Positions 1 through 38,073 of a DNA stretch of 38,073 nucleotides are shown here, one piece after another. Source of the stretch: Deltaproteobacteria bacterium. GTDB taxonomy: Bacteria > Desulfobacterota > Dissulfuribacteria > Dissulfuribacterales > QOAL01. The stretch covers positions 1 to 38,073 of the forward strand of contig JALXCD010000149.1 of the NCBI GenBank assembly GCA_026991135.1. The letters are read 5' to 3'. Every line of letters starts with the position of its first letter. Within the stretch, counting starts at the first letter, position 1. The notes below the pieces were generated by a model, which saw only the letters and a list, made by a program, of their open reading frames with translations, had not been told where the DNA came from and searched no databases. The translations under genes and the position numbers were made by a program.

Positions 1-1054
1 CGGATATACCCATAATGCCTCCACAGGTATTTAAAATTATATCTCTTAAATCTGCGCATCTGGATGGAATCCACATCTGAATAATTTCTATAAAGAGGCT
101 TGTTCCAAAACAAAGAAAAAGGCCACATAAGAAGGCCCTTAATATTGAAAAACCGGGTCTTTTTGCAAAAACAAATATTGACATAAAGCCAAGGGGAATA
201 AATCCAAAAAAATTTATAAATCCATCCAAAATATTCCATTTGTAAATCCCATTCATTAGGTCTATCTTTTTAAATATGATTTTAAATGTGTGTGGCACCT
301 TTAGTGAACAACCGCATAGCCCAAGGTCGTTGAAACTTCCATCTTTAATTTTATCAAAGGTATAAATGATAAAAGGATTTTCCACTTTAATGTTTTTAAA
401 GCTATGATCTTTTTTCCACACTTTATAATGAGATAGAATTTCCTTTTCTGAAAGGGCCCTTTTAAACAAGGCAAAACCATAAATTCTTCCATTCCATGGA
501 CTCGATCCATAACAATTATTTCCGAATACTAGAAAGGGTGGCCTAAAAATAGGGACTGTTAAATGGAGCCTTTTATTTTGGGAAATGAGTCTTCCATTAT
601 AGAAAACCTTTGTTCCATCTCTATTTGAAACTATAGTCAACATACCTGCCGAAATTTTATTTGGAATTTTAAGACTTACCCGAGGCCTTTTTAGACTGTG
701 GGAATAGTCGTCTCCATTCATTACGATTATCCATCTCTTCCACTGTCCAACAATCAACTGGGTTTTATCATTCCCGTCGTGAAGTAATAAAATGGTTTGA
801 AAGTGCCCTTTATATGCCTCTTTTAAAGGCCTAAGAGCAATCTCTATTGTCAACTTACCACATAAAGCGTCCTTAAAACCCTCAATGGGACCAGAATAGG
901 CAATGCCATTTTTTAATATCTCGATACCAACTCCAGAAGAAAGGAGCTTCACATGGTTTATGAAATCAAAATCCTTTACCCTTAATCCAAAATATAATGT
1001 GATGAAAAGAATAATCAGGAATAAAAAAGAAGGATTTCTAAAAGGCATGGGCAT
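1..1054 (-). CDS. LamG-like/VanZ-like fusion protein, partial (3' end beyond window)
   Basis: An open frame of 351 codons runs off the left edge without a stop. ATG at 1054 is preceded by a GGGG-containing Shine-Dalgarno about 10 nt upstream; a second ATG lies two codons in. Residues 9-22 are a hydrophobic anchor. Residues about 45-215 look like a concanavalin A-like (LamG) fold, ending in the typical GRIYGFALFKRALSEKEI segment. From about 275 hydrophobic segments follow with the VanZ-like signature: NFFGFIPLGF, then FIEIIQMWIPSR and a DxxLNxxGGxxG-like motif near 338-348. LamG domains usually bind glycans or other ligands; VanZ-like domains are membrane modules of unclear function. It is the last visible gene of a minus-strand run, 18 bp after the radical SAM gene. 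Biological role unknown; the domain calls are by eye. Confidence 0.75.
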   Translation of the reverse strand, partial: MPMPFRNPSFLFLIILFITLYFGLRVKDFDFINHVKLLSSGVGIEILKNGIAYSGPIEGFKDALCGKLTIEIALRPLKEAYKGHFQTILLLHDGNDKTQLIVGQWKRWIIVMNGDDYSHSLKRPRVSLKIPNKISAGMLTIVSNRDGTKVFYNGRLISQNKRLHLTVPIFRPPFLVFGNNCYGSSPWNGRIYGFALFKRALSEKEILSHYKVWKKDHSFKNIKVENPFIIYTFDKIKDGSFNDLGLCGCSLKVPHTFKIIFKKIDLMNGIYKWNILDGFINFFGFIPLGFMSIFVFAKRPGFSILRAFLCGLFLCFGTSLFIEIIQMWIPSRCADLRDIILNTCGGIMGIS

Positions 1055-1072
1055 TATACAAAAGCCCCTTCA

Positions 1073-2347
1073 TTAGTTTTCCCTTGCAAGGACCTTTAGC
1101 TTTTTAATTTTTTCCATGTTATATCCGGAAAAGAGCCTGAAGAAGATTGTGTTGTTGGTTAAAAGGGGGTCAATATCATCTGACAATACACCGTCTTTTT
1201 TGAGCCTTTCCCATTCCAATGTCTTTGGAATTGGAGAAAATTCTGCAAGATATGGCCTGATTCCAAGGGATTTTACAAACCTTACCCCCTTTTCCACTTC
1301 TTCCAGATCCTGACCTGGAAGGCCTATCAACAAGTAGGCACCAATATATTCCCTCTTTACACCTGCATCTAACAACAAAGCCACAGCCCTTTTAAAATCT
1401 TTATTTGAAACTTTGCCTCCTGTCTTTTGCTGCCTTTCTTGACTAATTGTTTCAAGACTTAGACGAATTGTCTTAAAATTTGCCTTATAAAGCCACCTAG
1501 CCACTTCTTCATCAATGAATCTTGCATGCAGGCCATTTGGGGTATGAAATTCCAATCTGATGGATTTCTTTTCCAAGTACTCAAAAATAGGCAAGAGCCT
1601 TTTTTTAAAATCTACTAGTAATGCATCGTCATAAAAGGCTATCTGCCTTACTCTTTTTCTATATAAAAAAAGTATTTCCTTAAGGACCTCCTTGTAATCC
1701 TGTGGCTTAAACCCTCCTGTTAAAAGCCTTGATGCACAATAGGAACAAGAAAAAGGACAACCAATCGCTGTCCTTATTGCACCGTAATTTACCCTATCCC
1801 AAGAAAGGACTTTATACCACTCCTTAGGCGTATGCCTTTTTCTATCTAGACCCAAAAAGGCCATTAATGAATCCTCGTTTAACTCCAATGGTCCTTCACA
1901 TAATAGGTCTATTTCTAGGTTTTTTCTGGCATGTTCTGGCCAAAGGGTGGCATAAATTCCACCTAAAATTATTGGAACCTTTGGTTGTTGTCTTTTAATT
2001 TCTTCAATGGTCCATTTAACACCAGGATACCAGTAGGACATTATAGAAGTGATAAAGACCACATCAAAACCACCAACAGTTGAAAGCCTTTTTCTAAATT
2101 CATTTCTTGAAATACCATATCTTGCAAAGCTTCTGTCAAAATTAAGCCCTAAACTCTTTAATGGAAACTCTACCGGCTTTCTTTTAAACTTTCCCGGTGC
2201 CTTAAAAGGAGAAAGGCAGTCGATGATGGAGACCTTTATATCAAAAGAGTCCAGCCAACTTGCAAGCCTATAAAGACCAAGGGGTCTAATCCAAAAATTA
2301 TAGGCTGCAAAATCTGAAATCCACGGATTTACTAAAAGGGCCTTCAC
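1073..2347 (-). CDS. Radical SAM protein with N-terminal B12-binding-like domain
   Basis: A 424-aa protein starting at GTG (2347), 9 bp after the GGDDF gene. The [4Fe-4S] cluster motif is C197-x3-C201-x2-C204 within AIGCPFSCSYC. Residues 1-150 resemble the Rossmann-like cobalamin-binding domain of B12-dependent radical SAM enzymes (MKALLVNPW opening, VPIILGGIYATLWPEH segment), but the DxHxxG cobalamin-ligand motif is not visible, so B12 may bind without a lower histidine or not at all. The SAM barrel follows to about 390 (FHTPNGLHARFIDEE, LIGLPGQD). This family includes methyltransferases and ring-forming enzymes; the substrate cannot be told from sequence. It lies in a minus-strand run behind signalling genes, which gives no clear pathway. 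Confidence 0.85.
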   Translation of the reverse strand: MKALLVNPWISDFAAYNFWIRPLGLYRLASWLDSFDIKVSIIDCLSPFKAPGKFKRKPVEFPLKSLGLNFDRSFARYGISRNEFRKRLSTVGGFDVVFITSIMSYWYPGVKWTIEEIKRQQPKVPIILGGIYATLWPEHARKNLEIDLLCEGPLELNEDSLMAFLGLDRKRHTPKEWYKVLSWDRVNYGAIRTAIGCPFSCSYCASRLLTGGFKPQDYKEVLKEILFLYRKRVRQIAFYDDALLVDFKKRLLPIFEYLEKKSIRLEFHTPNGLHARFIDEEVARWLYKANFKTIRLSLETISQERQQKTGGKVSNKDFKRAVALLLDAGVKREYIGAYLLIGLPGQDLEEVEKGVRFVKSLGIRPYLAEFSPIPKTLEWERLKKDGVLSDDIDPLLTNNTIFFRLFSGYNMEKIKKLKVLAREN

Positions 2348-2356
2348 TTAATGGAA

Positions 2357-3292
2357 TTAACTTTTTCTTCTATCAATGAGGAAATTGCTCCCTTCAAGGG
2401 ATTTGACCTTTTTCTTAAGGCCTGCTGCACAGGATGCAACCTCTCCATAGTGGTTAAAACGGCCTGGTGGACAAGGAACCACAGCGATGGAAAGGCTGGT
2501 TAAGGGAAACTTTTGCTCCTTTCCCTTTCTGTCAAGAGATACGAAAAAGCCAGCTTCAAGGTCCTCCTCATCTAAAAAAAGAGGAATCAGGGCAGAAAAG
2601 TTCTTGATTACATCCTGACAAGTTGACTCTACCACATCCATTGGGACATGAAATATGAAATCATCCCCTCCCACATGCCCCACAAAGCCCTGTCTTCCAG
2701 CCTTCTCTTGAACCACATTGACAAGTATCCTTGCAACCATCCTAATGACTTCATCACCCCTAGAAAAACCATATTTATCATTGTAGGGCTTAAAATTGTC
2801 AATATCCACATAACAAACTGCGTGTGGAAGCTTGTTATCTAGCATATTTTGAATGCTTTTAAGAATTGAGGAATTTCCAGGAAGCTTTGTAAGTGGATTG
2901 TTATCTGCTACTCTTTTACTCCTTGAAATTGCAAGTTCAATACGGGTCAATAGTTCTTCAATCGTTGCCTGTCCATTAATGAGATCATCTACAGGATAGT
3001 ATTTCCATTCAAGCCCTGCCATAAGATCTCTTTCAGATACGATGAGGACTATTGGCATAAGGGCAAGCTGAAGATTTTTCTTTAAGGCAATTATAACCTC
3101 TTTATCAAGCCCCTTATCAAGCCCTTTTTGTATTATGAGTAGGTCTGGCGGGCTTGAAAGGAGAAGCTCAAGGGCCCTTTCAACGTCCTCGTGATAAATG
3201 AGATCGTAGCCTTTTGCCTCGATACAAAGCCTTTCATCTGACCTAGTGAAAAAATCCTTTGAAACAAGGGCAATCCGCTTCACATCAGGCAT
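2357..3292 (-). CDS. GGDEF-family (GGDDF) protein with degenerate receiver domain
   Basis: A 311-aa protein. Residues 1-120 resemble a response-regulator receiver, but the phospho-acceptor position after beta-3 is Gln (Q55 in PDLLIIQKG) rather than Asp, so classical phosphorylation is unlikely. Residues about 130-305 form a GGDEF domain: NPLTKLPGN near 132-140, D163-I-D165-NFKPYNDKYGF substrate/metal segment, and active-site loop GGDDF at 208-212, with Asp in place of the usual Glu. GGDEF domains make cyclic di-GMP from two GTP; the E-to-D change may leave activity, alter it, or make this a sensor. The start overlaps the HDOD gene end by 8 bp, suggesting translational coupling. It probably acts in the cytoplasm with the neighbouring HDOD protein. 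Confidence 0.88.
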   Translation of the reverse strand: MPDVKRIALVSKDFFTRSDERLCIEAKGYDLIYHEDVERALELLLSSPPDLLIIQKGLDKGLDKEVIIALKKNLQLALMPIVLIVSERDLMAGLEWKYYPVDDLINGQATIEELLTRIELAISRSKRVADNNPLTKLPGNSSILKSIQNMLDNKLPHAVCYVDIDNFKPYNDKYGFSRGDEVIRMVARILVNVVQEKAGRQGFVGHVGGDDFIFHVPMDVVESTCQDVIKNFSALIPLFLDEEDLEAGFFVSLDRKGKEQKFPLTSLSIAVVPCPPGRFNHYGEVASCAAGLKKKVKSLEGSNFLIDRRKS

Positions 3293-4130
3293 CTTTTTTT
3301 ATTTCCAATGTGAAATCCTGAAGCTCAACTAGCTTTTCGTCAAGCTCTGATATTATCTCTTTGACATCTGACTTTTTAAACTTTATTAATTCCCATGCTT
3401 TATGATCTAAAGAAGGGACCCAGGGATCTCCACTATTGCCAAATCCAAGTGCCCTAATAAGTATATCTGAAAAATGTATAATGGCAGTTATGTCCTTAAA
3501 ATCTGGAGAACTTCCTGGCTTGTGGTGATATTCTATTGGGATAACTAGCCTTTCTGGCAGATTCCACTGTCTTGCCAACATACCTCCAATTTCCCCATGT
3601 CCAATGCCCAGTCTTTGATGCTCAACTTCCCTGATATAGAGACCCTTTTCATTAGTAATTTTTACTATCTCTTCATATTCTTCTGGAAGCTCTGATCTTA
3701 GGACTATTTTACCTAAATCATGGATGAGACCAGCCGTTGATACTTCTTCTGGATTTTTTATCTGAAGCCTTTTAGCAATAATCCCTGCAGCAGTTGCACA
3801 TCCTAGGGAATGCTCAAAAAGCCCTACATCTGAAGCCTGCATAACCTCAAAGATCGAAGATGTAACTATCAATGTCTTAATAACGTTAAAGCCCAATAGG
3901 ACTATGGCATTTGATACCGTACTGATTCTCTGGGGAAATCCAAAAAAGGAGGAGTTGACCATACGCAAAAGTTTGCTTGTAAGGACTTGATCCTTTTCAA
4001 TAATTTTGCCAAGCTTGGTTGCCGTAGTATCTTCATCTGCCACCATTTCGTTTAATTTGGAAACAATTGGTGGAAGTGTCGGTAAGGATTCTACATCCTT
4101 TAATCTTTTTCTAATTTCTTCCTTGTCCAT
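3285..4130 (-). CDS. HDOD domain signalling protein
   Basis: A 281-aa protein consisting mostly of an HDOD domain: LPTLPPIVSKLNEMV at 16-30, the conserved IEKDQVLTSKLLRMVNSSFFG stretch around 44-64, H107 in FEHSLG, and a retained HD pair (H137-D138 in GLIHDLGK). Two further histidines lie in GHGEIGG and EYHHKP. HDOD proteins are HD-related output or adaptor domains that generally lack nuclease or phosphodiesterase activity, though the preserved HD residues leave that open. The ATG directly abuts the stop of the upstream DUF3391-like gene, and the 3' end overlaps the GGDDF gene by 8 bp, so the three are very likely co-translated and act together. Cytoplasmic; no membrane segment seen. Confidence 0.9.
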   Translation of the reverse strand: MDKEEIRKRLKDVESLPTLPPIVSKLNEMVADEDTTATKLGKIIEKDQVLTSKLLRMVNSSFFGFPQRISTVSNAIVLLGFNVIKTLIVTSSIFEVMQASDVGLFEHSLGCATAAGIIAKRLQIKNPEEVSTAGLIHDLGKIVLRSELPEEYEEIVKITNEKGLYIREVEHQRLGIGHGEIGGMLARQWNLPERLVIPIEYHHKPGSSPDFKDITAIIHFSDILIRALGFGNSGDPWVPSLDHKAWELIKFKKSDVKEIISELDEKLVELQDFTLEIKKDA

Positions 4131-4475
4131 TTAAGATTTCTGGCTCTTAAGCCTTTTTAAGTAACCTTCACCCTTTTCTTGCTCAATCCAAAACTCTCCA
4201 ATGAGTGTCTCCAGAGCTTTAAGTACTGGATCTTTCTTTACCTTTGAAAAACGCCTGTCAAGTTCTCTTAATTTTTCAGAAAGGGGCAGCTCTCCAGGAA
4301 GCCTCACCGGATGCCCTTTAACTGTTAAAACGAGAACCCCCTGTTTTTTAAGCCTTAAAATCAGATCTTCTGTAAGCTCTGTATCTGCACCACAAAGCAC
4401 TTGACCTTCAGGGGTAATGGCCTCCTTTGCAAGGATAAAGCCAGGCTTAGCAAGTTTTATTGGTATCCTTTGCAA
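4131..4475 (-). CDS. Stand-alone DUF3391-like small protein
   Basis: A 114-aa protein starting at TTG (4475), 6 bp after gatA. Its first 50 residues (RIPIKLAKPGFILAKEAI, then a GxxLCGADTELTEDLILRLKKQGV segment) resemble the DUF3391-type module that normally sits in front of HD-GYP cyclic di-GMP phosphodiesterases. No HD-GYP domain follows; the protein ends in a charged helical tail. It abuts the HDOD gene, so the domain and its usual HD partner appear split into separate genes. Similarity was judged by pattern only. Function unknown; a regulatory partner of the HDOD or GGDDF protein is an inference. Confidence 0.7.
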   Translation of the reverse strand: MQRIPIKLAKPGFILAKEAITPEGQVLCGADTELTEDLILRLKKQGVLVLTVKGHPVRLPGELPLSEKLRELDRRFSKVKKDPVLKALETLIGEFWIEQEKGEGYLKRLKSQKS

Positions 4476-4481
4476 TTTAAT

Positions 4482-5942
4482 TTATACCTCTGGCCATTTA
4501 AAAGATAATTGTAATGCCTCTTGCAAATTATAGGCTGTCCCTAATAATGTCTTTTCTTGCAAATGCCCTGCCATAAGTTGAATGCCAATGGGAAGCCCCT
4601 TTTGGTCAAAGCCACATGGCATTGAAAGGCCAGGAATCCCTGCAAGATTAACTGGAATGGTAAAGATATCAGAAAGATACATCTTTAAAGGATCGTTTAC
4701 CTTTTCCCCTAGTTTAAAGGCAGTAGTAGGGGCAACAGGTGCTGCAATAATATCAACCTCTTTAAATGCATTTTTGAAATCGTTTATTATGAGAGTCCTC
4801 ACTTGTGAAGCCTTTTTATAAAAGGCATCATAGTATCCTGCTGAAAGGCAATAGGTCCCTAGCATTATACGCCTTTTAACCTCAGGGCCAAATCCTTGGG
4901 CCCTGGTCTTTTTATACATGTCCATTAAATTTTCATATTCTTTGGCCCTAAAGCCATATTTTACACCGTCGTAACGAGAAAGGTTCGATGAGGCCTCTGC
5001 TGTAGCGATAATGTAATAGGTGGCAATGGCATACTCTGTATGAGGAAGGCTTACCTCCTTTACCTCAGCCCCTAAGCTTTCAAATAAATTGATTGCTCCT
5101 TTAACTGCCTCTTCAACTTCCTGTTGTAGGCCTTCGATAAAATATTCCCTTGGAAATCCCACCTTAAGTCCTTTAATATCCATTTTAAGGACTCCATCCC
5201 TTGAAAAACTGACATTTGGGATACTGGTGGAATCCCTTTCATCATGACCAGAAATCGCCTCAAGCAAGATTGCACAGTCTTCCACATTTCTGGCAAGAGG
5301 GCCAATTTGATCAAGAGATGAGGCAAAGGCAACAAGGCCAAAACGGGAAACCATCCCATAGGTGGGCTTTAATCCGACAACACCACAATGGGAAGCTGGC
5401 TGGCGAATGGAACCGCCAGTATCAGAACCAAGAGATGCCACGCAAAGTCTTGCAGCCACCGATGCAGCAGAGCCACCGCTTGACCCTCCTGGAATCCTTT
5501 CTGTATCCCAGGGATTTCTTGTCTCAAAAAAGGCAGAATTTTCTGTAGAAGAACCCATGGCAAATTCGTCCATATTTAGCTTCCCTAACATTACTGCCCC
5601 TTGAGAATTAAGTTTTTCTATCACAGTAGCATCATAGGGAGGGATAAAGTTCTCAAGCATCCTGGAAGAACAGGTTGTCTTGACATCTTTTGTACAGATC
5701 ACATCCTTGATGCCCAATGGAATTCCTGTAAGGGGAGCAATTTCACCTCTTTTTATCCTTTCATCAGCTTCCCGTGCCTGGGCCATGGCCAGATCATCTG
5801 TAACGGTTACATAAGACTTTATCCGGGGATCAACCTCTTTAATCCTTTCAAGATAGGCCCTTGTTATCTCCTGGCTAGTAATCTCTTTATTATCAATTAG
5901 CCTTCTAAGCTCTCCAATTGACAGATCTAATAAATTTTCCAT
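4482..5942 (-). CDS. gatA: Asp/Glu-tRNA amidotransferase subunit A
   Basis: A 486-aa protein of the usual GatA length. The amidase-signature catalytic triad is complete: K79 (GIPLGIKD), cis-Ser S154 ([10 protein letters not shown]) and nucleophile S178 (GSDTGGS), matching the numbering known for characterised GatA proteins. It hydrolyses glutamine and delivers ammonia to GatB for converting Glu-tRNA(Gln) and/or Asp-tRNA(Asn) to the amidated forms in the cytoplasm. The ATG at 5942 has a GGAG-rich Shine-Dalgarno. It follows gatC by 17 bp; gatB is not in this window, so the three-subunit genes are split in this genome. Confidence 0.97.
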
Positions 5943-5959
5943 GAAACCTTCTCCAAAAC

Positions 5960-6247
5960 TTAAATAATTCTTGGAACAACAAATGAACCTTCTTCACCTT
6001 GAGGCGCATTTTTCATTACATCTTTTATTTCAAGGGACTCTTTCACTTTATCTTCTCTAAAGCAATTGAATATCTCAATGGCATGATTAGTTGGTTCCAC
6101 ACCCTCTGTATCAAGATCTTCAAGTTTTGCCACAAATTCCAATATGGCATCTAACTGATCTTTAAAGCTTTCAAGCTCTTTTTGAGAAAACTCAAGTCTT
6201 GCAAGATGGGCAACATGCTTAACTTCTTCTAGAGTAATTCGTGCCAT
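5960..6247 (-). CDS. gatC: Asp/Glu-tRNA amidotransferase subunit C
   Basis: A 95-aa protein with the typical GatC layout: N-terminal [18 protein letters not shown], central helix ending in [15 protein letters not shown], and a C-terminal segment that ends in SFVVPRII. GatC wraps around GatA and GatB and stabilises the amidotransferase complex. The ATG at 6247 is preceded by GGGAGAA. It lies 38 bp after the helicase gene and 17 bp before gatA, so gatC-gatA form a transcription unit, possibly with the upstream helicase. Confidence 0.96.
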
Positions 6248-6285
6248 TTGTTATTCTCCCATATTCTTTACGAGTAAGTATCTTA

Positions 6286-8019
6286 TTAAAATAGTTTTTT
6301 CTGTCGCTTTTTGATAGATCTTTTTTTAATAGGAGTTTTCTGTTTTTCAACTGTTAAAAAACCCTCCAATGACTTAATAAATTGGGAAACATGCTGCAAA
6401 GCCGTCTTTCCATAAATCTTTCTTTTTTTCACGCTTGTTAAAAAAATGCTTTCAGATGTCCTTGTTAATCCCACAAAAAAAAGACGTCTTTCCTCAGAAA
6501 TATCAGCATCTTTCCATGGAAGAATCCCTTCTTCCATGCCGTGCATAAAGACAACAGGAAATTCAAGACCCTTAGAAGCATGGATGCTCATAACCGTAAC
6601 TGCATCTAGTTCAAATCCCAGTTGGTCCTGTTCTTCCCTGTAAGCCAAGGTCACAGGAACACCATTTTTATGGTTTAAAATTGCCCTATCAATAAATCTT
6701 TCTTCAAATTGGCCAATTTTTAACCCCAGTATCTCTAAAATTATTTCCTTTGAGAGGAATTGCCCTTTTGATTTCTTCCAATCCTTCCTCAACTGAATGA
6801 TCAACTCTTTGGCCCTTTGTCCTGGATTTAACCGTTCCATATGATAGGATTCGTTTCTTTCTTCAAGGATCTCAAAAAGATGCCAAAGTCTTGTTGAAAG
6901 TCTTTCAAAAGAATCATCTTTTTGGGGGAGTATAAAAGGAATTCCTGCCTTTTTTAATGAAGAAATTATTGTAGAGATGGTTACTCTTGATCTAAAAAGT
7001 ATGCAGATTTCTGATAAAGACCTTTGCAATTCTCCTGTAGTTAAGCCTTGATTCATGCTTTCAAAGCTTATTCCACCTGATATGGAATCTATCTTTTTTG
7101 CAATCCAATTTGCCTCTTTTTCCGAATCCTGAAAGGTCTTAAAGACCAGTTGTGCATTGATCTTATTTTGAGACCTAAGAGAAGGTTCATTAGAGAAAAG
7201 GGAAATGGCCGCATCAAGTATCTTTTGGGGGCATCTATAGGCCGACTCAAGATGTATCTCTTTACATGGTGAAAAATCCTTTTTGAATTGCTCCATAAAA
7301 TGGGGAGTAGCCCCCCTAAAGCCATATATGGCCTGTTTTTTATCTCCTATTGCAGTTACAAGGGCATTTTTTGAAAGAAGACGTAAAAACTCATATTGTA
7401 TTCCGCTTAGATCCTGAAATTCATCGACTAATATGTGGTTGAAAAAGGCGTCATTTTTTGAAGATAATAATATATTAATACTTTCAATAATGAGATCATC
7501 ATAATCAAAAAGATCAAGAGACCTTAAAATCTTTTTATAAGTATTATAGGCCCTTTTTAAAAAAGACGGTGCCTTTGAAAAATCAATGGGCCAGTTTTGC
7601 CTTATAAGCCTTATAAGTTCAAAGGCCTTTTGAGGGTCTTCTTCAATCTCTTCTTTCTTTATCGCTTTTTTAAAAAGAAAAAGGCCCTCATTATCATCTA
7701 TTACATTTATTGTGTCTTTTTTCTTTGATTTTAAAAGATGATATGCCCAGGAATGAAATGTGGTTATCTTTAAAGGAAATTTGTTCTCAAATAAGCCTTC
7801 AAGCCTTTTTTGAAGCTCTCCAGCAGCCTTATTGGTAAATGTAATGACGAGAATTCTTTCAGGGCCTATCCCCTTTTTAATGAGATTATACGTCCTTGCC
7901 ACCAAAACCCTGGTCTTTCCAGTTCCAGGGCCTGCTTGAACTAAGAGATTTTTACCCTCAAAAAGAGCTGCTTCAAGTTGTTTTTCATTAAGGGATTTTA
8001 AAATATCTTCTTGAGACAA
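6286..8019 (-). CDS. UvrD/Rep-family SF1A DNA helicase, compact
   Basis: A 577-aa ATP-dependent 3'-5' DNA helicase, shorter than the 670-720 aa usual for UvrD, Rep or PcrA. Motifs in order: Q motif LNEKQLEAA (10-18), Walker A AGPGTGKT (29-36), motif Ia FTNKAAGEL, DEFQD Walker B (199-203), motif III GDKKQAIYGFRG (225-236), then MSIHASKGLEFPVV and RRLFFVGLTRT near the C-terminus. Motif III reads GDKKQA where GDDDQS or GDPKQS is usual. The shortened middle and C-terminal parts suggest a reduced 2B subdomain and missing tail. The start is TTG at 8019: an in-frame stop lies two codons upstream. It sits 6 bp after the acyl-CoA ligase gene. Likely DNA repair or replication-fork work; exact role unknown. 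Confidence 0.9.
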   Translation of the reverse strand: MSQEDILKSLNEKQLEAALFEGKNLLVQAGPGTGKTRVLVARTYNLIKKGIGPERILVITFTNKAAGELQKRLEGLFENKFPLKITTFHSWAYHLLKSKKKDTINVIDDNEGLFLFKKAIKKEEIEEDPQKAFELIRLIRQNWPIDFSKAPSFLKRAYNTYKKILRSLDLFDYDDLIIESINILLSSKNDAFFNHILVDEFQDLSGIQYEFLRLLSKNALVTAIGDKKQAIYGFRGATPHFMEQFKKDFSPCKEIHLESAYRCPQKILDAAISLFSNEPSLRSQNKINAQLVFKTFQDSEKEANWIAKKIDSISGGISFESMNQGLTTGELQRSLSEICILFRSRVTISTIISSLKKAGIPFILPQKDDSFERLSTRLWHLFEILEERNESYHMERLNPGQRAKELIIQLRKDWKKSKGQFLSKEIILEILGLKIGQFEERFIDRAILNHKNGVPVTLAYREEQDQLGFELDAVTVMSIHASKGLEFPVVFMHGMEEGILPWKDADISEERRLFFVGLTRTSESIFLTSVKKRKIYGKTALQHVSQFIKSLEGFLTVEKQKTPIKKRSIKKRQKKLF

Positions 8020-8025
8020 TGCCTT

Positions 8026-9771
8026 TTATTCTTTGGCCTTCTTTCTTAATAAATCAAGATTAAAAAGGTGCCTCTTAATCTTTTTGGTGGATGTCTTTGG
8101 AAGTTCTTCATTGACTATGTCAAAGTGTTTAATGCGTTTATAAGATGCCAGGTCCCTATTTACCTTTTTTATTTCCTTTTCTATGATTTTCTTTAAGAGA
8201 TCATCATCCAAGGTAGCCTTTGGTTGCTTTTGGCCCAAAGCTTCAAAGTCAGGGACTATTATTGCCCAGACATCCTCTCCTCCAGTGGATTCAGATCTTT
8301 TTCCATATACCATTGATTCAAGAATGAATTCGCTTTTGTTTAAAATGGTTTCTATCTCTTCAGGATAAACATTTTTCCCTGCAGCAGTAACTATTAGATT
8401 TTTGGCCCTTCCACAAACATATACATATCCGTCACTATCGATAAAACCCAGGTCACCCGTCTTTAACCAGCCTTTTTCATCAAGGACCTCTTTTGTGGCC
8501 TTTTCATCATTAAGATAACCTTTCATTATCATGGGGCCTTTAAAGGCAAGCTCTCCCACGCCATCTTTATCAGGGTCAAGCACCTTGACTCTTACCCCAG
8601 GAAGGGGTTTGCCCACACTTTCATTTCTAGGGGCCTCCAGTGGATTGATGGTAAGAACGGGGCTTGTCTCGGTAAGACCATAGCCTTGGAGCATATCAAC
8701 CCCCAATCTTCTGAAGAAAACCGGAACATAATAGGGCAAAGGGGCCCCACCTGATACAAAATATCTTATGTGATCAAGCCCTGCCTTTCTTCTAACCGAT
8801 TTAAAAAGAATCTTTCCAAGATTCTTATTCCCGGTCTTTTCTGCTGCCAGTACTGCATTCCAAAGGCCTTTTAATATCAGTTTCTTTGAAAAAGGTGCCT
8901 TTTCCATGGCCCTTTCTATTCCTTCCTGCATTTTTTGGAAAAGAAGGGGCACACCAAGCATGACAGTTGCCTTACACGCCTTCAAGTCTTCGAGTATATA
9001 TTTTGATTTAAGGCTTCTTGCATAGGTTATGTGACTGCCGCAAAGAAGAGGTAGCAAGAAACCAGCAGTACATTCAAAGGTATGATGCATTGGCAATACA
9101 GAAAGGAAACGTTCTCTACCAATATCAACGGCCCATGAACAGGCAATACAGTCAGAGGTTATGTTCCAGTTCGAAAGTAACACTCCCTTCGGAACACCAG
9201 TGGTTCCTGAAGTAAAAATTATGGCAGCAATATCATCGGGTTTCACATCAGGAAATGAAGATTTTTGGGATTTATTTTTTGAGATGGCCTCCTTAATGGG
9301 TATAACATTATTATGTATTGGCCTTTCATTCCAATCAAGACATATAATCTTTGTTGGGCTGGGGAATCCCTTTGGAAGATCAAGTATTACGTCCAGGAAA
9401 CGGGAGGCCACAAAGGCTATTTTTACATTTGCCCTTGCTATGAGCTGGCCCTTTTCATTGTCGCTTAGAAGTGAATCAATGGGAACATTTATGCCACCTG
9501 CATAAATTGTTGCCAGATATGCCTTTGCCCATTCAGGGCTATTTGGGCCAAGAATAGCTACCCTTTCACCCTTTTTAAGTCCAAAGGCCCTTAAAGTAGC
9601 CGCAAGACCCTTTACTTCTTCCAAAAGGGCCTTGTAGTTTATGGTTCTATCTCCTGACTTTTCTCTGGCCGTTAGGGCAGGAAGGTCGGCATAAATCCTA
9701 GCCGACCTCTCAATCAATTCCTTTATTGTAAGGGGAAGTCCCTCTTTTTTTACTCTATCTAAAAATCCCAT
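8026..9771 (-). CDS. Long-chain acyl-CoA synthetase (AMP-binding)
   Basis: A 581-aa member of the acyl-adenylate-forming family. The P-loop-like motif IIFTSGTTGVPKGVLLS lies at 184-200; QGYGLTETSP, the GWLKTGDLGFID segment and a C-terminal catalytic lysine region (LPKTSTKKIKRHLF) are also present. It activates a fatty acid with ATP to an acyl-adenylate and then to acyl-CoA (or possibly acyl-ACP) on the cytoplasmic side of the inner membrane. Its ATG overlaps the last codons of the upstream fadL-like gene by 13 bp, giving direct coupling between outer-membrane uptake and activation of fatty acids. Whether the acyl-CoA is degraded or used for lipids cannot be told here. Confidence 0.92.
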   Translation of the reverse strand: MGFLDRVKKEGLPLTIKELIERSARIYADLPALTAREKSGDRTINYKALLEEVKGLAATLRAFGLKKGERVAILGPNSPEWAKAYLATIYAGGINVPIDSLLSDNEKGQLIARANVKIAFVASRFLDVILDLPKGFPSPTKIICLDWNERPIHNNVIPIKEAISKNKSQKSSFPDVKPDDIAAIIFTSGTTGVPKGVLLSNWNITSDCIACSWAVDIGRERFLSVLPMHHTFECTAGFLLPLLCGSHITYARSLKSKYILEDLKACKATVMLGVPLLFQKMQEGIERAMEKAPFSKKLILKGLWNAVLAAEKTGNKNLGKILFKSVRRKAGLDHIRYFVSGGAPLPYYVPVFFRRLGVDMLQGYGLTETSPVLTINPLEAPRNESVGKPLPGVRVKVLDPDKDGVGELAFKGPMIMKGYLNDEKATKEVLDEKGWLKTGDLGFIDSDGYVYVCGRAKNLIVTAAGKNVYPEEIETILNKSEFILESMVYGKRSESTGGEDVWAIIVPDFEALGQKQPKATLDDDLLKKIIEKEIKKVNRDLASYKRIKHFDIVNEELPKTSTKKIKRHLFNLDLLRKKAKE

Positions 9772-10982
9772 CTAAAACCAATATTGATTATATGGGCCTG
9801 GCCCTTGTAAGTTCCTTTAAGAGTGGGGGTAAGGATATCGGAGGTACCACCATTTTCCACAAGGACATATGAATAGGCGGCATCAATTCCAGCATGTTTA
9901 TAATTCCAGCCCAAACCTACAGTAAATACATGTCTGTCGTTGGTAGGAAGGGTTGGTTCCCTATATTTGTTCCTAATTGGAGACCTGTCGTAGGCATAAC
10001 CGGCCCTAAATTGCCACATTTGGCTATAGGTATATTCTGCTCCAAACTTAACAGCCCAGGCGTCTTCCCAATTTCTTGGTATGCTTACCACTCCTGGCTT
10101 TCCAAGGCCTGGGACCTTATCATATTCGAAATCCAAGGACTTATAAGAGGACCAATTAGTCCAAACAAAGTCTAGAGAAAAATTGAAATTTTTTATACAA
10201 GTCGTGGCAACTCCAACAGATACTGTCCTTGGAAGGCTTACATCCAGATGCATTTTTGACTTTGGGAACGGAGGAAGAACCATTGAATACCTTGCGGTTC
10301 CTTCAAGACCAAGGTCAACCTGAGAATGATAGGTAACCCCAAAGCTCCAGTCCTTGAAAGGCCTTGCAAGCATGGAAACAGTGTAACCATAGGCCCAGTC
10401 TTCACCCTTCATATTTGTCTTTAAACCGGGAACCTGTGGTGTAACAGCCTTTCTCATATCGGCTGTTGCATAAACAAAATTAGGACCTGCTGAAAAAGAT
10501 AGCCATTTTATTGGCTTAATGGACACAGCAGGTGAAATAAAAAGGCTCCTTAATTCTGTATAAACTGCATAATATTTCCCCTGCCAATCATTTGGCCATT
10601 CAGTAGTAAGGCCATAGGGGAGATTTATTGCCAAAGAGAGTCCAAATTTATCACCCAAAGGGGTAGTAGCATAAACGTAAGGAAGGGGATAAACCTTGTC
10701 CTTCATACCAACCTCATTGTTCCCAGATTGAAGCTTCATCTGAGGAATGACCATGGCCGCGCCAGTCATGAACTTTGCCCCAGTCATCATTGCAGAAGCA
10801 GCGGGGTTAAACCAGGCACTATCAGCAGCATCACCTCTTGCAGTCATAGAAGCCGCCAGTCCACTACTTCTTGCAGAAAGTTCGTTAAAGAGCTGAAATC
10901 CGGCTCCAAAAGAATTGGAAGCTATAGCAACAACCAATAATGAAATCAACAAAAGGAGTGTAAAAAATTTAAAACCTTTCAT
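9759..10982 (-). CDS. FadL/OmpP1-family outer-membrane transporter
   Basis: A 407-aa protein with a clear signal peptide (residues 1-27, cleavage near SNSFGA-GF). The mature N-terminus has the FadL hatch pattern: GFQLFNELSARSSGLAASM followed by DAADSAWFNPAA. The rest alternates as in a 14-strand beta-barrel and ends in INIGFRWDF, a terminal-Phe beta-signal for BAM insertion. FadL proteins carry long-chain fatty acids or other hydrophobic compounds across the outer membrane. A GGGAGG Shine-Dalgarno precedes the ATG. It overlaps the acyl-CoA synthetase gene by 13 bp and is divergent from an Rrf2 regulator. The substrate is inferred from the partner gene. Confidence 0.93.
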   Translation of the reverse strand: MKGFKFFTLLLLISLLVVAIASNSFGAGFQLFNELSARSSGLAASMTARGDAADSAWFNPAASAMMTGAKFMTGAAMVIPQMKLQSGNNEVGMKDKVYPLPYVYATTPLGDKFGLSLAINLPYGLTTEWPNDWQGKYYAVYTELRSLFISPAVSIKPIKWLSFSAGPNFVYATADMRKAVTPQVPGLKTNMKGEDWAYGYTVSMLARPFKDWSFGVTYHSQVDLGLEGTARYSMVLPPFPKSKMHLDVSLPRTVSVGVATTCIKNFNFSLDFVWTNWSSYKSLDFEYDKVPGLGKPGVVSIPRNWEDAWAVKFGAEYTYSQMWQFRAGYAYDRSPIRNKYREPTLPTNDRHVFTVGLGWNYKHAGIDAAYSYVLVENGGTSDILTPTLKGTYKGQAHIINIGFRWDF

Positions 10983-11031
10983 TTAGTAGTTCCTCCCTGC
11001 ACTTAAGATTTAAAAACCTCTCCCGGAGCTA

Positions 11032-11059
11032 TTTATAAACCAATGATCTTATTTTTCAA
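11032..11059 (-). promoter_or_regulatory. Predicted sigma70-type promoter of fadL-fadD
   Basis: On the minus strand TTGAAA (11054-11059) and TATAAA (11032-11037) are separated by 16 nt, about 50 nt upstream of the fadL-like start. AT-rich surroundings make chance matches possible. Confidence 0.4.
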
Positions 11060-11182
11060 ATAAAATCTGAATAACCATTTTGTAACTGTAAATTTTAATT
11101 TCTTTAACTTTTTAAAGATTAAAATTACCGATGCACAAACTGTTTAAAATTAATCTGAATAAAGAGTCTAAGAAATAATCCC

Positions 11183-11211
11183 TTGACCAGAATTTCTTTT
11201 TTATTTATCAT
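11183..11211 (+). promoter_or_regulatory. Predicted sigma70-type promoter of the Rrf2 gene
   Basis: TTGACC (11183-11188), a 17-nt spacer and TATCAT (11206-11211) lie 48 bp before the Rrf2 start. The intergenic region 10983-11258 otherwise shows only AT-rich sequence with no further gene. Confidence 0.5.
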
Positions 11212-11258
11212 TCGTCGGTTTTTAGATATTTTTACTCTTAAATGTCACGAGTGGAGTT

Positions 11259-11693
11259 ATGAGATTAACAAGAGCAGGCGAGTATGCCATAAGATGTATT
11301 ATGTATTTGTCTTATAAAGGCAAGGGAAAACTAGTTAGCAAAAAAGAAATTGCTGCAAAATGCGCTATTCCTACGCATTTTCTCTCAAAGATTGCCCAAG
11401 AACTTCAAAAAGCAAAGATACTCGAAATCAAACAAGGACCTAGAGGTGGTTTTGTCTTAACAAAAGATCCATCAGAGTTGACCTTGTTAGAAGTCATTGA
11501 GGCAATCATAGGAGAAATCTACCTGAATGACTGTATTGCGCGTCCAGAGATGTGTGAAGCAAGTAATATTTGTGCAGTTCATAAAGTCTGGCAAAAGGCC
11601 AGGAGAGAGCTAAGAAATATCTTAAATTCTGTAACTTTTGACAAATTGGTAAAAGATCCAAAGTGCATTCCTAACTTTGATAAGGAAATTTAA
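11259..11693 (+). CDS. Rrf2-family transcriptional regulator with Fe-S cysteines
   Basis: A 144-aa protein with the Rrf2/IscR winged helix (MRLTRAGEYAIRCIMYLS, recognition helix in AIPTHFLSKIAQELQKA, wing GPRGGFVL). Three cysteines, C92, C99 and C105 (spacing x6, x5), match the IscR-type cluster-ligand pattern, so an Fe-S sensor is likely. The ATG has GGAG just upstream. It is divergent from the fadL-fadD pair; control of that pair or of its own gene is an inference from position only. No iron-sulphur assembly genes are adjacent, unlike in isc operons, so calling it IscR would be unsafe. Confidence 0.92.
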   Translation: MRLTRAGEYAIRCIMYLSYKGKGKLVSKKEIAAKCAIPTHFLSKIAQELQKAKILEIKQGPRGGFVLTKDPSELTLLEVIEAIIGEIYLNDCIARPEMCEASNICAVHKVWQKARRELRNILNSVTFDKLVKDPKCIPNFDKEI

Positions 11694-11890
11694 CAACCTT
11701 ATCTTTTTGTCTTTTGGAGAATTATTGGGTCAGCTGGGCTTTCAAAATCATTCAGGCCTTTTCATAGATTACACTATTTCTTTGCAATCGTCCTTGCCTT
11801 ATCCGTCAATTCCACCTGGATATTAGAATATCCAATTAATTGTAATTTGGTAACCAACGGAAATAGCCGAGACCTTAAAATCACTGCTGA

Positions 11891-12043
11891 GTTAAAACTA
11901 TCTCAGAATATGAAGTTCATTATTACAAGGACATTTCACAATATGGGGGTCGGGTCTTAAAAGTTGTAGTTAATCCTATGACCAAGGTAATAGTAACTGT
12001 TTTCTTTGACAGGAGGTTAAGAAGATATGAAGATAGACTATGA
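11891..12043 (+). pseudogene. DUF4258-like gene remnant (C-terminal part)
   Basis: A 50-codon frame opens directly after an in-frame TGA (11888-11890) and has no start codon in keeping with the family. Its end reads GGRVLKVVVNPMTKVIVTVF followed by FDRRLRR, the characteristic C-terminal pattern of DUF4258 proteins, which are often the first gene of small two-gene modules. The N-terminal part is not recoverable in any frame I followed. It overlaps the following DUF2283-like frame by 17 bp, as a functional pair would. Confidence 0.55.
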
Positions 12044-12245
12044 TAAGGAAGTAGATGCCTTATACTTCCAGTTTTTGAACTAAAAAGCCTCAGAAACAGA
12101 AGAGGTGGAGCTAGGTATCATTGTTGACTTTGCGAAAGATGGACGTGTCCTGGGGATAGAAATCCTGAACGCCTCAAAGAGGCTTTTAGCAATGGAAAGC
12201 ATAAAAGACCTGATAGACAAAATGGAACTGCAATCGGCAGCATAG
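12027..12245 (+). pseudogene. DUF2283-like gene broken by an in-frame stop
   Basis: ATG at 12027 has a strong AGGAGG Shine-Dalgarno (12011-12016). The frame begins MKIDYDKEVDALYFQFLN, then meets TAA at 12081-12083 (codon 19), and continues in the same frame with KASETEEVELG, a VDFAKDGRVLGIEILNASK stretch and a natural stop at 12243-12245. This is the whole DUF2283 pattern with a single nonsense codon, so one base change would explain the break. DUF2283 proteins are small and often paired with DUF4258 genes; their biochemical role is not settled. A sequencing error or stop read-through are alternatives. Confidence 0.7.
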
Positions 12246-12459
12246 AACTAAAAAATATGTAAAGAGCACCACCTAATATAAACCCCCGCAAGTAAAACAC
12301 CTAATGCGTTTTACAGTGGATTAAAAGCAACTCCTAGATCATTCAAAATGTGTAGAATTGCAAAAGGTCAATTTTTAGAAAAACTCGACTGAGGTATCAC
12401 ATTAGTTGCACAAAAGCAATTGTCGTCGTTGGCCTTGGTTTGTTACTTTCTGATTTTAT

Positions 12460-12537
12460 TGGGGTGAGCGGAGGGACTTGAACCCTCGGCCTCCGGGGCC
12501 ACAACCCGACGCTCTAACCAACTGAGCTACGCCCACC
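12460..12537 (-). tRNA. tRNA-His (GTG)
   Basis: The minus-strand sequence folds into a full cloverleaf: acceptor GTGGGCG/CGCTCAC, D stem GCTC/GAGC, anticodon stem TCGGG/CCCGG with 7-nt loop TTGTGGC (anticodon GTG), and T arm GAGGG-TTCAAGT-CCCTC. G at -1 (12537) opposite discriminator C73 (12463) is the tRNA-His identity feature. The 3' CCA (12460-12462) is encoded. Confidence 0.97.
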
Positions 12538-12558
12538 ACTGATTAATCAGGTAGCCAA

Positions 12559-12587
12559 TATTTAATTAGACTTAGTAACTGTGTCAA
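12559..12587 (-). promoter_or_regulatory. Predicted sigma70 promoter of tRNA-His
   Basis: Minus-strand TTGACA (12582-12587, perfect -35), 17-nt spacer, TAAATA (12559-12564). The expected transcription start falls about 15 nt before the tRNA 5' end. The match lies between the DUF748 gene end and the tRNA. Confidence 0.7.
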
Positions 12588-12629
12588 GATTTAATAAAAA
12601 GTCCTTTTAAAATGCCTCTCAAGGTATGA

Positions 12630-15600
12630 TCATTTAAGAGAAAGCCTTACAATTGGCGATGAAACCTCTTTAATTTCATCCTTTGACTTAGGTGCCACCA
12701 TGAAAATCCGTTTTATATCAATACCACCCTTATGTACCAAATAACTTGCCACCTTTTTGGCCCTTTCCAGTGAAAGAAGCTTCAGGTCCTCATCCATAAT
12801 TTTTATATGATCTTTTAACATCTTTTCCATCACTTCTGATGGCTGCGATTTAATAAGGCCTATGAAGTTGCGTGGCCTTTTAAATGAGGCATTCTTGTAT
12901 GCGGCTTCTAGATACTTTTCATATTCTTTTTGTGGAATCTCTATATCATCAATGGATTCTATACTTTTTTTATCCTCTGACGAAAGATCCTTTAACCTTT
13001 CCCTTTTAAGAAGACGTTGAAATTTTATCTCTAAAAGGGCCTTTTTATCCTTTTCGGGATCATAAAAGCCAGTAATATCAAGTCGCAACGAAGGTCTATC
13101 CTTCAATGCCTTAGCTAGAGTATCAAGCTTTTTAATTGCCTTATCATCCAGCTTTGAAAGCCCGGGCTCAAAGGTAATTCTATCTAATTGTTCATCTGAA
13201 CCAACTACTGCACCTAAAAGGGCAAAGGGTGAAGTGGCAGCTTTTATAAAGATATTCAAAATTGCCTTAAAAACCGCACTTCCATAGCTGAATTCCGGAT
13301 CATCTAACCTACCACTAACAGGTATATTCAGGTCAATCTTGCCATTTCTATCCTTCAAGATTGCAATTGCCAATTTTATTGGGGCATTGATTGCATCTTT
13401 ACTTTCAACCTCCTGACCCAGCTCGAATTGATCTAGCAACAGGTTATTATCCACCCTTAAATGATTATCCTTTATAGTTATGTGAAGCTTTAGATAAAGT
13501 TTCCCCTTATCGATCTTATATCCAAGAAACTTTTGTGAATAGGGAGAAAATCTTGTAACGCCAGCACCTTCTATTCGAACCCTGACGTCAGCATAAATAG
13601 GCTCTGCCAATGGATTAAGCTCCCCATTAATCTCCATTTTTGAACGGTTATCAACAAGGGCGGTTATATTTAGAAAGGCCTTCATATCAGGCCTATTAGA
13701 TATCCCCTTTATAACCCCGTTTATTCGGTTAAATTCCCTTAAAAATCTTGGATGGACACTTCTGTCTTCAATGTGAACCATACAATTTTTAAGATTGATA
13801 ACATCTATGGCAAAATCCGGCCGTTTCTCCTTGTTCTCCTTGTTAGAAGGGGCTTCTGGCTGTTTTTTAACGTTTTTTTGTACATTTTTATCCTTTCCGG
13901 TTACCTTTTTGCCTTCGCCCGGCCTTTTAAATATCCTTGCAAAATTTAACGTCCTGTCGGGCAAGATTATCATGTGCTCCTTTAGGCCAATGACATCCAC
14001 CTTTTTTATTTTTAGGGCCATTGGCTCATTAGAAAGATTTAGGCCAGATATCTTTACCTCCTTCCATTTGACAAAGGGACCGGCCGTTTTCTTATCAAAC
14101 ATGAAACAATTTTTTACCCACAAAGAGCCTTGAAGCTTGAAAACCGGGCTTTTCTTCCCGGCTTTAAAAAGAAATCCATTTGAAAGTCCGAGTTCTGCCT
14201 TTACAAGCTGAAGGTTTATGAAATGAGATAGATATCCTTGAAAAGGCGGCAAAAAGACCTTTGAGGCCTTGATAAAGCCTTTTATCTCGGAAAACCTAAC
14301 ATCACTAATCCCATCAATATTTATTGAACCACCACTTTTAATCTTGGTATCAATCTTAAAATTAAAGGGCTTTGTCCCGTGGGTATCAAAGTTGTCAATA
14401 TTGATGCTTAAGGCACGAAGGCTTAAGGCAACTTTATTTTCATAGGAAAAGTCCTTTATATCTAACTGGCCACCTGATAACTTTATTGAATTTAGAACTA
14501 GACGAAATTTCCCTTTAGAATCCTTTACTTTTTTAGCCTTTTTTTCAACCTGTAAGTTCTCATTTTTCTTTTGAGCCTTTTGATTCTTTCCTTTTCCATT
14601 TTGGGTAATGATATCAACAAGTGAGACAAGGTTTATCCTTCCATCTCTAAATTTCTTAAATGATATCCTTGGAGAATCGACCTCTAGCTCTGGTATAAGT
14701 AATGTAGATTCCTTTTTTAAGTACCAGTTATCTTTAAGCTCTATTTTGGGTATATTTAACAAAAACGAAGGCTCTTCTTTTTTAGAAGCAGTTGGGTCAA
14801 AAACTTGGGCAGATTCAATGATAATATCAAAATTTACCCCCTTTAATAAAAGGGCTGAAGGCCTGATATTGAGGGATATCTTTTTGATACTCGCTATCCT
14901 ATTTTGCCTTTTTTCAAGAAAAATATTTTTTAAAAGGGCCTTTCCATCTAGCGAAATCCGTGGAGTCTTTCCAGCCTTCATCAAAAAGTGGATAGTAAGA
15001 TCAGTATCAAGTTTACAAGAGGTAAGTTTTAAGCCCATAACATCTGGGATATAACCTAGATAATAAGGTATATTGAAATCTTTAAGAGTAATATCTACAG
15101 AGGTGTCTCTATCCTGGGCAAAGGGTCTAGTCTTCCCCTGGAATTCAAAAGGGCTTCCATTTACCTTGGCGAAAAGATAAGGCTTTACATAAATTTTTAC
15201 CTGTTGATCTATATTTGATATGAAGGGAACTCCCAGCTTTATATCTTCAACCTTATGGATTTTATCTTTTAAACGATCTTCAAAGATTATTGTACCATGA
15301 CTGATCTCAATATTATTTAAAGAAAATTTAAAACCTCCTTCCTCCTTTTCCTTTGTCTTTTCTCTATCACCCTCTAAAAGGTCTGAAAAATTAAAAACAC
15401 CTTTTTTAGACCTAACAACATATATTTTGGGAGAATCAATCTTTATGACTGATAATATCAATGCCCTTTTGATAAGGGATATGGCCTGAAGATCAAGTAT
15501 AATCTCCTTCGCTTTAAAAAACTTTTTATTTTTGTCATTAATCCTGAGCCCATTTATCTTCATTTCCAGAGTATATGGATTAAATGTCACCCTAGAAATG

Positions 15601-15776
15601 CTTATATTTCTTTTGATTATTGGAGAGATCTTATCTTCAAGGACGTATTTTGTAATTCTGGGAACTCCCCAGAAACCAAAGGCCGTATAACACAAAAAGG
15701 CAAAAAGGAACCATATTATAATCTTTACAGGGACTGAAAGAGATTTATACCTTGAATAGAGTGTTCTTTTTGACAT
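12630..15776 (-). CDS. DUF748 (AsmA-like) envelope protein
   Basis: A 1048-aa protein with one N-terminal membrane segment (about 18-38, IIWFLFAFLCYTAFGFWGV) followed by a very long beta-rich extracytoplasmic part. The opening after the anchor (a YTLEMKINGLRINDK segment, then FKAKEIILDLQ and SVIKIDSPKIYVVRSKKGVF) is typical of DUF748 proteins, relatives of the AsmA/TamB group thought to form lipid-conducting beta-groove structures between inner and outer membrane. Lys-rich low-complexity linkers occur near 395-420 and 625-655. The last 150 residues contain an OmpA-like-looking stretch (LRLDITGFYDPEKD, ERAKKVASYLVHKGGI) as in other family members. Length is normal for the family. It is divergent from fusA. 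Function in lipid transport is an inference. Confidence 0.9.
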   Translation of the reverse strand: MSKRTLYSRYKSLSVPVKIIIWFLFAFLCYTAFGFWGVPRITKYVLEDKISPIIKRNISISRVTFNPYTLEMKINGLRINDKNKKFFKAKEIILDLQAISLIKRALILSVIKIDSPKIYVVRSKKGVFNFSDLLEGDREKTKEKEEGGFKFSLNNIEISHGTIIFEDRLKDKIHKVEDIKLGVPFISNIDQQVKIYVKPYLFAKVNGSPFEFQGKTRPFAQDRDTSVDITLKDFNIPYYLGYIPDVMGLKLTSCKLDTDLTIHFLMKAGKTPRISLDGKALLKNIFLEKRQNRIASIKKISLNIRPSALLLKGVNFDIIIESAQVFDPTASKKEEPSFLLNIPKIELKDNWYLKKESTLLIPELEVDSPRISFKKFRDGRINLVSLVDIITQNGKGKNQKAQKKNENLQVEKKAKKVKDSKGKFRLVLNSIKLSGGQLDIKDFSYENKVALSLRALSINIDNFDTHGTKPFNFKIDTKIKSGGSINIDGISDVRFSEIKGFIKASKVFLPPFQGYLSHFINLQLVKAELGLSNGFLFKAGKKSPVFKLQGSLWVKNCFMFDKKTAGPFVKWKEVKISGLNLSNEPMALKIKKVDVIGLKEHMIILPDRTLNFARIFKRPGEGKKVTGKDKNVQKNVKKQPEAPSNKENKEKRPDFAIDVINLKNCMVHIEDRSVHPRFLREFNRINGVIKGISNRPDMKAFLNITALVDNRSKMEINGELNPLAEPIYADVRVRIEGAGVTRFSPYSQKFLGYKIDKGKLYLKLHITIKDNHLRVDNNLLLDQFELGQEVESKDAINAPIKLAIAILKDRNGKIDLNIPVSGRLDDPEFSYGSAVFKAILNIFIKAATSPFALLGAVVGSDEQLDRITFEPGLSKLDDKAIKKLDTLAKALKDRPSLRLDITGFYDPEKDKKALLEIKFQRLLKRERLKDLSSEDKKSIESIDDIEIPQKEYEKYLEAAYKNASFKRPRNFIGLIKSQPSEVMEKMLKDHIKIMDEDLKLLSLERAKKVASYLVHKGGIDIKRIFMVAPKSKDEIKEVSSPIVRLSLK

Positions 15777-15858
15777 ATTCTCAACTATCCTTCTTCTATT
15801 CTATTAATTTATGCTAAAATTATTGACCCGAGCAGGTCATATCTATTGTAAGAATTTG

Positions 15859-15887
15859 TTGTGGAGCTTGTCAAATCTCCTTATAAT
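15859..15887 (+). promoter_or_regulatory. Predicted sigma70 promoter of fusA
   Basis: TTGTGG (15859-15864), 17-nt spacer and a perfect TATAAT (15882-15887) lie about 40 bp upstream of the fusA start. An inverted repeat TGACC-N6-GGTCA (15824-15839) sits 20 bp further upstream. Confidence 0.6.
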
Positions 15888-15925
15888 GCCAAATATTTTT
15901 TGAAAATTACAAGGTGAATGCGATT

Positions 15926-17965
15926 ATGGCTAGTGACAATCAGATAAAAAGTATCAGAAACATAGGAATAATAGCTCATATTGATGCGGGCAAAACCACA
16001 CTTACTGAAAGAATCCTTTATTACACAGGAAAGACCCACAAGATAGGAGAGGTTCATGACGGTCAGGCCACAATGGACTGGATGCCTGAAGAACAAGAAC
16101 GCGGTATAACCATAACCTCGGCAGTGACTACATGTTTCTGGAAAGGGAAAGAGATACATATAATTGATACCCCTGGGCATGTAGATTTCACTATAGAGGT
16201 AGAGCGTTCCTTAAGAGTTCTTGATGGAGCCCTTGGAGTTTTTTGTGCAGTTGGGGGTGTTGAACCACAGTCTGAAACTGTATGGCATCAAGCAGACAAA
16301 TACAGGGTCCCAAAAATGGCCTTTGTAAACAAGATGGATAGGCTTGGTGCAGATTTTTGGAGGGTGGTAAAAGAGCTTAGGGATAGACTTGGTGCAAACC
16401 CTCTGGTTATAACTATCCCTTTGGGATCTGAGGACAATTTTCAGGGTGTTTTTGATGTAATCAAGAAAAAGCTAATTCTCTGGGACGAAAAGACCGAAGG
16501 TAGGGAATTTCAGGAACTAGAGATTCCTAAAGAGCATGAAGAATATGTAAGTGAATCTAGAGAAAGACTTTTAGAGGCCCTCTCAGAGATTGATGAAGAT
16601 TTTATGGAAAAATACCTCTCCGATGAGGAGATAACTGAAAGAGAAATTCATCATGTTGTAAGAAGCGCCTGTTTGAGTCTTAAAGGTGTGCCGGTCTTTT
16701 GTGGTTCTGCCCTTAAAAACAAAGGGGTTCAACCTGTTTTAGATGCCATTGGCAGATATCTTCCAAGTCCGCTGGACATTCCGCCCATAAGGGGCATTAA
16801 TCCGGAAACAGGTGAAGAAGAAGAAAGACGAGCAAGCATCAAAGAGCCCCTTTCTGCATTGGCCTTTAAGGTCCAGATGGATCAGGGTAGGAAAATGACT
16901 TATGTGAGAGTCTATAGTGGGATACTTAACGCCGGTCAGGAAGTCTGGAATGCCACAAAGTCAAAAAAGGAAAAGATTGCAAGGCTTTTAAGAATGCACG
17001 CTAATAAGAGAGAAAGGATAAAGGAAGCTGGCGCCGGACAAATTGTTGCTGTTATGGGTCTAAAACTTGCTGGCACTGGAGACACTATTTGTGATCCGGA
17101 ACACCCCATCATTCTTGAATCAATTGATACCTATCAGCCTGTCATATCTGTTGCAGTGGAGCCAAAATCCACTCAGGATCAGGAAAAGGTTGAGGCAAGT
17201 CTTAGAAAACTTGCTGAAGAGGATCCAACCTTCAGGGTCCGTTTCGATGAGGAAACAGGACAGACCATAATCTCTGGCATGGGTGAGCTTCACCTTGAGG
17301 TATTAACCCACCGGCTTTTGAGAGAATTTAATGTACCTGTAAGAGTTGGAAAACCACAGGTGGTTTACAGAGAGACTATCCAGAAGGAAGCAACTGTCAC
17401 TGAAAGGTTTGACCGGGAAATTGGTGGAAGCAAGCAAGTTGCGACCCTGACAATTACTGTAAAACCTAGAGAAAGGGGAGAAGGGAATCTAGTAAGGAGT
17501 GAGCTACCTGAAGATGCTCTTCCTGAAGGATATCTCGAGCAGATAATTGAGACACTCGAACAGGGCCTCGACAGTGGAGTCCTTCAGGGTTTTCCAATGA
17601 TAGATACAGAAGTAATTGTGAAGGAGGCAAAGTTTGAAGAGGGACTTTCGACTGATCTTGCCTTCAGGGCCTGCGCCTCAATGGCCCTTAGAAAGGTATG
17701 TGAAGAGGCAGAGCCGGTACTTCTTGAACCAAAGATGCTGGTAGAGGTAATCACACCTGAAAACTTTATGGGGGATGTCATTGGAGACTTAAATAGCAGA
17801 GGCGGTAAGGTGGAAAGCATTGAGCCACGGGGAGCTGTCCAGGTAATTAAGGCAATCGTTCCCCTTTCAAAGATGTTTGGCTATTCAACTGCCTTGAGGT
17901 CCGCTACCCAAGGCCGCGCCAATTTTACAATGGTATTTTCCCATTATGATCCCATTGAGGATTAA
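15926..17965 (+). CDS. fusA: Translation elongation factor G
   Basis: A 679-aa GTPase that drives ribosomal translocation (and, with ribosome recycling factor, recycling). P-loop AHIDAGKT (17-24), switch I with [13 protein letters not shown] and NKMD motifs are intact, and domains III-V follow to the end. I chose ATG 15926 because AAGGTGA (15911-15917) is a good Shine-Dalgarno 8 nt upstream and contains the alternative GTG start at 15914. The gene is not in a str operon (no rpsL, rpsG or tuf nearby) and has [11 protein letters not shown] where classical EF-G often has TTTERILFYTG, so this may be a second, specialised EF-G paralogue rather than the main one. It precedes efp by 71 bp. Confidence 0.93.
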
Positions 17966-18036
17966 AATGCTTGCATAATATGGTGTAATATTTTAGAAAT
18001 TTTCAAATTTAAAAAGTACTTGAAAGGAGTCCTGCT

Positions 18037-18600
18037 GTGTATGAGTCATCAGACCTTAGAAAGGGGCTAAAAATCATTATAGATGGTCAGCCCTACATAA
18101 TAACTGAATTTCAATTTTCAAAGCCAGGTAAAGGGCAAGCACTTTATAGATGCAAGCTTAAAAATATGATAACGGGCTACACCATGGACAGAACCTATCG
18201 CTCTGGAGACAAATTTGAGCCTGCCAACCTGGAAGAAAGAAGGATGCAGTATCTTTATAACGATGCTGAGGGTTATCACTTTATGGATACCCACACCTAT
18301 GATCAGGTAACACTCAGCGAAGATAATGTAGGAAATGCCAAAAATTTCCTTCAAGACAATATGGAAGTAGATGTCCTTTTCTTTAATGAAACCCCTATTA
18401 GTATAAATCTCCCTAATTTTGTCCATCTCAAGGTAGTAAAATCCGACCCCGGTGTTAAAGGGGATACGGCAACTGGCGCCACTAAGCCGGCCACGCTTGA
18501 GACAGGTTATACTTTACAAGTTCCGCTTTTTATTGAAGAGGGGGACATCTTAAAAATTGATACAAGAACTGGTGAATATGTTGAAAGGGTAAAGGTATAA
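18037..18600 (+). CDS. efp: Translation elongation factor P
   Basis: A 187-aa EF-P of normal length with three beta-barrel domains. It binds between the ribosomal P and E sites and relieves stalling at consecutive prolines. The modification loop is KPGKGQA with K32 at the tip, the residue that carries beta-lysine in EpmA-type bacteria. Start is GTG at 18037, preceded by GAAAGGAGT; the fit of the N-terminus (YESSDLRKGLKI) supports it. It lies between fusA and epmA (9-bp gap), and the adjacent EpmA strongly suggests (R)-beta-lysylation of K32. Confidence 0.97.
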   Translation: MYESSDLRKGLKIIIDGQPYIITEFQFSKPGKGQALYRCKLKNMITGYTMDRTYRSGDKFEPANLEERRMQYLYNDAEGYHFMDTHTYDQVTLSEDNVGNAKNFLQDNMEVDVLFFNETPISINLPNFVHLKVVKSDPGVKGDTATGATKPATLETGYTLQVPLFIEEGDILKIDTRTGEYVERVKV

Positions 18601-18609
18601 AAGAGACAG

Positions 18610-19527
18610 GTGGTGCACCTTGGGAAACGAGAAATCATCATTTCCCGCCACCTGCTCTTGAAAGCCATAAGGGAATGGTTTTTCTCTAACGGATTTATTG
18701 AAGTCCAGGTACCGGTCCTTTCGAAAACCCCAATACCTGAAGCAACTATTGATCTTTTTTCCCTAAGTAACAAGGGACAAACATTTTATCTACTTTCCTC
18801 GCCAGAACTCTATTTAAAGCCACTACTTTCCTTAAATCTTAAAAAGATTTTTTCCATAACTCCTGCCTTTAGAAAGGAAGAAAGGGGACCTTATCATCTT
18901 GAACAGTTTTTTATATTGGAATGGTACAGGGCAAAATCAACATATAAGGACCTGTTTTTTGACTGTGAAGAGCTTTTAGATATTTCATCTTCCGCTCTAA
19001 GCCCTGTTCTTGGTGACAAAAGGATATTCAAAGGAAAAGAAATTGATCTTTCAAGGCCCTTTCAATGTTTAGAAGTAAAGGACGCTTTTGAAAAATATGC
19101 AGGATGGGACCCATTTAAAAAAAAGGATGAACTCCATTTTTATGAAGATCTCGCGTTTAAAATCGAACCCAATCTTCCTGAAGACAGGCCTGTTTTTTTG
19201 ATGGATTATCCCGATTGGGCAAGTTCTCTTTCAAAATTAAAGAACGAAAATAGAAATGTATGTGAACGATTTGAACTTTATCTTTGTGGAATTGAACTTG
19301 CCAATGGCTTTTCAGAATTAATGGATCCTATTGAACAACGACAACGGTTTTTAATAGAAAATATAAAAAGGGAAAAACAGGGCCTGAAACCTTTACCTAT
19401 TCCTGAAAATTTTTTATCAAAGCTCAAGGATTGTCCTGAGGCTTCAGGTATAGCCCTCGGTATAGATAGGCTTTTGATGATACTTACCAATTCTAAAAAC
19501 ATAGAAGAAGTCCAGGCAGTTATCTAA
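18610..19527 (+). CDS. epmA: EF-P lysine ligase EpmA (GenX/PoxA)
   Basis: A 305-aa class II lysyl-tRNA synthetase-like protein without the N-terminal anticodon-binding OB domain. Motif 2 is FRKEERGPYHLEQFFILEWY (88-106), and motif 3 is GIALGIDRLLMIL (280-292). Ala at 282, where lysyl-tRNA synthetases have Gly, is the EpmA-type substitution linked in the E. coli enzyme to selecting (R)-beta-lysine. It attaches this group to the EF-P lysine. It begins with two consecutive GTG codons, 9 bp after efp, with only a weak Shine-Dalgarno, so coupling to efp is likely. EpmB, the lysine 2,3-aminomutase partner, is not in the window. Confidence 0.93.
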   Translation: MVHLGKREIIISRHLLLKAIREWFFSNGFIEVQVPVLSKTPIPEATIDLFSLSNKGQTFYLLSSPELYLKPLLSLNLKKIFSITPAFRKEERGPYHLEQFFILEWYRAKSTYKDLFFDCEELLDISSSALSPVLGDKRIFKGKEIDLSRPFQCLEVKDAFEKYAGWDPFKKKDELHFYEDLAFKIEPNLPEDRPVFLMDYPDWASSLSKLKNENRNVCERFELYLCGIELANGFSELMDPIEQRQRFLIENIKREKQGLKPLPIPENFLSKLKDCPEASGIALGIDRLLMILTNSKNIEEVQAVI

Positions 19528-19573
19528 CATTAAAGATCATTTCTGAAAATTCCCTTAAGTCATTGGTTCCTTT

Positions 19574-19589
19574 TGGCAAAATTCTTGCT
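19574..19589 (+). promoter_or_regulatory. Candidate sigma54 (-24/-12) promoter
   Basis: TGGCAA-N5-TTGCT, with GG at 19575-19576 and GC at 19587-19588 exactly 10 nt apart, fits the sigma54 consensus TGGCAC-N5-TTGCA at nearly all key bases. It lies about 140 bp upstream of the lipoprotein gene. No clear sigma70 promoter was seen in the same gap. Confidence 0.5.
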
Positions 19590-19727
19590 GTGTAGTCCTT
19601 AGAGAAGTTTTTTCACCAATTTAACAAAAGCCAAGAAAACATTTGGCAAAAAATTTTTATAAATTTTTACATTCTTTCCGATTAGATGACAAGAAAAGGT
19701 CAAATACTTTTGTAATTGGAGGCAACC

Positions 19728-20999
19728 ATGTCATATCTGCCACGAAGTAAAATGCTATTTGGATTTATTTGTCTTTTTTCTTTTCTTGCTATTGGATGTG
19801 GGCAAAAGGTTAAGGATTCTGTGAAACCAGTTGATACCACAATGATAAGAAATCCAAACCCATGCGTTCGTCTGGTAATGCTCCCCTTTGCTGATTATTC
19901 GTCTGGAAGACATCTGGATGACTCGCTTAGAAGACAGATAAAAATTCAGACTGCCATCTCATACAACTTGGCGTCAAGAGGATATTATTTGCCTGTTGAA
20001 GAAGATGTAGTTCAATATCTTGTTGATCTTGGAGTCATAAATCTTATTGAAACACAGACTGTTAGCTCAAGACATAACAGAAAAAGCTTTTACAGAGAAC
20101 TTGGTTCTGGATGGTCAGCCGATATGAAAAAGGAAATTAATAATATTCTTCTTCAAAATGAACTTATGAACGTCCCAGAAGAAGAGCTAAAGATGAACAT
20201 GATCGGCCTTAATAAAGACGTTATAAAACAGATAGGAGAATATTTTGGTGCAGATTTTGTGTTAAGAGGTCGTATTGTAGAGTATGAGATGAGAGAAGGA
20301 CAAGACCTTAATCCCCTTCAGCAAGGAATTTTACCCTTTTTCTTTGACTGGACCTCGGCCACAATCTTTGGGGTAGCACAATCTGAAAAGTATGACCTTT
20401 GGCAAAACCTGGCAATAGGAGGGGCCATGGGTGCTGGACTTGGATCAATGGCTAATACCCCCTTTAATGCGCCTACAGAATCCTCACATGTCGTAGGTAC
20501 ACACCCACGTTTTGCCCATGTTGTTACAGAGACTTCTGGAGGATATACAAATTCTGCCCTCCTTAATGCAGGTGTATGGGGAGCTGCAGGAATGGCTGCT
20601 GCCTATCTAGCATCAAAGGGTGGACATGTCCCAAAGGCGGTAGTGCAAATAAGTCTTGCACTGCAAGATACTGAAACTGGACAGGTCGTTTGGGCAAATA
20701 GGGTTGAAAAAGAAGTTGAGCCTATAAGCATGTGGGCGGATCCATCGGATAGAAAAAATATGGACAGAGCAATCGAAGAAGCCACTAAGGCCCTTTTGAC
20801 TGACCTTACCAATACCCTTGCCCTTTGTAACAAGTGCCAACCTGCTGGAACATGTGAAGAACCACAAATTCAGCAAGCTGCCACAGTTCAGCCAATCGAC
20901 AATATTCAAAGCTCACCAACCACCAGTGGTCAACAAGGCATTGAACCAGTTCAGCAACTTGAGCTTCCCAAAAAACACCCTGAAAATTGGGGCTCTTAA
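19728..20999 (+). CDS. Outer-membrane lipoprotein, CsgG/LpoB-like pattern
   Basis: A 423-aa lipoprotein. The chosen ATG (19728) has GGAGG at 19718-19722; an in-frame TTG at 19716 overlaps that site and is unlikely. The signal peptide ends in the lipobox LAIGC, giving a lipidated Cys. The part following contains RLVMLPFADYSSGRHLDDSL, ISYNLASRGYYLPVEEDV and FGADFVLRGRIVEYEM, the arrangement of CsgG/LpoB/TolB-N-like lipoproteins that assemble at the outer membrane. Next comes a Gly/Ala-rich hydrophobic patch (QNLAIGGAMGAGLGSM, LLNAGVWGAAGMAAAYLASK), which could be membrane-associating. The conserved end (QDTETGQVVWANRVEKEVEP) is again CsgG/LpoB-like, followed by a Gln/Pro-rich tail. It forms an operon with the retropepsin-like gene (15-bp gap). 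Exact function unknown. Confidence 0.8.
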   Translation: MSYLPRSKMLFGFICLFSFLAIGCGQKVKDSVKPVDTTMIRNPNPCVRLVMLPFADYSSGRHLDDSLRRQIKIQTAISYNLASRGYYLPVEEDVVQYLVDLGVINLIETQTVSSRHNRKSFYRELGSGWSADMKKEINNILLQNELMNVPEEELKMNMIGLNKDVIKQIGEYFGADFVLRGRIVEYEMREGQDLNPLQQGILPFFFDWTSATIFGVAQSEKYDLWQNLAIGGAMGAGLGSMANTPFNAPTESSHVVGTHPRFAHVVTETSGGYTNSALLNAGVWGAAGMAAAYLASKGGHVPKAVVQISLALQDTETGQVVWANRVEKEVEPISMWADPSDRKNMDRAIEEATKALLTDLTNTLALCNKCQPAGTCEEPQIQQAATVQPIDNIQSSPTTSGQQGIEPVQQLELPKKHPENWGS

Positions 21000-21014
21000 G
21001 AGGAGGGCATTATT

Positions 21015-23102
21015 ATGAATAGAAAATTTTTATTAAATATTTTAATAAGCTTTCTGGCAATAGGGGCATTTTTTATTTCTGTTGGTTTCTCGGAAGATAG
21101 CTATCAAAGCCCATATAATAAGACATGTAGCGCTACTAAAACCGGTAGATTAGTAATTTCACCCACAAGCCTTGAATTTTATGTAAACCAGGAGCAGCTT
21201 AAAAATCCAGAACCCGTGACAGTAAGGCTTACTGGTTTTGCATTTCCCAACTGTTCTGATGCCAATTGCACAAAGGAAATGATAAATCAGATTGACCAGT
21301 GTTATTATGTAGATTCAAGCGGAGCCCGCACATCCAATAGCACAAATGCCACTTCTATGAAGTGTATAACTATTCCAGGTACGGATGACCCTTCCGCACA
21401 TCATGTAATTTGGCCTGAAAAACTTGATTTTTGCTGGATTGCAGCACCAACTGAGCAATGGATTAGTATAAATGGACAAACTGCCGGAGTTGCCATTGAC
21501 TCAAGTGACGGAAATGGAAGTTTTACAGTGACGGTAGATGTAAGCAAGCTTGTAGATAGTAATTCAGTATATACTGGTGAAGCGACTGTAAAGGAGGGTT
21601 GGATACAGGTAACAACTACTATTCATGACCCAAGTATTCCTGGTGACAATGGAACGTATATGCGCTCACATATTGACCAAAGTATTAAAGAACATGTTAC
21701 TGCCACACTATCTGATTGGTCTATTTCAGACGACCTTCCAGTTGACCAACAGATGTCAACATGGTGGATACCGGTAAAGGTTTATGTCAATTCACTTCAT
21801 GAGGCACAACAACAAAATATTGCCACAACAGACTGGATGAATCTAACCTTAAATGTACCTGTTTCCAGTGATATAGAAGGTGCCCTATATATTTTGGCAG
21901 AACATCCATCCCTTTCTCCAGGTCAAATTTATGCCTATAGGATTATAAATAGCCAACCACAATTTGACCTTTTCAGCAGTTGGGGAAATCCTGTACCAGG
22001 TGCTGAAAGTCTCTATTTTGCCCAGGATGTGCAAAATACACCAATCGCAATTCCATTTAGCTCCCATAAAGATGATCTATTAACCCTTACTATTCCCTAT
22101 AAAGAGACCAATACTAACATTGGATTTTCAAGTAATGACATTCCCGATGTCAAGGCCTTTATACCCGTGGCATTTGGCGGTGGCATAAGACTTATTGGAA
22201 TGGAAGGTGACTGGATAATCAGGGCAGTAGTGGGAGATCCAAATGACATCACTAACTATAGATCATGGCGAGAACTACTGTACTATGTACTTCATGTAAG
22301 GCCAATTTCAGGACGCTGGATTGTTACTGAAGAATATGATGGAGAGACCTTTACCTATATTGACAATGGCACTATTTATCCACTAATTTTAAATGAAGAA
22401 AGAGGAAAGTTGTCAGGGGCATGGATTACCCCTAATGGACAAACTGTTCTGGCGGTAAATTATTCCAATCCTACAGATGGTGTTTGTAAGCACTTTTCAA
22501 TTCAAGGCCAGCGGGTTCTTATTGAAAATTGTATTCGACCAGGTAAGTACGACATCTATTTTACTGAAAACACCATTTGGGGGCCCTTTGAGTATCTCTA
22601 TCGTATAGATTCTTTTGATGTTGACACTGGTGGAAAAATTGAGGGACAATGGCAATATAAGGGTGTTGGCGACTTAGACTGGTCAGTTCCTCAAAAATTT
22701 AGCGCTGTTACAGAAGATGTTGTCATACCTCTAGATCCAAGTTGTAATTGTTACAGGGTGGCAGGAAAGGTCAATGGTATTGCTACACCTTTCATTGTTG
22801 ACACAGGAGCAGCAATGGTACTCCTAAATCTTAATGATGCAGATATGTATAAAATTCCTAGAGATGCTAATGGAACAATTTCCTCTGAATATTGTATTGA
22901 AGGAAAAGCTGTGGGAGTTGGCGGAGAAATTACTGGCTATTATTGCCCAGTGGATATAGAAATTGAGGGGAAACTTAGGATGAAAAATGTAACTGCTTTC
23001 CTGTCTGAAAACCAGGATACTGCACTTCTTGGCATGACATTTCTAAAATACTTCCATGTATCTACAAGTGCTACTGATGGCACAATGGTAATTTCCAAAT
23101 AG
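21015..23102 (+). CDS. Secreted protein with BACON-like domains and C-terminal retropepsin-like aspartic protease
   Basis: A 695-aa protein with a signal peptide (about 1-26) and a good AGGAGG ribosome site. Residues 44-200 look like a BACON-type beta-sandwich (LVISPTSLEFYVNQ; then WISINGQTAGVAIDSS and FTVTVDVSKLV, VYTGEATVKEGWIQVTTTI), interrupted by a Cys-rich insert (C80, C85, C96, C117, C140). A second similar unit may cover 228-310. Residues 430-560 form another beta-rich region. The C-terminus (575-695) is a retropepsin-type domain: catalytic FIVDTGAAMVLL with D596, flap-like GVGGE near 634-638, and ALLGMTFLKYF (670-680). Such single-lobe proteases work as dimers. The gene is followed by a strong terminator. 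Substrate and location (periplasm or surface) are unknown. Confidence 0.8.
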   Translation: MNRKFLLNILISFLAIGAFFISVGFSEDSYQSPYNKTCSATKTGRLVISPTSLEFYVNQEQLKNPEPVTVRLTGFAFPNCSDANCTKEMINQIDQCYYVDSSGARTSNSTNATSMKCITIPGTDDPSAHHVIWPEKLDFCWIAAPTEQWISINGQTAGVAIDSSDGNGSFTVTVDVSKLVDSNSVYTGEATVKEGWIQVTTTIHDPSIPGDNGTYMRSHIDQSIKEHVTATLSDWSISDDLPVDQQMSTWWIPVKVYVNSLHEAQQQNIATTDWMNLTLNVPVSSDIEGALYILAEHPSLSPGQIYAYRIINSQPQFDLFSSWGNPVPGAESLYFAQDVQNTPIAIPFSSHKDDLLTLTIPYKETNTNIGFSSNDIPDVKAFIPVAFGGGIRLIGMEGDWIIRAVVGDPNDITNYRSWRELLYYVLHVRPISGRWIVTEEYDGETFTYIDNGTIYPLILNEERGKLSGAWITPNGQTVLAVNYSNPTDGVCKHFSIQGQRVLIENCIRPGKYDIYFTENTIWGPFEYLYRIDSFDVDTGGKIEGQWQYKGVGDLDWSVPQKFSAVTEDVVIPLDPSCNCYRVAGKVNGIATPFIVDTGAAMVLLNLNDADMYKIPRDANGTISSEYCIEGKAVGVGGEITGYYCPVDIEIEGKLRMKNVTAFLSENQDTALLGMTFLKYFHVSTSATDGTMVISK

Positions 23103-23122
23103 ACCGTAAAATATCCACCTCT

Positions 23123-23166
23123 AAAAGGCCCTTTGCCGTTTTTTCGCAAAGGGCCTTTTTGTTTTT
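23123..23166 (+). terminator. Rho-independent terminator
   Basis: A perfect 14-bp stem (23123-23136 with 23146-23159; AAAAGGCCCTTTGC) with a 9-nt loop is followed by a T-rich run, 20 bp after the retropepsin-like gene. It separates that operon from the trmJ-led operon. Confidence 0.92.
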
Positions 23167-23235
23167 AGAAATCTCAAATATATTTTCTAAAAAAGTTTTT
23201 AACTTAAATATTGTTCTAAGATATTGCTTTAAAAA

Positions 23236-23979
23236 ATGACCACATTTAAGAATAAGGTCTATTTTCGAAATATCACTATCATTCTAAATGAACCTAGATA
23301 CCCTGAAAATATAGGTGCAAGTGCTCGCTCCTTAAAAAATATGGGGCTTTTCAATCTTAGAATTGTGAATCCCAGGATATGGGATGAAGAAAAAATCCTC
23401 AAAATGGCTACACATGAAGCCTTGGACGTTATTGAGGCATCAACCAGGTTCACCAATCTTATGGATGCTGTTTCAGACCTTCATTTCCTTGTAGGAACTA
23501 CGGCAAGGACAGGAAGAAAAAGGCGCCCAACCCATACCCCTAGGACTTTGGCAAAAAAAATTATCACATTTCAAAAGGACTTGAAAATTGGGATACTTTT
23601 TGGATCAGAAAAGTGGGGCCTAGATAACAACGCCATAAATTTGTGCAATGAAATAGTCACCATACCCACTTCAAACTTTTCTTCCATCAACCTTGCCCAA
23701 AGTGTTATGATCATTTGTTACGAACTATTTATGGCTAGAATCAGTGAAAAAGATCTTATTTTTCATCCAAAACTTGCTACAATAAGAGAGCGGGAAGGGA
23801 TGTTTCAACACATTTTGGAGGTTTCCAAGGCCATTGGACTTTTTGAAAAGCAAACTCCTGAATATTGGATGACAAATGCAAGGATCTTTTTTAACAGAAA
23901 GGAACTTAGCAGCAGGGATGTAAAGATGGTCAGGGGATTTTTAAGACAAATACTCTGGGCCCTTAAGAATGCCCGGTAA
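23236..23979 (+). CDS. TrmJ/SpoU-family RNA 2'-O-methyltransferase
   Basis: A 247-aa SPOUT methyltransferase. The three family motifs are present: NIGASARSLKNMG (25-37), LFGSEKWGLDN (121-131) and IPTSNFSSINLAQSV (143-157). The combination and the C-terminal helical extension fit TrmJ, which uses SAM to methylate the ribose of residue 32 in tRNAs; a closely related SpoU enzyme with another target remains possible. ATG 23236 has no convincing Shine-Dalgarno, and the nearest upstream in-frame TTG is followed by a stop, so the start is otherwise constrained. It overlaps the next gene by 11 bp and appears to lead the binding protein-kinase-regulator-receptor operon. Confidence 0.88.
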   Translation: MTTFKNKVYFRNITIILNEPRYPENIGASARSLKNMGLFNLRIVNPRIWDEEKILKMATHEALDVIEASTRFTNLMDAVSDLHFLVGTTARTGRKRRPTHTPRTLAKKIITFQKDLKIGILFGSEKWGLDNNAINLCNEIVTIPTSNFSSINLAQSVMIICYELFMARISEKDLIFHPKLATIREREGMFQHILEVSKAIGLFEKQTPEYWMTNARIFFNRKELSSRDVKMVRGFLRQILWALKNAR

Positions 23980-24880
23980 AAAATTTGGGTTTCTTGCAAT
24001 AATAATCTGGTCTTTTTTATTTGTTATTCCCATAAGCTCAGGGATTGCTTTAAATTCATTTAAAGTTGCAATAATACTTTCTTCAAATATCCGTCCCTTT
24101 CTGGAAGCATCCAGTTCAATCCAAAAGACACTCAAGGGTGATTACTTATTATTAAATTATTCCGAGAATAAAGAGCTTGTAAAGCATTATCTATTATCTG
24201 AAAGATTTGATGCTACCATAGCAATTGGTCCCCAGGCCACTAAGCTAGTTTATGAACACGGAAAAAATATTCCATATAAAATTGCCATTATGACTCTGGA
24301 CATAAAGAAGCTCATCCCTGATGAAAATCCATGTGGAATCGATTTGCGAGTGCCAATAAGGTTTCAATTAGAGATAATTAAAGAATACCTTGGCCCTAAT
24401 AGGACAATTGGAATATTTTATAACAGAAAAGAAAATCAATGGCTTATCCAAGAGGCGCAAAAATCTGCAAAAGGGCTTGGTCTTACTATCATACCCCTTG
24501 AAGTAGAATCCCCTTCAGAAATTCTTGGAAAACTAAAACCAGTGTTTTCAAAACTCGATCTATTGCTGTTCATTCCCGACTCAGTGGTTATTTCTGAAAA
24601 AATTATCACCCATCTGACAAAAAAAGCACTCCTAAAGGGTGTTGGTGTAGTTGGCTATAACCGCTTTTTTTATGACACCGGTGCCCTTTTGTCTTTCATC
24701 ATTGATTATCAAAAGGTGGGTGAAAAGGCTATTCAATTATTAAACCAAGTTATTTCTGGGAAACCCTGTAATGTCTTGATGCCCCCTGTGGAAATAAAAT
24801 GGAATAAACAGGCTTTAAAGATATTACGAGGCTCAAATCCTGAAAAATGGAATTCAAAAATTGGAGAAAAGAATGAATAA
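23969..24880 (+). CDS. Periplasmic substrate-binding protein (ABC_sub_bind-like)
   Basis: A 303-aa exported protein with an N-terminal hydrophobic segment (about 6-24, LAIIIWSFLFVIPISSG) acting as signal peptide. The remainder resembles the ABC_sub_bind family (TrpX/YtrH-type): VAIILSSNIRPFLEAS at the start, SERFDATIAIGPQATKLV, LGPNRTIGIFYNRKENQWL, and the terminal GAGxxxxDYQKVGEKAIQLL-like segment. No ABC permease or ATPase gene is nearby. Instead the gene is followed by a histidine kinase, overlapping it by 8 bp, so it may serve as ligand sensor for the kinase rather than transport. The ligand is unknown; relatives bind amino acids and other small molecules. Confidence 0.85.
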   Translation: MPGKKFGFLAIIIWSFLFVIPISSGIALNSFKVAIILSSNIRPFLEASSSIQKTLKGDYLLLNYSENKELVKHYLLSERFDATIAIGPQATKLVYEHGKNIPYKIAIMTLDIKKLIPDENPCGIDLRVPIRFQLEIIKEYLGPNRTIGIFYNRKENQWLIQEAQKSAKGLGLTIIPLEVESPSEILGKLKPVFSKLDLLLFIPDSVVISEKIITHLTKKALLKGVGVVGYNRFFYDTGALLSFIIDYQKVGEKAIQLLNQVISGKPCNVLMPPVEIKWNKQALKILRGSNPEKWNSKIGEKNE

Positions 24881-26267
24881 AAGACCTTTTTATAATCTGA
24901 CATTCCAACAAAGACTTGTTCTTGGAATTAGTGGTCTTTTATTCATTACCACTTTTGCCCTTGGAATTGCAGGAAATGAAATTGCAAAAAATTTTCTTTT
25001 TAAGCGTTTTAAGGACAGGATGGAGTTTCTTGCAAAATATCTGGCAGCAAACAGTGAGCTTGGAATACTCCTAAACGATACAGACATGTTAATGCGTCTG
25101 TCTAAAAACTTGCTGTCAGAAAAAGATGTGGTTCAGGTAAAGATATTTGATATTAAAGGGAAAATTTTGGCCTCTTCAAAAGCCCAGAATGCTGACATCA
25201 AAGGAGCCAGGATTGCCTCATCCAAGGTATTTCTTACAACCACTTCAGAAAACGAAGCATATGGCACGGGACAGTTTAAAAATAAGGAACTAGGCCGAGT
25301 TGAAATATTTTATGTAACTACAAGCATCAATGAATTAACAAATAAGCTTCGGTTTAGCTATGCATTTCTTACATTATTTATAGCAGGAGTTGGGGTTATA
25401 TTCTTCCTCTTTTTTACCAAAAAGCTAACCTCTCCGCTGGCAAGCCTCCTTGAGGCAGCTCATGAAGTAGCCCAGGGGAATCTGGATGTAAAGCTCCATG
25501 AAGGTCAACTTCCTGAGACAAGAAAACTTGCAAAGTCCTTTAACACCATGACTAAGGCCCTTAAAGAAAGCAGAAAAAACTTAGAAGAGACCTACCAGAA
25601 GCTCATTCAGGAAAAATCCCTCTCCGAAGTAGGGCGCTTTGCCATAACGGTGGCCCATGAAGTCAAAAATCCTTTAGGTATCATAAAAGGGGCCCTAGAT
25701 ATCCTGAAAAAAAATGAAATAGACCAAGACACTAGAGAAACAATGATATCCTATGTGGAAGATGAAATAGAAAGATTAAATAGCTTAATAACAGATTTTT
25801 TGGACTTTTCCAGACCACAGAACCTGAAATTCACACCTGTTGACTTAAAAGGCCTTCTTAGTGATATTGTGGAGCGCCTTAAAGTTGAATGGCAACCAAA
25901 GGGAATAGATATCGTATTTGATTCAAATGTGAACAAGGCCCTTTTGGATGCGGATAAAGCCGCCCTTTGGCGTGCCCTTTTAAATATTATCAAAAACAGT
26001 TGTGAGGTATCCAAAAAAGGACAACAGATTCAAATCGAACTTAAGCACAAATATGAAGAAATCGTCATTACCATTAAAGATGAAGGGCCTGGGATAAAGG
26101 ATACAGATAAAAAAAGAATATTTGAACCTTTTTTTACAAAAAAATCCAAGGGTACTGGGCTTGGACTCACCCTTGCCAAAAAGATAATTGATGCCCATAT
26201 GGGATACATTGAGGTTTTAGACAACAAACCAAAAGGAACAGTGATAAAGATATTTTTTAAAAATTAG
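24873..26267 (+). CDS. Membrane sensor histidine kinase, NtrB/AtoS-like
   Basis: A 464-aa kinase. ATG 24873 is preferred over in-frame TTG 24861 because GGAG (24863-24866) is a proper Shine-Dalgarno for it. Two membrane segments (about 14-34 and 162-182) bracket a 125-residue periplasmic sensor domain. Then come HAMP (TSPLASLLEAAHEVAQGNL), a coiled coil, the H-box AHEVKNPLGIIKGALDIL with phospho-acceptor H262, N-box LLNIIKNSCEVS, DEGPGI and the FEPFFTKKSKGTGLGLTLAKK region. It is expected to phosphorylate the NtrC-family regulator 6 bp downstream. Overlap with the binding-protein gene suggests that protein presents the signal. Confidence 0.95.
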   Translation: MNKRPFYNLTFQQRLVLGISGLLFITTFALGIAGNEIAKNFLFKRFKDRMEFLAKYLAANSELGILLNDTDMLMRLSKNLLSEKDVVQVKIFDIKGKILASSKAQNADIKGARIASSKVFLTTTSENEAYGTGQFKNKELGRVEIFYVTTSINELTNKLRFSYAFLTLFIAGVGVIFFLFFTKKLTSPLASLLEAAHEVAQGNLDVKLHEGQLPETRKLAKSFNTMTKALKESRKNLEETYQKLIQEKSLSEVGRFAITVAHEVKNPLGIIKGALDILKKNEIDQDTRETMISYVEDEIERLNSLITDFLDFSRPQNLKFTPVDLKGLLSDIVERLKVEWQPKGIDIVFDSNVNKALLDADKAALWRALLNIIKNSCEVSKKGQQIQIELKHKYEEIVITIKDEGPGIKDTDKKRIFEPFFTKKSKGTGLGLTLAKKIIDAHMGYIEVLDNKPKGTVIKIFFKN

Positions 26268-26273
26268 GAAGCC

Positions 26274-27632
26274 ATGGCAAATATACTCATAGTAGATGAC
26301 GAGGAGAAGATAAGACATATCCTTTCCATCATGCTCAAATTAAAGGGGCACAGTGTAAAAGAGGCACAAGATGGAAAAGCCGCCCTTGAACTAATAGAAA
26401 AGGAGCCCTTTGACATAATCATTAGCGATCTAAAGATGCCAGAAATTGACGGATTTGAGCTATTAAAAAGGGTCAAGTCAATGGAGATTCCCATACCTGT
26501 CATTGTTATTACAGCCTATGCCACAATTGAATCGGCTGTGGAAGCCATGAAGAAAGGGGCAGTGGATTATATTGCAAAGCCCTTTGAGGAAGAAAAGATT
26601 TTACTCTCCATTGAAAAGGCCCTAGGTGTATCAAGGCTTCTTAAGGAAAATATTGACCTTAAAAACAAGCTCAAAAGGCTTTCAAAAAAAGGAGAAATGG
26701 TATGTGTGTCAAAGGCCATGCAACGGGTCATGGACATGGCTTTAAAGGTTGCTCAAAAAAGGGATACTACAGTCCTTATAACTGGAGAATCTGGAACAGG
26801 AAAGGAGGTCTTAGCACGTTTTATCCATGAAAACAGTCCAAGAAAACAGGCAAGATTTGTTGCAGTAAACTGTGCTGCTATTACAGATACACTAGTTGAA
26901 AGCACCCTTTTTGGGCATGAAAAAGGGGCCTTTACAGGGGCAGATCGTTCAAAACAGGGGGTATTTGAGTATGCCTCTGGCGGGACACTCTTTCTTGATG
27001 AAATTGGAGATCTTCCCTTAGAGGCCCAGGCAAAGCTCTTAAGGGCCCTTCAAGAAAAACAAATTCAAAGGGTGGGCGGCAACGAGACCATAAAGGTTGA
27101 TGTAAGGGTTATTTGTGCAACCAATCAGGACCTTGAAAAGTTGGTGGAAAAGGGTGAATTCAGACAGGACCTATTTTTCCGGATAAATGTATTTCCCATA
27201 CACATTCCGCCTCTTCGTGAGAGAAAAGAGGCCATTATTCCCCTTGCAGAATATTTTATCAGGAAATTCATTGATTCCGATTCCTTTGATCAGCTTCTCA
27301 CCCAGGGTGCCAAAAGGATACTTCAGTCACACAGTTGGCCAGGAAATATAAGAGAACTCTCGAACACCTTGGAAAGGGCAGTAATTCTTGCAGGAGTTCC
27401 ACCTATAACTTCAGAACACTTGTCATTTTTAAGGACAAAGGAAGGGCCACCTTCCTCAGTTCATGAATTTAAACTTCCTGAAACTGGAATAAACCTTATA
27501 GAACTTGAAAAGGACCTAATAAGGCAGGCACTTGAGCTTACTGGCAATAACCAGAGTGCTGCCGCAAGGCTCCTTGGTCTTACTCGTTCGAAATTTAGGA
27601 CAAGGGTAAAACAGTTGGAGGAACAAAATTGA
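26274..27632 (+). CDS. NtrC-family sigma54-dependent response regulator
   Basis: A 452-aa regulator with receiver (phospho-acceptor D52 in IIISDLKMPE), AAA+ ATPase and Fis-type helix-turn-helix. Walker A is GESGTGKE (171-178), the sigma54-contact loop is GAFTGA (218-223), and Walker B is LFLDEIGD (239-246). The DNA-binding helix pair is near 425-448 (NNQSAAARLLGLTRSKFR). It activates sigma54-RNA polymerase in response to its kinase partner. No sigma54 promoter was found ahead of this operon (23167-23235); the one good match in the window is at 19574, ahead of the lipoprotein-retropepsin operon, which makes that a possible but unproven target. Confidence 0.96.
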   Translation: MANILIVDDEEKIRHILSIMLKLKGHSVKEAQDGKAALELIEKEPFDIIISDLKMPEIDGFELLKRVKSMEIPIPVIVITAYATIESAVEAMKKGAVDYIAKPFEEEKILLSIEKALGVSRLLKENIDLKNKLKRLSKKGEMVCVSKAMQRVMDMALKVAQKRDTTVLITGESGTGKEVLARFIHENSPRKQARFVAVNCAAITDTLVESTLFGHEKGAFTGADRSKQGVFEYASGGTLFLDEIGDLPLEAQAKLLRALQEKQIQRVGGNETIKVDVRVICATNQDLEKLVEKGEFRQDLFFRINVFPIHIPPLRERKEAIIPLAEYFIRKFIDSDSFDQLLTQGAKRILQSHSWPGNIRELSNTLERAVILAGVPPITSEHLSFLRTKEGPPSSVHEFKLPETGINLIELEKDLIRQALELTGNNQSAAARLLGLTRSKFRTRVKQLEEQN

Positions 27633-29677
27633 ATTTATTCGGGAGAAAAGATAACATTTTCAAAATAGCAGCAATATTTTTTCTTTTCATTATCCTTTTT
27701 ACGTCCTCCATCTGTTTAGCAACAATCCCTACAAGGCTACTTTTTGTGGGCGAAGACCTTTCGGTCATAACCTCAGCATCTAAGCACCCAGAAACCCCTG
27801 AAGAGGCCCCTGCAGTTGTGGAAATAATGAATTCAGAAAAAATAAAGAATTATGGATTAAGAACTCTGGGTGAGGCCCTTTCCATGGTTTCTGGCTTTTA
27901 TATGGCCAACAGGGAATGGGGCCGCCAACCGTTCATTCGTGGAATACCAGACGGTTTTCTTTTCCTTTACAATTCTGTTCCAATGACCTCTGACAGCACC
28001 AAATCTGTCTTCCCATTGGATGAAGAATTGAGTCTTGACCTTGTTAAAAGAATAGAAATCATCAAAGGGCCTTCTTCTGTCCTTTGGGGGCCAGACGCAT
28101 TTGCTGGCCTTGTGAACATAGTTCCTCTTAGAGGAAGGGATATAGATGGCATTGATGTAAAACTAAGAGCTGGAACCCCCAATCATGAAGGCCATTTCAC
28201 TGTAAGCCTTGGCAAAAATTTTGGCCTATGGGAGGGCATGATTGCTGTAAGTGCAACCACTAAACACTCATTTAACGATGCCTTTAACATACTAAAATGT
28301 AAAGAGGGAGAAGCATGCCATTTGCAGTATGTCATTGGACATGACACCTTGGATGACTCAAAATATCTGGAAACCATCTTTAATCTTTCATGGAAAGACT
28401 GGCTAAAGATATCAGGCAGGTGGTCAACGGTCACCAACAGATATGTGGTGGGCGAATTCGATTCGGAAAAGCTCTGGCCTGCCAAGAAAAAAATGCCCTT
28501 TAGATTTGTAAAACTTGAGGCCAATAAATCCATTGGTAAATATAACTTCAGACTGAGTTCTTACTATAGCAAGATACCCTATGAAGAACAGCTTGTGGAT
28601 GTATCATGGCAGTCAAACAGCCATGTATATTACGGTGAGCTTTTCATGGACAGGCAATTTTGGGATAAAACCGCCCTTTTTACCCTTGGTACATCTTATA
28701 GATACAATAGGATAACAGGTGCTGTCATATCAAAAAGCTATCTTCCTGACTATGTGCAGCCAGGAAACCCAATCTTTACGCCGATCATCCACCAAGAAGA
28801 CTATGATACCAATCTTTTTTCCATTTATGGCCAAATAAGAAAGCACTGGAAACGATTCGAGACATGGGCAGGCCTTAGATATGATGATCACAGTCAATAT
28901 GACAACACCATATCCTATAATTTGGGCCTGAGATGGAATCCAAATAATGACTGGAACTGCAAACTGCTTTTTGGCACTGCCTATAGAACCCCATATAATA
29001 CGCAACTAGTAAATAGAACCGATTTAGAACCTGAAAAGATACAGAATCTAAGCCTTTCTATTTCCTGGAAACCATTTGATTATCTTAATATAAAAGTAAC
29101 TCCCTTTTGGAATAAAATAAAACACCATGTCACTGAGGACCCAACAGGAGGGCTATCATTTCCTGGTTCACAGGACATCTATGGAATAGAAACCGATTTA
29201 AAATATAGCCTGACCTATTGGCTGACATTATGGTTCAACGGAACCTTTTTCAATAACTATGGAGATAATGAAAGATACAAAGTCCTTGACTATATTATTA
29301 TTGAGCCTGATGGCTCCTTTAAACCCTTTTACTCCAGGTGGGAGGTCCCCTTTGAAACAGGCCCTAAAAATCTTTTTAACCTTGGTATTGATATGGATCT
29401 TAGTTCAAAGCTAAAACTCACTGCCAGACTGAACTATGCAAGCTCCATGGAAGGCTATTACAACAAAGGCAAAAACAGATTTGAAAGCACCAACACCTGG
29501 CTTTTTGATATGACAGCTACATACAGGGATATGTTTTTTAAAGGACTTAATGGACAGATAATAATTAAAAATCTCTTTGATAGGAAATATTATGTGCCAG
29601 GCAAATATAGCCCCAAAAAGGGAGACCCCATTTCAGTCTATTTTTCCCTCTCCTATCACTTTAATGCACCATTTTAA
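27629..29677 (+). CDS. TonB-dependent outer-membrane receptor
   Basis: A 682-aa receptor. It starts at TTG (27629), whose last bases overlap the regulator's TGA stop (4-bp overlap), with GGAGG 8 nt upstream. A signal peptide ends near SSICLA (31). A plug domain is seen at about 55-180: LGEALSMVSGFYMANREWGR, FIRGIPDGFLFLYN, and the conserved VKRIEIIKGPSSVLWGPDAF with NIV. A beta-barrel follows, with NLSLSISWKPF in the middle and a terminal FSLSYHFNAPF, Phe being the last residue as for BAM-inserted proteins. It imports a scarce ligand using energy from TonB/ExbBD (not in the window). The four-gene context suggests ligand-dependent control of its own synthesis; the substrate is unknown. Confidence 0.93.
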   Translation: MNLFGRKDNIFKIAAIFFLFIILFTSSICLATIPTRLLFVGEDLSVITSASKHPETPEEAPAVVEIMNSEKIKNYGLRTLGEALSMVSGFYMANREWGRQPFIRGIPDGFLFLYNSVPMTSDSTKSVFPLDEELSLDLVKRIEIIKGPSSVLWGPDAFAGLVNIVPLRGRDIDGIDVKLRAGTPNHEGHFTVSLGKNFGLWEGMIAVSATTKHSFNDAFNILKCKEGEACHLQYVIGHDTLDDSKYLETIFNLSWKDWLKISGRWSTVTNRYVVGEFDSEKLWPAKKKMPFRFVKLEANKSIGKYNFRLSSYYSKIPYEEQLVDVSWQSNSHVYYGELFMDRQFWDKTALFTLGTSYRYNRITGAVISKSYLPDYVQPGNPIFTPIIHQEDYDTNLFSIYGQIRKHWKRFETWAGLRYDDHSQYDNTISYNLGLRWNPNNDWNCKLLFGTAYRTPYNTQLVNRTDLEPEKIQNLSLSISWKPFDYLNIKVTPFWNKIKHHVTEDPTGGLSFPGSQDIYGIETDLKYSLTYWLTLWFNGTFFNNYGDNERYKVLDYIIIEPDGSFKPFYSRWEVPFETGPKNLFNLGIDMDLSSKLKLTARLNYASSMEGYYNKGKNRFESTNTWLFDMTATYRDMFFKGLNGQIIIKNLFDRKYYVPGKYSPKKGDPISVYFSLSYHFNAPF

Positions 29678-29681
29678 AAAC

Positions 29682-29702
29682 AAAAAAGGGGCATCAGCCC
29701 CT
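29682..29702 (-). terminator. Rho-independent terminator (convergent gap)
   Basis: AGGGGC-N4-GCCCCT (29687-29702) with a T6 run on the minus strand (29682-29687 read in reverse). It lies just past the TPR gene stop and may also slow transcription from the receptor operon, where only a short T run follows. Confidence 0.7.
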
Positions 29703-29735
29703 GTTTAACAGTTTTCCATGTAAACTATCTGAGCT

Positions 29736-30191
29736 CTAACGCCAAAAGTCAACTATCTTTGTAGCTGTAGTCTGTTCTCTTCTAAGCATATCGGCCTTAT
29801 TGAAATCTGCTGCTGCTGCCTCTTCTTCGCCAAGTTTATCAAATACTTCGCTTCTTAGAAAATAGGCTGGAGCATATTCAGGTGACAGATCGATTGCCCT
29901 TGAAAGGGCCTCTACAGCCTCATCAAGTTCATTATTTTTGAGGTGAATAGCCCCTTTATGATAGTGAAATCTATGATTTTCTGGTTCAATCTCAATGGCC
30001 TTCTCTATGTCCTTAAGAGCCTTTTCGTTGTCCCCACTCCTGAGATATGCGATAGCCCTAGCCTGATAGGCCTTTGAAAAATTTGGATCAAGCTCGATCA
30101 CCTTGGTAAAAGAGACTATTGCCTCTTCATATTCTTCATCCATAAATTTGAACTGGCCATCAGTAAAAAGCTCTTCTACTTCAGGGGTCAT
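29736..30191 (-). CDS. Tetratricopeptide repeat protein
   Basis: A 151-aa protein made of TPR helical pairs: FMDEEYEEAIVSFTKVIELD, AYLRSGDNEKALKDIEKAIE, HLKNNELDEAVEALSRAIDL, and a fourth, weaker repeat DKLGEEEAAAADFNKADML. Each repeat shows the Gly/Ala-x3-Tyr pattern and Pro at the turn. No signal peptide, so probably a cytoplasmic scaffold for protein contacts. The ribosome site is a long perfect anti-SD match (AAGGAGGTGAT), suggesting strong translation. It sits alone between two terminators, so it is likely monocistronic. Partner unknown. Confidence 0.9.
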   Translation of the reverse strand: MTPEVEELFTDGQFKFMDEEYEEAIVSFTKVIELDPNFSKAYQARAIAYLRSGDNEKALKDIEKAIEIEPENHRFHYHKGAIHLKNNELDEAVEALSRAIDLSPEYAPAYFLRSEVFDKLGEEEAAAADFNKADMLRREQTTATKIVDFWR

Positions 30192-30254
30192 CGTATCACC
30201 TCCTTAAAAATGGATTTTACAAGATATTAAACTATTAAGCACCCGGTTTCCAGA

Positions 30255-30280
30255 CAAAAAAGGCCGACTTAAAGTCGGCC
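30255..30280 (-). terminator. Rho-independent terminator of ppaC
   Basis: A perfect 8-bp stem GGCCGACT/AGTCGGCC (30262-30280, 3-nt loop) followed on the minus strand by a run of seven T (30255-30261), 27 bp after the ppaC stop. Confidence 0.92.
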
Positions 30281-30306
30281 CTGCCATCAACTATGACCAT
30301 CAAAAT

Positions 30307-31233
30307 CTATGATGCACATGCCTTTTCCAGATTTGGAACCATCTGTTTCTTACGGCTCATAACGCCTGGAAGCCAAACGGTCTTTCCTTCAAGCTTAACG
30401 CCAAAGGCCTTTTCAATTATGGATGGATCATCTGTAACGGCCATAAGGTCAGTTCCTTCCTTCATGATGTCTGTAAGCATCAAAAAGATGGAATGGGCAT
30501 TCTTTTCTTGCTTAATCTTTTCAAGCTCTGCGTAAAGGTCATCCCTAATTTTATCAATGAGATCAAGAGAGACAAGTTCTAACTGGCCAATTCCAATGGC
30601 CTTACCGCTCATATCGAAATCTTTGTAATCACGGAATACAAGATCTCTTGGAGCCACACCTTCTACAGCACTCTTGGCCTTTGCCATTTCCATACCCCAG
30701 GCCATAATGTCATCAACGCCTGCTATCTTGGCAAGTGCCTCAGCAGCTTCCTTATCCTGAGGTGTACAGGTGGCGGATTTAAAAAGGACAGTGTCACTCA
30801 AGATGGCGGACATCATGAGTCCTGCAACCTTTGGGGGTATATCCTTCTTAAATACATCCTTATAAAGGGTATAGAGAACTGTACCTGTGCAGCCAACAGG
30901 CATGGCGCAGAAAAAGATGGGATTGGGGGTTGTGATATCACCAATCTTGTGATGATCAACCACTGCCATGAGCTCACCCTTATCCCAATTATCAGGGGCC
31001 TGTTTAATATCGCTGTGGTCAACGAGCATATATTTTTCACCTGTTACATCGGTCCTGAGCTCAGGCTCATCAAAACCAAATTTTTCAAGAACAACCTTTG
31101 TTTCAGGATTTAGCTCACCTTGTCTGCACGGAACTGCATCAACACCTAACATTTTTTGAAGCTCTGCAAATGCAATTGCTGCAGTTACAGAATCTGTATC
31201 CGGGCTTTTGTGACCTAGAACATAAACTGCCAT
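30307..31233 (-). CDS. ppaC: Manganese-dependent (family II) inorganic pyrophosphatase
   Basis: A 308-aa enzyme of the usual family II length. It hydrolyses pyrophosphate to phosphate using Mn2+ or Co2+. The DHH-family metal ligands are in place: H8, D12, D14 (GHKSPDTDS), D72 (LVDHSD), H94-H95 (VVDHHKIGD), D147 (AILSDTVLFKS). The C-terminal half has the substrate-binding SRKKQ motif. I prefer the second of two close ATGs (31233) because AAGGAGG is 8 nt upstream, while the first (31239) has only 2 nt. No CBS/DRTGG regulatory insert is present, so it is the simple, unregulated form. Confidence 0.97.
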   Translation of the reverse strand: MAVYVLGHKSPDTDSVTAAIAFAELQKMLGVDAVPCRQGELNPETKVVLEKFGFDEPELRTDVTGEKYMLVDHSDIKQAPDNWDKGELMAVVDHHKIGDITTPNPIFFCAMPVGCTGTVLYTLYKDVFKKDIPPKVAGLMMSAILSDTVLFKSATCTPQDKEAAEALAKIAGVDDIMAWGMEMAKAKSAVEGVAPRDLVFRDYKDFDMSGKAIGIGQLELVSLDLIDKIRDDLYAELEKIKQEKNAHSIFLMLTDIMKEGTDLMAVTDDPSIIEKAFGVKLEGKTVWLPGVMSRKKQMVPNLEKACAS

Positions 31234-31330
31234 TTTCATAACCTCCTTAGATTTTGGGTAAAATTGCTTATATTTCCAAAGAAAGGAAATAGCTATATTT
31301 CTTTAAAAGGCACAATAAACTATCTTTTGA

Positions 31331-31359
31331 ATAATATACCATTTAATACTGAATGGCAA
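31331..31359 (-). promoter_or_regulatory. Predicted promoter of ppaC
   Basis: Minus-strand TTGCCA (31354-31359), 17-nt spacer, TATTAT (31331-31336). The expected leader is about 90 nt. The -35 element lies in the middle of the inverted repeat at 31347-31366. Confidence 0.5.
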
Positions 31360-31366
31360 TTCAGTA
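31347..31366. repeat. 20-bp inverted repeat, operator-like
   Basis: TACTGAAT-GGCA-ATTCAGTA: two perfect 8-bp arms with a 4-nt centre. It covers the predicted -35 element of ppaC. There is no T run beside it, so a terminator for thiD is less likely than a protein-binding site. Confidence 0.5.
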
Positions 31367-31415
31367 AAGGGCATTTAGCAAAAAAGTAAGGATACCACAA
31401 AAAATTTCTCCATTT

Positions 31416-32264
31416 TTATCCATTAAACTCTAATTTTTGCAAATGTTCATTAAACCAGGATTCTAGAGGATTTACCGGCCCGATACCTTTTCCAAGAGGG
31501 AAACCACTTTTTATGGCATTTGTGACAAACCGCTTGGCCTTTTTTAATGAGCTCTTAATATCATCCCCTTGTGCCAAAAAGGCACAGATGGCAGATGACA
31601 GGGTGCATCCGGTCCCGTGGGTGTGGATATTTTTTATCCTTTTGGCCCCGAAGAAAAAGGTTTCATCCTGAGTAACTGCAACATCCACCATTTCCTCATT
31701 GTTCTCTAGGTGCCCTCCCTTTATTAAAACCACTGGTGAAAGGGAAGAGATTCTTTCTTTTTGCAGCATATCCAAAATGATTTTCCCTGCTTCTATCATA
31801 TCTTCGATATTTTTTATAGATTTTTTCGAAAGCATTGATGCTTCGTGAATGTTAGGAGTTAGAACATGGATTAAAGGAAAAAGTTTTTTAACATATTCTG
31901 ATATCGCCTCTTTTTCCAGAAGGATCCTTTTGTTTTTAGAGAGCATAACTGGATCTGCCACAACAGGGCAATCAGGAATCCTTTTAAGATTTAAAGAGAC
32001 CTCTTCCACTATTTCCCTAGTGGAAAGCATACCTATTTTTATTGCATGAGGGATTATATCTTCAAGCAAAAAGGAAAGCTCTTCGCCAACAAGTTCACCT
32101 TTTAGTGGAAATACATTTTTTACCCCTGTAGTATTTTGAACAGTTATGGCTGTTATTACGGCACATGAAAATATACCTAGCCTTGAAAATACCTTTATAT
32201 CCTGCTGGATTCCTGCACCGCCACTTGGATCAGAACCTGCTATAGTTAGGGCAATTATTTTCAT
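31416..32264 (-). CDS. thiD: Hydroxymethylpyrimidine/phosphomethylpyrimidine kinase
   Basis: A 282-aa ribokinase-fold enzyme that phosphorylates HMP and HMP-P on the way to thiamin. Conserved segments: LTIAGSDPSGGAGIQQDIK (6-24), CAVITAITVQNT, ADPVMLSK, HVLTPNIHEA and the anion-hole GTGC (HTHGTGCTLSSAI). An in-frame ATG further upstream (32357) would add 31 residues not found in the family; ATG 32264 has GGAGAG 10 nt upstream and starts with the family's MKIIALTIAGSD. It is divergent from a ThiC-family gene, which supports a thiamin role, though no TPP riboswitch was seen between them. Confidence 0.93.
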   Translation of the reverse strand: MKIIALTIAGSDPSGGAGIQQDIKVFSRLGIFSCAVITAITVQNTTGVKNVFPLKGELVGEELSFLLEDIIPHAIKIGMLSTREIVEEVSLNLKRIPDCPVVADPVMLSKNKRILLEKEAISEYVKKLFPLIHVLTPNIHEASMLSKKSIKNIEDMIEAGKIILDMLQKERISSLSPVVLIKGGHLENNEEMVDVAVTQDETFFFGAKRIKNIHTHGTGCTLSSAICAFLAQGDDIKSSLKKAKRFVTNAIKSGFPLGKGIGPVNPLESWFNEHLQKLEFNG

Positions 32265-32328
32265 AAAATAAAACTCTCCTAAAACGTTCCTAGGCAGGTA
32301 GATTTCTCTTTTCAAAATCCTCATATTT

Positions 32329-32357
32329 GATATAAAAGTCAAGTTTACAAAGGCCAA
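32329..32357 (-). promoter_or_regulatory. Possible promoter of thiD
   Basis: Minus-strand TTGGCC (32352-32357), 17-nt spacer, TATATC (32329-32334), both imperfect. The expected start is about 58 nt before ATG 32264. The intergenic region 32265-32432 has no CTGAGA/ACCC signature of a TPP riboswitch and no B12-box. Confidence 0.3.
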
Positions 32358-32432
32358 TCACTTTGATTAATTAAGACAGGTTTAGAATGTGATTGCCTTC
32401 TGGATGAATACCCTTAAGGAAAGGAGTTTTAA

Positions 32433-33746
32433 TTGGCTACGCAACTAGAATATGCAAATAGGGGGACACTCACCCCTGAAATGGAACATATCTGTAAGGA
32501 AGAAGGTATTTCGGAAGACCTGCTACTTGAAAGGGTCCGCCAGGGCCAAATAGTAATTTTGAAGGGAAGATTTAATGATAAAAGGATTGTTGGCATTGGA
32601 AAGGGCCTGAGAACAAAGGTAAATGCCTCCATTGGCACATCCACAGATGTCTGCGACCTTGAACATGAAAAGAGAAAGGCGAAGATTGCAGAGGAAAATG
32701 GCGCTGACACCCTTATGGAACTATCTGCTGCAGGGGACTTGGATGAGATTAGAAGGGAAATTTTAAAGGTTGTTTCCCTTCCTGTTGGAAATGTTCCGCT
32801 CTACCAGGCCTTTTGTGAAACTATTCAAAAATACAAAGACCCAACAAAGCTTGACCCTGAAATGCTCTTTGAACTCATTGAAAAACAGTGTGAAGATGGC
32901 ATAGCCTTTATGGCCATCCACTGCGGCATCAATCTCTTCACCATTGAACGCATGAAAAAACAGGGCTATCGCTATGGAGGCCTTTGCTCAAAGGGCGGGA
33001 CATTGATGATTCAGTGGATGATGAAAAACCAGAAGGAAAACCCTCTCTACGAGCATTTTGACAGGGTATGCAATATCCTTAAAAAATATGATACAGTTCT
33101 AAGCCTTGGAAATGGAATCAGGGCAGGTGCCATTCATGACTCTCTTGACAGGGCCCAGATGGCAGAACTTATTCTCAACTGTGAGCTTTGTGAAATAGCA
33201 AGGGATCTTGGATGCCAAGCAATGGTAGAGGGCCCTGGCCATGTTCCCCTTGATGAAATTGAGGCAAATATCATCCTCCAAAAAAAGATGTCAAATTATG
33301 CCCCCTACTATATGCTTGGACCGCTACCCACTGATATTGGGGCTGGCTGGGACCATGTTACCGCAGCCATTGGGGCAGCTCAGTCATCAATGTATGGAGC
33401 GGACCTGATCTGTTATATTACTCCTTCTGAACACCTTGCCCTTCCTGATGAAAAGGATGTTGAAATAGGAGTAAAAGTTGCGCGCCTAGCAGCCCATGTG
33501 GGAGATGTAGTTAAATTAAAGGGAAAGGCTGATGCCCCTGACAAGCAAATCAGCAAGGATAGAAGGGATTTTAAATGGAATGAGCAGTTTAAGAACATGC
33601 TCTTTCCGGATGATGCCAAAAAGATATTGGAATCCAGAAAATCTCTCTCACACAAGGGATGCTCCATGTGTGGTGAACTCTGCGCCCTTAAAAATGCAGA
33701 GGTTACCCTTAACCAGTATCTAAGGGGAGATAAAATTAACGATTAA
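32433..33746 (+). CDS. thiC: ThiC-family radical SAM enzyme (HMP-P synthase ThiC, or 5-hydroxybenzimidazole synthase BzaF)
   Basis: A 437-aa protein starting at TTG with AAAGGAG 6 nt upstream. The C-terminal cluster motif of this non-classical radical SAM family is C410-x2-C413-x3-C417 (CSMCGELC), spaced x3 where E. coli ThiC has x4. Core motifs are VNASIGTSTD (63-72), GADTLMELSAAGDLDEIRRE, LPVGNVPLYQAFC (116-128), AIHCGINLFTIERM, CSKGGT, LSLGNGIRAGAIHD, VEGPGHVPLDEIEANI and YITPSEHLALP. ThiC turns aminoimidazole ribotide into HMP-P for thiamin; BzaF turns the same substrate into 5-hydroxybenzimidazole for the B12 lower ligand. From memory of both groups, GNVPLYQAF and SLGNGIRAGA resemble BzaF more than ThiC (GTVPIYQA, SLGDGLRPG). 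The thiD neighbour argues for ThiC. Family is certain, subfamily is not. Confidence 0.75.
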   Translation: MATQLEYANRGTLTPEMEHICKEEGISEDLLLERVRQGQIVILKGRFNDKRIVGIGKGLRTKVNASIGTSTDVCDLEHEKRKAKIAEENGADTLMELSAAGDLDEIRREILKVVSLPVGNVPLYQAFCETIQKYKDPTKLDPEMLFELIEKQCEDGIAFMAIHCGINLFTIERMKKQGYRYGGLCSKGGTLMIQWMMKNQKENPLYEHFDRVCNILKKYDTVLSLGNGIRAGAIHDSLDRAQMAELILNCELCEIARDLGCQAMVEGPGHVPLDEIEANIILQKKMSNYAPYYMLGPLPTDIGAGWDHVTAAIGAAQSSMYGADLICYITPSEHLALPDEKDVEIGVKVARLAAHVGDVVKLKGKADAPDKQISKDRRDFKWNEQFKNMLFPDDAKKILESRKSLSHKGCSMCGELCALKNAEVTLNQYLRGDKIND

Positions 33747-33758
33747 AGGGCCTGATCT

Positions 33759-35015
33759 ATGAGAAATACACTTACAATGATCCTAGCAGGTGGAGTTGGT
33801 TCAAGGCTCAATATCCTTGTGAAACACAGGGCCAAACCTGCAGTTCCCTTTGGAGGGATTTACAGGATCATTGACTTTGCCCTTTCAAATGTCATGAATT
33901 CCGATCTTACAAGGGTCGGAGTCCTTACTCAATATAAGCCCCTTTCCCTTATGAGCCACATTGGAGATGGGGCAGCCTGGGATCTTTCTGGAAGAACCAG
34001 ACAGGTTAAAATACTTCCACCAAGGACAGGGGAGGAGGACTCCGACTGGTATAAAGGCACGGCAGATGCTGTAAGACAAAACCTTGACTTCATTGAATCC
34101 CGGCCATCCCAGGAAGTCCTTATACTTTCTGGTGACCATGTCTATTATATGGATTATAAGGACATGGTTAAATTTCACAGGCGCATTAATGCAAAGGTAA
34201 CTGTTGCTATGATGACCGTCCCCTGGGAACAAACACACCAGTTTGGGATTGGAATCCTAGATGACAATGGAAGGATAATAGACTGGGAAGAAAAGCCTAA
34301 AAAGGCCAAGTCAAACTTGGCCTCAATGGGCATATATGTCTTTGATACTGAATATCTCATCCATTCCTTAAAGACAACCACAGAGACAGACTTTGGCCAT
34401 CACATATTGCCAAAGGCCATGAAGGATGGTGAGCTCTTTGGATATATCTTTAAGGGATACTGGCGGGACGTTGGCACCATTCAATCCTATTGGGACGCCC
34501 ATATGGATCTCCTTAACCCATCAAGCGGACTTTCTCCTGCAACCTGGGGGATTGTAACTAATCTTGAGGCCGAGGGAATGCCCTGTGACTGGCCTCCAGC
34601 CCAGATAAGTCCAAAGGCCATAATAAAAAATAGCGCCATTTCAGCCGGGTGTGTCATAAGGGGTGAAGTGATAAACTCTGTAGTTTCTCCAGGGGTGATT
34701 ATAGAAGAAGGTGCAAAGGTGATGGACTCAATAATAATGCATGAAACCTTTATTTCTAAAGGGGTAAAGATAAAAAAGGTAATATGCGACAAGAACTGTC
34801 ATTTTGGAAATGGAGCAGTTGTCGGTAACCCTGACGCCAAAGATGCCAACAGTGACTTTCCAACCCATCTTAATACAGGTATTACCCTCATAGGCAAATG
34901 GTCAAGGGTACCCGATGGTGCAAGAGTTGGGGGAAATTGCATAATTTACCCAAAGGTTGACACTTCCAATTGGCCTCATCAACACTTACCTGACGGAACT
35001 ACCTTAAAAATATAA
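33759..35015 (+). CDS. glgC: Glucose-1-phosphate adenylyltransferase
   Basis: A 418-aa ADP-glucose pyrophosphorylase making ADP-glucose from ATP and glucose 1-phosphate for glycogen. The N-terminal nucleotidyltransferase domain has MILAGGVGSRLN and RAKPAVPFGGIYRIIDFAL, DWYKGTADAVRQNL and LSGDHVYYMDY; SNLASMGIYVFDTEYL follows; the C-terminal part is a left-handed beta-helix (hexapeptide-like ISPKAIIKNSAISAGCVIRG). Pyrophosphorylase motifs are intact, and the allosteric Arg/Lys region appears conserved. It starts 12 bp after the ThiC-family gene, with glyQ 18 bp later, although no functional link is obvious. No other glycogen gene is in the window. Confidence 0.95.
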   Translation: MRNTLTMILAGGVGSRLNILVKHRAKPAVPFGGIYRIIDFALSNVMNSDLTRVGVLTQYKPLSLMSHIGDGAAWDLSGRTRQVKILPPRTGEEDSDWYKGTADAVRQNLDFIESRPSQEVLILSGDHVYYMDYKDMVKFHRRINAKVTVAMMTVPWEQTHQFGIGILDDNGRIIDWEEKPKKAKSNLASMGIYVFDTEYLIHSLKTTTETDFGHHILPKAMKDGELFGYIFKGYWRDVGTIQSYWDAHMDLLNPSSGLSPATWGIVTNLEAEGMPCDWPPAQISPKAIIKNSAISAGCVIRGEVINSVVSPGVIIEEGAKVMDSIIMHETFISKGVKIKKVICDKNCHFGNGAVVGNPDAKDANSDFPTHLNTGITLIGKWSRVPDGARVGGNCIIYPKVDTSNWPHQHLPDGTTLKI

Positions 35016-35033
35016 AAGGCAAGAGGAAAAACA

Positions 35034-35900
35034 ATGAATTTTCAAGATCTAATCTTGACGCTGGATAACTATTGGAAAAAAAGAGGGTGTCTTTTGCTTC
35101 AACCCTATGATATGGAGGTTGGAGCAGGCACATTTCACCCGGCAACCTTTTTAAAATCCCTCGGACCTGAAGACTGGAGGGTGGCATATGTCCAGCCATC
35201 AAGACGGCCTACAGACGGACGCTATGGAGAGAACCCAAACAGGCTACAGCACTATTACCAGTATCAAGTCATATTGAAACCAAGCCCTGACGATGTCCAA
35301 GACCTTTATCTCAAAAGCCTTGAGGCCTTTGGCCTTGACCTTTCAGAGCATGACATAAGATTTGTGGAAGACGACTGGGAAAGCCCAACCCTTGGCGCCT
35401 GGGGACTTGGTTGGGAGGTCTGGTTGGATGGCATGGAAATAACACAGTTCACCTATTTCCAGCAGGTTGGAGGAATTGATGTTTTCCCCATCTCAGTTGA
35501 AATTACCTATGGTCTAGAACGCATTGCCATGTATCTTCAGGAAATTGATAATGTCTATGACCTTAAATGGAATGACACAACCACCTACGGGGATGTCCAT
35601 CTAAAGGATGAGATAGAGTTTTCACATTACAATTTTGAGGCGGCAGGGGTAGAAATTCTTAAGGAACTTTTTGAAAAATACGAATCAGAGGCCCACAAGC
35701 TTGTTGACATTGGACTCGTAAGACCTGCCTATGACCAGTGTCTTAAGTGCTCCCACACCTTTAACCTCCTTGAAGCAAGAGGGGCAATAAGCGTTTCAGA
35801 AAGGACCGCCTATATTGCCCGGGTCAGAAAGATAGCAAGGGCCGTAGCAAAGGCCTACACTGAACAACTGGTTGGTAAGGAGGGCAAAATTGAAGGATAA
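35034..35900 (+). CDS. glyQ: Glycyl-tRNA synthetase alpha subunit
   Basis: A 288-aa catalytic alpha subunit of the bacterial (alpha-beta)2 glycyl-tRNA synthetase. Typical sequences: [20 protein letters not shown] at the start, [60 protein letters not shown] and [12 protein letters not shown]. It activates glycine and charges tRNA-Gly together with the beta subunit, whose start codon lies inside the last codons of glyQ (11-bp overlap). Length matches the family. Confidence 0.98.
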
Positions 35901-38016
35901 AACGGATTTTTTATTGGAAATTGGAACCGAAGAAATACCGGCAGGTTATATACTAAAGGCACTTGAAGGACTAAAGGACGGTCTCAAGGACCTTTTTGAA
36001 AGATATAGTCTTTTTCACGGGAAAATCCGCACTCTGGGAACGCCAAGAAGGCTCGTTGTCCACTGTTCGGATATTTCATTGAGACAAGAGGACGAGGAAA
36101 AAGAAATAACAGGTCCGCCCAAAGCTGTTGCCTTTAATGAAGATGGAAGCCCCACCAAGGCAGCAGAAGGTTTTGCCAAAAAAAATAAGGTATCTATAAA
36201 TGAAATCACATTTAAGTCCACTTCAAGGGGTGAATACTGTGTCATAAAAAAGGTAATCAAGGGAAGGCATACAAAGGAAATACTGTCTGAAAAGCTTCCT
36301 GAGATAATCTCAAGGCTTCCATTTCCAAAAACAATGCGCTGGGGTTCTGAAGAAGTAACGTTGGCTAGGCCTGTCCGCTGGCTCCTTGCCATTTTGGGAA
36401 ATGATGTTGTCCCCTTCTCCTTTGGTAGTGTTAATAGTGGAAAAATTACTTTTGGTCATAGATTCATGTCAAATGCCCCTGTTGAACTGGAGTCAGCCTC
36501 TCTTGATCTTTATAAGAGCAAATTAAAGGATGCATACTGCATTGTTGACATCAGGGCCAGGAAACAGAAGGTAATAGAAGAAGCAGAGATGGCAGCAAAT
36601 GAAGTTTCAGGAAAGGTCTTAGATGATAAAGAACTTATTGAATTAAATACCTTTTTAACCGAGTATCCAAGTGCAATATGCGGTTCGTTTTCACAGGATT
36701 TTTTGTCCCTGCCTTCTCCGGTCCTGATTACCTGCATGAAAGAGCATCAAAAGTACTTTGCAGTTGTGGATGAGGCTAAAAATCTCCTACCGAATTTTAT
36801 TGCCATTAATAATACATCTTCTCCCAGACCAGAGCTTGTTAGAAAGGGACACGAAAGGGTCCTTGGTGCAAGACTTGCCGATGCAGACTTTTTCTTTAAG
36901 GAAGACACAAAAAAGGACCTCGAAGAGTTCGTCCAAGAACTTTCAGGTATGGTGTTTCATAAAGGTCTTGGTACCCTTTTGGACAAGACCAAGCGCCTTC
37001 AATCCCTTTCAGAATACCTTTCAGGCTGTCTCCTTTTCAAAGACTTAAAGACAGTAAAAAGGGCAGCCTATCTATGTAAGGCAGACCTTTGCACAGAAAT
37101 GGTTGGAGAATTTCCAACCTTACAGGGAATAATGGGCAAGGAATACGCTCTTATTTCCGGAGAGCCTCGGGAAGTTGCCACTGCCATTTATGAGCACTAC
37201 CTTCCGGTAAGAGCAGGGGATAAACTTCCAGAAACCATTCCAGGAATAATTTTGTCCCTGTCAGATAAAATCGATAACATCGTCTCTGCCTTTGCAATAG
37301 GACTTAAGCCATCAGGCACCCAGGACCCCTTTGCTTTACGAAGACAGGCCATAGGAATCATCAATATTCTGATAGAGCGGCAAATTCATCTATCCCTTAA
37401 GAACCTGATACAGGAAAATTTAAACCTTTTGGCACCATTTCTCTCAGAAATCCCCAAAGAGATAATTAATGACCTTTTGTCCTTTTTTAAGGCCCGTTTT
37501 AAGAACGAGCTTATTTCAAGGGGCCATGAATATGACTCCATTGATGCCGCAATGGCTGCAAGCTTTGATTCCATCTACGATTGTTATCAAAGGGTTCTAG
37601 CACTAAGCAGCGTACGAAAACAACCAGAGTTTGAACCCATTAGTATAGCCTTTAAAAGGGTAATGAATATATTAAAGGAATTTAAAGGCGGAGAGGTAAA
37701 ACCTGAACTTTTTGATATGAGCGAAGAAGGTGAGCTTTATTTTGCCTTCTTACAGGTTAAAGAACAAATTTCCCCTCTTCTATCCACTTCTGACCCGACT
37801 AAATGCCCTGATGCAGCAAATTATGCCAGCGCCCTTCATATTTTATTATCCCTCAAACCCAAAATCGATGCCTTCTTTGACAATGTAATGGTTATGGTGG
37901 AAGATAAATCCATCAGGGATAACAGACTTGCCCTTTTGTGGATGATAGCCCGACTCTTTTTAAAGATAGGAAACCTTTCCTATATTGTTACCGAAAAAAG
38001 TGACAATGGACCTTAA
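35890..38016 (+). CDS. glyS: Glycyl-tRNA synthetase beta subunit
   Basis: A 708-aa beta subunit. I set the start at TTG 35890 because AAGGAGG lies 6 nt upstream and the following [15 protein letters not shown] is the family N-terminus; an earlier in-frame TTG (35872) would place this site inside the gene. The conserved middle contains [48 protein letters not shown] and [10 protein letters not shown]; the C-terminal part has [20 protein letters not shown] and [11 protein letters not shown], belonging to the HD-like and anticodon/ALR-binding regions. It recognises tRNA-Gly. Coupled to glyQ by overlap and overlapped by the next gene. Confidence 0.97.
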
Positions 38017-38073
38017 TAAACGTATCCCAGAACCAGAGCTAATGGATGATCTTGAACAGGCCAGGGCCTATAG
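38006..38073 (+). CDS. Probable SAM-dependent methyltransferase, partial (5' end only)
   Basis: ATG at 38006 overlaps the glyS stop by 11 bp. The 22 visible residues include [20 protein letters not shown], which resembles the N-terminus of a family of class I methyltransferases (RIPEPELMDDPEQAxAYA). The rest is beyond the window. The ribosome site is weak, fitting coupling with glyS. Confidence 0.55.
   Translation, partial: MDLNKRIPEPELMDDLEQARAY

Follow-up and report, generated by a model that had tools for sequence, protein, structure and literature searches.

A likely exported retropepsin with a remote BACON-like domain, encoded next to a lipoprotein gene in one order of sulfur bacteria

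The 38,073-nucleotide stretch of DNA analyzed here (the window) encodes a likely exported 695-aa protein that combines an apparent remote relative of the BACON domain, two conserved middle modules, and a C-terminal retropepsin-type aspartic protease. The gene directly upstream codes for a predicted lipoprotein. This lipoprotein gene always adjoins the protease gene, and the two may together make up an envelope protease unit of one group of sulfur bacteria that has not been described before. The kind of enzyme is known; the architecture of the chain, the fixed lipoprotein partner, and the cysteines of the flap have not been described, as far as could be checked in the genomes of the phylum and in the literature, within which the novelty of the architecture was judged.

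Gene and domain organization

The window is a single contig of a 2.3-Mb assembly that consists of 164 contigs. The open reading frame at positions 21015 to 23102 of the plus strand, whose coordinates were confirmed exactly, begins with ATG, 15 nt past the stop codon of the preceding gene, and is immediately preceded by AGAGGAGG, a strong ribosome-binding sequence. Scans for promoters and terminators between and around the lipoprotein and protease genes returned only signals of the level seen in shuffled sequences. The following features were recognized, all on the plus strand:

19716..20999, plus strand: partner lipoprotein gene, product of about 422-427 aa with a lipobox-like LAIGCGQ and a predicted ABD fold of the CsgG/LpoB/PelC/TraT kind (Pfam; Foldseek/VIA on a low-confidence model)
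21015..23102, plus strand: whole gene for the 695-aa, probably secreted protein (BACON-like domain, beta modules, retropepsin)
21015..21095, plus strand: probable Sec signal peptide, residues 1-27, without a lipobox (sequence, orthologue alignment, predicted helix 3-19)
21144..21788, plus strand: one BACON-like domain, residues 44-258, with two inserts inside (profile-profile match to BACON_2 repeats; compact homologues)
21249..21425, plus strand: Cys-containing insert, residues 79-137 (C80, C85, C96, C117), variable and missing from the compact homologues
21789..22304, plus strand: conserved middle module, residues 259-430 (EHPSLSPGQ.YAYR ... GG.RLIG.EGD), of no known family (alignments; blank in Pfam)
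22305..22724, plus strand: conserved beta-rich module, residues 431-570 (G.W.VTE...G.LSG.W), also present in protease-less relatives (alignments; low-confidence model)
22725..23099, plus strand: retropepsin domain, residues 571-695, reaching the natural C terminus (Pfam, profile, and fold matches)
22800..22811, plus strand: catalytic DTGA motif with D596, invariant in all domain-bearing homologues
22893..22946, plus strand: flap hairpin with the GVGG tip (634-637) and C627 and C644 on either side
23025..23033, plus strand: LLG, a hydrophobic-hydrophobic-Gly motif, residues 671-673, which the family shares with other bacterial retropepsins

The N-terminal 27 residues resemble a type I Sec signal peptide with no lipobox Cys, as judged by sequence inspection, and the alignment of orthologues reveals a common cleavage region of the "xxAxAEDS" type. 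The product is therefore likely to be an exported envelope protein, which would be compatible with location in the periplasm, at the inner face of the outer membrane, or on the cell surface. No surface anchor or sorting signal was found in the 695-aa protein; the proposal in the sequence-only reading that it is a surface-targeted protease stays plausible on these sequence features.

The gene is under purifying selection: comparison with a homologous sequence, L042, yielded dN/dS values of about 0.02-0.09 per domain, which are rough because dS exceeds 1. The 3.6-kb contig that carries L042 and L002 (coverage 1.2 according to its name) shares 85-89% identity with the window, and the genome to which it is assigned, G036, is placed in a different family; this contig has probably been mis-binned.

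The retropepsin domain

Residues 571-695 are, beyond doubt on the profile and fold-model evidence, a single-lobe retropepsin domain of clan AA. The Pfam entry PF13975 matches residues 583-678 with an E value of 1.7e-9 (38.6 bits against a cutoff of 28.2), PF13650 scores 34.6 bits against a cutoff of 24.3, and the profile of the family recognizes the APRc protease of Rickettsia (E = 1.4e-10) as well as retroviral proteases. TIGR02281 (clan_AA_DTGA) scored 38.9 bits, which is under the curated NCBIfam cutoff of 57.95. The modelled protease resembles APRc (Foldseek E value of 7.9e-7; Z score of 14.5 and rmsd of 3.3 over 125 residues) and the HIV protease (Z score of 13.2 and rmsd of 1.8 over 98 residues). 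The C-terminal DTGA-type aspartic protease proposed from the sequence alone is thus borne out by the PF13975 match and the APRc-like fold. Conservation of the catalytic Asp had been set as a test of that proposal, and D596 turned out to be retained in every domain-bearing homologue: the DTGA motif is found in all 25 homologues examined, which come from many genera of a single order. Residues D596, T597, G598, and A599, the flap GG, and the LLG motif are all retained across the family. No other PF13975 protein is encoded in the same genome.

Single-lobe retropepsins must pair two chains in order to form one active site. The protein ends with the protease domain, so the C-terminal strand, which serves for subunit pairing in the retroviral enzymes, would be free to pair.

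The flap of this domain is flanked by two cysteines, C627 and C644. Such a pair spanning the flap is present in all 22 full-length distinct members of the family and in 0 of the 28 other PF13975 bacterial retropepsins of the phylum. The spacing between the two cysteines is 17 residues in most members (14-21 at the extremes), and the distance from the catalytic Asp to the pair varies from 22 to 33. In the model, the flap strands comprise residues 628-634 and 637-650 (pLDDT 72-88), and C627 and C644 are directly opposed in the predicted hairpin (627 + 644 = 634 + 637). Given that the pair is conserved and that its members face each other in this hairpin, a C627-C644 disulfide stapling the flap is likely. 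The literature consulted on flap disulfides in bacterial retropepsins contains no description of such a flap-flanking arrangement. If real, this disulfide would give a retropepsin a natural redox switch, a mechanism of which we know no description for the bacterial enzymes. A second pair, C577 and C579, is either jointly present or jointly absent in the members of the family.

The BACON-like domain and the middle modules

Direct sequence searches of Pfam and the PDB returned nothing for residues 1-570. Neither of the Pfam BACON entries (PF13004 and PF19190) matched the 695-aa protein, and residues 27-272 stayed blank at E values of up to 10. The homologues do carry BACON_2 domains that Pfam recognizes, with E values down to 7.7e-18: the 1086-aa homologue in the genome G024 has six BACON_2 stretches (E = 1e-17) and the L032 homologue has two BACON_2 repeats, in both cases followed by the same middle modules. 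The BACON-like unit of the protein studied here (residues 44-258) reads "GRLVISPTSLEFY...FCWIAAPTEQWISI...G.FTVTVDV..L...WIPVKVYVN"; homologues from other genera have a compact unit of only about 125-140 residues that lacks both the Cys-containing insert and a second insert at residues 206-250.

Kinship of the N-terminal region to BACON had likewise been made a test beforehand, and it received support from an hhalign comparison of the profile of the window-type domain with the BACON_2 repeats of the homologues (P = 2.9e-6, probability 88), whereas the reversed profile gave P = 0.19 and eight shuffled ones gave P values of 0.12-0.8. The match is a single aligned stretch of 52 columns with an F.W.A.....WI...G...F.V.V core. 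These comparisons support, remotely, the assignment of residues 44-258 as a BACON relative. The plural "BACON domains" of the sequence-only reading has to give way to a single unit; the plural fits the G024 homologue. The cysteine-bearing insert of that reading was found in place (residues 79-137, with four Cys). The adhesive or glycan-related role that it took over from other BACON domains need not follow, as the BACON domain of BoGH5A has been proposed to act as a spacer and not as a binder (PMC11216935).

What had been seen as "further beta-rich regions" resolves into two conserved modules, residues 259-430 and 431-570. AlphaFold modelling with 14 close homologues reached usable confidence for the protease domain only. 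The list of structural matches for the whole model was filled by the protease domain and therefore carries no information on the other parts. The model of residues 44-258 is beta-rich with pLDDT mostly in the range of 30-75, and model confidence is low in the N-terminal and middle parts as a whole.

The upstream lipoprotein

In all 23 genomes in which the upstream sequence is available, the lipoprotein gene immediately precedes the protease gene (two further genomes, not included in this count, stop at a contig edge), with stop-to-start distances of about -29 to +99 nt. In the window, the other neighbors code for EpmA, EF-P, EF-G, a SpoU methylase, an ABC substrate-binding protein, and a histidine kinase. 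Those encoding EF-G, EF-P, EpmA, the SpoU methylase, and the kinase are neighbors only among close relatives, which singles out the lipoprotein and protease genes as the conserved unit. The genes for EF-G, EF-P, and an EpmA/GenX-type EF-P lysine ligase stand in a row at positions 15914-19527, just upstream of the pair.

The LpoB and CsgG signal is weak but recurs consistently: eleven of the 12 lipoprotein members examined match the Pfam LpoB entry (best E value, 1.2e-7), and 11 of the 12 match CsgG at E values of up to 0.1 (best, 1.1e-6). The window lipoprotein itself scores 25.7 bits with LpoB (cutoff, 22.3; residues 152-195) and 17.9 bits with CsgG, under the curated cutoff of 20.8. The LpoB match is a sequence similarity at the level of the fold and no evidence of a PBP1b activator role. 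In Foldseek/VIA searches, the low-confidence monomer model (mean pLDDT 52) matched GNA1162, CsgG, FlgT, HpaA, PelC, and TraT, and it also resembles the ABD fold of TolB and LptE. With CsgG, LpoB, PelC, TraT, and HpaA, the window lipoprotein shares this ABD-type alpha/beta fold, as far as the low-confidence model goes, and a lipoprotein signal; it differs from them in having its own insertion of ~100 aa with two Gly/Ala-rich hydrophobic segments, predicted in that model as helices and one hairpin.

Genomes that yielded no protease may also encode the lipoprotein, so it has another role or other partners. In five of the genomes examined (G010, G032, G041, G043, and G035), the contigs break beside the lipoprotein gene, at the expected site of the BACON gene, and the absence of the protease there may be an assembly gap. 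In G021, the lipoprotein match (L062:194-1417) crosses one in-frame TAG; a 707-aa frame that follows this gene was rejected as probably spurious, since its translation is rich in Arg, Gly, and His and numerous frames overlap in this GC-rich DNA.

Phyletic distribution and protease-less relatives

Members of the family are encoded in 30 of the 46 sampled genomes of the class, all of which belong to a single order; with this distribution and purifying selection, the presence of the family is beyond chance. PF13975 proteins as such are found in 86 of the 297 genomes across the phylum, and the three long-frame ones that were scanned contain no BACON domain.

Several relatives lack the protease. 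In G026, the lipoprotein gene adjoins, in reversed order, a gene for BACON-like repeats and the two beta modules without the protease. In G009, G013, and G034, a gene for a 1050-1200-aa protein comes after the lipoprotein gene, and a protease-less beta-module gene comes next. Three genomes from another family of the phylum encode BACON repeats with the last beta module, again without the protease. Pairing of the lipoprotein with versions that lack the protease suggests that the latter is an addition at the C terminus. These relatives, which show the architecture to be modular, did not figure in the sequence-only reading, nor did the lipoprotein partner or the flap Cys pair. In the simplest reading, the lipoprotein first went with the beta scaffold, and the retropepsin was gained later, in this order of bacteria, as a C-terminal module; alternatively, the protease may have been lost. 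The tree of the middle modules requires one or two changes of the protease state and is compatible with a single gain of the protease without proving it; long branches meet in it.

The G026 gene (L116:1659-4022) groups with the proteins of another family (100/100), which may reflect horizontal transfer or a long-branch artefact, and its true start probably lies downstream of the annotated one. The 1050-1200-aa proteins are encoded at L056:2574-6020 (G013), L057:1385-4990 (G009), and L058:1495-4644 (G034). The two that were scanned, from G013 and G034, contain three or four HYDIN/ASH-type Ig repeats, an N-terminal part of ~570 aa with no Pfam match, and a C terminus of the DPWTGG type.

Comparison with known proteins

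The nearest solved structure by both profile and fold is APRc (ApRick) of Rickettsia (PDB entries 5c9b, 5c9d, and 5c9f), which is likewise a bacterial single-lobe enzyme with the DTGA motif. Compared to APRc, with which it shares only about 22% identity, the family described here has a cleavable-looking signal peptide and adds the BACON-like domain, two beta modules, the flap Cys pair, and the adjacent gene for the ABD lipoprotein. RloA and RimB are retropepsin-like proteases of Pseudomonas; RloA is periplasmic or secreted, has a signal peptide and a role in envelope stress, and is described as grouped by Pfam with the zinc proteases (PMC12239564). While RloA resembles the present family in being a bacterial retropepsin with a signal peptide, its disulfide links its C-terminal tail with the strand that follows the flap (PMC12239564), whereas the Cys pair found here flanks the flap itself. 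No operon of the RloB/RloC type is found at the locus of the family, and no BACON domain has been described for RloA or RimB. Membership in the RimB/RloA group was rejected, as the window neighbors include no ATP-grasp protein (RimK or RloC). Proteins of this phylum that fall under TIGR02281 (clan AA DTGA) or PF13975, which frequently carry DUF4124, belong to the same clan and share the core motifs but lack the flap Cys pair; six that were scanned contain no BACON domain.

BoGH5A and the BT4244-like M60-like peptidases are also exported proteins with an N-terminal BACON beside a C-terminal catalytic domain. Their enzymatic domains are, however, a glycosidase or a zinc peptidase instead of an aspartic retropepsin, and the BACON-like domain of the 695-aa protein contains two inserts and has diverged beyond recognition by Pfam. 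A literature search for "BACON domain" together with "aspartic protease" returned no paper with both.

Proposed function and alternatives

The reading that we favor, and to which we give about an even chance, is that of an exported homodimeric retropepsin on a BACON/beta scaffold that acts at the envelope together with an outer-membrane lipoprotein. According to this scheme, which draws on sequence features and models, the 695-aa protein would be exported by Sec, and its BACON/beta part would serve both as a spacer and for docking the enzyme onto the lipoprotein. A docking role is suggested by the persistent linkage of this part to the lipoprotein gene in relatives without the protease, although gene adjacency is no proof of a physical interaction. 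The retropepsin domains of two chains would then pair into one active site, and the C627-C644 disulfide, formed in the oxidizing environment of the envelope, would stiffen the flap and might hold the enzyme inactive until export. The dimer would cut an envelope or surface protein, possibly also itself. The disulfide-bonded RloA provides a precedent, by analogy, for an exported retropepsin with a role at the envelope (PMC12239564).

Self-processing, which the sequence-only reading had offered for an envelope protein, would make it the main task of the retropepsin to sever itself from the chain, or to cleave that chain between modules, in the retroviral manner, releasing a structural or binding BACON/beta protein and a free protease. 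The protease is indeed the last domain, relatives without it keep the rest, so that the front part can work alone, and residue 1 of the HIV protease falls, in the structural alignment, on residue 570, the domain boundary. Still, we consider this unlikely: the junction region 571-IPLDPSCNCY-580 ranks with the best-conserved stretches of the near family, it lies inside the predicted protease fold and not in a loose linker, and no cleavage site could be identified in the sequence. A secreted digestive or glycoprotein-targeting protease, with modules that bind glycans or other polymers and with scavenged protein degraded outside the cell, would agree with the signal peptide but appears quite unlikely, as retropepsins are usually narrow in specificity and the gene is single-copy, vertically kept, and accompanied by a fixed lipoprotein partner with no degradation locus. 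The model for such an enzyme would be the BACON-CBM32-M60 mucinases, M60-like peptidases in which BACON occurs with CBM32 and of which BT4244 degrades mucin (PMC3267712), yet the spacer interpretation of the BoGH5A BACON (PMC11216935) speaks against a binding role.

The lipoprotein could also form a CsgG- or TraT-like ring in an envelope-biogenesis unit, with the BACON/beta/protease protein as its exported cargo or plug. This is in line with the invariant gene pairing, the two Gly/Ala-rich hydrophobic segments in the insertion, and the similarity of the lipoprotein model to CsgG (Z score of up to 11.3, rmsd of 4.5 over 132 residues), PelC (10.3 and 3.8 over 124 residues), and TraT (8.5 and 11.0 over 167 residues). 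We regard it as very unlikely, however, since TolB, LptE, LpoB, and others share the fold and form no pore, the model is of low confidence, and transmembrane hairpins of the CsgG type are only hypothetical. Equally doubtful is a bolder combination, in which the ring of ABD lipoproteins would export or display a disulfide-gated retropepsin that trims surface proteins, the protease having been added to an older BACON/beta cargo. That the retropepsin fold is kept solely for dimerization or binding, with no catalysis, is extremely improbable: the full set of active-site, flap, and LLG residues is retained, as expected of an enzyme and not of a dead scaffold.

The favored scheme, an envelope retropepsin working with the lipoprotein, would be of interest because the importance of exported bacterial retropepsins for envelope stress and biofilms has been recognized only recently. 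To our knowledge, few such enzymes have known partners or substrates. Here, the retropepsin comes with a scaffold and a single constant lipoprotein partner, and the protease-less versions are natural controls, so that the contributions of protease and scaffold can be told apart.
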